Origin: an uncultured Paracoccaceae bacterium
GTDB lineage: Bacteria > Pseudomonadota > Alphaproteobacteria > Rhodobacterales > Rhodobacteraceae
Assembly (NCBI GenBank): GCA_947500135.1
Contig: CANMQX010000004.1
Coordinates: 186,001 to 250,000 of the forward strand
Length of the DNA stretch: 64,000 nucleotides
Direction of reading: 5' to 3'
Under the pieces are notes generated by a model. That model did no database searches and was not told the origin of the DNA. It saw nothing but the letters and a program-made list of their open reading frames with translations. Position 1 is the stretch's first letter; every line of letters starts with the position of its first letter. The translations under genes and the position numbers were made by a program. This document shows positions 1-64,000 of this stretch, in pieces.

Positions 1-422
1 CCGATCAAGACGACAAGGGTGAAGACTAATGCCGCGATCAGGGCCAGCGGCAGGAATACGATCACCTGGTCAATCCGGGTGCGGAACCTGTCAAAAGCCG
101 GGTTCAGTCGGTCGCCGATATCGGCTGTTTCGGTCACGTTATTCTTGACGGCGACTACCCCTTCGATCCGAGTGGCGAGCGGTTCAAGCGCCAGCGCCTC
201 CACGGCAGAGGTGGTTGTGCCCCGCAAGCTGACGATCCCCTCACTGACTGTCACGGTGACATCATCGTAATTGCCCAACTCGGCCAGGATTTCGCGCATC
301 CGGTTTGCGATGGCCGCATCTTGCTGGGCCGAGTTTTCGGTGGTGATCGTGCCTGTTGCCTCTTGGGCAGCCGCAGGCAGGGCCAGCGTCAATAACAAAC
401 AGATAGCGAGCAAAATGCGCAT
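1..422 (-). CDS. BON-domain membrane protein, probably mechanosensitive-channel family (partial, C-terminus beyond window)
   Basis: Reverse-strand translation MRILLAICLLLTLALPAAAQEATGTITTENSAQQDAAIANRMREILAELGNYDDVTVTVSEGIVSLRGTTTS...: signal peptide, BON-like segment, then hydrophobic helix; runs off the window start. Confidence 0.6.
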   Translation of the reverse strand, partial: MRILLAICLLLTLALPAAAQEATGTITTENSAQQDAAIANRMREILAELGNYDDVTVTVSEGIVSLRGTTTSAVEALALEPLATRIEGVVAVKNNVTETADIGDRLNPAFDRFRTRIDQVIVFLPLALIAALVFTLVVLI

Positions 423-487
423 GAAGAATGATCCGGTCAGGCTTTGCCTGACCCTATTGCGTTGGCGCGCGCGCGAAAACCCTTTTG

Positions 488-1321
488 TCAGACCCGCAGG
501 GGGTCAGCCTTGGCCAGGGCATCAAACCCCATCAGGCTGGCGATCAGGGCATCCATCTGATCAAGCGGGATCATGTTTGGCCCGTCAGAGGGGGCGTTAT
601 CGGGGTCTTCATGCGTTTCGATGAACACCGCCGCGATCCCAAGAGAGACGGCAGCGCGTGCCATCACGGGCGCAAATTCGCGCTGACCGCCGGATGATCC
701 GCCTTGCCCGCCAGGCTGTTGCACCGAATGGGTGGCATCCATCACAACCGGATAACCTGTGCGCGCCATGGTGGGCAGGGACCGCATATCAGCAACCAGC
801 GTGTTATAGCCAAATGATGCCCCGCGTTCGGTCAGTAGGATCTTTTTATTGCCAGTGCTTTCGACCTTGGCGACCACGTTGACCATATCCCATGGGGCCA
901 GGAACTGCCCCTTTTTGATGTTGATCACGGCACCCGTCTGGCCTGCCGCCAGCAAAAGATCGGTCTGGCGGCACAAAAAGGCGGGTATTTGCAGGATGTC
1001 ACAGACCTCTGCCACCGGGGCGCAGTGTTCGGCGGTATGCACATCGGTCACGGTGGGGCAGCCGACCTTGTCTTTGACGGCTTGCATGATCTGCATGCCA
1101 TCGGACAAACCTGCGCCGCGCTTGCCGCTGACAGAGGTGCGGTTGGCCTTGTCAAAGCTGCCTTTGAACACGAATTGTGCGCCATGGGCGGCACAAACCT
1201 TCGACATTTGACCGGCTATCATCAAGGCGTGATCTTCGGTTTCCAACTGGCAGGGACCGGCGATGACCAAAAGCGGACGGTCATTGCTGACGGTCAACTG
1301 CCCAATTTTGACATCGTGCAT
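488..1321 (-). CDS. kdsA: 3-deoxy-8-phosphooctulonate synthase
   Basis: VIAGPCQLETEDHALMIAGQM...FKGSFDKANRTSVSGKRGAGL, KdsA hallmark motifs. Confidence 0.95.
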   Translation of the reverse strand: MHDVKIGQLTVSNDRPLLVIAGPCQLETEDHALMIAGQMSKVCAAHGAQFVFKGSFDKANRTSVSGKRGAGLSDGMQIMQAVKDKVGCPTVTDVHTAEHCAPVAEVCDILQIPAFLCRQTDLLLAAGQTGAVINIKKGQFLAPWDMVNVVAKVESTGNKKILLTERGASFGYNTLVADMRSLPTMARTGYPVVMDATHSVQQPGGQGGSSGGQREFAPVMARAAVSLGIAAVFIETHEDPDNAPSDGPNMIPLDQMDALIASLMGFDALAKADPLRV

Positions 1322-2865
1322 CAGGAACTGACCTGTTCGCGCAGGATGGCGGCCGTAAGTGAAATCATCAGATAAATCCCCGAGAAGATGAGAAAAGCCA
1401 AGATCGTGTTTTCAAACGCGCGCGGATATGTCGCCTGATCCGGGGCGATGGGCCGCACACTTTGCGACAGGTAGCGGACTTGCCTGTTGGCTTCAATACG
1501 GGCTGTTTCCATTTGGGTCAGGGCCTGCTGCACCAGCACTGTGCGAAAGGCGTAGTCTTCTTCGGCGGTGCGCAATTCAGTGTTACGGGCGGCCAGCGAT
1601 GTCCCTGATCCGTTGCCAGATGTCATGTCCGTGCGCAGTTGGGCGGCCAATTCATCAATATTGGCGATCTGGTCGCGCAGGCTTTGGACCTGTAATTCGC
1701 TGGGGCGGGCGACATTCAGCCGCGATTGCAGGATCAGGTTAAGTCGCTGACGCTCTGTCTCTAACGATGCAATCTGCGCCATCTGTGCAGAGGTTTCAGC
1801 AGCGACGTCAATCTGCTGAAAATCCTGCTGGATGCGCAACAGCTCTGCCAGCGCCTCGGCCCGTTGGCGTTCGGCAACCTCGTAGCTTTCGCGCGCCCCG
1901 CTCATCTGGTCAGCGCGCAGCCGACTGGTCAGTTGATCCACCTGTTCTTCTGCGTAACTGATAAGGGCTTGCGAAAACTCGGCACTTTTCTGCGGATCGG
2001 CGGCAATCACCTCCATCCGAATAATGCCTTCGGTTGGGTCGTAACTGATGCGCACATGATCCATGTAAAGCTCAAATGCGTCTTCGTTGGTCGCGTCCGC
2101 TGGCAAGCGTTGGATATCGTCAATCTGGGGGGTGCTGAAATGCGCCTTGAACCCATGATCGGCGTCCAGACGCAACATCGCCTCGCGCGAGGCAAGGTAG
2201 GATTGCACCGCGATGCTGTCCTGCTGCGTGGCCATTGACGTGCCTTGGAACAAGCTCGCCAGACCGGGTGCCGTCTGTTGTGACTGGGCCTGCTGGATCA
2301 CGATTTCCGATTTGGTCGCAAACATTGGGGTTGCCATGGTGAAATAATACCACCCGATCATGAAGGTGGGCAGGAACACAAAGAATGACAGCCGGGTGAA
2401 CAGCAAAAACAGTTTGCGCCGCCGCCGCCGGGCGATATCGCGCTGAATTGTCGCCACGTCGGCCAGTTGTTTGCTGCCGGGCTGGGGCAGGGCCGGGGAA
2501 ATTGCCCGGCCACCTTTTTTCACCTTGTCAGGCAGTTGCACATTGGCCTGGCTTTGCTTTGCTTTTTCTTCGTCTGCGGTGACCAGTTCCAGAACAGAGT
2601 TGCGCTGAAAAGGATCTATTCCGGCGCTGCGTAGCTGATAGATCGCGTCAACATCCGACTCCACCGTCAGCCCGTGCTTTTGAGCCACACGGCGCGCCAT
2701 GCGAAGTTGACGACCTGTCAGGCCTTCCTGACCGATCGCCTCCAACGCGGCTTCGCGTTCGGCATCTGAAACAGGCGGGACCTGCGGCGCCTCAGGTGTG
2801 TCCACTGGCGTCGCTTTGCCGCCCCGCCTGATGCGGAATCTTTTAACCTTGGGTTTCGTAGTCAT
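1321..2865 (-). CDS. Capsule polysaccharide export inner-membrane protein (KpsE/Wzz-like)
   Basis: Two TM segments flanking a long coiled-coil periplasmic region, next to kpsT; likely start is the internal ATG (MTTKPKVKRF), ORF track extends to 2895. Confidence 0.8.
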   Translation of the reverse strand: MTTKPKVKRFRIRRGGKATPVDTPEAPQVPPVSDAEREAALEAIGQEGLTGRQLRMARRVAQKHGLTVESDVDAIYQLRSAGIDPFQRNSVLELVTADEEKAKQSQANVQLPDKVKKGGRAISPALPQPGSKQLADVATIQRDIARRRRRKLFLLFTRLSFFVFLPTFMIGWYYFTMATPMFATKSEIVIQQAQSQQTAPGLASLFQGTSMATQQDSIAVQSYLASREAMLRLDADHGFKAHFSTPQIDDIQRLPADATNEDAFELYMDHVRISYDPTEGIIRMEVIAADPQKSAEFSQALISYAEEQVDQLTSRLRADQMSGARESYEVAERQRAEALAELLRIQQDFQQIDVAAETSAQMAQIASLETERQRLNLILQSRLNVARPSELQVQSLRDQIANIDELAAQLRTDMTSGNGSGTSLAARNTELRTAEEDYAFRTVLVQQALTQMETARIEANRQVRYLSQSVRPIAPDQATYPRAFENTILAFLIFSGIYLMISLTAAILREQVSS

Positions 2866-3502
2866 AGAGCACTTTTGCCTCTTCCAAGGTGTCAAACATA
2901 TGTAGCTGTCCGTTCCTTAACACAGCTGCAGAGCGTGCAAACCTCTCCAAAGTTGCAGGCTGGTGGGAAACGATGATCATCGTGGTTTTTTCCAACCGTT
3001 CGCGCAGGATCTGGCCTGCCTTGCGGTTGAATTCTGCATCCGTCGCACCGGGCATCCCCTCATCAACCAGATAGATGTCAAAATCCAGCGCCAGCATCAG
3101 AGCAAAGGAAAATCGCTGTGCCATACCGCTTGAATAGACGCCAACAGGCTGATCAAAATATTCATCCAACCCGCAAAGCCATTGGCAAAACGCCTCAACA
3201 TAATCGGGATCAAGCCCGTAGAGCCGGGCGATATAGCGGCTGTTTTCGCGGGCAGAGTGTTTTTGCGTGACACCGCCCATAAACCCCAGCGGAAAGGATA
3301 TTTTGCTGGTCCGGGTGATCGTGCCCTCATCCGGCTTTTCCAAACCCGCCATCATCTTGATCAACGTTGTTTTGCCGGTGCCGTTCGGGGCCAGAATGCC
3401 CAGCGAATTGCCCAGCTCAACCCGAAAGGACACGCGGTCAAGGATCACCTTGCGCTGCGTGCCAGTCCAGAAAGACTTGCTGACATTCGCGAACTCTATC
3501 AT
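2843..3502 (-). CDS. kpsT: Capsular polysaccharide ABC transporter ATP-binding protein
   Basis: Walker A-like APNGTGKTTLIKMMAG, YSSGMAQR signature, KpsT-like length. Confidence 0.85.
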   Translation of the reverse strand: MIEFANVSKSFWTGTQRKVILDRVSFRVELGNSLGILAPNGTGKTTLIKMMAGLEKPDEGTITRTSKISFPLGFMGGVTQKHSARENSRYIARLYGLDPDYVEAFCQWLCGLDEYFDQPVGVYSSGMAQRFSFALMLALDFDIYLVDEGMPGATDAEFNRKAGQILRERLEKTTMIIVSHQPATLERFARSAAVLRNGQLHMFDTLEEAKVLYDYETQG

Positions 3503-3623
3503 TTCACTCTCGACCTTGCGGCGCCCTTGTCATGACGGCAATAGGTTAACACCGCATCACAATAGGCGATTTTTCACATCATTATCCCCAAAATATGGCA
3601 GTAATACAGCGACAAAGACGTGA

Positions 3624-4235
3624 TCAGCCGTTTTCGGCGGTATCCGTGGTCGCGCTTGCAATCGTTTCCCGGATCGTTGCCTGCAAGGCTGGAACCAATT
3701 CAGTTTCGAACCATGGGTTCTTGCGCAGCCAGCCATTGTTGCGCCAAGACGGGTGCGGCAGCACAAAGACACCTGGCGGATGCGCGCGCCAATCCGCGAC
3801 AATATCCCGCAGCGCCCCGCGCAGGCCCAAATGCCGTTCTATCGCGTATTTCCCGATGATCAGCGATATTTTCGGGGGCCCCATCTGCGCCAGCACCTGT
3901 TCATGCCAAGTGTCCCAACATATGCGCGGCGGCGGCAAATCGGCCCCTCTGGCGTTATATCCGGGAAAGCAGAAGGCGGTTGGCAGAACCGATACAAGCG
4001 CACGGTTGTAAAACTGGTCGCGTGTCACGCCCATCCAGTTCCGCAGCCGGTCACCGGACCGATCCCAAAACGGCTTGCCCACCTCATGCACGCGCATGCC
4101 GGGGGCCTGGCCTGCCACCATGATCGGGGTGCCCGCCTGAAACCACGGCACTGGCCGGGGGCGATGCCGCGTTGCGGTTTGGGCAAAGCGGTCGGCGCAT
4201 AAGGTGCATTTGCTGATTTGGGTCACAAGCGTCAT
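3624..4235 (-). CDS. Uracil-DNA glycosylase family protein
   Basis: CTLCADRFAQ...PIMVAGQAPGMRVHEVGKPFWDRSGDRLRNWMG ... VLPHPSWRNN; start at internal Met rather than the 4820 ORF start. Confidence 0.8.
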   Translation of the reverse strand: MTLVTQISKCTLCADRFAQTATRHRPRPVPWFQAGTPIMVAGQAPGMRVHEVGKPFWDRSGDRLRNWMGVTRDQFYNRALVSVLPTAFCFPGYNARGADLPPPRICWDTWHEQVLAQMGPPKISLIIGKYAIERHLGLRGALRDIVADWRAHPPGVFVLPHPSWRNNGWLRKNPWFETELVPALQATIRETIASATTDTAENG

Positions 4236-4289
4236 AGGCGTATGGCTATCACGCTTGCCTTTCACGCGCACGCACCCTAACTCGCCCCT

Positions 4290-5063
4290 ATGACTGATCT
4301 GGATACAGCGCACGCCGCGATGCAAGCGGCCCCCGATGACGACGCCGCGCGCTTGCGGTTTTATGAACGGCTTGCCGATACGGAATTGTTCATGCTGCTG
4401 GGGGCAGAGGCGCAAGGCGACCAGATCACGCCAGAGTTGTTCGAGATCGAAGATCAGCGTTTCACCCTTGTCTTTGACCGCGAAGAACGGCTGTCGCAAT
4501 TCGTGGGCCGTGTAGCCCCCTATGCCGGGCTGCCTGGGCGGGCATTGGCTGAAATGCTGGCAGGGCAGGATATCGGGCTGGCGCTGAACCTTGATGTGGC
4601 CCCATCTGCGATGCTGATCCCTGCCGAGGCGGTGGATTGGCTTGTCCAAACGCTGGGCAACACACCATCTGAGACAGAGGCCCGCCTGTCCGAGGTCAGC
4701 GCACCCAATGTGCCCGAAGCCGTGGTCACCGGGCTGGACCGGAAATTGGCGATTGCCGCAGGCCGGGCGCGTTCGGCCTATCTTGCCGCCGCCACATATG
4801 ATGATGGCGGGCGCGGGCATGTTCTGGCGTTCATTGATGCGGTTGATGGTGCTGAAAAGGCACTGGCAACTGCGGCCAGCGAGGCGCTGACCTTTTCAGG
4901 GATCGAGGCAGGTATGATTGACGTGCTGTTTGTGCGGTCAGCCGATCCGCTCGCGACGCATCTGGCCAAGGTCGGCCTGCGTTTTGACCTGCCGCAACCA
5001 GAGGTCGCGCAAGCGCCCCAGGCGCCGGGCACGGACCCCGATAAGCCACCAAAACTGCGTTAG
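4290..5063 (+). CDS. SseB-family protein
   Basis: DTELFMLLGAEAQGDQITPELFEIEDQRFTLVFDREERLSQFVG, SseB N-terminal-like. Confidence 0.75.
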   Translation: MTDLDTAHAAMQAAPDDDAARLRFYERLADTELFMLLGAEAQGDQITPELFEIEDQRFTLVFDREERLSQFVGRVAPYAGLPGRALAEMLAGQDIGLALNLDVAPSAMLIPAEAVDWLVQTLGNTPSETEARLSEVSAPNVPEAVVTGLDRKLAIAAGRARSAYLAAATYDDGGRGHVLAFIDAVDGAEKALATAASEALTFSGIEAGMIDVLFVRSADPLATHLAKVGLRFDLPQPEVAQAPQAPGTDPDKPPKLR

Positions 5064-5722
5064 TTGGCGGCGGCCTTCATGCTGGCCAATGCCGCCATCA
5101 GCCCGGTCCTGTCATAGCCACGATACCAGTCGATCCAACCATCGCGACGGGTCTCAACCGATGATGCGTTCAGCTTGGCCGCAAACCGCCCGTCTGGCCC
5201 GACGGTAAAGATGAACGGCAAGCTTTGATCAAATGCGGCGTCAGCGCCAGTTTGTCGCAAAACGTCATAGCCATCAGGGGAATAGTAATCCTCTATATGC
5301 ACCAGAACAAAGTGATCCGCCACGAATTGCCGGAGTGCTGCGGCCTCTGCGGTCGGGTCTTGGCGCGGTTTTTCGTTTAGGGTGACCTGCTCTGTCTGGT
5401 CAGCGCCAGGATCGCTAAAGCGATATGTCATCCGGGTATGCGCGCCCGCGATGTACTGGTCGAACACATGACACCAGATGCACCATTCCGCGCCAAAACT
5501 CACAAGCAAGGTTTTCCCTTCGGTGTCTGCAACCGAGAGTGCCCGCTGGAACAGCTTTGTCTGGCTGCCACATTCGTCGTATAGCGCGGCACGTCCGCCC
5601 CGGCAGCTACGCGCGATCTCAGCAGGTAATATTGTGATATTATCCTGCGCTGCCACCGAGATCGGATGCAACAAAACCGTTGCGGTCGCGGCCAGCAGCA
5701 TGATGCGGATAGTTGCAAACAT
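5060..5722 (-). CDS. Thioredoxin-like secreted protein
   Basis: Signal peptide from MFATIRIMLLAATATVLLHPISVAAQ; LLVSFGAEWCIWCHVFDQYI (CxxC thioredoxin-like motif). Confidence 0.7.
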   Translation of the reverse strand: MFATIRIMLLAATATVLLHPISVAAQDNITILPAEIARSCRGGRAALYDECGSQTKLFQRALSVADTEGKTLLVSFGAEWCIWCHVFDQYIAGAHTRMTYRFSDPGADQTEQVTLNEKPRQDPTAEAAALRQFVADHFVLVHIEDYYSPDGYDVLRQTGADAAFDQSLPFIFTVGPDGRFAAKLNASSVETRRDGWIDWYRGYDRTGLMAALASMKAAAN

Positions 5723-5726
5723 AAGC

Positions 5727-6659
5727 TCAGTACCCCAATGCACGATCGACAAGATGCAGGAATCCCGCACCACGTTCACCGCGGCTGATATTTTCCGCGA
5801 TGATCTGTGATGCGGTTTCTGGCCGTGTGGTTGAGGCGATATGCGGGGTGACGGTGACCCGCGGATGCGCCCAGAAGGGGTGATCGGCAGGCAGCGGTTC
5901 GACCCGAAACACATCCAGCGTTGCATGGGCGATCTGACCATCATCAAGGGCTGCCAATAATGCATCGTCATCAATCAATGGACCGCGGCCGGGGTTTATG
6001 ACAAACGCCCCTTTGGCCAGTAAGGCGAGGCTGTCGCGGTTCAGGATACTTTCGGTCTGCGGCGTTTGCGGCAACAGCAACACGACAATCTCGGCTCCGG
6101 TCAAGGCGGTTTTCAATCCGTCATCACCATGCAGGCAACGGATATTGGGAATATCCTTGGCCGCACGGCTCCAACCAGTCACTGGAAAGCCCAGCCCATG
6201 CAGGGCCTGCCCGCAAGCAGCCCCAAGTGCGCCGATCCCAAGGATCGTTATCGGTCGCTGGGCGGCAACAGGCGGAAAAACCGCATCGCGCCAGATCCCG
6301 TCCTGCCCGTGAATATGCGCGTCCATGCCCAGATGATGGCGCATTGCATGACCAACAACCCATTCAACCATGCCGCTGGTCAGGCTGTCATCGACCATAC
6401 GGCAAAGGGGCTGGGTCAGGGTCTGGTTATCAACAACGGTTTCCACCCCGGCCCACAGGCTCATGATTGCCTTGGTGCGGGTGTAGGGGCTGAAATCGCG
6501 GACCGGTCCGTTGGGGGCGAAGATGATGTAATCGGTCTGATCGGGGGAATGATCGCAGGACAGGGCGACATCCAGACCGGCAGCGATAAATGCAGCGTTC
6601 AGCGGGGCTTCATATTCGGCCCAGCGCGTGGGCTGGGCAGAGAACAGGACATTCAACAT
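5727..6659 (-). CDS. ghrA: Glyoxylate/hydroxypyruvate reductase A (D-isomer 2-hydroxyacid dehydrogenase family)
   Basis: GIGALGAACGQALHGLGFPVTGWSR nucleotide-binding motif, FVINPGRGPLIDDDALLAALDDG. Confidence 0.85.
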   Translation of the reverse strand: MLNVLFSAQPTRWAEYEAPLNAAFIAAGLDVALSCDHSPDQTDYIIFAPNGPVRDFSPYTRTKAIMSLWAGVETVVDNQTLTQPLCRMVDDSLTSGMVEWVVGHAMRHHLGMDAHIHGQDGIWRDAVFPPVAAQRPITILGIGALGAACGQALHGLGFPVTGWSRAAKDIPNIRCLHGDDGLKTALTGAEIVVLLLPQTPQTESILNRDSLALLAKGAFVINPGRGPLIDDDALLAALDDGQIAHATLDVFRVEPLPADHPFWAHPRVTVTPHIASTTRPETASQIIAENISRGERGAGFLHLVDRALGY

Positions 6660-7798
6660 CAGCGGGGCTTATGCACATGGGCGCTTTGGACCAGTCCAAA
6701 GGCCACCAACAGCACCAGCATCGCCGACCCGCCATAGCTGACAAGGGGCAGGGGAACACCCACAACCGGGGCAAGGCCGGTTACCATCGCCATGTTGACG
6801 GCAAAGAATAGAAAAAAAGTCATCGCAATTCCAAGGGTCAGGAGGGAAGCAAACCGGTCCCGGTTTGTCAGGGCCGTGACCACACAAAAGGCCACGATTA
6901 GCAGATAAAGGACCAGCAGGGTGAAAGCGCCGACAAACCCGAATTCTTCTGCCAGTGTCGTAAAGATAAAATCGGTATGTTTTTCGGGCAGAAAGTTCAG
7001 GCGGCTTTGGGTGCCTTGCATAAACCCACGCCCGGTCCAACCGCCAGAGCCGAGGGCGATCTTGGCCTGGGTGATGTGATAACCGGCCCCTAACGGATCG
7101 TTGGACGGGTCCAGAAATGTGTCGATCCGGCGATATTGATAGTCTTTCAGCAACTGCCATGGGGTTCCACGGCTTTGGAAAACAGCCGCAATCGCTGCCA
7201 CCCCGCCACCTATGACCGTCGCAAAATAGGCCCAATGGACGCCCGCCAGAAACATCACTGTCGCCCCGCCCATGAGCAGCAAAAGGGCCGTGCCCAGATC
7301 AGGTTGGTTCAGCACCATGGCAACCGGGGCCAGAATGAACAGAATCGGTAGGGTGACCCAGAACGGGTGCGACACTTTCTTATTCGGCAACCAATCGTAA
7401 TAGGCGGCCAGAAACAAGACCAGGGTGACTTTGGTCAGCTCGGATGGTTGCAGGCGCATGAACCCCAGGTTGATCCAGCGCTGGGCGCCCATATTCACCT
7501 CGCCAAAGAACTGCACGGCAAGCAAAAGCAGGATTGAGCCGCCAAAGGCCACAAATGCCATGTTGCGCCAAAACCAGATCGGGACCATGGCCACGAAAAT
7601 CATCAGGACCAAACCCATGCCGAAACGCTTCATCTGCGGTTCCATCCACGGCGTGGGGGAACCGCCAGCCACTGAATAAAGCATCAGAAAGCCAAAACCG
7701 GACACTGCGATCAGCAGCATGATAATCGGCCAATTCAGATACCACAGCTTGCGCAGGCCGGTGGGCACGAATTTGGTATTATACTCAAGATAACTCAT
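6659..7798 (-). CDS. rodA: Rod shape-determining protein RodA (SEDS)
   Basis: SEDS-type polytopic protein; QPDLGTALLLLMGG, LPLVSYGGSAML. Confidence 0.93.
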   Translation of the reverse strand: MSYLEYNTKFVPTGLRKLWYLNWPIIMLLIAVSGFGFLMLYSVAGGSPTPWMEPQMKRFGMGLVLMIFVAMVPIWFWRNMAFVAFGGSILLLLAVQFFGEVNMGAQRWINLGFMRLQPSELTKVTLVLFLAAYYDWLPNKKVSHPFWVTLPILFILAPVAMVLNQPDLGTALLLLMGGATVMFLAGVHWAYFATVIGGGVAAIAAVFQSRGTPWQLLKDYQYRRIDTFLDPSNDPLGAGYHITQAKIALGSGGWTGRGFMQGTQSRLNFLPEKHTDFIFTTLAEEFGFVGAFTLLVLYLLIVAFCVVTALTNRDRFASLLTLGIAMTFFLFFAVNMAMVTGLAPVVGVPLPLVSYGGSAMLVLLVAFGLVQSAHVHKPR

Positions 7799-9735
7799 GC
7801 CCGGCCCAGACCTTTGGAACCGGGTGGAATGCGGGCTTCGATCCGCCGTTGTTGTTCGGCGATCTTGTCACGAACCCCTGATGGATAAGCCTCTAGCGGG
7901 GGTGGCCCGCCGTAAAGCGCCTGCAACATGATATCGCGGGCAATCGGGGCCGCAGCGCGCGACCCGCCGCCGCCATGTTCAACAACAACCGACAAGGCAT
8001 AGCGCGGCTTGTCATAGGGGGCAAAGCTGACAAACAGCGCGTGATCCCGGCGTTCCCATGGCAGGTCTTCGTTCTTGGTGACCCCGGCGGCGCGTTCTTC
8101 GGGGGTGATGCGGCGCACCTGACTGGTCCCGGTTTTGCCCGCCATCTTGTATTCGTCAGCGGTGATGCGTGACCCGTAGGCAGTGCCGCGCCGGTGATTG
8201 CTGACATCATTCATTGAGGCACGGATGCGGCGCAGTGTGTTTTCATTGATACCAAGGCTTTCGCCCAAGCCACTGGGTTGCTCAACCCCGTCAATCAGGC
8301 GGACCAGTCGGGGTGTCACCTCGCGACCCGTCGCGATCCGCGCGCTCATCACCGCTAGTTGCAAAGGCGAGGCCAGCACATAGCCCTGACCGATCGAGGC
8401 GTTGACCGTATCACCAATGCGCCAATCCTCATCCCGGACCTCGCGTTTCCAGGCCTTGTCAGGGGCAAGGCCACGGGCGACGGCGGATAATGGCAGGTCA
8501 TGCTTGATCCCAAGGCCCAGTTTGCGCGCCATTTCAGCCATCTTGTCGATGCCAACGCGCTGGGCGATCTCGTAGTAATAGCAATCGCAGGACTGTTTCA
8601 GGCTTTCGTGCAGATTGATATTGCCATGCCCGCCCCGTTTCCAGCAGTGGAAACGGATATTGAAGACATCCGTATATCCGGGGCAGTACACAGTTTCATC
8701 CGCGGCGACGACACCAGCCTCCATGGCTGCCATCGCAGTGACCATCTTGAAGGTTGAGCCGGGCGGATAGGTCCCCTGCACAGCCTTGGCTGCCAGTGGG
8801 CGATATTTGTCGGCGTTCAGCGCCTTCCAGTCAGTGTTCGAGATGCCACGCACAAAGAGGTTGGGATCAAAAGCCGGGGCAGAGGCGATCGCGCGCAAAT
8901 CGCCATTTTCCAGATCGATCACCACCGCGCCAGCACTTTCACCATCCAGACGGGCCTGCACATAAGATTGCAGGCGGCTGTCCAGGGTCAGTTGAACATC
9001 CTTACCCGGCTCACCTTCCTTGCGGTCAAGCTCGCGCATGATGCGACCGGCGGCGTTCACCTCGATCCGGCGGGTGCCAGCACTGCCGCGCAACGCATGT
9101 TCCAGCTTGTTCTCGGACCCGGTTTTGCCGATCTGGAATTTTGGGATCTGCAACAGCGGGTCGTCGTCATCGATCCGGCTGAGGTCATAATCACTGACCG
9201 GCCCGACATAGCCAACCACATGGGCCAGATCGGCGCCCCAGGGATAGACCCGGCTTAACCCCACCTCGGCAGAGATGCCCGGCAAGGTCGGGGTGTTCAG
9301 GTTGATGCGGGCGACATCCTCCCAACTCAGCCGGTCTGCGATGGTGACAGGTACGAAAGGTGACCGACGCTGCATTTCTTCCATCGCGCGGGTCAGATTG
9401 TCGGGGTCGATATCGACCAGTTCGGTGAGCTTGGCCAAAACTTCGCCAATATCGCCCGCATCTTCGCGGACCATGACAACCCGGTAATTCTGTTCATTAT
9501 CTGCAATCGGAATGCCGTTGCGGTCGAAAATCATCCCCCGGGCAGGGGGCAGCAGGCGAATGTTGATCCGGTTTTCTTCGGCCAGCAGACGGAATTCGTC
9601 GGCCTGTTCAACCTGCATCGCACGCAAGCGCAGACCCAACGCACCGATAATCCCCAGCTGAACACCGCCAACGACTAAAGCGCGTCGGCCAACGATGCGG
9701 GCGCTTTCGATATTATCCTTTGGCGTGCGTTTCAT
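7795..9735 (-). CDS. mrdA: Penicillin-binding protein 2
   Basis: YPPGSTFKMVTAMAA (SxxK), KTGTSQ motif, PBP2 dimerisation domain. Confidence 0.93.
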   Translation of the reverse strand: MKRTPKDNIESARIVGRRALVVGGVQLGIIGALGLRLRAMQVEQADEFRLLAEENRINIRLLPPARGMIFDRNGIPIADNEQNYRVVMVREDAGDIGEVLAKLTELVDIDPDNLTRAMEEMQRRSPFVPVTIADRLSWEDVARINLNTPTLPGISAEVGLSRVYPWGADLAHVVGYVGPVSDYDLSRIDDDDPLLQIPKFQIGKTGSENKLEHALRGSAGTRRIEVNAAGRIMRELDRKEGEPGKDVQLTLDSRLQSYVQARLDGESAGAVVIDLENGDLRAIASAPAFDPNLFVRGISNTDWKALNADKYRPLAAKAVQGTYPPGSTFKMVTAMAAMEAGVVAADETVYCPGYTDVFNIRFHCWKRGGHGNINLHESLKQSCDCYYYEIAQRVGIDKMAEMARKLGLGIKHDLPLSAVARGLAPDKAWKREVRDEDWRIGDTVNASIGQGYVLASPLQLAVMSARIATGREVTPRLVRLIDGVEQPSGLGESLGINENTLRRIRASMNDVSNHRRGTAYGSRITADEYKMAGKTGTSQVRRITPEERAAGVTKNEDLPWERRDHALFVSFAPYDKPRYALSVVVEHGGGGSRAAAPIARDIMLQALYGGPPPLEAYPSGVRDKIAEQQRRIEARIPPGSKGLGRA

Positions 9736-10280
9736 ATTCGTTGCCCTCTGCTATCCAGCTGGCCGGGGGGCGGGCGGGAAATGCCAAATCCGAAATGCGC
9801 AATCACGACAACCAGCGGATAGACTAGGATCGTGGCGATCATCTGTATCAGCGTCAGACCAAGCGGGGCTTGCGGCGTCATCACAAGGGCAAGCACAAGC
9901 CGGTTAGCCACCGTGATGGCGGCGATACCAAAAGCGATCATGCCCCATTCAACGATCAACGGCATGTTGCGGATGCCGTCGGTGCGTTTGCGGATCGCCT
10001 CTGTCAGGATCACGACCAAAGCAGCCCAAAGGCCCGGTGGTCGTTGAAACAACAGATCGGTGACCAGAAAAATCGCAGCAATGATAAAAACCGGCAAATA
10101 GGTCGGGCGACGCGCGACCCAAGCCAGCGTAGCAGCCAGCAGGATATCCGGTGCGGCCCAGATATCAGGGCGCATGTCCAACGGGACCAGCTGGACCACG
10201 ATGATCACAAAGGCGAGCGCCACAAACACACCTCGCTGAACCCAGGTTTTTGTCGGTGCGAATTCAGCCATCAGCCCCAC
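9732..10280 (-). CDS. mreD: Rod shape-determining protein MreD
   Basis: Small polytopic protein between mreC and mrdA. Confidence 0.8.
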   Translation of the reverse strand: MGLMAEFAPTKTWVQRGVFVALAFVIIVVQLVPLDMRPDIWAAPDILLAATLAWVARRPTYLPVFIIAAIFLVTDLLFQRPPGLWAALVVILTEAIRKRTDGIRNMPLIVEWGMIAFGIAAITVANRLVLALVMTPQAPLGLTLIQMIATILVYPLVVVIAHFGFGISRPPPGQLDSRGQRI

Positions 10281-11175
10281 CTCCCAGACTGGTCAGGGCG
10301 GCAGGGCCAAAGAATTCGGTTTCCGGGGTTAATAGACGGCCCGGATCATTGATTTCCTCATGCGGTTGGGCGCGCAACACGCGCAGGAACTCCAACCGCT
10401 GATAATCAGCAGCAAGCCGCACGCGCAAGCGGCGGTCATTGCCAAGTGCGACTTGACCGACCAGCAGGTCAGCCGGGAAAACGCCACCGTCACCTGATGA
10501 AACGACCCGGTCGCCAGGGCGGATCAGGGCGGTATCTTCCAAAAATTCCAGCGGCGGGGTCAGCGTGTTGTCACCGGCCAGAATGGCCTTTTGGCCCGAT
10601 GGCTGGATTGTCACCGGAATGCGGCTCGACGTATCGGTCAGCAACATCACCCGGCTGGTATCCTGCCCAACGCCCGCGATACGGCCGACAAGGCCAATGC
10701 CATCCATCGTGGGCCAACCGTCGATGATCCCATCCCGCTGCCCAACATTGACCAGCACGGATTGGCGAAAGGGTGATCCGCTATCAGTAATGACCACGCC
10801 GGTGACATAGGTCAGCTGTGGATCAATCTGCACATTGTTAAGGCCCAACAGCTTTGCGTTTTCCTGCTCCAGCTGCAACGCGGCTTCTTTCCAGGCTTTC
10901 ATCTGCTGCAACTCACGGCGCAGGTCCTGGTTCTGGGCGGCCAGTTGCTGATAGCTTTGGAAATCGCTGATCAGGTTGGCAATGCCGGTGATTGGGGCCA
11001 TAGCCCAGTCAAAGGATGGGACGATCTTGTCAATGGCGGCAGCCCGAAACCGTTCGACCCGCGGGCTGTCGATGCGCCAGATCAGAAATGTGCCCATCAG
11101 CGCAAGCAGGAAGATCCCGACCAGCAATCTGCGGATCGGGCCAACATAGTCTTCGCTGTTCTTATCCTTAGCCAA
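10264..11175 (-). CDS. mreC: Rod shape-determining protein MreC
   Basis: N-terminal TM plus coiled coil and MreC beta domain (DSGSPFRQSVLVNVGQRDGIIDGWPTMDGIGLVGRI). Confidence 0.93.
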   Translation of the reverse strand: MAKDKNSEDYVGPIRRLLVGIFLLALMGTFLIWRIDSPRVERFRAAAIDKIVPSFDWAMAPITGIANLISDFQSYQQLAAQNQDLRRELQQMKAWKEAALQLEQENAKLLGLNNVQIDPQLTYVTGVVITDSGSPFRQSVLVNVGQRDGIIDGWPTMDGIGLVGRIAGVGQDTSRVMLLTDTSSRIPVTIQPSGQKAILAGDNTLTPPLEFLEDTALIRPGDRVVSSGDGGVFPADLLVGQVALGNDRRLRVRLAADYQRLEFLRVLRAQPHEEINDPGRLLTPETEFFGPAALTSLGGGADG

Positions 11176-11194
11176 GGTGAACCCCGGTCGGGCG

Positions 11195-12370
<1,176 letters not shown>

Positions 12371-12444
12371 TCAACAAAAATACTGCAGAAAGCCGCACTA
12401 TTAGCGCAAATATTGTAAATTATCGATATAATTCAACACGGCAG

Positions 12445-13026
12445 TTAGCTGGGGGCGATCTGCACCTTGTCAAACACCAATTCGGAAATGACAGTTCCGC
12501 CTTCGTCAAGCCGTTGGACCGCCAGGATCAGGCCAAGCTCTGGCGCATAGTGATTTCGTGTACGGATGGTGCCGAGAGACGACGTCTGCGTCACATCGAC
12601 CACCCAAATCTGGTAGCGACAATCACCAATCTCATACGTGGTTGTGCGCGCATAATGCGCGGTGATCATCCCATTCGGAATATCGACACCACCCACTGAA
12701 ACGAACGCTTGTGACACCCAGGTCAACGTCTGATCAAGGCGGTCCAGATCAGCGACATCCGCAGAGAAGGACACAGGCGCGGAGGAAGAACCAACCGCCT
12801 TTGTCAAAGGATGAGGCGACATCAGCGCGTCGCCGGTGGTGTCGCCTGCGATGAAACGTCGTTCTGCGATCAGGCCGTTTGGCAATCTGCTATATTCCAT
12901 AGCGAAGCCTTGGGAAGTCTCCCGCAGGATGATCCCGTTTTCCAGATCAGTGCCGGTCGGGCAGCGGCTTTGCGCTGTTGTTGAGGTTGCAATCAACACC
13001 GCAACTGCCGCTGCCACAAAACGCAT
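12445..13026 (-). CDS. Hypothetical secreted protein
   Basis: 193-aa ORF with N-terminal signal peptide, abuts leuA. Confidence 0.6.
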   Translation of the reverse strand: MRFVAAAVAVLIATSTTAQSRCPTGTDLENGIILRETSQGFAMEYSRLPNGLIAERRFIAGDTTGDALMSPHPLTKAVGSSSAPVSFSADVADLDRLDQTLTWVSQAFVSVGGVDIPNGMITAHYARTTTYEIGDCRYQIWVVDVTQTSSLGTIRTRNHYAPELGLILAVQRLDEGGTVISELVFDKVQIAPS

Positions 13027-14591
13027 CAGGTTGCATCCTTGTAGCTGACACCTTTTACGTCATAACCCGGCTCGGATTGTTCCCGGCGGACCAGCAACCG
13101 GTTGAGCGCGTTGATGTAGGCCTTGGCGCTGGCGACGACCGTATCGGTATCGGCGGATTGGCCAGTTGCGATCCGCCCGTCTTCTTCCATCCGCACGGAC
13201 ACTGTTGCCTGCGCATCAGTGCCTTCGGTCACGGCGCTCACCTGATAAAGCTGCAACCGAGCCGCATGCGAAAACAACGCTTTCACTGCGTTGAATGTGG
13301 CATCCACCGGTCCGTCACCCGTGGCCGATGTTTTAACATCGGCGCCGTCAACCTCCATCACCATATCAGCCGTTTGCGGACCATCCGTGCCGCAGACCAC
13401 ACGCAGGGATTTCAGCTTGAGCCGGTCATCGCCACTGTCGTTTTGATAGACCAGCGCCATCAGGTCGTCGTCAAAGACCTCCTTTTTACGGTCAGCCAGA
13501 TCCTTGAACCGGACAAACACATCGTTCAGCTGATTGTCCGCCAGATCAAAGCCCAGTTCAGACAGTTTCGCCCGCAGCGCCGCCCGCCCCGAATGTTTGC
13601 CCAGGGGCAGGGATGTTCCGGACAGGCCGACATCCTCGGGCTTCATCACCTCGAACGTCTCGCGGTTCTTCAGCATGCCATCCTGATGGATACCGCTTTC
13701 ATGTGCAAAGGCGTTCTTGCCCACGATGGCCTTGTTGAACTGCACCGCAAAACCAGACACGGTCGCGACCCGGCGCGAGATGTTCATAATCTTGCGCGTG
13801 TCGATCTGCGTGTCATAGGGCATGATATCGCCGCGCACTTTCAGGGCCATCACGACCTCTTCGAGGGCCGTATTCCCGGCCCGTTCGCCCAGCCCGTTGA
13901 TCGTGCATTCGATCTGGCGTGCGCCGCCTTCAACAGCGGCCAGCGAATTGGCCGTAGCCATGCCAAGGTCATTATGGCAATGGGTGGCAAAGATCACCTG
14001 ATCTGCACCCGGCACCTTTTCGATCAACATACGGATCAAATCGGCGGATTCGACCGGGGCGGTATAGCCTACTGTGTCGGGGATGTTGATCGTGGTCGCA
14101 CCCGCCTTGATCGCGATTTCGACGGTGCGGCACAGAAAATCCTCTTCGGTGCGTGTCGCATCCATGGATGACCATTGCACGTTGTCACACAGGTTGCGGG
14201 CATGGGTGACGCAGTCATGAATGCGGTCGGCCATTTCATCTTGCGTCAGGTTCGGGATCGCCCGATGCAACGGCGATGTGCCGATAAAGGTATGGATGCG
14301 TGGCTGGCGTGCGTGTTTCACGGCCTCCCAACAGCGGTCGATATCTTTAAAATTCGCCCGCGACAGCCCGCAGATCACGGATGTTTTGGCGCGGCCCGCG
14401 ATTTCGCTGACGGCTTTAAAATCACCCTCAGAGGCGATAGGAAAACCGGCTTCGATGATATCGACGCCCATATCGTCCAAAAGTTCTGCGATCTCCAGTT
14501 TTTCGTCATGGGTCATTGTGGCACCCGGGGACTGTTCGCCGTCGCGCAGGGTGGTATCGAAGATCAGGACTTTATCCTTGGTCATGATCAT
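13026..14591 (-). CDS. leuA: 2-isopropylmalate synthase
   Basis: [56 protein letters not shown]. Confidence 0.97.
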
Positions 14592-14597
14592 GCTCCT

Positions 14598-14954
14598 TTA
14601 AATATGGTCTTTGGGGGCGGCGGGTCTGTCCGCATCGCCGGAATTGGGTTCGCCTTTGGGTTCGATCAAAAGAACTTTGACCTCTTGTTCGGCACGGGGG
14701 CGGTGTACGACGCCCTGCGGGACGATGAAAAGCTCGCCTGCGCTCACTTTCACACTGTCCTGACCTTCAAGGTCCATGAACATCTCGCCATTAAGGACAA
14801 GAAAGAAGTCATCTGTACTGTCGTGTTTGTGAAAGGGAAATTCGCCCTGAAACTTCACGACCATGACGTCGTTGTCGTTATAGGCGGACACCACTTTGGG
14901 GTCCCAATGGGTATCGAACAGGCTGAGTTTCTCAGCGAGATTGATCGTTTTCAT
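14598..14954 (-). CDS. Cupin-domain protein
   Basis: HKHDSTDDFFLVLNGEMFMDLEGQDSVKVSAGELFIVPQGVVHRP. Confidence 0.8.
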   Translation of the reverse strand: MKTINLAEKLSLFDTHWDPKVVSAYNDNDVMVVKFQGEFPFHKHDSTDDFFLVLNGEMFMDLEGQDSVKVSAGELFIVPQGVVHRPRAEQEVKVLLIEPKGEPNSGDADRPAAPKDHI

Positions 14955-15223
14955 GATTATTCCTTAGCTAGACGTGTTTTGGCGCTGGTCCCCTCTGAGC
15001 GGTCGCGCCGAATGGCACGCTCAGAGGCTGCTAAGAAGTAGGATGTCGCGCAGAAGCAGACCCTTAGGGCCTTTGCTGGGGATATGTGCGCAGTTCATCA
15101 TGGCCGCAACTATACAAATGTTTCAAAGGTTGAAAAGTCATGAATTGCCGAAAGGCCGGGTTTTTGTGATCGGCCGGAACATCCAACACTTCGCTTCTGC
15201 GCAATTCAGGCTAGGCTGACCTG

Positions 15224-15919
15224 ATGCGTGGATTACGATCAACCTTGGCCATCAGCAGTCTGCTGTGCTTAGCAACGCCAGCCCTGACCTGCGATCTGGC
15301 GCTTGCCTTGGCCTTTGATGTTTCAGGTTCCGTCAATGCCGATGAATACCGGCTGCAAGTTGATGGTCTGGCCGCTGCCCTGCGCGACGGATCTGTGTCA
15401 GAGTCGCTGGTGCGCGGTCGCGTCGCCGTCATGGTCATGCAATGGACGGGATCATCGCGGCAGCACATCTCGCTGCCATGGCGGCGGATTGAAAGTTTCG
15501 CGGATGTGGATCAGCTGGCGGTGGATGTGGCCGGTATCGAACGCGGCTGGCGGGACTATTCGACTGCAATTGGCGAGGCGATGCAGCTTGCGCTGGTCAG
15601 TTTTGATGATGTTCCCGATTGCGCGCGGCATGTCCTCGATATCTCGGCTGATGGTGTATCAAACGAGGGTATCCTGCCACAGGACGTACGCCCGGCGATG
15701 GCCGCCGCCGGAATCATCGTCAACGGCCTTGCCATCGAGAGCGATGTTGACGGGTTGGTCGATTACTTTCGCCAACGGGTCATCACCGGCCCCGGCGCAT
15801 TTGTAATCAGCGCATCCGACTACACCGACTATCCCCGTGCCATCAGGCAAAAGATGCTGCGCGAGGTCACCGATCAGTTCGCTGACCTAGAACATCAGGC
15901 AATCCGCGCCGGGCGGTAG
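15224..15919 (+). CDS. DUF1194 (VWA-like) secreted protein
   Basis: LALAFDVSGSVNADEYRLQVDGLAAAL MIDAS-like motif, RHVLDISADGVSN. Confidence 0.8.
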   Translation: MRGLRSTLAISSLLCLATPALTCDLALALAFDVSGSVNADEYRLQVDGLAAALRDGSVSESLVRGRVAVMVMQWTGSSRQHISLPWRRIESFADVDQLAVDVAGIERGWRDYSTAIGEAMQLALVSFDDVPDCARHVLDISADGVSNEGILPQDVRPAMAAAGIIVNGLAIESDVDGLVDYFRQRVITGPGAFVISASDYTDYPRAIRQKMLREVTDQFADLEHQAIRAGR

Positions 15920-16648
15920 TGGGTCAGCCCCGTCAGGCAGCGTCGGCAGATAGGAAAATGATGCAATGCTGGCACCGCCATCAAAGGCGATGAAAATCTG
16001 GTTTGACCCGGGGCGGATCGCGATGCCTTCGGGGTCTTCGCCATATGGCAATAACGAAACCGTCCCAAGAAGCCTGCCCGCACTGTCAAATTCATAAAGG
16101 CTGTTGGACCCTTCCCAGTCATCTACGATCAGCAGATATCCGGTGCGCGGGTCGCGGGCGATGCCCTGCGCCTCTGTCAGGGGCGGGTCCAGATCAAGGG
16201 TGCTGATCTGGCGAATGATGCGCCCATCCGGGGTCAGCCACGTCATCCGCTCCGGATCATCTTCGACCATGATGACCGCCCCATCGGCATCGATGGCCAA
16301 CCCTTCTGTATCGGCCCAGAGCATATCCACCTTGAACGGATCGGCCAGTGCTGCGCCATCCTTGCTGAGCCTTTGAAAACCGCCCAGCCCATCGGCCACC
16401 AGCAGCGCGTCGCCTTCCACGGTGATCGCCTTGATCCGGGACAGATCACTGCCGAACCGGCGCAATTCTTGCCCTTGCAGGGTGACCAATGTGACCTCCG
16501 GCCCCTCATTGGCGATCCATAGACCGCAGAATGTCGGGTCATAGTCCAGACTGGCAGGGCGGTTCAGGTCATAGCTGTCGATATAGGTCAGTTCCAACGC
16601 ATGTGTCGGATTGGCCAGCAAAAGCAGACAGGTCAGCAATGCGCGCAT
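15887..16648 (-). CDS. Secreted beta-propeller protein (esterase-like/SdiA-regulated type)
   Basis: Signal peptide; repeated blade-like segments (EGLAIDADGAVIMVEDDPERMTWLTPDGRI; EGIAIRPGSNQIFIAFDGG). Confidence 0.6.
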   Translation of the reverse strand: MRALLTCLLLLANPTHALELTYIDSYDLNRPASLDYDPTFCGLWIANEGPEVTLVTLQGQELRRFGSDLSRIKAITVEGDALLVADGLGGFQRLSKDGAALADPFKVDMLWADTEGLAIDADGAVIMVEDDPERMTWLTPDGRIIRQISTLDLDPPLTEAQGIARDPRTGYLLIVDDWEGSNSLYEFDSAGRLLGTVSLLPYGEDPEGIAIRPGSNQIFIAFDGGASIASFSYLPTLPDGADPLPPGADCLMF

Positions 16649-16709
16649 GGAAACCTCCTTGTCACTCTATCAGGTGGCGCTAAATCACGCCAAGTCAAAG
16701 GAGAAGACG

Positions 16710-17372
16710 ATGCGCGCATTGATTATCGGGGCAAGTGGCGGGATCGGGGGGGCCGTCAGCGCGCAGTTACGGTCACAGGAATGGGAGGTCACAACACTGT
16801 CCCGTTCCGAAGACGGGTTCGATGTGGGTAATGCGGGATCGGTGGACAAGATGCTGGACCGGATCGCCGGGCCGTTTGATCTGATCTTTATAGCCGTCGG
16901 CATCCTTGCCCCGCTTTGGGGCAAACCGGAAAAGGCGCTGGCGTCGGTCAAGCCCGAGGATATGAGCCTTGTCTTTGCCGTCAACGCAATCGGCCCGGCG
17001 CTGATCCTGCGGCACGCGGCGCGGCTTTTGCCCAAGGATGGGCGTGGGGTGGTTGCCACGCTATCCGCGCGGGTCGGGTCCATCGGGGATAATCAAATCG
17101 GTGGCTGGTATTCCTATCGCGCCTCTAAGGCCGCGCTGAACCAGATCATCCATGGTGCTGCCATTGAACTTGGACGCTCACATAAAAAATCGATCTGCGT
17201 GGCCCTGCATCCGGGCACGGTCGCCACCCCCTTCACCGCCAACTATGCCGGGCGCCACAAGACGGTGCCCGCGTCCGAGGCCGCAGCGAACCTGCTGAAC
17301 GTCATAGGCAACCTGACCCCAAAACAATCGGGCGGTTTTTTTGACTATGACGGGCAAGAGGTTCCCTGGTGA
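16710..17372 (+). CDS. Short-chain dehydrogenase/reductase
   Basis: MRALIIGASGGIGGAV (GxxxGxG), YSYRASKAALN (YxxxK). Confidence 0.88.
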   Translation: MRALIIGASGGIGGAVSAQLRSQEWEVTTLSRSEDGFDVGNAGSVDKMLDRIAGPFDLIFIAVGILAPLWGKPEKALASVKPEDMSLVFAVNAIGPALILRHAARLLPKDGRGVVATLSARVGSIGDNQIGGWYSYRASKAALNQIIHGAAIELGRSHKKSICVALHPGTVATPFTANYAGRHKTVPASEAAANLLNVIGNLTPKQSGGFFDYDGQEVPW

Positions 17373-18892
17373 GGCTGGTTCTTGTTCTGGGTGATCAGCT
17401 GTCGCCTGATCTAAGCGCTTTGCGCAAATGCGACAAGGACAGTGACGTGGTGGTCATGGCCGAGGTTGCGGATGAGGCGGCATATGTCCCGCATCACCCC
17501 AAAAAGATCGCCTTTCTTTTCGCCGCGATGCGCAAATTCGCGGCCAAGCTGCGCGATGATGGTTGGCAGGTGGCCTATACCCGGTTGGATGATGATGAAA
17601 GCACCGGGTCGATCACGGGCGAATTGATCCGGCGGGCTGCTGAACATGATGCGTCAGGCGTTGTTTATACCGAACCCGGTGAATGGCGATTAATCAACGC
17701 CTTGGGTGATATGCCCATCAAAACCCATCAACTGCCCGATGACCGGTTCATCGCCTCGCATCAGGAATTCCATGATTGGGCCGAGGGGCGCAAGCAGTTG
17801 CGGATGGAGTATTTCTATCGCGACATGCGCCGTAAAACCGGCCTGTTGATGGATGGGGACGAGCCCGAGGGTGGCAAATGGAACTACGATCACGATAATC
17901 GCAAACCTGCACCGGATCAGGTGGACTACAGCGGCCCGATGCAATTCAAACCCGACACGATCACCGCAGAGGTGCTTGACCTTGTCGAAAACCGGTTTGA
18001 TGACAATTTCGGTGCGCTGCGCCCCTTCTGGTTTGCGACTGATACGGGGCAGGCCCGGCAACATCTGGCGCATTGGATCAAGGGCGGCCTGCCCAAATTC
18101 GGTGATTTTCAGGATGCGATGCTGAACGATCACCAGTTCCTTTATCACGCGATCATCGGGCTTTACCTGAATGCCGGGCTGCTTGACCCGCTGGAGGTCT
18201 GCGTGCAGGCCGAACAGGCTTACAACGACGGGCACGCGCCGCTGAATGCCGTCGAAGGTTTCATTCGCCAGATCATCGGCTGGCGCGAATATGTGCGTGG
18301 CATCTATTTCCGCGAAGGGCCGGATTATGTGACCCGCAACGTGCTGGGCCATGACCGCAAACTGCCTGCGATGTATTGGGGTGGTGACACCAAAATGAAC
18401 TGCATGGCCAAATCCTTGGCCCAGACCCGGGAACAAGCATACGCCCATCACATCCAGCGCCTGATGGTCACCGGTAACTTTGCCCTGCTGGCAGGCATCG
18501 ACCCGGCGCAGGTGCATGAATGGTATCTGGCCGTCTATGCTGATGCCTATGAATGGGTGGAGGCACCCAATGTCATCGGCATGTCGCAATTTGCGGATGA
18601 CGGGATTATTGCGTCAAAACCCTACATCTCGTCTGGGAACTATATCCACAAAATGTCGGATTATTGCGGTTCATGTGCCTACAAGGTGAAGGACAAGACA
18701 GGCGATGATGCCTGCCCGTTCAACCTGCTTTATTGGCACTTTCTTGACCGGCACCGCGACAGGTTTGCGGGCAATCCGCGTATGGGCAACATGTACCGGG
18801 TTTGGGACCGGATGGATGATGACCGGCGCGAAACGGTTGTTGCAGAGGCTAACAATTGGTTGGCGCGGCTTGACGCAGGTGCGCCGGTGTAA
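17369..18892 (+). CDS. Cryptochrome/photolyase-related protein (FeS-BCP / prokaryotic (6-4) photolyase type)
   Basis: RLVLVLGDQLSPDLSAL ... GDTKMNCMAKSLAQTREQAYAHHIQRLMVTGNFALLAGIDP...CGSCAYKVKDKTGDDACPFNLLYW; GTG start. Confidence 0.9.
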   Translation: MRLVLVLGDQLSPDLSALRKCDKDSDVVVMAEVADEAAYVPHHPKKIAFLFAAMRKFAAKLRDDGWQVAYTRLDDDESTGSITGELIRRAAEHDASGVVYTEPGEWRLINALGDMPIKTHQLPDDRFIASHQEFHDWAEGRKQLRMEYFYRDMRRKTGLLMDGDEPEGGKWNYDHDNRKPAPDQVDYSGPMQFKPDTITAEVLDLVENRFDDNFGALRPFWFATDTGQARQHLAHWIKGGLPKFGDFQDAMLNDHQFLYHAIIGLYLNAGLLDPLEVCVQAEQAYNDGHAPLNAVEGFIRQIIGWREYVRGIYFREGPDYVTRNVLGHDRKLPAMYWGGDTKMNCMAKSLAQTREQAYAHHIQRLMVTGNFALLAGIDPAQVHEWYLAVYADAYEWVEAPNVIGMSQFADDGIIASKPYISSGNYIHKMSDYCGSCAYKVKDKTGDDACPFNLLYWHFLDRHRDRFAGNPRMGNMYRVWDRMDDDRRETVVAEANNWLARLDAGAPV

Positions 18893-19012
18893 CCAGCAGT
18901 CCGACTAATGCAGTCATTCATTCGTCACATATCAGCGTAAATGGCTGTTTATTAGTTTGAAATTTACCTACTGCCGTTTAAGGGTGACGCGGGGGCATAT
19001 GGAGTACGAGTA

Positions 19013-20356
19013 ATGAATTTTTATACCAAGAGTTTCGCGGCAGTTGTTGTCGCCTCGCTTTTGCCTTTTGCGGCCACAGGCCAGAATAACCGATCAACAA
19101 TCCAATGCGGTCAGATTTACACGGTCGTCTCTGGCGACACACTTGGGCATATCAGCGCGCGCGCCTATGGCACCAGCCGCGCCTACACAACGATTTTTGA
19201 TGCCAACACTGCGGTGATTGGATCAAACCCGAACCTGATCCAGATTGGTCAGCGGCTGCAAATCCCGTGCCCTCCCGGACAGGAACCTGCAACATCAACC
19301 GCAAGGACCCCGGCGGCTGAACAGCCAGCTGCAGAAGAAGAAGTCGTTGCAGTCAGCGAGACAGGGCAGGATCCAGCCCCAACCGATGGGCCGCTGACGC
19401 TGACGTTCAACAAGACATCAGCGCCGAAATTCATCATGAATAGCGGGATTATCGATCTCTACCTTGCAGAGATTACCGAAGTGACCGAAGGGCGCGTGCA
19501 ATTCACCGACCCGGATATCATGAACCGCAACCCGCGGGACCAATATGACCTTGTGACCTCCGGTCAGGTTGATGGCACATATATCTTTAATGGTGACCTG
19601 CGTGCGTCACACCCGCTGTTGCAACTTCCAATGTTACCCCTGATGGGCGGTTCGGCAGAACAGACGGCCGTGTCGCTTTGGCGGTTGCATAACACCTACC
19701 TGTCGCAGACCGACTATCTCGACGACGTACATCTGCTGGGCTTTATCGCGGCACCGGCTGCGCATATCTGGCGGTTGAGCGATGAACCAGTTGTCGTTGG
19801 CGACAATATTGCCAACAAAAACAACTATGCGGTTCCCTATTTTGAAGGTCTCGACACGCGTGGCCCGGCGGCTGTGCGTGACGAAGTTTCGATGCGTCTG
19901 ACTGCCTTCAACGAGGAAAGCAACGGCACGCTGACCTTCTTCATGGCGCATGGTGCCGCGCGTGCGGCCGGCGTCTGGACAGACGACCGGACTGTCACGG
20001 AAGTTCCCAATGGTCTTTATACGCCGACCTTCTCTGTCGTGTTGTCAAACGAAGCATGGGCGCAGATTTCCGAGCAGGACCGTCAGGCAATCTGGGACAT
20101 CTCTGGCGAACGTCTGGCGCGTCGGTCCGCATCTTGGGATGCGTTCGATAACGGCCACCGGTCGCATATGCTTGATACCGGTCTGAACGCGGTCAAGGCG
20201 GATGATGCGCTGCTGGCAGAGCTGGAAGGCGTCACCGCATCGCGGTTGGAAGGCTGGAAAAACCAGGCAGAGGCGCTTGGTATCGCAGGTGCAGACGCGA
20301 TCAATGCCTATCGCAGCGATCTGGCTTCACTGCAGGACAGGCTGATCTTCGAATAA
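19013..20356 (+). CDS. LysM-domain protein fused to a TRAP-transporter DctP-like substrate-binding domain
   Basis: YTVVSGDTLGHISARAYGTSRAYTTIFDANTAVIGSNPNLIQIGQRLQIPCP (LysM), then a C-terminal DctP-like domain. Confidence 0.75.
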   Translation: MNFYTKSFAAVVVASLLPFAATGQNNRSTIQCGQIYTVVSGDTLGHISARAYGTSRAYTTIFDANTAVIGSNPNLIQIGQRLQIPCPPGQEPATSTARTPAAEQPAAEEEVVAVSETGQDPAPTDGPLTLTFNKTSAPKFIMNSGIIDLYLAEITEVTEGRVQFTDPDIMNRNPRDQYDLVTSGQVDGTYIFNGDLRASHPLLQLPMLPLMGGSAEQTAVSLWRLHNTYLSQTDYLDDVHLLGFIAAPAAHIWRLSDEPVVVGDNIANKNNYAVPYFEGLDTRGPAAVRDEVSMRLTAFNEESNGTLTFFMAHGAARAAGVWTDDRTVTEVPNGLYTPTFSVVLSNEAWAQISEQDRQAIWDISGERLARRSASWDAFDNGHRSHMLDTGLNAVKADDALLAELEGVTASRLEGWKNQAEALGIAGADAINAYRSDLASLQDRLIFE

Positions 20357-20365
20357 GCGCGGCGC

Positions 20366-20422
20366 ATATCGCAATAAGTCGAATGGGGTCGGTGTTTCCG
20401 GCCCCATTTTTTATTGCGATAT
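20366..20422 (+). terminator. Nested stem-loop; inner part is an intrinsic terminator for the LysM-DctP gene
   Basis: Inner GGGGtCGG-tgttt-CCGgCCCC followed by T6; outer perfect 12-bp stem ATATCGCAATAA / TTATTGCGATAT. Confidence 0.8.
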
Positions 20423-20446
20423 GCTCAGTGAGGTTCCCGTTAATCA

Positions 20447-20472
20447 AAAAATGATAGACGTCTATCATTTTT
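20447..20472. promoter_or_regulatory. 26-bp perfect palindrome, candidate LacI-family operator
   Basis: AAAAATGATAGACGTCTATCATTTTT about 55 bp upstream of the LacI-type gene. Confidence 0.7.
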
Positions 20473-20526
20473 GCGATATGATACCGCCCATACCGGCGCT
20501 TTGAGCTGCGCCACAGGGGGGATCTG

Positions 20527-21564
20527 GTGTATTCACCGACATTGACAGATGTGGCGCGCGCGGCCGGCGTATCCTACGCGACGGCTGATCGCGTGGTGAA
20601 CCGACGCGGCAGTGTGTCGGAAAAGGCCATGCGCAAAGTGAACGCTGCTGTCACCGATCTGGGCTATATCCGCAATGTGGCCGCCGCCAACCTGGCGCAA
20701 AAACGGACCTATCGTTTTGTCTTTCTACTGCCCGATGGGCCCAACGCCTTTTTCCAGACGATCCTGCAGATCATCAAAGCACAGGGACAAGCCCGCGAGA
20801 ACACAACACTGGACCACATCGATGTTCCCGCCTTTGACGAAGATGCGTTGCGCACCCATCTTGCCGGATTGCGCGGCCAGAAGATCGACGGCGTTGCCGT
20901 TGTCGGGCTGGATGCAAACGGGCTGGCACCGGAACTGAACGCGTTGCAAGGGCAGGGCGTTCCGGTCGTCTCACTCATCTCGGACCTGCCGCATGACCAG
21001 CGTGCGGCCTATATCGGGATCGACAATATCGCTGCTGGGAAAACCGCCGCGCGACTACTGGGGCTGGCCCATGGGGGGCAGCCGGGGCAGGTGCAACTGC
21101 TTGCCGGTGATCTGACAGCGCGCGACCACCGGGACCGGTTGGAAGGGTTCCAGCAAGTGATCGCCACTGATTTCCCGGCCATCACCCTGCTCCCCTTGAT
21201 CGAAGGGCGCGACGATAGTGCGCTGATCCAAAAGGCAATGACAGACCGCCTTGCCACACACCCGAATATGACTGCGATTTACAGCCTTGGGGCGGGCAAT
21301 AGCGGGCTGATCGACGCCCTGCAGTCCCAGCCGCAACGTCCGCTCGTGGCTGTGCACGAACTGGTTGCCCATGCAAAAACAGCCCTGACCGATGGCCTGT
21401 TCCACTTCGTGATCGACCAGCGCCCGGAAGAGGAAATCGACGCAGCGCTCAACCTGATGCGCGCGCTGATCGACAACGTACCGCCACCACCGGCCAAACC
21501 AATCCTGCCCACGATTTACCTACGCGACAATCTTCCCCCTCAGCCTGAACAGGAACCCATCTAA
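20527..21564 (+). CDS. LacI-family transcriptional regulator
   Basis: LTDVARAAGVSYATADRVVNRRGSVSEKAMRKVNAAVTDLGYIRN. Confidence 0.92.
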   Translation: MYSPTLTDVARAAGVSYATADRVVNRRGSVSEKAMRKVNAAVTDLGYIRNVAAANLAQKRTYRFVFLLPDGPNAFFQTILQIIKAQGQARENTTLDHIDVPAFDEDALRTHLAGLRGQKIDGVAVVGLDANGLAPELNALQGQGVPVVSLISDLPHDQRAAYIGIDNIAAGKTAARLLGLAHGGQPGQVQLLAGDLTARDHRDRLEGFQQVIATDFPAITLLPLIEGRDDSALIQKAMTDRLATHPNMTAIYSLGAGNSGLIDALQSQPQRPLVAVHELVAHAKTALTDGLFHFVIDQRPEEEIDAALNLMRALIDNVPPPPAKPILPTIYLRDNLPPQPEQEPI

Positions 21565-22869
21565 ATGACGACATCGCAACGCTTTTTTGGTGATCAATCA
21601 CCGCTGCACTATGCGCCCGACAGCACCGATCTGTCCTTTCGCCACTACAATCCGGATGAGGTTGTGATGGGCAAACGGATGGAGGATCATTTGCGTTTCG
21701 CCGTCGCCTATTGGCACAGTTTTGCGTGGCCCGGCGGTGACCCGTTTGGCGGGCAGACATTCGACCGGCCATGGTTCGGGGATACGATGGAATTGGCGCG
21801 GCTCAAGGCCGATGTGGCCTTTGATATGTTCGACATCCTTGGTGTGCCGTTCTTTTGTTTTCATGACGCCGATATCCGGCCCGAGGGGGCAACATTCGCC
21901 GAAAGCCGTCGGAATTTTGAAGAGATCACCGATATCTTTGCGGCCAAGATGGAAACATCCAAAACCCGCCTGCTATGGGGGACAGCGAACCTGTTTTCGC
22001 ACAAACGGTTCATGTCTGGGGCGTCTACAAACCCCGACCCGGACGTCTTTGCCTGGTCGGCAGCGACGGTAAAGCTGTGCATGGACGCGACCCACCGGCT
22101 TGGCGGCGAAAACTACGTGCTATGGGGTGGGCGCGAAGGCTATGAAACCCTGCTCAACACCGATCTGTCACAAGAACTGGACCATATGGGCCGCTTCCTG
22201 TCGATGGTCGTCGATTACAAACACAAGATCGGGTTCAAAGGCACCATTCTGCTGGAACCCAAACCGCAGGAACCATCAAAGCACCAGTATGACTATGACG
22301 TTTCAACCGTTTACGGTTTCCTGAAAAAATACGGTCTGGAAAACGATGTGAAGATGAATATCGAACAAGGGCATGCCATTCTGGCAGGCCATTCGTTTGA
22401 GCACGAAATCGCGATGGCGGCAGCCCACGGAATCCTTGGGTCAATCGATATGAACCGGAATGACTATCAATCCGGTTGGGACACCGACCAATTCCCCAAT
22501 AACGTGCTCGAGGTGGCATTGGCCTATTACGAAATCCTCAAGGCGGGCGGCTTCACCACGGGCGGGACCAATTTCGATGCCAAACTGCGGCGCCAGTCGC
22601 TGGACCCGCAAGACCTGATCGCCGCCCATGCCGGGGCGATGGATGTCTGCGCCCGAGGATTGAAAGCCGCCGCCGCCATGCTGGAGGACGGCACGCTAGA
22701 GGCGATGCGCGCAGAGCGTTACGCAGGCTGGCAATCCCCCGCCGCAGAGGCCATGCTGAACAGTGATCTGGAAACTATCGCCGCCCGGGTCGAGGCCGAG
22801 GGGGTCAACCCGCAGCCATGCTCTGGCAGGCAGGAAATTCTGGAAAACGTCGTCAATCGCTTTGTCTAA
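21565..22869 (+). CDS. xylA: Xylose isomerase
   Basis: [59 protein letters not shown]. Confidence 0.95.
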
Positions 22870-22888
22870 AGCCAACAGGGGAAACATC

Positions 22889-23944
22889 ATGAAAACCATC
22901 AAGGGTCCAGCGCTGTTTCTGGCGCAGTTTGCAGGCGACGAGGCGCCGTTCAACACTTGGGAGGCCATCACCAAATGGGCCGCCAATTGCGGGTATAAGG
23001 GCGTGCAGGTCCCGTCATGGGATGGCCGGTTCTTTGATCTGGAAAAGGCCGCAGAAAGCAAGGATTACTGCGATACATTCAAAGGGCAGGCGGCCCAGAA
23101 CGGCATCGAAGTGACCGAACTTTCGACCCATCTGCAAGGGCAGTTGGTGGCGGTTCATCCCGCCTATGACACGGCTTTTGACGGGTTTGCAGCCCCTGCC
23201 GTGCAAGGCAACCCCAAGGACCGGCAGGTCTGGGCGGTGGATCAGGTGAAAAAGGCGATCAGCGCATCTGCCCATATGGGCATCGGCAACCTTGCCACCT
23301 TCTCGGGCGCGCTGGCATGGCCTTATATCTATCCCTGGCCGCAACGGCCCGCCGGTCTGGTAGAGGCCGCGTTTGACGAATTGGCCACGCGCTGGCGGCC
23401 CATTCTGGACCACGCCGATGCCAACGGGGTCAATATCTGCTACGAAATTCACCCGGGCGAGGATCTGCACGATGGCGTGACGTTCGAGATGTTCCTGGAC
23501 CGTTTGGGCGGCCACGCCCGCGCGAACATGCTTTATGATCCCAGCCATTATGTGCTGCAATGCCTGGACTATCTGGACAATATCGACATCTACAAAGACC
23601 GGATCAAAATGTTCCACGTCAAGGATGCCGAATTTAACCCGACCGGGCGGCAAGGCGTCTATGGCGGCTATCAGTCATGGGTGGACCGGGCGGGACGTTT
23701 CCGTAGCCTTGGCGACGGTCAGGTTGATTTCGGGGCGATCTTTTCCAAGCTCAGTGCCAATGACTTCGATGGCTGGGCCGTCGTGGAATGGGAATGCTGT
23801 TTGAAACACCCCGAGGATGGGGCGCGCGAAGGCGCCCAATTCGTGAAGGATCACATCATCCGGGTGACGGACAAGGCGTTTGATGACTTCGCTGATGGCG
23901 GCACGGATGATGCCGCTAACCGTAAAATGCTGGGGATTGATTGA
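22889..23944 (+). CDS. Sugar phosphate isomerase/epimerase (AP endonuclease 2-like TIM barrel)
   Basis: MKTIKGPALFLAQFAGDEAPFNTWEAITKWAANCGYKGVQVPSWDGRFFDL ... WECCLKHPEDGAREGAQFVKDHII. Confidence 0.82.
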   Translation: MKTIKGPALFLAQFAGDEAPFNTWEAITKWAANCGYKGVQVPSWDGRFFDLEKAAESKDYCDTFKGQAAQNGIEVTELSTHLQGQLVAVHPAYDTAFDGFAAPAVQGNPKDRQVWAVDQVKKAISASAHMGIGNLATFSGALAWPYIYPWPQRPAGLVEAAFDELATRWRPILDHADANGVNICYEIHPGEDLHDGVTFEMFLDRLGGHARANMLYDPSHYVLQCLDYLDNIDIYKDRIKMFHVKDAEFNPTGRQGVYGGYQSWVDRAGRFRSLGDGQVDFGAIFSKLSANDFDGWAVVEWECCLKHPEDGAREGAQFVKDHIIRVTDKAFDDFADGGTDDAANRKMLGID

Positions 23945-23945
23945 T

Positions 23946-25082
23946 ATGGCACGCATTCGTTTAGGCATGGTCGGCGGCGGCAATGACGCGTTTATCGGTG
24001 GGGTTCACCGGATCGCATCACGCATCGATGATCGCTATGAACTGGTGGCTGGTGCGCTGTCCTCTACCCCGGAAAAGGCGCGTGCCAGTGCCGCAGCGCT
24101 GGGTGTTCCGCGCTCTTATGATACATTTGCTGAAATGGCGAAGGCGGAAGCTGCACGCGATGACGGGATCGAGGCCGTGGCCATCGTCACCCCCAACCAC
24201 ATGCACTACCCGGCGGCCAAGGCGTTTCTGGATCAGGGCATTCACGTCATCTGCGACAAACCCCTGACCGCCACGATGGAAGACGCAAGCGCGATGCAGG
24301 CGGCGGTGGCAGGGTCGGATGCGCTGTTTGTGCTGACCCATAATTACACCGGCTATCCAATGATCCGGCAGGCACGCGCGATGATTGCCGATGGCGAACT
24401 GGGCGACATTCTGGTTGTGCAGGCCGAATACCCGCAGGACTGGCTGACCACAGCGTTAGAGGACGAAGGGCTGAAACAGGCGCAGTGGCGCACCGATCCT
24501 GCCCGGTCCGGGGCGGGCGGCTCTGTCGGCGATATTGGCACCCATGCCTATAATCTGGCCTGCTTTGTCACCGGTTTGGCGGGCGAAAGCCTTGCCGCTG
24601 ATCTGCACAGTTTCGGGCAGGGGCGGCAGTTGGATGACAATGCCCATGTGTTGCTGCGGTTCCACGGCGGGGCACGCGGGATGCTGTGGTCAAGCCAGGT
24701 GGCACCGGGCAATGAAAACGGGCTGAAGCTGCGGGTCTACGGGCCCAAAGGCGGGCTGGAATGGGCGCAAGAGGATCCGAATTACCTTTGGTTCACGCCT
24801 TATGGCGAACCCAAACGGCTGATCACGCGGGGCGGGTCAGGCGTTGGTGACGCCGCTGCCGCCGTCAGCCGCATCCCCCCCGGCCATCCCGAAGGATATC
24901 TGGAAGGTTTCGCCAATATCTATGCGGAGGCGGCGGATGCCATCCGGGCCGTCCAGGGCGGGGCCGCGCGCGATGCGGCCATGGGGCTTCTGCCCGGCAT
25001 TGACGCGGGCATGGCAGGCATGGGTTTCATCAATGCCTGCGTGACGTCATCGCAGGATAATGCAGCTTGGGTCAGGCTCTAG
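23946..25082 (+). CDS. Gfo/Idh/MocA-family oxidoreductase
   Basis: RLGMVGGGNDAFIGGVHRIA...VTPNHMHYPAAKAFLDQGIHVICDKPLTAT. Confidence 0.92.
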   Translation: MARIRLGMVGGGNDAFIGGVHRIASRIDDRYELVAGALSSTPEKARASAAALGVPRSYDTFAEMAKAEAARDDGIEAVAIVTPNHMHYPAAKAFLDQGIHVICDKPLTATMEDASAMQAAVAGSDALFVLTHNYTGYPMIRQARAMIADGELGDILVVQAEYPQDWLTTALEDEGLKQAQWRTDPARSGAGGSVGDIGTHAYNLACFVTGLAGESLAADLHSFGQGRQLDDNAHVLLRFHGGARGMLWSSQVAPGNENGLKLRVYGPKGGLEWAQEDPNYLWFTPYGEPKRLITRGGSGVGDAAAAVSRIPPGHPEGYLEGFANIYAEAADAIRAVQGGAARDAAMGLLPGIDAGMAGMGFINACVTSSQDNAAWVRL

Positions 25083-26678
25083 TCAAAGGTCCTGCAACAC
25101 CAGATCAGATGCCTTTTCGCCAATCATAATGGCGGGGGCGTTGGTGTTGCCGGACACGATTTCGGGCATGATCGCACAATCGGCGACACGCAACCCGTCA
25201 ATGCCATGCACGCGCAGCCGTTCGTCAACCACGGCATCCTTGCCCTGACCCATCTTGCAGGTGCCGGTGGGGTGATAGATCGACGCGGTATTATTGCGTG
25301 CCCAATCCAGCGTGGCATCGTAATCATCCATGTCCAGATCAGCATGCGGGCGGAATTCTTCCGAGATTTTTGAGGTGAGTGGCGCGTGCTGCGCGATCTT
25401 TCTGGCGATATTGACCCCAGCCACAATCGTCCGGCAGTCGGTTTCGGTGGACAGGTAATTGGGGATGATCTTGGGATATGTCTTTGGACCCGCACCTTGC
25501 AACCTGATCTCGCCCCGGCTTTCAGGGCGCAACTGGCAGACCGACATGGTGAAGGCCGAAAACTTGTCAGCGCCTTTGCCGGGGTTTTCAGCCGACAAAG
25601 GTTGCACATGGAACTGAATGTCCGGCGTTTCCACATCCTCGCGGGTTTTCATGAAACCGGTGGCGAGGCTGGCTGCCATGGTCATCGGCCCCGCCCGGAA
25701 CATCAGGTATTTCAACCCGATCTTGGCCTGCCCGAACAGGGAACTGACCTCATCATTCAATGTTGGTTCATTGCATTTATAGACAAGACGCGCCTGCAAA
25801 TGGTCCTGCATATTCTTGCCCACACCGGGCAGGTCCTGCACCACGTCAATCCCGTGATCGGCCAGTTGGGCGGCCTCGCCAATGCCCGACAGCATCAGGA
25901 TTTGCGGTGAATTGATCGCCCCACCCGACAGGATGATTTCCTTGCGGGCGGTGACGGTCTGCTTGTTGCCGCTGCGATCCGAATAGGTCACGCCGGTGGC
26001 GCGTTTGCCGTCGATCACCACTTTTTCAACCTGTGCATGGGTAATGATTTGCAGGTTCTCGCGGGATTTGACGGGGTTAAGGTATGCAACCGCCGCACTG
26101 CACCGCCGTCCGTTGCGCGATGTCAGCTGAAAAAATCCGACGCCTTCTTGATCAGCGCCGTTATAGTCCGGGTTGAATTTGTAACCAGCCGCTTGCGCGG
26201 CGGCGACCCAGGCATCGGTGATCGGGCGCTGGATGCGCATATTCGACACCGATAGCGGGCCTTGATCACCATGAAATTCATCAGCACCACGTTCATTATG
26301 TTCAGCGCGTTTGAATAGGGGCAGCACATCATCCCAGCCCCAGCCAGTATTGCCCATCTGACGCCAGCGATCGTAATCCTGCGGTTGGCCACGGACATAA
26401 AGCAACCCGTTCAGGGATGATGATCCACCCAGCACCTTACCGCGCGGCCATTCGATGGAACGACCATTCAAGCCGGGGTCAGGCTCTGTCTTGTAACACC
26501 AGTCGACCTTGGGGTTATGGATCGTCTTGAAATAACCGACAGGGATATGAATCCACGGGTTCAGATCACGGCCGCCCGCCTCTAGCAGAATGACCTTATG
26601 GCCGGGATTTGCGCTGAGCCTGTTGGCCAATACGCACCCGGCAGAGCCCGCCCCAACGATGATGAAATCCGCTTCCAC
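25083..26678 (-). CDS. GMC-family (choline dehydrogenase-like) oxidoreductase
   Basis: [59 protein letters not shown]. Confidence 0.92.
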
Positions 26679-26724
26679 GTCCAGAATCCCCCTTTGTCGT
26701 AAAAAAACCCTATGCAGATCGCTT

Positions 26725-26758
26725 AGACTATACTAGTCTTTTTTGAAACGAATAGTCT
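26725..26758. promoter_or_regulatory. Candidate operator in the divergent GMC/TRAP promoter
   Basis: Perfect palindrome AGACTA-TAC-TAGTCT (26725..26739) plus a third TAGTCT half-site at 26753..26758. Confidence 0.5.
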
Positions 26759-26785
26759 CAATAATCGTCAGCATGGGAGGAAAGC

Positions 26786-28018
26786 ATGAAGGTTGGAGAT
26801 AAACTAAGCGGTATTTCGCGGAGGGATCTGTTCAAACTGGCAGGTCAATACGGGATGAGCTCAACACTGATGGCGGCAGGTACGTTTGGGGGTGCGATGA
26901 GCCTTGCAAACTTGGCATCTGCGGCTGAATCAACCTATGAGCGCCGCTTCGCGAAAGACGCGAAACACACGCTGAAATTCGGTGCTTCAGGTTTCAACGC
27001 ACGCAACCTGCTGATCGAGCGGGCCGGTGCGTTGGAATTCGCCCGCGATCTCGAAAGCCGCACGGACGGAGAGATTCGGATCGAGTTCATCGGTGACAAT
27101 CAGATCTGTGGGCAGACGTCATGCGTCGAAAAAACACAGCAGGGCATCGTTGATATCTATGCTGCTTCCACCCAGAACTCTGCCGGTGGCGCGCCTTATC
27201 TGAACGTGTTGGATTATGCGTATATGTTCCGCAACCGGGCGGATCAGTACCACTTCCTGTATTCGCCAGCGTCGATGGCATTGCTGCGTGAACCATATGA
27301 AAAGCGTCACGGCCTGAAATTCCTGTTCAGCCATGCTGAATTGCGCGGCATCCAGTTGGGTCTGAACTTTGAAGACAAGCCAACGGTGACATCAATTGAC
27401 GAACTGGCCGGTACAAAGAACCGTGTCACAGGCACGCAGCTTGGCCGGATCGCAATGGAAGCCCTGAACCTGAACCCGGTGCCTGTTGCATGGGAAGAAA
27501 CACTTGATGGTCTCAAGCAGGGTCTGATCGACGGTGCGGAAACATGGGCGTCTGCGGTTGCATATGCAAACATGGCGCCGGTTGTGTCCCAGTCTGTTCA
27601 CCTGAACTTCTTCTGCGGCACAGAGCATACAGCGATGTCCGCATCTGTGTTCGATGGGCTTGATGGGTATCTGCAGGATGCCGTGATGGAATCGTCCTAC
27701 TGGGCGCAGACCCATGTTCAGGCCGCGAACGAAGTGGCGCTGATCAACACGGTTGGTCAGTCTGATCCGCAGCTGCCCGGCACGATCTTTGCGCAAAACA
27801 ACGTGCGCAACGCGTTCCTGTCTGCTGAGGAAATCCGCAAGGCCGAGGAAATGTGCTCGCCCGAGTTCCAACCGCAACTGTGGGAGCAGTGGCGCGAGCG
27901 TCTGAACGGCTGGTCCGGCGGTCTGGACACCTATCAGGAGATCTATGACGAGGTCCGCACAATTGATGCGAACACGCTTCCTGAGAACGTGGAACCGCGC
28001 CGTTGGTGGAAAGGCTGA
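26786..28018 (+). CDS. dctP: TRAP transporter substrate-binding protein DctP (Tat-type leader)
   Basis: SRRDLFKLAGQYGMSSTLMAAG leader; DctP-like body followed by dctQ and dctM. Confidence 0.88.
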   Translation: MKVGDKLSGISRRDLFKLAGQYGMSSTLMAAGTFGGAMSLANLASAAESTYERRFAKDAKHTLKFGASGFNARNLLIERAGALEFARDLESRTDGEIRIEFIGDNQICGQTSCVEKTQQGIVDIYAASTQNSAGGAPYLNVLDYAYMFRNRADQYHFLYSPASMALLREPYEKRHGLKFLFSHAELRGIQLGLNFEDKPTVTSIDELAGTKNRVTGTQLGRIAMEALNLNPVPVAWEETLDGLKQGLIDGAETWASAVAYANMAPVVSQSVHLNFFCGTEHTAMSASVFDGLDGYLQDAVMESSYWAQTHVQAANEVALINTVGQSDPQLPGTIFAQNNVRNAFLSAEEIRKAEEMCSPEFQPQLWEQWRERLNGWSGGLDTYQEIYDEVRTIDANTLPENVEPRRWWKG

Positions 28019-28046
28019 TACAGCCTTTGCGTTGACCTTGAAATTT

Positions 28047-28081
28047 GGGCCGGCCGAATGAGGAGTTCGGCCGGCCCTTTT
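28047..28081 (+). terminator. Strong intrinsic terminator/attenuator between dctP and dctQ
   Basis: GGGCCGGCCGAA-tgaggag-TTCGGCCGGCCC-TTTT, 12-bp perfect stem. Confidence 0.88.
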
Positions 28082-28140
28082 CAGATCAATACGACCGCTC
28101 CATAGTAGCGGCATTCTGACACGTTAGGGGGGAGACCTAG

Positions 28141-28809
28141 ATGTCGATTTTATCAGAGGCGGTGGCGATTATCCCTGCCATTTTTTCAGGCAGCACATGG
28201 GACATGAGAAGCGCCTTTGACACAAACGGTATGTGGCTGTTCTGCTTTTTTCTAACGCTGATCGGCGGCTTCCTCGCCCATCTGCTTTACACGCTTTTGC
28301 CCTTCGTGGAACGGCATCTGGAACGCACGGTGGCGGTTGTGATGTATCTGATCATTGCAGGCATCATCTGCTGGGGCGTGATCGATCGCTTTGTCTTTTC
28401 GAACCAATGGTCGGGGTCCACTACGGTGCCGCCATTCCTGTTTATGGTCATGGCATGGTTTGCATGTTCCTATAACGTCAAGCTGCGCACGCATCTGAGC
28501 TTTAGCGAGTTTCGGTCCAAGATGGCGCCAACAGGCCAGATGGCCACATTGACGCTGGATGCAGCCCTTTGGCTTGGGTTCTGCTGGATCGCGATCACCA
28601 CTTCGCTGCGCTTTACGGTTTTGTCAGCCGATAATTTCCAACTCGTCGACGGTGTCGATGACGTCATGAAATGGTGGTTCTATATCACCGTTCCCATCGC
28701 CTTTACGCTGATGTCAGGGCGCGTCATCGGCAACTGGCTGGAAGACTGGGGTAACTACAAATCCGGTTCGCCGATCATCAAGCAAGCAGTTATTGGCGGA
28801 GACGTATAA
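28141..28809 (+). CDS. dctQ: TRAP transporter small permease DctQ
   Basis: Four-TM small protein between DctP and DctM. Confidence 0.85.
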   Translation: MSILSEAVAIIPAIFSGSTWDMRSAFDTNGMWLFCFFLTLIGGFLAHLLYTLLPFVERHLERTVAVVMYLIIAGIICWGVIDRFVFSNQWSGSTTVPPFLFMVMAWFACSYNVKLRTHLSFSEFRSKMAPTGQMATLTLDAALWLGFCWIAITTSLRFTVLSADNFQLVDGVDDVMKWWFYITVPIAFTLMSGRVIGNWLEDWGNYKSGSPIIKQAVIGGDV

Positions 28810-30167
28810 TGTCAGACGGTACATGGATTACCCTTATTTCGCTGGGCGTGACGTTCTTTTTCATGCTTGGCACGCCGGTCTTGCTGATCATCTTTTACTG
28901 GGTCATCGGCTGTAGCTTTGTCATTGACCTGCCGCTGGCCAACACCGGCAACGAATTGATCAACGTGTTCAGCAAGGGCTTTGCCCTATTGGCGATGCCG
29001 CTTTTCATCCTGACGGGTGACTTGATCAACCAATCGGGGATCGCGCGACGGTTGTCCGATTTCGCCTATTCCTGTCTGGGATGGCTCAGGGGCGGTCTTG
29101 CAATGGCATCTATCGCCGCTTGTGGTCTGTTTGCCGCGATTTCAGGCTCCAACTCGGCGACAACAGCGACCATCGGGTCGATGCTGCATCCCGAAATGGT
29201 CAAGGGCAATTACGATGAACGCTTTTCTGCGGCGACCGCAGCGGCGGGTGGTACGGTGGGGATCATCATTCCACCTTCGATTATCTTCATCGTCTACGGC
29301 TTCCTGTTGAACCTGCCCATCTCGGACCTGTTTGTGGCGGGGATCATCCCTGGATCATTGATGGTGCTTGGTATGATGACCGCAGCCTTTATCGTCTGCA
29401 CGATCAATGGCTGGGGCATTCTGATTGGCTTATCGATCTCGCGGATGATCAAAACCGCCATCGGGGCCTGGCTCGGCTTCTTTGCCATCGGACTGGTGCT
29501 TTGGGGTATCTATACGGGTCGTTTCTCACCCACCGAGGCTGCGGGTGTGACCGTTGGGTTCTGTGTATTTATCGGCTTGGTGGCCTATCCATTGAACCGG
29601 ATCATGGGCAGCGATGCTGATATTCCTGTGGAAAAGAAGAGCGTTGCATCAATGTTTGTTGTTGAAGGCTTCACGGTTCCGCAAATCCCGGCGATTGTGT
29701 CGCGGTCTGCACAGATCTCGGGCATCCTTGTGCCCTTGATTGCGGTGTCCGTTGCGATGCAGCAGGTGATGTCATCACTTGGGGCGAAGGACTTTATTGG
29801 TGACTTTGTGACTGGTATGGGTGGCTATTACGCGGTGCTGTTTACGGCGATGGCGATTGTATTCGTGACCGGTATGATCCTTGAATCGCTGCCTGTGACG
29901 ATCATTCTGGCCCCGATCCTTGCACCGATTGCGGCATCGGTCGGCATTGATCCGATCCACTTTGCGGTTGTGTTCCTTGTGGGCGCGTCCATCGGGTTTA
30001 TCACCCCGCCCTATGGTCTGAACCTTTATGTGGCATCTGGTGTGACAGGCGTTCCCTATTTCCGTCTGCTGCGTTACATCCTGCCCTATCTGGCGGCGCT
30101 GATCAGTGTCTGGTTCTTTGTGGCGCTGGTGCCGCAAACAGCACTGGCTATCCTGCCTGGCAGATAA
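28809..30167 (+). CDS. dctM: TRAP transporter large permease DctM
   Basis: FALLAMPLFILTGDLINQSGIARRL, GIIIPPSIIFIVYG. Confidence 0.93.
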   Translation: MSDGTWITLISLGVTFFFMLGTPVLLIIFYWVIGCSFVIDLPLANTGNELINVFSKGFALLAMPLFILTGDLINQSGIARRLSDFAYSCLGWLRGGLAMASIAACGLFAAISGSNSATTATIGSMLHPEMVKGNYDERFSAATAAAGGTVGIIIPPSIIFIVYGFLLNLPISDLFVAGIIPGSLMVLGMMTAAFIVCTINGWGILIGLSISRMIKTAIGAWLGFFAIGLVLWGIYTGRFSPTEAAGVTVGFCVFIGLVAYPLNRIMGSDADIPVEKKSVASMFVVEGFTVPQIPAIVSRSAQISGILVPLIAVSVAMQQVMSSLGAKDFIGDFVTGMGGYYAVLFTAMAIVFVTGMILESLPVTIILAPILAPIAASVGIDPIHFAVVFLVGASIGFITPPYGLNLYVASGVTGVPYFRLLRYILPYLAALISVWFFVALVPQTALAILPGR

Positions 30168-30174
30168 GGTGACG

Positions 30175-30954
30175 ATGGCAGAAGATGATACAAGCGAAAA
30201 CGCTGGCCAAATCCCCACCAACCTCCGGCTGCTTATGCTGCTGGAGGCGGTGGCCCAGGCCGGGGTGCCCGTCACACCGTCTACGGTGAATGACAAGCTG
30301 GGCTTGCCCAAACCGACGATCCACCGGCTGTTTGCCACGGCAGAAGCAGAAGGGTTCCTGCAACGCGATATCGACGGGCGATCCTACAGTCCGGGTCGAC
30401 GGATGCGGCAACTGGCGATCAATACATTGTCGTCTGAACGGGTCAGAACGGTGCGGCTGTCAGTGCTGAATGCGCTGGCCCGCAAAGTGGGCGAAACCTG
30501 CAATATCGCGATCCCGGAACGCGACGGGATGTATTATCTGGACCGGGTCGAAACGCAGTGGCCGCTGCGCATTCAGATGCCAATCGGAACCGAAGTTCCG
30601 TTTCACTGCACCGCCAGCGGCAAGATGTATCTGTCAACCTTGCGATCCGACCATCTGGACCGGTTTTTGCGCAACTATGTGCTTGTCAAAAAGACGGACC
30701 GTACGATCACAACACCGCAAGACTTGCATGATGAATTGGGGCGGTGCCGCAAGCAGGGCTACGCCACCGATGACGAGGAATTCATGTCAGGCATGACAGC
30801 CATCGCCGTGCCGATCCTTGATGAGCGGGGGCGGCTGATGTCCACCTTGTCGATCCACGCGCCTTTGCAACGGTTGACAATAACTCATCTCGTTGGGTTT
30901 CTGGATGATCTGAAATTGGCAGCGGTCGAACTGGGGGCCATCGTCGGGCGATAG
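30175..30954 (+). CDS. IclR-family transcriptional regulator
   Basis: LGLPKPTIHRLFATAEAEGFLQRD HTH; IclR effector domain. Confidence 0.88.
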   Translation: MAEDDTSENAGQIPTNLRLLMLLEAVAQAGVPVTPSTVNDKLGLPKPTIHRLFATAEAEGFLQRDIDGRSYSPGRRMRQLAINTLSSERVRTVRLSVLNALARKVGETCNIAIPERDGMYYLDRVETQWPLRIQMPIGTEVPFHCTASGKMYLSTLRSDHLDRFLRNYVLVKKTDRTITTPQDLHDELGRCRKQGYATDDEEFMSGMTAIAVPILDERGRLMSTLSIHAPLQRLTITHLVGFLDDLKLAAVELGAIVGR

Positions 30955-31038
30955 CGACCCCGCGCCGAATACGGCTTGGCATTGCCCCGCAACTTGCGCG
31001 ATAATGGCCCAAGCCAACATATCGCCGGGGACCCACGA

Positions 31039-31758
31039 ATGACGCTTGCCATTCCACGCTTGAAATCCTGTGAAGATTGCCCGATCCGTTACAACGCAGT
31101 GTGTTCCAAATGCGATCGCGATGAATTGGACGAACTTGAGGCGATCAAGTATTACCGGTCCTTTTCGGCTGGGCAGACGATCTTTTTCGCAGGTGATCCG
31201 CTTGAATTTGTGGGGTCAATCGTGTTCGGGGTGGCCAGCCTGACCCGTACCATGCCCGACGGGCGGGTACAGATGGTGGGGTTGCTGTTACCGTCCGATT
31301 TTCTGGGGCGTCCGCATCGCGAAACGATCGAAACCGATGTGGTTGCCGAAACTGATGTGATGCTGTGCTGTTTTCGACGCAAACCGTTCGAGGGCATGAT
31401 TGAACAGACCCCGCATGTCGGTCAGCGCCTGTTGGAAATGACTCTTGATGAATTGGACGCCGCGCGCGAATGGATGCTGGTGCTGGGGCGCAAAACGGCC
31501 CGCGAAAAGATTGCGTCGCTCTTGCATATGATCGCCACGCGGATGGCCGCACTTGAACCCGGCGATGGGGTTGGGGCCAACTTCACCCTGCCGATCACCC
31601 GCGAAACGATGGCGAATTATCTTGGGCTGACAATCGAAACCGTTAGCCGTCAGATGTCAGCACTTAAAAAAGAAGGGCTGATCGCCTTTGAAGACAGGCG
31701 CGACATCACCGTACCCGATCTTGACGCGCTGAAAGCCGAAACCGGCGAAGAAGACTGA
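31039..31758 (+). CDS. fnrL: Crp/Fnr-family regulator, FnrL-like
   Basis: N-terminal Cys cluster SCEDCPIRYNAVCSKC; HTH TRETMANYLGLTIETVSRQMSALKKEGLI (E--SR). Confidence 0.88.
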   Translation: MTLAIPRLKSCEDCPIRYNAVCSKCDRDELDELEAIKYYRSFSAGQTIFFAGDPLEFVGSIVFGVASLTRTMPDGRVQMVGLLLPSDFLGRPHRETIETDVVAETDVMLCCFRRKPFEGMIEQTPHVGQRLLEMTLDELDAAREWMLVLGRKTAREKIASLLHMIATRMAALEPGDGVGANFTLPITRETMANYLGLTIETVSRQMSALKKEGLIAFEDRRDITVPDLDALKAETGEED

Positions 31759-31837
31759 CCAGCGACCAATCATCCTGCCCCAAAGCCAATTTGATGAACT
31801 TTCGACGCCTAAAGATTCGTCCAAAACACGGTCTCAG

Positions 31838-31857
31838 GCCCGGCCTGCAGGCCGGGC
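31838..31857. terminator. 20-bp perfect palindrome between convergent fnrL and usp genes, possible bidirectional terminator
   Basis: GCCCGGCCTGCAGGCCGGGC. Confidence 0.5.
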
Positions 31858-31872
31858 GATATGTCAGATGAA

Positions 31873-32316
31873 TCAAACCACAGTTAAACAGGCGCATGTT
31901 GCGTGATGCTGAATGCGCTGCGATGTGCTGCCCAGAAACAGCCCCGCCACGGACCCAAGCCCGCGCCTCCCGGTGACAATCAGATCGGCATTGTTGTCTT
32001 TGGCAACCTGCAGCACCTGACGCACCGGGTCGCCGATATGCAGATCGGTCTGGACGTCGCATCCGGCCTCTTTGGCAATCGCGGTGGCCTCATCAAGGAT
32101 CTTGGTGCCCGCTTCGGTCAACTCATCATGCGTGGGCGCGGAGAGCACTTCGTGGTAACCCGCGACGGCGCCAACGGCAAAGGCGCTGGTTTCGGCCTGG
32201 GGTGCATGCACAACGATGATCTGACCCTCGCTTTGCTTGGCCAGTTCGCAGGCGGCCGTGACCGCCTTTTTGGCACAATCTGATCCGTCGACGGCGACAA
32301 TAATGGTTTTGAACAT
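31873..32316 (-). CDS. Universal stress protein
   Basis: MFKTIIVAVDGSDCAKKAVTAACELA...IVTGRRGLGSVAGLFLGSTSQRI. Confidence 0.92.
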   Translation of the reverse strand: MFKTIIVAVDGSDCAKKAVTAACELAKQSEGQIIVVHAPQAETSAFAVGAVAGYHEVLSAPTHDELTEAGTKILDEATAIAKEAGCDVQTDLHIGDPVRQVLQVAKDNNADLIVTGRRGLGSVAGLFLGSTSQRIQHHATCACLTVV

Positions 32317-32364
32317 TGGTATGTCCTCCTTGAAACGATTAAGGGTTTCGATGGTTCGGATGGC

Positions 32365-33207
32365 CTAGCGCGACATCAGGATCGGCAGATCGGCGGTTTC
32401 CAGCAGCTTGCGGGTTGCCCCGCCAAAAACGGCCTCGCGCAGGCGGGAATGGCCATAGGCACCACTGACGATCATCTGCGCACCGACCTCGCGGGCGCGG
32501 CGCAACAGCATCTCGCCCACATGTGGTTCGGTTTTGGCCAATACGGCGACCTCTGACTTGGTGCCATGGCGCATCAGGTATTGGGCCATCGCCCCGCCCG
32601 GGTCAGATCGGTCTGCGCCGTGGGCCGGAGGATCGATGATGCAGATATCAGCCACCTCTGCCTGTTCCAGCAATGGCAGGGCGGCGCGGGCGGCGGCCAA
32701 CGCCTCTGCCCCGTCATTCCAACCCATCAGGACATGCCCGCCAGCATCCGGGGCTTTGCAGCCTTTGGGGATCATCAGCACCGGGCGTTCGGCGCTGAAC
32801 AGGCAAGCCTCGACCAATGTGGCAGCCTCTGGGTTGTCCTGATAAGGACGGGGCAGAACCACCAGATCGGAAAAACGCAGCTTGCGCGCCAAAAACCCGG
32901 TCAGTTCGGGGCCTTGTACGGTGGCAGCATGCATGCCCCAGCGCACAAGCTCGCCCTGCATCCGGTCAGTCAGCCAGGCTTCCAGTTTTTCACGTTGGGC
33001 CATTGCATCGCGGGTCTGTTCGGCGACCAGCATCGCCTCTGTTCCCATGTAGTAATTGTGGTTTTCAGTGTGGCTGATTGTCACCACATATACATCCAGA
33101 TGCGCGCCCATCCGATCAGACAACGCAATGGCAGCATCCAGCCCATCGGTCGATTGATCCGTATCGGTCAGGATCGTCGCAATAATCTTATAGGCCATGA
33201 TCGGCAC
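32365..33207 (-). CDS. Universal stress protein (tandem-domain size)
   Basis: C-terminal MIVSGAYGHSRLREAVFGGATRKLLETADLPILMSR Usp motif. Confidence 0.85.
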   Translation of the reverse strand: MPIMAYKIIATILTDTDQSTDGLDAAIALSDRMGAHLDVYVVTISHTENHNYYMGTEAMLVAEQTRDAMAQREKLEAWLTDRMQGELVRWGMHAATVQGPELTGFLARKLRFSDLVVLPRPYQDNPEAATLVEACLFSAERPVLMIPKGCKAPDAGGHVLMGWNDGAEALAAARAALPLLEQAEVADICIIDPPAHGADRSDPGGAMAQYLMRHGTKSEVAVLAKTEPHVGEMLLRRAREVGAQMIVSGAYGHSRLREAVFGGATRKLLETADLPILMSR

Positions 33208-33292
33208 TCCCCAAGTCGGTCAGTCATGGGGCGATCGTTCGCGCAGAACCGCTCCTTGGTTCCAAGCTTGCGAGATCGACTTTCGATCTGCC

Positions 33293-33306
33293 TTGATCCA
33301 CATCAA
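33293..33306. promoter_or_regulatory. Perfect FNR/Anr-type box
   Basis: TTGATCCACATCAA (TTGAT-N4-ATCAA) about 90 bp upstream of ccoN. Confidence 0.88.
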
Positions 33307-33394
33307 GGAACCCCAATTCGGCAAATCCCATAAGGGCAGCATGAGTTAAGTGTCGGACCCTTGTTTTGGTGCGGCGAAAGAAGGGGATTCTCTG

Positions 33395-34993
33395 ATGGGG
33401 AACTATCTAAAGCTGATTGCACTGGGGCTGATCACGCTCTTTGCTGCAGTTGCTGCCAATTGGGGGCGTGATCTGGCATATGTCGTTCACGCCATCATCA
33501 TTATGCTGGTCAGCGGTTTCATGTTCTTGCGCGTGCTGCGCGCAACGGATGAACCGGTGCAGGCAGTTGCCACTGACGGTTATATGGATGGTGTCGTCCG
33601 GGCCGGGGTCATTGCAACCGGGTTCTGGGGGGTCGTTGGCTTTCTGGTTGGTGTGGTGATCGCGTTCCAGCTGGCCTTTCCCCAATTGAATTTTGAGGTT
33701 CTCCAACCTTACGGCAATTTCGGACGGCTGCGCCCATTGCACACCTCGGCGGTGATTTTCGCATTTGGGGGCAACGCCCTGATCATGTCGTCTTTCTATA
33801 TCGTGCAAAGGACCTGCGGGGCGCGGCTTTGGGGCGGTAACCTCGCGTGGTTCGTCTTCTGGGGATACAACCTGTTCATCGTACTGGCTGCGACCGGCTA
33901 CCTGCTGGGGGCCACCCAGTCGAAAGAATACGCAGAGCCTGAATGGTACGTCGATATCTGGCTGACCATCGTCTGGGTGTCATTCCTGCTGGTCTATCTT
34001 GGGACAATCTTCAAGCGGACGGAAAAGCACATCTATGTGGCCAACTGGTTTCTGCTGTCTTTCATCATCACCGTGGCGATGCTGCATCTGGTCAATAACA
34101 TCTCGATCCCCGTGTCGATCTGGGGCAGCAAATCGGTGCAAATCTTCTCGGGCGTACAGGATGCAATGACCCAGTGGTGGTATGGCCACAACGCGGTTGG
34201 TTTCTTCCTGACGGCGGGTTTCCTGGGCATGATGTACTACTTTGTGCCGAAACAGGCCGGACGTCCGGTCTTTAGCTATAAGCTGTCGATCATCCATTTC
34301 TGGGCGCTGATCTTCCTTTATATCTGGGCGGGTCCGCACCACCTGCATTACACAGCGCTGCCTGACTGGGCCTCGACGCTTGGCATGGTGTTCTCGATCA
34401 TTCTGTGGATGCCCAGCTGGGGCGGTATGATCAATGGTCTGATGACCCTGCAAGGGGCCTGGGACAAGTTGCGGACCGATCCGATTATTCGGATGATGGT
34501 GATCAGCCTGGCGTTCTACGGCATGTCCACATTCGAAGGACCAATGATGTCGATCCGCGCGGTCAACAGCCTGTCACACTATACAGACTGGACCATCGGG
34601 CACGTGCATTCAGGTGCCTTGGGCTGGAACGGGATGATCACATTCTCGGCGCTCTACTTCCTGACACCCAAACTTTGGGGACGCGCGCAGATGTATTCGA
34701 TGTCGGCGATCAACTGGCACTTCTGGTTGGCCACCATCGGCATCATCCTCTACGCGGCATCCATGTGGGTGACGGGCATCATGGAAGGGCTGATGTGGCG
34801 CGAAGTCGATGCCAACGGGTTCCTGGTGAACAGCTTTGCTGACACCGTGTCCGCCAAGTTCCCGATGTATGTGGTCCGTGGTCTGGGTGGGGTTTTGTAC
34901 CTTGCCGGTGCGCTGATCATGGCCTGGAACATGTTCATGACCATCCGGGGCGGCCAAAAGGTTGCCGCACGGGTTGGCGTGCCAGCAGAATAA
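33395..34993 (+). CDS. ccoN: cbb3-type cytochrome c oxidase subunit I
   Basis: [43 protein letters not shown]. Confidence 0.96.
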
Positions 34994-35006
34994 GGAGGGC
35001 TGAGAC

Positions 35007-35768
35007 ATGTCTGATACAACACCAAACAGCGGCCCTGCCAAAGGCTTCCTTGCAAAGCACGCGATCCTGGAACGCAGCCCAACGTTGCTTCTTGTGTCCT
35101 CCCTGTTGGTGGTGACGGTGGGTGGGATCGTGGAAATCGCACCCCTGTTCTACCTCGAAAACACCATTGAAAAGGTAGAAGGGGTGCGACCATATTCGCC
35201 GCTGGAACTGGCGGGTCGCGACATCTACATCCGCGAAGGGTGCTATGTCTGCCACAGCCAGATGATCCGACCCATGCGGGACGAGGTCGAACGCTACGGG
35301 CATTACTCATTGGCGGCGGAATCCATGTATGATCACCCGCACCAATGGGGGTCCAAACGGACCGGGCCCGATCTGGCCCGGGTCGGGGGGAAATACTCGG
35401 ATGCGTGGCACCTTGATCACATGATCAAACCACAGGCTGTTGTGCCTGAATCGATCATGCCTGGTTATGCCTACTTGCTCGATACGCAGGTGAACGCCGA
35501 ATACACAGCCGATCTGGTTGCGACACACAGCTTTATCGGGGTGCCTTACACCGAAGAAATGGTCGAAGTGGCCGCCGCCGACGTGCTGGCACAGGCCGAC
35601 CCGGACACGGATGCCTATGACGATCTGCTCGAACGGTATCCAGGCGCACAAATCCGGAACTTTGATGGGCAACCGGGCGTGTCCGAAATGGATGCGCTGA
35701 TCGCCTATCTGCAAATGCTGGGCACAACGGTCGATTTCTCGACCTTCACACCAGATGCCAGCCGCTAA
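35007..35768 (+). CDS. ccoO: cbb3-type cytochrome c oxidase subunit II
   Basis: [36 protein letters not shown]. Confidence 0.96.
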
Positions 35769-35776
35769 GGAGAGAC

Positions 35777-35983
35777 ATGATGGATACCTATTCACTCCTG
35801 CGCGAAATTGCCGATAGCTGGGTGCTTCTGGCGATGTTCGTTTTCTTTCTGGGGACGATTATCTGGGCCTTCCGGCCAGGCAGCCGGAAAGTCCACGACG
35901 ACACCAGCCAGATCCCCTTCCGTAACGAGGACCGTCCCGGCGATGCCGCCAGCGACACCAAGATCAAGGAGCTGCAATCATGA
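35777..35983 (+). CDS. ccoQ: cbb3-type oxidase subunit CcoQ/FixQ
   Basis: Single-TM small protein between ccoO and ccoP. Confidence 0.85.
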   Translation: MMDTYSLLREIADSWVLLAMFVFFLGTIIWAFRPGSRKVHDDTSQIPFRNEDRPGDAASDTKIKELQS

Positions 35984-36852
35984 GCAGCAAGGACAACAAA
36001 GATATCGACGACGTCACCGGCATCGACACAACGGGTCACGCCTGGGACGGGATCAAGGAACTGAACAACCCGCTCCCGCGGTGGTGGCTCTGGTGCTTTT
36101 ATCTGACCATTTTCTGGGGGATTTGCTATTCGATCGCCTATCCCGCATGGCCGCTGGTCAAAGGGGCGACAGCCGGGGTGTTGGGCTATTCCACCCGGGC
36201 CGAAGTGGCCGCCGAAATCACACGGTTTGAAGAAGCCAATGCAGAGATTTCCGCACAGCTTGCAGCTGCCGACCTCAGCACGCTGTCGGAAAACGAAGAA
36301 TTGCAACGCTTTGCCACCTCGGCGGGTGGGGCGGTCTTCCGCAATAATTGCTCGCAATGTCACGGGTCAGGGGCTGCGGGTGCTGTGGGCTATCCCAACC
36401 TTCTGGATGATGATTGGCTCTGGGGCGGTGATTTCGAGAACATCACCTACACCATCCGTCACGGTATCCGGAATGAGGAAGACTGGGATGCCCGCTATTC
36501 CGAAATGACGGCTTATGACGAGATCCTCAGCGATGAAGAGATTGATGCCACCGTGCAATATGTGCGTCAAATCTCGGGCCAGGACCATGATGCGACGCTT
36601 GCGGGCGCGGGCGAGGCGACATTCATGGACAATTGCGCCGCCTGTCATGGCGATGATGGCAAGGGCAGCTACGATCTGGGCGCGCCCAATCTGACGGACG
36701 CGATCTGGCTCTATGGTGGCGATGCGGCCACGCTGGAAGAAACCATTCGTTACGCCCGGTTTGGTGTGATGCCCCCCTGGGGGTCGCGGCTCAGCGAGGC
36801 TGAAATCAAGGCGGTTTCCGCATATGTCCACCAGTTGGGCGGCGGCGAATAA
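35980..36852 (+). CDS. ccoP: cbb3-type cytochrome c oxidase subunit III
   Basis: Two CxxCH motifs (CSQCH, CAACH), WDGIKELNNPLPRWW. Confidence 0.95.
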   Translation: MSSKDNKDIDDVTGIDTTGHAWDGIKELNNPLPRWWLWCFYLTIFWGICYSIAYPAWPLVKGATAGVLGYSTRAEVAAEITRFEEANAEISAQLAAADLSTLSENEELQRFATSAGGAVFRNNCSQCHGSGAAGAVGYPNLLDDDWLWGGDFENITYTIRHGIRNEEDWDARYSEMTAYDEILSDEEIDATVQYVRQISGQDHDATLAGAGEATFMDNCAACHGDDGKGSYDLGAPNLTDAIWLYGGDAATLEETIRYARFGVMPPWGSRLSEAEIKAVSAYVHQLGGGE

Positions 36853-36914
36853 GACAGATCACCGCTGACCCCGGACACCTGTTCGCGCGTTTCGTCCGGG
36901 TCGGCGTGAAGGGA

Positions 36915-36944
36915 AGGGCACCCGCCACCACGGGTGCCCTTTTC
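36915..36944 (+). terminator. Intrinsic terminator after ccoNOQP
   Basis: AGGGCACCC-gccaccac-GGGTGCCCT-TTT. Confidence 0.85.
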
Positions 36945-37004
36945 TGTTTCTGAGCCCCGCGATCTATCCATCCTTGGATGGATTGTGTGCAGTTCCGGGG
37001 TCAC

Positions 37005-37412
37005 CTAACCTGACAGGGACGCATGCGCCGCGGCCATCACCGCCCTGCGGGATGGCAATCCCAGCGCCTGCAAAATGGCATGAACGTGATCCTTGACCGT
37101 AGGCACAGTGATATTGAGCGCTTTGGAAATCTCTTTGTTTGACTTGCCCTCAATCAACAACCCCGCAACCTGGCGTTGGCGGGCGGTCAGCGGGGCCAGC
37201 AGCGCATCGTTCTGGGGTGCCTGTGTCAGGGTGACCAAGGGCGCGCCAATCACGGCACTGGCGTCCAGATCAATCTTCAGCCGCATCCCGGGCTGGGCCA
37301 ATGGGGCCAGCGTGGTCAGTGCGGCCACAGGTATCGGGCCTTGCGCACCACCGGTCAGCCCCTCCAGCGTTTCTGACAACGCCGCCAATACATCCGGATC
37401 AACAGACATCAA
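37005..37412 (-). CDS. LuxR-type HTH protein
   Basis: LTARQRQVAGLLIEGKSNKEISKALNITVPTVKDHVHAILQALGLPSRRAVM. Confidence 0.82.
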   Translation of the reverse strand: MMSVDPDVLAALSETLEGLTGGAQGPIPVAALTTLAPLAQPGMRLKIDLDASAVIGAPLVTLTQAPQNDALLAPLTARQRQVAGLLIEGKSNKEISKALNITVPTVKDHVHAILQALGLPSRRAVMAAAHASLSG

Positions 37413-37423
37413 AAGGACCTCTC

Positions 37424-37786
37424 ATGCAGTCTATGCCCCTTGAGATCACCAATTTCTTCCTCGCAATGCAAGCCGGTCCCTCTGGCCTGGACCTGCTAAG
37501 CACAATTTTCGCGCCCGACGCGACCTATAGCGAACCGTTTTCAGGGCAATCCACACCGCATCAAGGGCGCGACGCCATTGTCGCAGCCTTCGATGCCAGC
37601 CGGACGGATGCGTTCAACGACGCCGTGATCAATCTAGGATCGGTCGAGGTGATAGGTGACACCATCACCGTAGAATGGACCTGCATATCAGATGCGATCC
37701 CAGGCGGGCGCGGCAGCGGAACCAATGTCTTTCAGATGGCGGATGGCAAGATCGCGTCGCTGGTCACAACGCTGGATATGGGATGA
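37424..37786 (+). CDS. SnoaL/NTF2-like protein
   Basis: MQSMPLEITNFFLAMQAGPSGLDLLSTIFAPDATYSEPFSGQSTPHQGRDAIVAAF. Confidence 0.7.
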   Translation: MQSMPLEITNFFLAMQAGPSGLDLLSTIFAPDATYSEPFSGQSTPHQGRDAIVAAFDASRTDAFNDAVINLGSVEVIGDTITVEWTCISDAIPGGRGSGTNVFQMADGKIASLVTTLDMG

Positions 37787-37790
37787 GGTG

Positions 37791-38150
37791 ATGAAAAATC
37801 CCGATGTTGACGCTTGGCTCGATGCCTATGACAACACGATGAAACCCGTTGTCGTGGCGATGCGCGATGCGATCCTGGCGGCCGATACGCGGGTCACGGA
37901 AACAATCAAATGGCAGGCGCCCACCTTTGTCTACAATGGCAATATCGCCAGCTTCTTTCCCAAATCGAAAAAACATGCGTCATTGATGTTCCACAAAGGG
38001 GCAGAGATCACAGGCAACTTCCCCAACCTGACAGGCGACGGGAAAGAGGCGCGCAGCTTCAAGGTTAGCAATCTTGATGATCTGGCTACCAAGCAGGCAG
38101 AATTGCAGAACATCATCCGCGCATGGTGCGATCAAAAACACGGGGGATAG
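37791..38150 (+). CDS. DUF1801-type protein
   Basis: VVVAMRDAILAADTRVTETIKWQAPTFVYNGNIASFFPKSKKHASLMFHKG. Confidence 0.75.
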   Translation: MKNPDVDAWLDAYDNTMKPVVVAMRDAILAADTRVTETIKWQAPTFVYNGNIASFFPKSKKHASLMFHKGAEITGNFPNLTGDGKEARSFKVSNLDDLATKQAELQNIIRAWCDQKHGG

Positions 38151-38202
38151 GCGCGGGGTGCCATCCCAGCTAACAGGGCAGGATCAAACCAAAGGGTCCG
38201 CC

Positions 38203-38634
38203 ATGACCACAGAAGAAAAGATCAAAGCAATCGCCGCCTTTGTTGGGCTGGGTGGTCTGTTGTTTGGGATCGTCCAATTCTTTCAGGTGCAGGCGATTGA
38301 AGCTGCGAAACCGTTTCTGGAAAGAAAACTCTCATGGTGCGAACAGGCCGTGAGAACAACGGCAAGCATCGCCATTACCACACCGCCCGACGATGAAGAT
38401 CTGCAAAACTTTGCGCGGGCTTACTGGGGGGTCATGGGGCTGATCGAAAACCAACAAATCGCCGATGCGATGAAGGCTTTTGACCAAGGGCTGCGCGACG
38501 GCATCCCTGGGCTGGCCGGACCAAAACTGGAAGGCAGCAGCATTGTCACCCTCAGCGATCTGTCACTGAACCTTGCCCATGCCTGCCGGGCCGAACTATC
38601 TGCCGAATGGTCGGCCAGCTGGTCGCGGCGCTGA
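38203..38634 (+). CDS. Hypothetical single-TM protein
   Basis: 143-aa ORF, N-terminal hydrophobic helix AFVGLGGLLFGIVQFF. Confidence 0.55.
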   Translation: MTTEEKIKAIAAFVGLGGLLFGIVQFFQVQAIEAAKPFLERKLSWCEQAVRTTASIAITTPPDDEDLQNFARAYWGVMGLIENQQIADAMKAFDQGLRDGIPGLAGPKLEGSSIVTLSDLSLNLAHACRAELSAEWSASWSRR

Positions 38635-38643
38635 CCGCGCCGC

Positions 38644-39690
38644 CTATAGCGTCCAATCCAGAACCACCTTGCCCGATTGCCCTGACTTCATCGCGGCAAA
38701 ACCCTGGGCAAATTCCTGCACCGGAAAGCGATGGGTGATCACCCGGCTGACATTCAGCCCGTTTTGCAGCATCGCGATCATCTTGTACCAGGTTTCAAAC
38801 ATCTCGCGGCCATAGACGCCTTTGATGGTGATCGCCTTGAACACGATGCGTCCCCAATTGACGGGTGACGTGCCGGGCGGAATGCCCAGCAGGGCGATCT
38901 TGCCACCCATCACCAGTGCCTCGACCATCTGATCCAGTGCCGCCTGACTGCCAGACATTTCCAGCCCCACGTCAAAACCCTCGCGCAGGCCAAGTGCGTG
39001 TGCGACATCGTTCAGGTCTTCCTTGACCACATTGACCGTCCTGACGGACGGAACGACATGTTCAGCAAGTGCCAGACGGTCAGCATTGATATCCGTAATC
39101 ACGACATTGCGTGCCCCGGCATGTCGGGCGACTGCGGCGGCCATAATGCCAATAGGGCCAGCCCCGGTGATCAGAACATCCTCGCCCAACAGCGCGAAAC
39201 TCAGGGCGGTATGCACGGCATTCCCCAACGGGTCGAGGATCGCGCCAATCTCATCGGGGATGTCATCTGGCAAGGGCACCACATTGAATGCAGGTAGCCG
39301 CAAATATTGCGCAAATGCGCCTTGTTCATTCACCCCGATGCCCCGCGTGCCGGGATCAAGGTGAAACTTGCCCGCCCGCGACTGGCGGCTTTCGGTGCCG
39401 ATCAGATGCCCTTCACCGGAACAGCGCTGGCCCAGTGTCAGGCCGGTCACGTTGCGCCCAAGCTCGACAATCTCGCCTGCGAATTCATGGCCCGTGATCA
39501 TCGGGACAGGGACGGTTTCCGCCGCCCATTCATCCCAGTTCCAGATATGAATATCGGTGCCGCAAATGCCGGTTTTGTTGATACGGATCAGCACGTCATC
39601 GGGGCCAATCTCGGGGACCGGGGCATCAACCATCCATAGCCCTTCGGCGGGCTTGGATTTTTCCAGTGCGGTCATCATATTGGCGGTCAT
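38644..39690 (-). CDS. tdh: L-threonine 3-dehydrogenase
   Basis: [35 protein letters not shown]. Confidence 0.95.
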
Positions 39691-40874
39691 CAGATCACCC
39701 CCAACGCACGGCCAACCTTATCAAAGGCGGCAAGGGCGCGGTCCAATTCAGGCTTGGTCAAGGCGCCATTCATCTGCGTGCGAATGCGCGCCTGCCCATA
39801 CGGGACCACGGGGAAGAAAAAGCCGGATACATAGACGCCTTCGTCAAAAAGACGCGCGGCCATGTCCTGCGCCAGTGTTGCCTCACCCAGCATGACGGGA
39901 ATGATCGGGTGTTCGCCGGGCAACAAATCAAAACCCAGATCGGTCAGCCCCGCCCGCCAATAGGCAGCGTTTTCAAAAAGCCGGGCGCGCTGTGCGGCCC
40001 CATTTTCAACCAGATCAATGGCGACAATCCCGGCGGCGACAATGGCAGGGGGTAAGGAGTTGGAAAACAGGTAGGGCCGGGCGCGTTGCCGCAACAGATC
40101 AATCACCGGCTGTGGCCCGGCGATATAGCCCCCAATGGCACCACCCAGCGCCTTGCCCAGCGTGCCGGTGACAATATCGACATCAACGCCAAAATGATCC
40201 GGCGTGCCCGCGCCGCGCGGCCCCATAAACCCGGTCGCGTGGCAATCATCGACCATCACAACCGCATCATATTTGTCTGCCAGCGCACGAATGCCGGGCA
40301 GATCAGCAAGGTAGCCATCCATGGAAAACACGCCATCGGTGGCAATCATCACATGGCGGGCACCTGCGGCACGGGCCTCCTTCAGCTTCACCTCAAGATC
40401 ACCCATGTCATTATTGGCGTAACGATACCGCTTGGCCTTACACAGGCGGATGCCGTCAATGATGGACGCATGGTTCAGACTGTCCGAGATAATCGCATCT
40501 TCGGGGCCCAAAAGCGGTTCGAACAAACCGCCATTGGCATCAAAACAGGCCGCAAACAGGATCGCATCATCCTTGCGCAGGAATGCCGCAAGTCTTTGTT
40601 CCAGATCGCGGTGAATATCCTGCGTGCCGCAGATAAAGCGGACACTGGCCATGCCAAAACCATGTGCCCCCATCGCGCGCGCCGCCGCGGCGATCAGATC
40701 AGGATGGTTGGCAAGGCCCAGATAGTTATTGGCACACAGGTTGATGACCTCGCGGCCAGCAACCGACACCTCGCCCGCTTGCGGTGACGTGATCAGACGT
40801 TCGCGCTTGTACAGGCCATCGGCCTCGATCTGTTCCAGGGCAATGGTGATATCGGACAGAAAGGCGTGTGGCAT
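39690..40874 (-). CDS. kbl: Glycine C-acetyltransferase (2-amino-3-ketobutyrate CoA ligase)
   Basis: [44 protein letters not shown]; start at MPHAFLS. Confidence 0.95.
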
Positions 40875-40907
40875 ATGGCATCTCCTTGAATGCCACAATA
40901 TCTGCCA

Positions 40908-40963
40908 TAACGGAAGGATTTCCTCAATATAGGATTTCCATTAAACCGTACAAATTTCCGTTA
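40908..40963. promoter_or_regulatory. Cluster of TTTCCGTTA-like half-sites in the kbl-tdh promoter
   Basis: TAACGGAA (40908), TTTCCATTAAACCGT (40935), TTTCCGTTA (40955), matching the XRE gene's own operator. Confidence 0.65.
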
Positions 40964-41539
40964 AGACGTATTTGCGGTTGCCTTGACGATCAGAAAAACA
41001 CGGGCAGGGCCGTCCAGCGCGGCAATCGCATGTGTCACATCGGCCGCATATCGGGCCGTATCCCCGGTTTCGATGTCCATTACGGCACTGCCAGACGTCA
41101 CTTGGACCCGACCTTCAAGCACGGTCAGCTGTTCCAGCGCACCGCGCGCATGGGGCTGGCTGTTCAATGCGCCACCGGCCTGAAAACGGACGTCATACAC
41201 CTCGTGCCCGCCCGCCTCTTCGGGGGGTGACAGGATCAAGATGCGGCAGCCTTGCCCCATATTATCGATGCTGGGGACGTCGGAGGCGGACAAGACATCA
41301 ATCCGGTCGCCATCCTGACGCTGCTCCAACAGCCCGGCAAAATCCACCCGCAACGCCCGGGTCAGGTTCCACAGGGTTGCGATGGTCGGGCTGCTTTCGC
41401 CGCGTTCGATCTGGCTGACCATGGACCGGGACACGCCGCTTAGATTGGCCACCGCTTCCAACGACAACCCCTGCGCCTTGCGGGCATCCCGCAGCCGGGC
41501 AGGCAGTACATTCAATACATTATCGGAGTTTTCCGTCAT
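40961..41539 (-). CDS. XRE-family HTH regulator with C-terminal cupin domain
   Basis: LRDARKAQGLSLEAVANLSGVSRSMVSQIERGESSPTIATLWNLTRAL; cupin tail. Confidence 0.9.
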   Translation of the reverse strand: MTENSDNVLNVLPARLRDARKAQGLSLEAVANLSGVSRSMVSQIERGESSPTIATLWNLTRALRVDFAGLLEQRQDGDRIDVLSASDVPSIDNMGQGCRILILSPPEEAGGHEVYDVRFQAGGALNSQPHARGALEQLTVLEGRVQVTSGSAVMDIETGDTARYAADVTHAIAALDGPARVFLIVKATANTS

Positions 41540-41548
41540 AACGGAAAA
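41529..41548. promoter_or_regulatory. Candidate auto-operator overlapping the start codon of the XRE-cupin gene
   Basis: TTTTCCGT-CATA-ACGGAAAA perfect 8-bp inverted repeat. Confidence 0.7.
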
Positions 41549-41734
41549 CTATGCGCATCTGGCGCAAGTGCAAGCGGAAACCGGGCTCTGCTTGATCGCC
41601 CGGTTTTTAGGCGGGCAAGCTTGCAGGCGCACAAAAAAAGAGCAGCGCAACCAAGTGCTCGCAAATGATCGATCCGAATACTGCCACTTTGGCGCGCGCT
41701 GTGGTCGAAAAGATGGCAGATCAACGCCGCGCCG

Positions 41735-42586
41735 GAGCCTGCCATCAATCTGTCGACCGACATAACCCTGCAAGAGGCCCAGCCGGTCCAGCCGCGCGCA
41801 ATTGGCACAGCGCGTCTGTCCGTCCGCGCCGATCAGGCAGGTCAGACGCGGGTCGCTGACCTGCGCCAGTCGGGGTCGTCTAAACTGGTATTCCCGCAGA
41901 CCCATCACAAGGATATCGAAACCGTGCTGGTCAACACGGCTGGCGGTATCACCGGTGGCGATGCCTTCAGCGCCGACTTTACCGTGCAACATGGCGCGAC
42001 GCTCACTGTCACCACGCAGGCCGCTGAACGGGCCTATCGGGCGCAGCGCAGCGAAACAGGCCGCGTGCGAACCGATGCGACCGTGCAATCCGATGCGCAG
42101 CTCAATTGGCTGCCGCAGGAGCTGATCCTGTTTGAACGCTGTGCCTTGCGCCGCAGGCTTCATATCGCCCTCGCACCTGACGCCCGGCTTTTGATGATTG
42201 AACCTGTTGTCTTTGGGCGCGCCGCCATGGGCGAGGCATTGCGCGACATCCTGTTTCATGACCGGATCATGATCACACGCGGGGGCAGCCCACTTTACAC
42301 AGACGCGACAATGCTGCGGGGTGATGCCACCACCCATCTGGCGCGGCGGGCTATCGCGGATGGGGCGGGTGCGATGGCCAGCCTTGTACTGGTACGGCCC
42401 GCCGCCGCCAGTCAGCTTGCCCCAATCCGGGCGGCTCTGCCAGCCACCGCCGGGGCCAGCATGATCGCCGATGACACATTGGTGATGCGGCAACTGGCGA
42501 CGGATGGATACGCGCTGCGTCGCACCCTTGTTCCAATCCTTCAACGACTGACAAACAACACCCTTCCTACGTCATGGAGGCTTTGA
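41735..42586 (+). CDS. ureD: Urease accessory protein UreD; true start uncertain (no ATG/GTG/TTG in frame before GTG 41924)
   Basis: QPRAIGTARLSVRADQAG...SGSSKLVFPQTHHKDIETVLVNTAGGITGGDAFSADFTV; homology-like sequence extends upstream of the ORF-track start. Confidence 0.78.
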   Translation, partial: EPAINLSTDITLQEAQPVQPRAIGTARLSVRADQAGQTRVADLRQSGSSKLVFPQTHHKDIETVLVNTAGGITGGDAFSADFTVQHGATLTVTTQAAERAYRAQRSETGRVRTDATVQSDAQLNWLPQELILFERCALRRRLHIALAPDARLLMIEPVVFGRAAMGEALRDILFHDRIMITRGGSPLYTDATMLRGDATTHLARRAIADGAGAMASLVLVRPAAASQLAPIRAALPATAGASMIADDTLVMRQLATDGYALRRTLVPILQRLTNNTLPTSWRL

Positions 42587-42589
42587 GCC

Positions 42590-42892
42590 ATGCAACTGAC
42601 ACCCCGTGAAAAAGACAAGCTGCTGATCGCCATGGCGGCAGAGGTCGCGCGTAAACGGCTGGACCGTGGCGTCAAACTCAACCACCCCGAAGCGATCGCG
42701 CTGATCACCGACGCGGTGGTCGAGGGCGCGCGCGACGGGCGGTCCGTGGCCGACATGATGCAGGCCGGTGGCCGCGTCATCACCCGCGACCAATGCATGG
42801 ATGGGATCGCCGAGATGATCCATGAAGTGCAGGTCGAGGCGACATTTCCCGACGGCACCAAACTCGTCACCGTCCATAACCCGATAAGGTAA
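42590..42892 (+). CDS. ureA: Urease subunit gamma
   Basis: [39 protein letters not shown]. Confidence 0.97.
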
Positions 42893-42899
42893 CCACCCC

Positions 42900-43205
42900 A
42901 TGATCCCCGGAGAAATCATGCCCGCAACAGGCGACATCACCCTGAACGCCGACCACGACGCGATCACGCTGATCGTTGCCAACACGGGCGACCGGCCCGT
43001 GCAGGTGGGCAGCCATTATCACTTTGCCGAAACGAACCCGGCGCTGGATTTCGACCGCGACGCCGCACGCGGCATGCGGCTGGATATCGCCGCCGGGACG
43101 GCGGTGCGGTTTGAGCCGGGGCAGCGCCGTGACGTGCAACTCATCCCCATTGCTGGCAGTCGCCACATCTACGGCTTCAACCAACAGATCATGGGGGCGC
43201 TTTGA
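42900..43205 (+). CDS. ureB: Urease subunit beta
   Basis: [17 protein letters not shown]...[18 protein letters not shown]. Confidence 0.97.
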
Positions 43206-44914
<1,709 letters not shown>

Positions 44915-44915
<1 letters not shown>

Positions 44916-45382
44916 TGCCGGATTACATCGCACAGGATATCCGCCGGGCAGGCGATTGGACGGGCAGTTTCGAACTCTGCGTGATGAGTTATGACGAACG
45001 CTTCTTGCGGCGCAAGGTGATCCAGACGGTCCATGGTGACAGCTTGTTGGTTGATCTGGCACAGACCACCTCGCTTAATAACCGCGACGCTTTCCTGCTG
45101 ACGGACGGGCGGCTGATCGAAATCATCGCTGCGGATGAGGAATTATACGAAGTCACCGGCGATCTGACACGCCTCGCATGGCATATCGGGAACCGGCACA
45201 CACCTTGTCAGATCGAAGAAACGCGGCTCTTGATCCAGCGCGACAAGGTCATTGGGCATATGCTGGAACATCTTGGTGGCGCCGTCCGACCCATCAGCGC
45301 ACCCTTCACCCCCGAAGGCGGAGCATACGGGCACGGGCGCACCCACGCGCATGAACATGGGGCAACGGCGCATGACCACTAA
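44915..45382 (+). CDS. ureE: Urease accessory protein UreE
   Basis: UreE-like fold sequence with His-rich tail [18 protein letters not shown]. Confidence 0.92.
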
Positions 45383-46019
45383 TCAGGCGATCCTGACGCT
45401 CACCCAATGGCTGTCACCCGCCTATCCGGTGGGGGCTTTCGCGTACTCGCATGGGCTGGAGGCGGCCATTCAACATGGCCACATCACAACGGGCGATGCA
45501 TTGCAGGACTGGCTGCATGACATCCTGCACCATGGCAGCGGGCGCAATGATTGCATCCTGTTGCGGGCCGCCCATGTCAGCACGGATGCCACAACCCTGA
45601 TGGTGATCAACGACACCGGGCTTGCCATCGCCGCCTGCGCCGAACGGCGGCTGGAGGCTGCGGCACAAGGGCTGGCATTTGGCAAAACCACCGCCGCGAT
45701 CTGGGGTGGAACGGGCAGCGCCTGCATCTATCCGGTCGCCGTCGGTGCTGCCGCCGCACGTCTCAAGATCGATGTCGATCTGACAGCGGCCATCTATCTG
45801 CAGGCAATGATCAGCAACCTGATTGCGGCGGCGCAACGGCTGATGGCGCTGGGCCAGACCGAAGGGCAGGGGATCCTGACCAGCCTCACACCGCTTTGCG
45901 CAGACGTGGCCGCGCAAACGCAAGACAGCACGCTGGACGATCTGCACAGCAGCGCCTTCCTGTCCGACATTGCGGCCATGCATCACGAAACACAGCAACC
46001 AAGGATTTTCCGATCATGA
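45372..46019 (+). CDS. ureF: Urease accessory protein UreF
   Basis: [26 protein letters not shown]. Confidence 0.93.
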
Positions 46020-46639
46020 CGCAACTGAACGGACCTTTGCGGGTCGGCATCGGCGGGCCGGTCGGGGCAGGCAAAACCACGCTGACAGCAGCATTGGCGC
46101 GGGCGCTGCACCCGGTCTGTTCCATGGGGGTGATCACCAATGACATCTACACGCAAGAGGATGCAGAGGCGCTGATGCGGATGCAGGTCCTGCCACAGGA
46201 CCGGATCATCGGGGTCGAAACCGGGGGCTGCCCGCATACGGCCATTCGGGAGGACGCCTCGATCAATCTGGCCGCAGTGGCAGAAATGCAAGGACGGCAC
46301 GCGGACCTTGATCTGGTGCTGATCGAAAGCGGGGGGGACAACCTGTCAGCGACCTTCAGCCCCGAATTGGCGGACCTGACGATCTATGTGATCGACGTGG
46401 CAGCGGGCGAGGAAATCCCACGCAAAGGCGGACCCGCGATCACACGGTCCGATCTACTGGTGATCAACAAAACCGATCTGGCACCCCATGTCGGCGCATC
46501 GCTTGAGGTGATGCAAAGAGACTGCGACCGCATGCGGGCAGGACGACCCTACACCTTCGCAGCCCTACGGCACGGAGAAGGATGCGAAGACATCACACGC
46601 TTCATCCAGCAATGCGGGGGACTGGCGACGGGTCAATGA
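46016..46639 (+). CDS. ureG: Urease accessory protein UreG
   Basis: [21 protein letters not shown]-loop; [19 protein letters not shown]; start overlaps ureF stop (ATGA). Confidence 0.97.
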
Positions 46640-46963
46640 TCGAAAGGGCCCCTTTGGGACAAATTTGCGTCGGCCACGAGCGGTGGAAATGCGCCGAAAG
46701 CGGACTTTGCAAAGCCAAGATGCCTTGAAGTAGCGTGACCGCCAGCCTGCTTGGGTCTGCCTTAATTTTCTGAAGCGAAAGACAGCAAACAGCGACGCTG
46801 AGCTCAAAGGGCTGTTTGTTAGTGTACAAGAAGGGTACCGTTTCCTACAGAGGAGCATAGCAAAGTCAACAAACACGTGTGGGAACAACCGTGGACCAAC
46901 AATGGGTTATAGGGAAAGTGTAAACGTAATAGTACTCTTTTTCAAAGTGAAGCGTCGATCCAA

Positions 46964-48688
46964 TCAATCGTAGTTATGCCAAAAATCGTCGGCATCCTCA
47001 TAGAGGTCGGCGTTGTCCGGCGCAGGATGCGCTCCATAGATCTGAATCGCGAGATCATTTGCTTGGTCGATACCTTGCTTATGTTCTTTCGCTGGTTGGT
47101 CCTGCTCAGGCTGCTGTTGTTGCTCCGGCTGTTGTTCCAGTGCGAAGTCTGCTGGGGTAAGTCGCCAACCTTTAAATGCCGTCACGCTAAAGACGTCTGG
47201 TTCTGTTGAGTAAAATTCGACATCTTGATCACGTAGCTCCGCATATAGGCTGTCTCTATCATCATCTGTACCCAGCTTTTGGAAAGCTGGGTTGCTGTCC
47301 CAATTCCTTCGCTCGACTTCGTATAGAGGGAGCCAGGCCTCCGTTTGGAAACTGGTATCGCGGTAGCGGCGTCTCAGTGCGGGCTTGTCGATAGTAAATA
47401 ACCCAATTTGACTACCATGATACAGCATTAGATCGACTAGCTCGCAGGAAGCTCCAATACACAGGTCGCACGTTTTTCGAACAAGCTTTAGGTCTAGAAA
47501 AATCGCACCGTATAAGAACCAAAGCAGGTTCCCAACGTCGTTGCGTCTGGCACAGATTTCTACGCCCCATGCAAACACTTCGCGCGTCTCAGCATTTGCC
47601 CCTAAGTTCCTATATAACCCCAACAGCAATGGCATTACCCACCTAGCTTGATGTGGTGTAGCAAACAGCAGACGTTGCAGATACTCACGAACTAGAACTT
47701 TCTCTGGGTTACGGGCGAGAGCTCTGGCAAATCTTTTGAGAGCGTATCCTGCTACATTCGAGTTTGGATGCTGCGGAATGACAGAGTAAAGAATCTCGAA
47801 GAAATGCTCCACGAAACGCTTACCAGTTTGGCCGTGTAGAACGTCAAAGTTCCTTTGAAAGTTTGACGGTACAAAAGACAAACCTTCGTCGATTGATGTC
47901 TTGAAGTCATTCAATCTAAGCTCATAACGGCTTATAGTTCGTACGAAGTTGCTTTGTGCTTTTTCCAGTTCTCCAATTTCGAACGCACCAATTTGATAGT
48001 CGTCGATGTTGTGAAAGACCTGTTTTGATTTGATGCCAGATCGTGCTGAACAAAGTTCCGCGTCTAAACGAGCTAAAATCATTTCAGAAACTATGCGAGA
48101 GGTATCTGGCCCAATGGGTATTCCGATAGTTTGTCGCTGGTTACAATTGCGTACGAACTTATCTAGCTTGTCGCTCCAATGTGCATTCAAAGTATGCAAT
48201 CTGTATTGCCGTTTGGCTTCCTGTTTACCCAGTGCAGCCCAAGGAATCGAATGGGTGTATATCGAACCATAGAAGCGATTTATATCCACGGTCAGGATGG
48301 ACGGAAAACTACTTGCAAGGTGCTGCTGGCTTTTTCTCTTTGATGCCAATGAAGCCGTTTCAATCGCCCTACCACCAGCGTTGAGGGGTGGGAACTTTGG
48401 CCTTGCGCCAGAACACTTGCTTAGTCTCATGACCGAAGAGATTTCAGTCCAGTTTTCGGCAATAAAACGGGAAAGGAGATAGTAGCTACAAGGATTGACT
48501 ACCCCAAATGTTCTAAGAACACCTCGAAAGGTCGCCCCGTCAAAGAACGTGGTGCTGCCGTGGTAGTTTTCCGGAGGAGAAAATGCTACTGTGAGAGAGC
48601 TAAAGTTCTTAGTTCGAAAAGTCGGAGGTAGTTCGGCTGGATAGAAGCCTCGGTCAAGTAGTCTTGCAAGGCGGGTGTTCTTTGACAT
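46964..48688 (-). CDS. Reverse transcriptase (RNA-directed DNA polymerase), Unknown-Group/DRT-like, with C-terminal helical domain
   Basis: Motif A SILTVDINRFYGSIYTHSIPWAALGKQEAK; motif B QRQTIGIPIGPDTSRIVSEMILARLDAEL; motif C HNIDDYQIG; YELRLNDFKTSI; alpha-helical C-terminus. Confidence 0.88.
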   Translation of the reverse strand: MSKNTRLARLLDRGFYPAELPPTFRTKNFSSLTVAFSPPENYHGSTTFFDGATFRGVLRTFGVVNPCSYYLLSRFIAENWTEISSVMRLSKCSGARPKFPPLNAGGRAIETASLASKRKSQQHLASSFPSILTVDINRFYGSIYTHSIPWAALGKQEAKRQYRLHTLNAHWSDKLDKFVRNCNQRQTIGIPIGPDTSRIVSEMILARLDAELCSARSGIKSKQVFHNIDDYQIGAFEIGELEKAQSNFVRTISRYELRLNDFKTSIDEGLSFVPSNFQRNFDVLHGQTGKRFVEHFFEILYSVIPQHPNSNVAGYALKRFARALARNPEKVLVREYLQRLLFATPHQARWVMPLLLGLYRNLGANAETREVFAWGVEICARRNDVGNLLWFLYGAIFLDLKLVRKTCDLCIGASCELVDLMLYHGSQIGLFTIDKPALRRRYRDTSFQTEAWLPLYEVERRNWDSNPAFQKLGTDDDRDSLYAELRDQDVEFYSTEPDVFSVTAFKGWRLTPADFALEQQPEQQQQPEQDQPAKEHKQGIDQANDLAIQIYGAHPAPDNADLYEDADDFWHNYD

Positions 48689-49237
48689 CTAAAGTTCTCG
48701 AATACTAAGTAGAACGCAAGCAATCTGTTTCGAGCATTCTTGCGTCAATCATGCGCACTGTAAACGCTTTAAAGATTTGGTCCGCGCCGCAGAATGTCCA
48801 ATTGATTGCGCCCTGTCGATTTCTGAGGAGCGCTAACAGCTTTCTATGTTTGTTAGCAAGGTCTGCCATCTGCGCGTCGCTGCCGTTGGTGCTGAGCGCA
48901 GCGCTGAAGAGTGCTCGCCAGATCGAATGAATGGCGGTTTTCAGGAAGTTCTACAGAAGGTTTTGCAGTTTCGGCATCCAGGACATGGAGCGCCCAATCA
49001 ACGACTGCATTGGGCTGGCAGCCGTAGTTGCTTCCTCATCTGGCAGCAGCAGCAAAGTCCGGCAGACAGACCGTCTATTGTGGGGTAGTGCCCGCCCGTC
49101 GTCTATCCCGCGCCATGTTTGGTGAAAGTCTCGACGTACCATTTGCCGCGCCCTACATTGTCGTTCGACAAGTGTTAACAACCCCTTCACCTTTACAGCG
49201 GGCGGTCGTTTAATCCCGCGAAACGCCGCCAAAGGGT

Positions 49238-49275
49238 CCGACGCTTTGCCGACGTCTCGCCGACGCTTTGCCGAC
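49238..49275. repeat. 16-bp direct repeat, period 22, in the rpsA upstream region
   Basis: CCGACGCTTTGCCGAC at 49238..49253 and 49260..49275. Confidence 0.85.
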
Positions 49276-49609
49276 AGCGCTTTTGCCAGCAAAACCGGCC
49301 TCTTAACCTTCGATTCGTGCAAATCGCTGTTTTTGGGCGCTGCACCACCGCGCGGTGCCCACCGAACGTTGCGTGCCACCCCCGCGTGACGCCTGCCAAA
49401 TCGCCTTGCAAAACAGCGCAATCCCCCCTATACGCCGCCCTGTCGAAGCGTCGAGACAGGCGCGGACAGAGGACTTGAGCGGGGTCGGTAACTTACCGGC
49501 CCTGTTGTTTTCTGTTTCGTGAATGGCGCCAGACCAACTGAAACCCCAAAGACCGGCGGAGACAACCGCACGGCCCGTATAAAACAAAACGTTAGGAAAA
49601 CGACGCCAC

Positions 49610-51283
49610 ATGGCTAACACAATGGAAGAGTTTGAAGCACTCTTGAACGAAAGCTTCGAAATGGACACGCCCGCCGAAGGGTCTGTTGTCAAAGGCAAAG
49701 TCATCGCAATCGAAGCGGGCCAAGCCATCATCGACGTGGGCTACAAGATGGAAGGCCGCGTTGATATCAAAGAATTCGCAAACCCCGGGGAAGAGGCTGA
49801 ACTGGCCGTTGGCGACACTGTCGAAGTGTTCCTGCGTCAGGTTGAGAATGCCCGTGGCGAAGCCGTCATTTCGCGCGAAATGGCCCGCCGTGAAGAAGCC
49901 TGGGATCGTCTGGAAAAAGCCTATGCTGACGAAGAACGTGTCGATGGCGCGATCTTTGGCCGCGTCAAAGGTGGCTTCACTGTGGACCTTGGCGGCGCTG
50001 TTGCGTTCTTGCCCGGCTCGCAAGTGGACGTCCGCCCTGTGCGTGACGCGGGCCCATTGATGGGTCTGAAGCAGCCCTTCCAGATCCTGAAAATGGACCG
50101 TCGCCGTGGCAACATCGTTGTGTCCCGCCGCGCGATCCTGGAAGAGTCCCGTGCCGAACAGCGCGCCGAAGTCATAGGCAACCTGACCGAAGGCCAAACC
50201 GTTGATGGTGTTGTGAAAAACATCACTGAATACGGTGCGTTTGTGGACCTTGGCGGTGTTGACGGGCTGCTGCACGTCACAGACATGGCATGGCGCCGGG
50301 TCAACCACCCGTCCGAGATTCTGACCATCGGTGAGACGATCAAGGTGCAGGTCATCAAGATCAACAAGGAGACCCACCGGATCAGCCTTGGCATGAAACA
50401 GCTGCAGGATGATCCATGGGATGCTGTTGAAGCCAAGTTCTCCTTGGGTTCTGTCCATCAGGGGCGTGTCACCAACATCACCGATTACGGTGCATTTGTT
50501 GAGCTGGAAGCCGGTGTTGAAGGTCTGGTTCACGTCTCTGAAATGTCCTGGACTAAGAAGAACGTGCATCCCGGCAAGATCGTGTCGACCTCTCAGGAAG
50601 TCGAAGTCATGGTGCTGGAAATCGACTCAGCCAAACGTCGGGTTTCACTGGGCCTCAAGCAGACACAGCGCAACCCATGGGAAGTCTTCGCCGAGCAGTT
50701 CCCAGAGGGCACTGAGGTTGAAGGCGAGGTCAAGAACATCACCGAGTTTGGCCTGTTCATTGGCCTTGAAGGCGACATCGATGGCATGGTCCACCTGTCT
50801 GACCTGACATGGGAAGGCCGTGGCGAAGACGTCATCGGCGATTTCCGCAAAGGTGATGTGGTTCAGGCCAAGGTTGCCGAAGTGGATGTTGAGAAAGAGC
50901 GTATCAGCCTGTCCATCAAAGCCCTTGACGGTGACCCGTTTGCCGAAGCCGTTGGCGGCGTGAAGCGCGGTTCGATCATCACTGTTGAAGTGACCAAGAT
51001 CGAAGATGGCGGCATCGAGGTTGACTATGAAGGCGCGAAATCCTTCATCCGTCGTTCCGATTTGTCCCGTGACCGTGCCGAGCAGCGCCCCGAGCGTTTC
51101 GGCGTTGGCGACAAGGTCGACGTGCGCGTGACCAATATCGACAGCAAGACCCGCAAGCTGGGCCTGTCGATCAAGGCACGCGAGATCGCAGAAGAAAAAG
51201 AAGCGGTTGAGCAGTATGGCTCCTCCGATTCCGGTGCATCCTTGGGTGATATCCTTGGTGCCGCGCTGAAGGGCGACGAATAA
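49610..51283 (+). CDS. rpsA: 30S ribosomal protein S1
   Basis: Repeated S1 domains (VKNITEYGAFVDLGGVDGLLHVTDMAW; VTNITDYGAFVELEAGVEGLVHVSEMSW). Confidence 0.98.
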   Translation: MANTMEEFEALLNESFEMDTPAEGSVVKGKVIAIEAGQAIIDVGYKMEGRVDIKEFANPGEEAELAVGDTVEVFLRQVENARGEAVISREMARREEAWDRLEKAYADEERVDGAIFGRVKGGFTVDLGGAVAFLPGSQVDVRPVRDAGPLMGLKQPFQILKMDRRRGNIVVSRRAILEESRAEQRAEVIGNLTEGQTVDGVVKNITEYGAFVDLGGVDGLLHVTDMAWRRVNHPSEILTIGETIKVQVIKINKETHRISLGMKQLQDDPWDAVEAKFSLGSVHQGRVTNITDYGAFVELEAGVEGLVHVSEMSWTKKNVHPGKIVSTSQEVEVMVLEIDSAKRRVSLGLKQTQRNPWEVFAEQFPEGTEVEGEVKNITEFGLFIGLEGDIDGMVHLSDLTWEGRGEDVIGDFRKGDVVQAKVAEVDVEKERISLSIKALDGDPFAEAVGGVKRGSIITVEVTKIEDGGIEVDYEGAKSFIRRSDLSRDRAEQRPERFGVGDKVDVRVTNIDSKTRKLGLSIKAREIAEEKEAVEQYGSSDSGASLGDILGAALKGDE

Positions 51284-51310
51284 GTCAAACCGACAGGTTC
51301 GAAGAATTGG

Positions 51311-51343
51311 CCCTGCCGCAGGAAACTGCGGCAGGGTTTTTTT
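51311..51343 (+). terminator. Intrinsic terminator after rpsA
   Basis: CCCTGCCGCA-ggaaac-TGCGGCAGGG followed by a T-tract. Confidence 0.95.
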
Positions 51344-51432
51344 AATGCCATCGGCCTGTTTCCCGGTTGCGAGGGACAGGCGGTTGTTGTTGTCTTCCGC
51401 CATGAAACCCTTTCAAACCTCAGGTGCTGATC

Positions 51433-52617
51433 ATGGCCAACGCTGATCCTTCTTTTGACGTTATCGTTGTGGGAAGCGGTATGATGGGAAGTGCCTGCGC
51501 GCGACACCTTGCAGAGATGGGGGTCAAGGTTGCCCTGATCGGCCCTTCGGAACCTGACCGGAAAGACACCCATGAGGGCGTTTTCGGCAGCCATTATGAT
51601 GAGGCACGGATCACCCGCAGGCTTGATAAGTCGCAAGACCGGGCGCGTCTGTCCGACGCGGCAATGAGCCGCTATGCCGAGATTGAACAAAAGGGCCAGC
51701 AACCGTTCTTTCATCCGGTCGGTTCACTTCTTGCCGGACCTGAAACAGGCGATGGGTGCGACTATATTCTTAATGTACAAAAAGTTGCGACCGACAACGC
51801 AATCGCGCATGTCGCGCTTCGCGGTGACGGATTAAGGGCGCAATTCCCGTATCTGACATTTCCCGACAGCATCCTTGGGCTTTATGAGGCGAACGCCGGT
51901 TGGATCAATCCCAGGCATCATGTGGTGGCTGAAGTAACTGCGGCAGCAGCGCAGGGGGCTGCAGTGCACCGTAGTGAAGTGATTGAAATTAAACATAATA
52001 ACGCTGACGTTCATGTTCACTGTAAAGATGGCCAGCGCTTTGTTGCCAACAAGGTGGTGGTGGCTTGCGGTGCGTTCTCTGGCAATTCAGGCCTGCTGCC
52101 TGATCCGATCCCGATGAAGGTCTATGCCCGCACAATCGCATTCCTCGAAATCGGCGATAACGAAATCGCTCGCCTGAAGGGCATGCCATCGATTGTCTAT
52201 ATTCCGCCTGATCTGTCTTGCGATCCTTATGTCTTGCCGCCGGTGCTTTATCCCGATGGGAAAACATATCTGAAAATAGGCGGCGACCCGGATGACATCG
52301 AAATAGACACCGCGGCTGACCTTAAGGCATGGTTTCGCAGCGGCGGCGATCCGATGGTTGGTGAATTGCTGACTGAACAGCTTTTGAAAATTATCCCTGA
52401 TCTAAACTACGCCTCTGTCAGTTATGATGCCTGCGCCACATCCTTTACCCGCACGAGCGCCCCGTTGATCTATAATCAGACTGATCAGCTGACTGTGCTC
52501 ACTGGTGGTAACGGGGCCGGGGCGAAATGTGCCGATGAGCTGGGTCGGTTGGGCGCATTGGTCGCAACGGGCCAAAGCATCCCGGACGACATCTATCAAT
52601 CCGCGTTTATGCCCTAG
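51433..52617 (+). CDS. FAD-dependent oxidoreductase (sarcosine oxidase / N-methyltryptophan oxidase-like)
   Basis: FDVIVVGSGMMGSACARHLAEMGVKVALIGP; FAD-binding N-terminus. Confidence 0.82.
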   Translation: MANADPSFDVIVVGSGMMGSACARHLAEMGVKVALIGPSEPDRKDTHEGVFGSHYDEARITRRLDKSQDRARLSDAAMSRYAEIEQKGQQPFFHPVGSLLAGPETGDGCDYILNVQKVATDNAIAHVALRGDGLRAQFPYLTFPDSILGLYEANAGWINPRHHVVAEVTAAAAQGAAVHRSEVIEIKHNNADVHVHCKDGQRFVANKVVVACGAFSGNSGLLPDPIPMKVYARTIAFLEIGDNEIARLKGMPSIVYIPPDLSCDPYVLPPVLYPDGKTYLKIGGDPDDIEIDTAADLKAWFRSGGDPMVGELLTEQLLKIIPDLNYASVSYDACATSFTRTSAPLIYNQTDQLTVLTGGNGAGAKCADELGRLGALVATGQSIPDDIYQSAFMP

Positions 52618-52790
52618 AATTTGGCACCATCCATCGCGTTCATGATGGTAGTTTCGCCTATCACGCCCGGATCAATTGCGAGTGACACACGCTAACGTGG
52701 GGTTATTTGCCAGTCGCGATTTGTAAACTCTTCCTATGCGTCAATGTGGGTCAAGTGGCCCATGTCATGAACCGATAGGATACCAAAGCA

Positions 52791-53309
52791 ATGAGACTGA
52801 TGAACAGACGATCCATGCTGCAAAGCACTGCCCTTATCGCAGGCTTTGGGGCGTTGGGCACGTCAACCCGGGCTGCTGTCCCGGCTGGTCGTGACCCCTT
52901 TGACTACGAGGTGACCCGTACAGATGCGGAATGGCGGGCGCTATTGGGGGATGACTATTCTGTTTTGCGTGAAGGCAAGACAGAGCCGCAAAAAACAAGT
53001 CCACTTTGGCATGAAGATCGCGATGGGGCATATAGCTGCAAAGGCTGTGATTTGCTACAGTATTCGTCGCGCACAAAAGTTATTCTTGCTAAGGGGTGGT
53101 TATTTTTCACAGCAAGTGAACCAAACGCGCAATTAATGTCGCAGGATACGCGGGCGGAAATGGTCAACGACCTTGGGCCGTTCGATATATTTATCGAAGT
53201 GCATTGCCGTCGCTGTGCAAGCCATATGGGGCATATTCTGTTGGTTGACGGAAAACTGCTGCATTGCATTAACGGAACGTCTTTGAATTTTGAAGAAAGC
53301 TCAGTTTAG
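52791..53309 (+). CDS. MsrB/SelR-like peptide-methionine (R)-S-oxide reductase with Tat-type leader
   Basis: NRRSMLQSTALIAGFGALG leader; YSCKGCDLLQYSSRTK, HCRRCASHMGHILLVDGKLLHCINGTSLNF. Confidence 0.82.
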   Translation: MRLMNRRSMLQSTALIAGFGALGTSTRAAVPAGRDPFDYEVTRTDAEWRALLGDDYSVLREGKTEPQKTSPLWHEDRDGAYSCKGCDLLQYSSRTKVILAKGWLFFTASEPNAQLMSQDTRAEMVNDLGPFDIFIEVHCRRCASHMGHILLVDGKLLHCINGTSLNFEESSV

Positions 53310-53345
53310 ATATCACATTCATAGTGTGGTAATCCAAAAATGAAA

Positions 53346-53371
53346 AAGGTGCCGGAATTATCCGACACCTT
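53346..53371. terminator. Stem-loop between convergent msrB-like gene and 53390 gene
   Basis: AAGGTGcCGGA-att-aTCCGaCACCTT with flanking A/T-rich tracts. Confidence 0.65.
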
Positions 53372-53389
53372 CTTTCTTTTGTGCGTTTA

Positions 53390-53734
53390 CTATTCGACTT
53401 CGATTTCAACACTGTCAACGGCTTTTGCCGGGTCGCTGAAGTCGTCGCCAGCAAACAGATAGGCGATGACATCATTGCGCACTGTGGTGCCCAACTGAAC
53501 GCGGGTCTGGGCATTGGCGCCTTCGCTGATCTTGGCAACGCCCAGCAATTCACCAACCTGGCCTGCGTGATGGTCATAAATCGCAACAAAACCGGCCTCG
53601 GATGCGTTCAGCGGGTTTATGACGATGATGTCGTTTGCTTGCTGGCTTTGCGCCATGAATGCAAACATGTCTTGCGCCTGGGCTGCACCGGATGTTGCAA
53701 TTGCCAGAACGCTCGCGATGATGATTTTTTTCAT
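53390..53734 (-). CDS. Small hypothetical secreted protein
   Basis: MKKIIIASVLAIATSGAAQAQ signal peptide. Confidence 0.65.
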   Translation of the reverse strand: MKKIIIASVLAIATSGAAQAQDMFAFMAQSQQANDIIVINPLNASEAGFVAIYDHHAGQVGELLGVAKISEGANAQTRVQLGTTVRNDVIAYLFAGDDFSDPAKAVDSVEIEVE

Positions 53735-54131
53735 TATATTCTCCAATTATTGAAAGGCGGTGATTTGTAGAAACCGCCTAATTCATCAAGCATGAAGATC
53801 AATGTCGCGTAAATTCAATTGGGCGTTATAGAATCGCGAGAAATATTCACCGATGGAAGATGAAAAAATAAATATAAATGAACGATGCTTTACTGACATG
53901 AAATGTAATTTCAGAACCTCACGTCACTGGCATGTTCGGTAATATCAAAACATAATTCGACGAGCAATGCACCGGCCATGTTTCAAGATCTCAAGTCGAT
54001 ATCATAACTGTTGATAGATATCTGTAATAATCATTCGATATCAATCACGGAAGTTTCCTGATTTATCCCCAGAAATGGCTATTTATCGCGACTGGACGCA
54101 TAGTGGCGCGCGGGGATCATAGATATTTATA

Positions 54132-54174
54132 TGCTGCGCAACGCCCGTAGATCGAGGGTAGACGCTGCGCAGCA
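54132..54174 (-). terminator. Inverted repeat just downstream of the 54181 gene
   Basis: TGCTGCGCA (54132..54140) / TGCGCAGCA (54166..54174). Confidence 0.4.
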
Positions 54175-54180
54175 CGCATC

Positions 54181-54636
54181 TTAAATCGGTTTGGGCACCG
54201 CGATGATGATTTGCTTTTGCAACAGGCCACCCTGTCCAAGTAACGCCCGGTGATCCTGACCACGCAGCACGACCGAGATGCGATGCCGCCCAGGCGCCAG
54301 ACGTCCAAGGTCCACGATAGGATGGTAGGCGCTGGCGATCTTGATCCCGTCGCGGATGATATGGGCATGCCCGATCGGGGTTGCCTCCGCGTCGCTGACG
54401 CAGAGGGTGGTGAACTGAAACGCTGACACATCAAGCCGTAATTGCCAATGACCAGACGCATCTTGCGATGCGGTCATTTCGATTTCAGGCTCCGGCAGAT
54501 CGGTTGATAATGTCAGAAACACGGAACGGGGCGCTGTATTTTGGGCGTTATAGGACGGGGCACCAATCGCGAGGCTGCCCAAGAACCCGGCCACGATCGC
54601 GATGGGACCAATTTTTGAAAGGTTAAGCTGTCTCAT
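54181..54636 (-). CDS. Hypothetical membrane-anchored/secreted protein (possibly YtkA-like)
   Basis: N-terminal hydrophobic helix; short beta-rich body; ATGA-type coupling to the upstream DoxX-like gene. Confidence 0.55.
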   Translation of the reverse strand: MRQLNLSKIGPIAIVAGFLGSLAIGAPSYNAQNTAPRSVFLTLSTDLPEPEIEMTASQDASGHWQLRLDVSAFQFTTLCVSDAEATPIGHAHIIRDGIKIASAYHPIVDLGRLAPGRHRISVVLRGQDHRALLGQGGLLQKQIIIAVPKPI

Positions 54637-55691
54637 GCCAGCGCTCTTTCATAAGATGTGGGCCCTTCATTTGTCGCAGGCCATGTCCGCCCCATCAGGG
54701 CGAACAGGATCATGCAGCCATATAGGTTGGCATGGAACAGCGGGGTTTCCCCAAGCGTCAGTGCCAGAAATGAGATTGCCCCGATGATCACAACCGATAC
54801 GGGCCGGATCAGTCGCCCGGCGATTAACAATGCGCCACAGATAATCTCCACCCCTGTCATGATCAGGGCGATCAGCGGATAGGACAGCCCGAATGTCGGC
54901 ATGTCGCCATGCTGCAGGATCGCAATCAGCAATGTGGGCTGGGTCAGCTTGAACATCGCCGCTAGATAGACGAATCCCGCGCCGACGAGGATCTGCGCCA
55001 ATCGCCAGATTTTCTGCGGGTCGAGAGCAGTCATCCGCCGGTTCAGGCCAAGGATGTGATCAAGTGAAAGCGTTCCGCCACCGATCAGAACGACAATCAG
55101 CCCGGGCGCCATGAAATGTGGGGCATACGCCAGAAAAGGCGCGCCAAAGATCACTAACCCCACACCCGAAAGCCCGATCAGGCACAACCCAATGATCCGC
55201 GTCATCAGCCCGACGAGCAGCAGAACCGCCATCGCCAATTGGCACGCGGCAAGCCATTCCCATCCGGGGATCAGGGAAAGCTGCATATCGGGAACAAGCA
55301 GCGTCGGCTCCAGCCACGGCGCAGTGCCATGCCGGGGAAGCCCGCCAGTGCCCGCGAGCCCCAGCATTGCAGCCAACGCGACACGCATCACGAGGGGCCC
55401 GCTTTGGGTTGCAGTATTTTTCAATGCAGGCGCGATCCGCTGTTCAACCGGGCGGATGATTTCTTCTATGTGGAGGGCGGCAACCGTGCCCGCACAACCA
55501 ATGGCGGCCGCCACACCCAATGTGACAGAACTGGTAAACAGGGCAGGCATCGGGGCGCTGGCCAATGCGACGATTTCGTCAGGGGTTAGCAGCCATGCCT
55601 CATGCGCGTTGGCGGCATGCGGGGCCAGACTGGCGGCCACAGTGACAGGGGCGGCCAGAAGGCCGGTCTTATAGGTGGATCGAAATAACAT
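54633..55691 (-). CDS. DoxX-like multi-TM membrane protein
   Basis: About nine hydrophobic segments; LAQILVGAGFVYLAAMFKLTQP and LTGVEIICGALLIAGRLIRP resemble DoxX. Confidence 0.6.
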   Translation of the reverse strand: MLFRSTYKTGLLAAPVTVAASLAPHAANAHEAWLLTPDEIVALASAPMPALFTSSVTLGVAAAIGCAGTVAALHIEEIIRPVEQRIAPALKNTATQSGPLVMRVALAAMLGLAGTGGLPRHGTAPWLEPTLLVPDMQLSLIPGWEWLAACQLAMAVLLLVGLMTRIIGLCLIGLSGVGLVIFGAPFLAYAPHFMAPGLIVVLIGGGTLSLDHILGLNRRMTALDPQKIWRLAQILVGAGFVYLAAMFKLTQPTLLIAILQHGDMPTFGLSYPLIALIMTGVEIICGALLIAGRLIRPVSVVIIGAISFLALTLGETPLFHANLYGCMILFALMGRTWPATNEGPTSYERALA

Positions 55692-55886
55692 AATATGTCT
55701 CCAGAAGCTGGAAAAATGATTTGCGTCGAAATGTGTTTTTGGCGAACCTCAAAGAAAGAAATTTCAGGGTCCGGTCGTGTGGTGCAACGCCCGGGCAGTC
55801 AGGTCGAAATAACAGGGATGCCAATGGACGCGGTTATGTGGTGTCGTCGTCTTGAATGGCGTTAAACTAACGTATCGCGTCGAGAA

Positions 55887-55916
55887 TAGTGAAGTCAGGA
55901 TGTCCTTACTTCACTA
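55887..55916. promoter_or_regulatory. 30-bp near-perfect inverted repeat between divergent DoxX-like gene and ihfB
   Basis: TAGTGAAGTcAGGA-tg-TCCTtACTTCACTA. Confidence 0.6.
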
Positions 55917-56203
55917 AAGGACAGGACATGTCGCCCCTGATCAGAGGCGCAAGCGGGTCTGTCCAACGCGACCACCGGCGCTTCCGAATCGTCAGCAAAT
56001 TTTTGTGCAGTAGATCGGGCTGATCAGCGGCATGCAGCGAAGGACGAACCGTAATCAACCCGCATAGTTCGGAAATTGCCCCAATTTTGTGACAAATCAG
56101 TAACCTGCCGCTATTTCGCGGCAGTCCGAAAATGCCTATAGTCCGGCTACACGCGGGGATAACTCGCCACATTCACAAGACCGCTGCTTGGGAGGCCGCT
56201 GCC

Positions 56204-56485
56204 ATGATCCGTTCGGAACTGATCCAGAAACTTGCCGATGAAAACCCACATCTTTACCAGCGCGATGTGGAAAAGATCGTCAACACGGTTTTTGAAGAGA
56301 TTACTGGCGCGATGTCGCGCGGTGACCGGGTCGAGCTGCGCGGTTTTGGTGCATTTTCCGTCAAGAAGCGGGACCAGCGGATTGGTCGTAACCCACGCAC
56401 CGGTGAATCGGTTGAGGTCGACGAAAAACATGTACCATTCTTCAAGACCGGAAAGCTGTTGCGGGACCGTCTGAACGGCAATTAA
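56204..56485 (+). CDS. ihfB: Integration host factor subunit beta
   Basis: [33 protein letters not shown]...[12 protein letters not shown]. Confidence 0.96.
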
Positions 56486-56494
56486 GAGGGTGCT

Positions 56495-56851
56495 ATGAAA
56501 ACCATTCGTTACGCCTTTTGGGCTATTGTTGGCCTTTGTCTGATCCTTGTTGGGCTTGCTAACCGGGACATGGTCACCGTGCGCGCGATGCCGCAGCAAA
56601 TGGCGGATCTGCTTGGTCTGTCGCCCGACCTGTCGCTGCCGCTTTTCGTGATCATCTTTTTGGGGGTGGGCGCGGGCCTGCTGATCGGTTTCCTGTGGGA
56701 ATGGGTGCGCGAACATCGCATCCGTGCTGATGCGCGTAGCAAAGCGCGCGAGGTTGACGCGCTGCGCCGTGAGGTTGACCAGTTGCGCGGGGCTGCCGCT
56801 GGCGCGAAAAGCGACGATGACGTATTGGCATTACTTGAAAAAGCCAGCTGA
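56495..56851 (+). CDS. LapA-domain membrane protein
   Basis: Two TM segments plus coiled coil; downstream of ihfB. Confidence 0.8.
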
Positions 56852-57498
56852 TGGGCGCTGACATTCGGGTAAAGATTTGCGGTCTGCGTGATGCGGCTAC
56901 GATCAAGGCGGCGGCGGATGCCGGGGCTGCCTACGTTGGTTTTGTGTTTTTTCCAAAATCGCCGCGCAACATCAGTATTGCAGATGCTGCACGCCTTGCT
57001 GCGGATGTACCTGTTGGCGTGGCCAAAGTGGCATTGCTGGTCGATCCTGATGATGCATTGCTGGATGACATCACTGGTGCCGTTCCATTGGATATGTTGC
57101 AACTTCACGGGCGAGAGACCCCGGAACGCGTCACTGAGATCAAGATGCGCTATGGGTTGCCTGTCATGAAGGCCGTTGGCATTGCGGGCGCTGATGATCT
57201 GGCTCAGTTGGATGCGTATGGCAAAGTGGCTGACCAATTGCTTGTGGATACCAAAGCGCCGAAAGACGGGGACCGCCCGGGCGGAAATGGGATGGCTTTT
57301 GACTGGTCGCTGATGGCTCGGCGTCGTTGGCCTGTGCCGTGGATGCTGGCGGGCGGGCTGACAGCGGCAAATGTGGGTGAGGCGATCGCGGTTACCGGTG
57401 CGCGCCAGCTGGATCTATCCTCGGCTGTGGAAAGCGCGCCGGGGGTCAAGGACCCCGCACTGATCGACCGTTTCATGACCGCAGTGCGCGCAGCTTAA
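56851..57498 (+). CDS. trpF: Phosphoribosylanthranilate isomerase
   Basis: [35 protein letters not shown]. Confidence 0.95.
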
Positions 57499-57532
57499 CC
57501 AATGGTTTACCATGTATTCCTAGGCTGCTCGC

Positions 57533-57766
57533 ATGACATTCAGCACGCATGTGATCACGCCCGAGATTTGGTTCCGGCATCTGTTTTCGGCACAATCGGC
57601 CCGTGATGGTGGGGTTGTGCGTCGAAAAACACGCGATATGGAGCGCATGGTCGGCAGGCCCGCATTTGTTGCGGAATTGCGCCGTCGTGGATATTCAGCT
57701 GTCGAAAACGCCGATCAGGTTATCATCTTTTGCAATGCGCAGCCTGTGCGCGTGATCACCGGCTGA
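57533..57766 (+). CDS. Small hypothetical protein
   Basis: 77-aa ORF between trpF and trpB. Confidence 0.6.
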   Translation: MTFSTHVITPEIWFRHLFSAQSARDGGVVRRKTRDMERMVGRPAFVAELRRRGYSAVENADQVIIFCNAQPVRVITG

Positions 57767-57837
57767 CAATTCCTGTTACAGGAATTGAACCAAATCCTCT
57801 GTGAGGATTTGCAGGCAGACTTTCGATGAAAGTCTGC
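57767..57837. repeat. Three consecutive perfect hairpins of different sequence, each with a 3-nt loop
   Basis: CAATTCCTG-TTA-CAGGAATTG (57767..57787); CAAATCCTC-TGT-GAGGATTTG (57791..57811); GCAGACTTTC-GAT-GAAAGTCTGC (57815..57837). Confidence 0.95.
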
Positions 57838-57906
57838 GACGCCGTGCCACTTTACCATTCCGGCACTTGGCGATAGGGCTGTCTGGCGCAATATAGCAGG
57901 TGTCTC

Positions 57907-59136
57907 ATGCCCAATGATCTTTTTAACAGCTTCATGACAGGCCCCGACGAAAAGGGCCGTTTTGGTGATTTTGGTGGACGTTTTGTCTCTGAGACGCTTA
58001 TGCCGTTGATTCTCGAATTAGAGGCGCAATATGAGAACGCCAAGACAGATGAGGTTTTCTGGGCTGAGATGCATGATCTCTGGACCCATTATGTGGGCCG
58101 CCCCAGCCCGCTTTATTATGCGGAACGCCTGACCAAACATCTGGGTGGTGCGAAGATCTACCTCAAGCGGGACGAACTGAATCATACCGGTGCGCATAAG
58201 ATCAACAACGTGCTGGGCCAGATCATTCTGGCGCGCCGCATGGGCAAGACCCGGATCATCGCTGAAACCGGTGCCGGACAACATGGTGTGGCCACCGCCA
58301 CGGTCTGTGCCAAGTTCGGTCTGAAATGTGTCGTCTATATGGGCGCACATGATGTTGAACGGCAGGCCCCTAACGTGTTCCGGATGCGGCTGTTGGGGGC
58401 CGAGGTTGTGCCTGTCACCTCTGGCCGTGGCACTTTGAAGGACGCCATGAACGATGCCTTGCGTGACTGGGTAACCAATGTCCATGACACGTTCTATTGC
58501 ATTGGCACCGTTGCGGGCCCGCATCCCTACCCGGCCATGGTTCGCGATTTTCAGGCCATCATCGGCAAGGAAACCCGCGAACAGATGATGGCGGCCGAGG
58601 GCCGTTTGCCCGATACGCTGATCGCAGCCATTGGCGGCGGGTCCAACGCGATGGGGCTGTTTTATCCGTTCCTGGATGACAAAGAGGTCAATATCATCGG
58701 GGTCGAGGCCGGTGGTAAAGGCGTGAATGCCAAGATGGAGCATTGCGCCTCGCTGACCGGCGGTCGCCCGGGTGTCTTGCACGGCAATCGCACTTATCTG
58801 CTGCAAGATGACGTCGGGCAGATCCTTGAAGGGTTCTCGATCTCTGCCGGGCTGGACTATCCAGGGATCGGACCAGAGCATGCTTGGCTGCATGAGATTG
58901 GCCGCGCCAAGTATGTTGCAATCACAGATGTCGAAGCGCTGGAGGCGTTCCAGCTATGCTGTGCGCAGGAAGGGATTATTCCAGCCTTGGAGCCCTCGCA
59001 CGCGCTTGCCCATGTGATGAAAATCGCCCCAGATCTGCCCGGTGATCATTTGCTGGTGATGAATATGTGTGGCCGCGGCGACAAGGACATATTCACCGTC
59101 GCCAAGCATCTCGGCTTTGATATGAAGACGGAATAA
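57907..59136 (+). CDS. trpB: Tryptophan synthase beta subunit
   Basis: [47 protein letters not shown]. Confidence 0.97.
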
Positions 59137-59228
59137 TCGCTTAAACTTTGGTTTAGGCCAATCTTTATTGGGTTTACGCGGTCTCGGTTAAACGCAGGAT
59201 CAATGGTGGTTCATGCGCTGTTTTGGAA

Positions 59229-59277
59229 TCCTTTTCGTGGATGGTCAGCATGACGCTGGTCAAAATTGCGAAAAGGA
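59229..59277 (+). promoter_or_regulatory. Leader hairpin overlapping the ribosome-binding site of the 59285 gene
   Basis: TCCTTTTCG (59229..59237) / CGAAAAGGA (59269..59277); AAAGGA is 7 nt before ATG 59285. Confidence 0.65.
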
Positions 59278-59284
59278 ACCCATC

Positions 59285-59779
59285 ATGAAAAACCTACTTC
59301 TGTCCTCTACCGCCGCCCTTGCCATTGCCGCAAGCGCGGGTCACGCCCAATCGATCGCCGATCAGTTGATCAGCCAATTGCAGGCACAGGGCTATCAGCG
59401 CATCGAAGTCAAGAATGGCCCAAGTCAGGTCAAGGTTGAAGCGATCCGCAATGGTCGCAAACTTGAAGTGATCTATGATGCGGCCACCGGCGAAGTCCTG
59501 AAAGAGGAGGTCGAGCCCGTTGATGATGATGACGACACCACGCCGGGTATCGAAATTGACAACGACGACGAAGACTTCCTCGACGATGAAGATGACGACG
59601 ATGAAGATGATGAAGATGACGACGACGAAGATGATGAAGATGATGACGACGAAGACGACGACGAGGATGATGAAGATGACGATGAAGATGATGACGACGA
59701 CGACGAAGATGACGACGAGGATGATGACGACGACGAAGATGACGATGATGAGGATGATGAAGACGACGACGAGGACTGA
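59285..59779 (+). CDS. Secreted PepSY-like protein with Asp/Glu-repeat C-terminal tail
   Basis: Signal peptide; SIADQLISQLQAQGYQRIEVKNGPSQVKVEAIRNGRKLEVIYDAATGEVLKEE; D/E low-complexity tail of about 75 aa. Confidence 0.8.
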   Translation: MKNLLLSSTAALAIAASAGHAQSIADQLISQLQAQGYQRIEVKNGPSQVKVEAIRNGRKLEVIYDAATGEVLKEEVEPVDDDDDTTPGIEIDNDDEDFLDDEDDDDEDDEDDDDEDDEDDDDEDDDEDDEDDDEDDDDDDEDDDEDDDDDEDDDDEDDEDDDED

Positions 59780-59876
59780 GTTTTCACTCCGCTAAAATCG
59801 ATCAATTACTTACTGTATCGTCCTCGCGCCGTGTCGCGGGGGCGGGCGGATCAGAATACCCGGAAGTTGCTTGTGA

Positions 59877-60497
59877 ATGAAACTTGAGACGACCAAATAT
59901 GAAAAACTGTTCGCAACCCCAGTCCTGCGATTTCATGTCCCGGACTATCAGGACCTGAATGTCGCCTTGCTGCAGGAGGGAGAAATCATGCGGGCTGAAT
60001 CCAAAGGCGTGTCTAAATCCAACCGAGGTGGATGGCACTCTGCTGGCAACCTATTCAAACGAAAGGCACCATGCGTCCAAACGCTCAAAGAGCTTGCTAC
60101 CGAATGTATCGCGACCGCGACCTGTAAAATTGGGGCGAAGGTCGATTTTGACGCGCTGTCGCTGAAGCTGTCTGGGTGGATGAATATGAACCCGTCGGGC
60201 GGCTATAATGCGCCGCATACGCATCCGGGTGCCCAATGGTCAGGCGTCTATTATGTCTCGCAACCCGCAGTCGAAACCGGGCATTCGGGGATGATCGAGT
60301 TTCTTGATCCGCGCTCGGACCTGCCGAATTGGCGCATATTGGACGCACCTGCCTTCAGGTTGAAAAAGAAGATACGACCAAAACCGGGTGACATGATCCT
60401 TTTCCCATCATATCTGGTACATTGGGTTTATCCTAATGACTCAGATCAAGAGCGTGTATCCATCGCGTTCAATGCAACCCTTAAAGTCCGGCGCTGA
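59877..60497 (+). CDS. Putative 2OG-Fe(II) oxygenase family protein (TIGR02466-like)
   Basis: LKLSGWMNMNPSGGYNAPHTHPGAQWSGVYYVSQP ... PGDMILFPSYLVHWVYPNDSDQERVSIAFNATL. Confidence 0.78.
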   Translation: MKLETTKYEKLFATPVLRFHVPDYQDLNVALLQEGEIMRAESKGVSKSNRGGWHSAGNLFKRKAPCVQTLKELATECIATATCKIGAKVDFDALSLKLSGWMNMNPSGGYNAPHTHPGAQWSGVYYVSQPAVETGHSGMIEFLDPRSDLPNWRILDAPAFRLKKKIRPKPGDMILFPSYLVHWVYPNDSDQERVSIAFNATLKVRR

Positions 60498-60536
60498 CAA
60501 ATGACAAAGAACACGCCGCGCCAGAAAGGAGCTGCA

Positions 60537-61022
60537 ATGCGAAGAAGACTGGCATTATGCGTTGGCCTGACAATCGCACCATTCGCCGTGGCTGCCCAAT
60601 CTGTGGAAGAACAGGTTATCGCCCAGCTTCGCGCGCAAGGATATTCCGAGATTGTCGTCTCGCGCACCTGGTTGGGGCGTCTGCGCTTTGTGTCGGAGCA
60701 GGGCGATTTCACCCGTGAATTGGTGATCAACCCGCAGACGGGTGAGGTTCTGCGCGATTATCTACGCAGTGAAGTTGATGACAATGACCGGCGTGTCATC
60801 GTGCCCGGCGGAGGGTCGTCCGATAATGGCGGTTCTGGCGGATCCGGTGGGCAGAGCAGCGGCGGCGGTGGAGGCGGCGGCGGTAACGATGATGAAGACG
60901 ATGACGATGATGACGATGACGACGATGACGACGACGATGATGACGACGACGATGATGATGACGACGATGATGATGACGATGATGACGACGACGATGACGA
61001 TGACGACGAAGATGATGACTAA
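60537..61022 (+). CDS. Secreted PepSY-like protein with Gly-rich linker and poly-Asp tail
   Basis: Signal peptide; SVEEQVIAQLRAQGYSEIVVSRTWLGRLRFVSEQGDFTRELVINPQTGEVLRDYL; GGSGGSGGQSSGGGGGGGG linker; long Asp run; AAAGGAG RBS. Confidence 0.8.
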   Translation: MRRRLALCVGLTIAPFAVAAQSVEEQVIAQLRAQGYSEIVVSRTWLGRLRFVSEQGDFTRELVINPQTGEVLRDYLRSEVDDNDRRVIVPGGGSSDNGGSGGSGGQSSGGGGGGGGNDDEDDDDDDDDDDDDDDDDDDDDDDDDDDDDDDDDDDDDDEDDD

Positions 61023-61054
61023 TCATCCGCTTGCGATCTGAGAGGACGCTATTC

Positions 61055-61546
61055 GTGACAGGACATTGGTCCATCCTGGCTATCGTGAGTGTTCAGGTGC
61101 TTTGCGCCGTGGTGTTTGTGTGGCAAATCCTGGCCTCGGTCCTGGGCTTTGCACCGTTTAGCTGGCAAATCTCGGAATTGATCGAAATGGGCGCGGCGCT
61201 TGGCCTGCTTCTCGGGATGGGATTGGGCCTGATCGTGCTGCGCCGTACCATGGCCCGTAACGTCGTAGTCGAAGATCAGCTGCGTGCCGCATCTGGTGCA
61301 TTCATGGATGTGATGGAAGAACGGTTCACAACCTGGGCCTTGACCCCGGCCGAACGGGATGTGGCCCTGTTCGCCATCAAGGGGATGTCCACGACCGAAA
61401 TCGCGGCCCTGCGCGAGGTCAGTGAAGGCACCATCAAAGCGCAGACCAATGCGATTTATCGCAAGGCGGGGGTGGCAGGGCGGATGCAGCTTCTAAGCTT
61501 GTTTATCGACGATCTGATGGAGCCTGCATCAGCGACCAGTGGATAA
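61055..61546 (+). CDS. Membrane-anchored LuxR-type HTH regulator
   Basis: Two N-terminal TM helices; LTPAERDVALFAIKGMSTTEIAALREVSEGTIKAQTNAIYRKAGVAGR; probable GTG start, ORF track uses TTG 61031. Confidence 0.75.
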   Translation: MTGHWSILAIVSVQVLCAVVFVWQILASVLGFAPFSWQISELIEMGAALGLLLGMGLGLIVLRRTMARNVVVEDQLRAASGAFMDVMEERFTTWALTPAERDVALFAIKGMSTTEIAALREVSEGTIKAQTNAIYRKAGVAGRMQLLSLFIDDLMEPASATSG

Positions 61547-61548
61547 CC

Positions 61549-62103
61549 CTATGCCACCGCGCTGCGGACGGATGTTTCTGCGGGGGACTGAGGTGTTTCA
61601 TGATCGCCCGCGACCATCATCGCATCGACAAAAACACCCATAAGTTCTGCGCGGTTGGCCACGCCAGCCTTGCGAAAAACCGCGTTCATCTGGCTTTTGA
61701 TCGTAGCGGTACTTTTATCACGCAAGGTGGCGATTTCTGCATTGGTGTAGCCGCGTAGCGCGAACATGGCGACATCGCTTTCCGATGGGGATAACCCCCA
61801 ATCGACAAAGAATTCCCGCATGACAGCGTGAAAGGCGCCTGATGCCGCGCGCAACTGTCGCTGCATGACCGTCATCCGCCGTTTGGCCTGACGCAGCAGC
61901 AAAACAGATGTGACCGATCCAATCGCCAGCCCCAGACTGGCGAGTATTTGCAGGATTTCACGCCAGGCAAAGGGCAGCGCCCAGTGGCGCAGGCCCAGAA
62001 CCTCGGTCAGGAATTCGCTGATAAAGAAACCGGCACATGCCAGCTGAAACACGGTTAGACAGCCCAACAGGATGATCGGGTAGCGACCCGGGCTGCGGCG
62101 CAC
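61549..62103 (-). CDS. Membrane-anchored LuxR-type HTH regulator (paralog of 61055 gene)
   Basis: Two TM helices; LSPSESDVAMFALRGYTNAEIATLRDKSTATIKSQMNAVFRKAGVANR; GTG start abuts upstream stop. Confidence 0.8.
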   Translation of the reverse strand: MRRSPGRYPIILLGCLTVFQLACAGFFISEFLTEVLGLRHWALPFAWREILQILASLGLAIGSVTSVLLLRQAKRRMTVMQRQLRAASGAFHAVMREFFVDWGLSPSESDVAMFALRGYTNAEIATLRDKSTATIKSQMNAVFRKAGVANRAELMGVFVDAMMVAGDHETPQSPAETSVRSAVA

Positions 62104-62616
62104 CTAGTCGAACCCCTTTGACAGGCTGACCCCGACATCCACATTTGATCCGCCGATACTGCGTTGCCGCGCGCTGACTGTCGCACGCCCATATCCGCCG
62201 GTCACGCTGTTGACCCCGATGGACAGTGAACCACCAAACTCCACCGATGATCCTGTGTCATTGGTTTTGGGCTCACTTGCTGCGGCGAGGGCGGATTGTC
62301 GGGCGACGGCTTGCGGGTCGGCAGGCAGGTCAAGCAGGACGTCCGACAGGATTTCCCCGGTGGACCGGCTGACGATTACCTCGCGCCGGTGCTGGCCATT
62401 GTTGGCCATGATCCGGGTGCGGCCCAATAGGGTGGTGCTGACACCCTCAATCTCGTAATTGGTTGCGGTCAGTCCGTTGACCACGTCGGTATAGTCGCGG
62501 TTTTGGGCCAACTGATAGCTATCACCCAATCCGCTAAGGTCGGCGTTCTGCGCCGCAGCAAGGGTTGGCGCACTGGCGGCTGTTATGATCAGGGAAAGAA
62601 TGTGAAGCTTGGTCAT
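62104..62616 (-). CDS. Secreted PepSY-like protein without acidic tail
   Basis: Signal peptide; ATNYEIEGVSTTLLGRTRIMANNGQHRREVIVSRSTGEILSDVLLDL, alignable by eye to the other two. Confidence 0.65.
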   Translation of the reverse strand: MTKLHILSLIITAASAPTLAAAQNADLSGLGDSYQLAQNRDYTDVVNGLTATNYEIEGVSTTLLGRTRIMANNGQHRREVIVSRSTGEILSDVLLDLPADPQAVARQSALAAASEPKTNDTGSSVEFGGSLSIGVNSVTGGYGRATVSARQRSIGGSNVDVGVSLSKGFD

Positions 62617-62710
62617 ATGTGATGGTCCATCTTACGGGTGTTCTGTCTGACCCTTGCGTAGCGGCGAATTGGGCGGCCTGCGATGCCACTGCGGGTGTAA
62701 TCGTGGTTTT

Positions 62711-63115
62711 TCAATCCCCAGGTTGATGTCCCTGTGATGCATCGCCATCCACATCATACTGGCGCAGGACGTCAATTGGCACAATATCCAGCGCCCGCAC
62801 GTGGGTAGCATGCAGATTGACTTGTGGCGCGGCCCCTTCCTCATGCGCTTGCAGGAAACGACTGGCGCAGAGGCACCATTGATCACCTGCTTTCAGCCCC
62901 GCAAAACCATATTCAGGGCGCGGCGTGCTTAGGTCATTGCCCAGATATTTTGAAAGGGCCAGAAATTCATCCGTCATCACGGCGCAAACCGTGTGGCTGC
63001 CCGCATCAGCCGCGCAAGTATCGCAGGCCCCGTTGCGAAAGAAACCCGTCATCGGATCGGTCGAACATGGGCTAAGCGTGCTGCCAAATACGTTGAATGA
63101 TGGGTCTTTTTCCAT
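62711..63115 (-). CDS. DUF2237-family protein
   Basis: NVFGSTLSPCSTDPMTGFFRNGACDTCAADAGSHTVCAVMTDEFLALSKYLGNDLSTP. Confidence 0.82.
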   Translation of the reverse strand: MEKDPSFNVFGSTLSPCSTDPMTGFFRNGACDTCAADAGSHTVCAVMTDEFLALSKYLGNDLSTPRPEYGFAGLKAGDQWCLCASRFLQAHEEGAAPQVNLHATHVRALDIVPIDVLRQYDVDGDASQGHQPGD

Positions 63116-63116
63116 G

Positions 63117-64000
63117 TCAGATACTTTCTGCAATCAGGCGAAACATCTCTTCGTTTTGCAGACTGACCCCCGGCTCCCTGAATTTTCGATCTGCGCCATG
63201 CACCGCGATGACGACATTGTTGATACGATCAATGTAGATGTACTGCCCGTAAATGCCACGGGCCAGAAACTGCCCGGGTTCGGAACCGGCGGGGATCCAC
63301 CATTGATAGCCATACCCGATGGCGCCGGGGGCGGTGTTAGCGCTGGCGATGGTCGATACATCGACCCAATCGCGGGGGACAACCTGCTGCCCTTGCCAGT
63401 TGCCGCCATTGGCGATCATCTGCCCGAACCGTGCATTGTCGCGTGTTGTCGTGTTCAACCCGCCCAGCACAAACGCGATGCCATAGCCGTCCGTCAGGTA
63501 AAAGGGATCAGCCTCAAACCCCAGTGGAGCAATGATTTTTTCGGTGAGCAGCGTCACGATGTCTTGGCCGGTTGCCCCACGGATCACCATCCCGATCACA
63601 TGCGTGTCGATAGAGACATATTTCCATGCCTCCCCGGGTGCTGCAAAGCTGGCATCCTGTTTCAGCGCAAAACCGTCCATAGACCCGCCAAGTGCCAGGA
63701 CCCTGCCCATCTTGTTGATATCGGAAAAGAACGCCAGATAATCTTCGTCAAAACTAACCCCGGAAGACATCTGCAAGACGTCCTTGATGCTGGCATCGGC
63801 ATAGGCCGTTGTCGCCAGTTCGGGCGCGTATTTTGTGACTGGCTCGTCGATGCTTTCAAAAACGCCTTCATCCAATAACACGCCGAAAAGCGCGGATAGA
63901 TAGCTTTTGGAAACCGACCAGTTGATCCGCAGATCCATGGCGTTTGTGTCTTTGTAGTAATCCTCGAACACCAATTTCCCATCTTTGAGGATCACCAGCC
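63117..64000 (-). CDS. Serine hydrolase (beta-lactamase class C / AmpC-like), partial: N-terminus probably beyond window
   Basis: INWSVSKSYLSALFGVLLDEG (SxxK), ORF open to window end. Confidence 0.82.
   Translation of the reverse strand, partial: LVILKDGKLVFEDYYKDTNAMDLRINWSVSKSYLSALFGVLLDEGVFESIDEPVTKYAPELATTAYADASIKDVLQMSSGVSFDEDYLAFFSDINKMGRVLALGGSMDGFALKQDASFAAPGEAWKYVSIDTHVIGMVIRGATGQDIVTLLTEKIIAPLGFEADPFYLTDGYGIAFVLGGLNTTTRDNARFGQMIANGGNWQGQQVVPRDWVDVSTIASANTAPGAIGYGYQWWIPAGSEPGQFLARGIYGQYIYIDRINNVVIAVHGADRKFREPGVSLQNEEMFRLIAESI

Follow-up and report, generated by a model that had tools for sequence, protein, structure and literature searches.

The reverse transcriptase (RT) encoded between ureG and rpsA in this Paracoccaceae genome is a well-supported member of the UG12/DRT6 defence RTs. 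It probably forms a DRT6 (UG12) system against phages that consists of this one protein; it belongs to a divergent branch within the Alphaproteobacteria and would work as an untemplated, Tyr573-primed hexamer. The membership follows from the agreement between the best PADLOC profile, the best fold match and the nesting of the protein in a phylogenetic tree. Overall, the RT has the characters of an ordinary but divergent DRT6 member, and only its altered motif C might set it apart from the ordinary.

The RT gene was found where the original prediction had placed it, with an open frame and both neighbours identified: it occupies positions 46964–48688 of the minus strand of the window (the whole stretch of 64,000 nucleotides that was analysed), and its 574-codon frame is intact from the ATG at 48688 to the stop at 46964. 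The ureG (TIGR00101, 309 bits) and rpsA (NF004955, 1015 bits) neighbours both scored over their cut-offs. The gene occurs once in the whole genome (4.57 Mb), and neither a second RT nor a nitrilase or a maturase domain was found near it, as had been claimed. The features were as follows.

46715–48998, no strand: variable cargo slot of 2284 bp, with conserved ureG-side and rpsA-side flanks and other cargo in a sister genome
46964–48688, minus strand: DRT6/UG12-family reverse transcriptase, 574 aa (motifs, profile match, AlphaFold2 model, fold match)
Residues ~1–270 of the RT: RT fingers/palm
Residues ~275–500 of the RT: helical-repeat domain
48269–48286, minus strand: motif A DINRFY, residues 135–140, with the catalytic D135, which is invariant in the alignment
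48080–48133, minus strand: motif B QTIGIPIGPDTSRIVSEM, residues 186–203 (sequence and alignment)
47993–48013, minus strand: variant motif C, H226-N227-I-D229-D230-Y-Q, with clade-specific His for Arg and Asn for Tyr
46967–47098, minus strand: acidic disordered C-terminal tail, residues 531–574 (pLDDT < 50)
46970–46972, minus strand: Y573, candidate protein-priming tyrosine and penultimate residue (aligned Tyr column)
48736–48764, minus strand: possible weak promoter, TTTACA-17-AAGAAT, 47 bases ahead of the start codon; the count of such promoter-like sites equals the chance expectation

When the RT was compared with the PADLOC profiles, the Drt6/UG12 profile PDLC03748 was the best (408 bits, E 2e-122, profile positions 2–508 of 511), and the scores of Drt4 PDLC03752 (203 bits), UG30 (159 bits) and UG14 (121 bits) were lower. 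Two other profiles named 'Drt4', PDLC02179 and PDLC02177, gave 249–267 bits. Since the solved DRT6 protein, 9wy8, itself scored 734 bits with PDLC02179 and 512 bits with PDLC02177, the 'Drt4' naming appears to mix DRT4 and DRT6. The NCBIfam Drt4 equivalog gave 171 bits and did not reach its cut-off of 450, and no DRT6 model was among the NCBIfam matches. The top PDB sequence match was again 9wy8. An AlphaFold2 model of the RT (pLDDT 91, pTM 0.88) had as its top Foldseek match the same entry, 'Cryo-EM structure of the hexameric DRT6' (TM 0.86 by target), followed by UG15/DRT4, AbiK and Abi-P2. Thus, the Unknown-Group/DRT class proposed originally was confirmed and could be narrowed to UG12/DRT6. 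The view that the protein is not a group II intron or retron RT also held. The one retron model that matched gave 17 bits against a cut-off of 235, with no Rfam match, and the group II intron score was 20 bits against 300, with neither a maturase domain nor an intron RNA; the fold ranking ruled out both as well. A DGR-type origin was excluded by the model scores and the fold ranking.

The RT shares with 9wy8 the order of the domains (fingers/palm followed by a helical-repeat domain, according to the model and Foldseek), the predicted fold (at 26% identity) and the single-gene arrangement, but differs from it in having H-N-I-D-D where 9wy8 has R-Y-V-D-D and in belonging to a long-branch clade. 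DRT4/UG15 (9vdo, 9l9s) is likewise a single-gene class 1 RT with a helical-repeat domain and a similar fold (TM 0.76–0.83 by target), but its identity to the RT is about 22%, and in the DRT profile set the Drt4 score was half the Drt6 score. AbiK and Abi-P2, which perform untemplated, protein-primed synthesis, also combine an RT with a helical domain, whereas their primer tyrosine is N-terminal (Y44 and Y61, respectively) and the similarity lies mainly within the RT core. DRT3b (UG8), also a class 1 RT, resembles the RT in its C-terminal tail with a tyrosine at the penultimate position, but the sequence similarity is confined to about residues 124–265, and DRT3b works with DRT3a and an ncRNA, whereas the RT has no partner RT.

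The phylogenetic tree was based on 93 aligned sequences, with several long outgroup rows and less than the full UG reference set, and came from a short search without bootstrap; in it the RT fell into a clade of seven sequences (support 100), which was nested in a 32-row alphaproteobacterial group of DRT6-like proteins (support 98). The other members of the clade were from Hoeflea (67% identity to the RT), Alteriqipengyuania (61%), Eilatimonas (54%) and three Rhodobacteraceae (about 43–45%), and 9wy8 grouped apart from them, with sequences mainly from Gamma- and Betaproteobacteria. The Drt6 score was 399–430 bits in the clade of the RT and 505–616 bits in the other members tested, a difference that would also fit, though less probably, a sister group beside UG12. 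Three distant outgroup RTs of ~600 aa (L092, L093 and L094), possibly Drt3b-like, end in SSVYA, SQEVY and SREVY, i.e. with a terminal or penultimate Tyr.

The predicted RT motifs were all present: A (DINRFYGSIYTHSIPWA, with D135), B (QTIGIPIGPDTSR, with Q186) and C (HNIDDYQIG, with N227, D229 and D230). The catalytic DD was kept in 91 of the 93 aligned sequences. The residue preceding motif C was His in all seven clade members and Arg in all 86 other sequences, and the Tyr position of YxDD was occupied by Asn in six members of the clade and by Ser in one; in the alignment as a whole this position was Y in 49 sequences, F in 15, N in 10, H in 7 and L in 6, with a few others. The N-I-D-D that had been noted in place of YxDD is thus a genuine clade feature: as close relatives have the same reading, sequencing error and decay were both ruled out. 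The residue equivalent to N227, Tyr245 in AbiK (PMC9508834) and Y276 in DRT3b (PMC13174585), contacts product DNA. Since His226 and Asn227 adjoin the catalytic DD, and a Tyr at the latter position touches product DNA in these two proteins, the chemistry of the clade may, by analogy, differ.

That the RT has degenerated or been repurposed and no longer acts as a polymerase is highly improbable. Two residues beside the catalytic DD have changed, but the reading frame is intact, D135, D229 and D230 are retained together with the family-invariant residues, and the same substitutions recur in seven relatives spread over several bacterial families, unlike what decay would give. It is unlikely that the RT belongs to a group apart beside UG12, in which the altered active site would select nucleotides (protein-templated synthesis, as in DRT3b) instead of producing random ssDNA; products of random sequence are reported for DRT4. 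The long stem branch of the clade (1.66 changes per site), the clade-specific R226H and N/S at 227, and the DNA contacts made by the equivalent tyrosines are consistent with such a group, whereas the well-supported nesting within DRT6-like proteins and the variation of the motif C Tyr position elsewhere in the family argue against it. A functionally distinct class 1 DRT branch, whose remodelled active site would dictate non-random untemplated DNA primed from the last tyrosine, is a tentative and rather doubtful reading of the HNIDD clade.

The possibility that an ncRNA adjoining the gene serves as template, as in an RNA-partnered DRT of the DRT2/DRT9/DRT10 type, was weighed against the preferred reading of a single-protein system. 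Several DRTs operate in this way, and 310 bp of the cargo upstream of the RT contain no evident gene. However, when the flanks of the RT locus (921 nt upstream and 323 nt downstream) were compared with the loci of the closest relatives, there was one chance-level match only, whereas the coding regions still matched, and the lack of conservation extended even to the 67%-identical relative. The cargo flanks showed no unusually stable fold on either strand, and an Rfam search of the locus gave nothing credible; a neighbouring ncRNA was rejected on these grounds, and no conserved structured RNA was found beside the gene, unlike in the ncRNA-dependent DRT2/9/10. Both fold and sequence group the RT with class 1 single-gene RTs, and according to reviews DRT4 and DRT6 each consist of a single gene and respond to the phage protein ORF55 as activator (PMC13213688, PMC13314766). 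An RNA-partnered system is therefore very unlikely. Of the earlier description, 'single-protein, possibly RNA-partnered', the first half was borne out by negative evidence and the second was not supported; since no flanking RNA is conserved, sequence comparison makes a single-protein untemplated system likelier than an RNA-partnered one.

Stable structures were predicted at 49409–49608 (plus strand) and 49169–49308 (minus strand), both outside the cargo and the first within the conserved rpsA leader. This leader (49398–49609 of the window, plus strand) is conserved in about 15 species of the genus and has no Rfam match. It contains a terminator-like hairpin at 49478–49506, followed by a T-rich run, and the predicted fold of 49409–49548 is unusually stable (z -3.9).

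The C-terminal tail, described as Q/E/D-rich in the original prediction, proved to be a real acidic stretch of low complexity, and the model predicts it to be disordered. Across the family, D and E make up 26% of the last 40 residues and 11% of the body. In the column of Y573, 67 of 85 family members had Tyr, as did all seven of the clade; the alignment here is of low-complexity sequence, and about a fifth of the family has no Tyr in this column. Among 90 proteins, Tyr was the last residue in 33, compared with 3.4 expected by composition and 4.6 with tail-matched composition, and in 43 it stood at one of the last two positions (6.7 expected); the enrichment of Phe as the last residue was smaller (15 versus 4.6 expected). 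The 90 sequences are related, so that these counts are not independent, and on the tree the trait must have changed at least 13 times.

DRT3b primes at Y666, which adjoins the last residue of its tail, 622–667 (PMC13174585), and DRT9 at the tail tyrosines Y496/Y498 (PMC12483538). DRT10 primes from a C-terminal serine or tyrosine, and AbiK from its N-terminal Tyr44. An AbiK-like N-terminal primer was ruled out for the RT family, as no tyrosine of residues 17–68 is conserved across it. By analogy with Y666 of DRT3b and the tail tyrosines of DRT9, we infer that Y573 is the primer of DNA synthesis.

Class 1 DRTs carry out untemplated synthesis (PMC13174585); for DRT6 a structure exists, and reviews call its product chemistry not yet resolved (PMC13213688, PMC13314766). 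Judging from its relatives, the RT would most likely assemble as a hexamer, in which the flexible acidic tail would carry Tyr573 into the active site, and ssDNA would be extended from this residue without a nucleic-acid template. Upon infection, a phage product, e.g. a DNA-binding protein, would stabilise the ssDNA, a trigger that relatives suggest, and the accumulation of ssDNA would halt the replication of the phage or the cell.

GC content was 43–50% over the RT gene, but about 60% towards the urease genes and 55–60% towards rpsA. In the sister genome G297 both flanks were kept (DNA about 91–92% identical) around a different cargo of 1347 bp, and on the rpsA side the similarity to 14 further species of the genus stopped at about 49400–49430. 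Judged from sequence, the RT gene is low-GC cargo in a small exchangeable defence slot. The slot of the sister genome encodes a 354-aa protein (L139:7561–8625) with a CHC2/DnaG-type zinc finger and AbiJ_NTD5, the C-terminus of which weakly matched nucleoside-deoxyribosyltransferase/TIR effectors; this combination of domains is unusual and probably defensive.

Close relatives of the RT gene lay beside a type ISP restriction enzyme (L006:6006–9575), Gabija (GajA/GajB; L010:813–3930), an ApeA-HEPN-like gene (L008:2664–4106), and ResIII and Fic genes (L009). The protein query matched sporadically, in 5 of 397 genomes of the family (E 1e-30 or better). That this very gene resides on a phage or plasmid was rejected, as plasmids, phages and viral contigs yielded only distant members of the family (25–34% identity). 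The cargo slot, the defence neighbours, the sporadic spread and the distant plasmid and viral relatives together are typical of a mobile defence gene.

The ureG-rpsA slot, in which each of two sister species has its own defence-like gene, is a candidate site for further defence genes in the genus. In the clade, two positions next to the catalytic aspartates are naturally substituted and the candidate primer residue is sharply defined, which makes priming and nucleotide choice in DRT6 directly testable.
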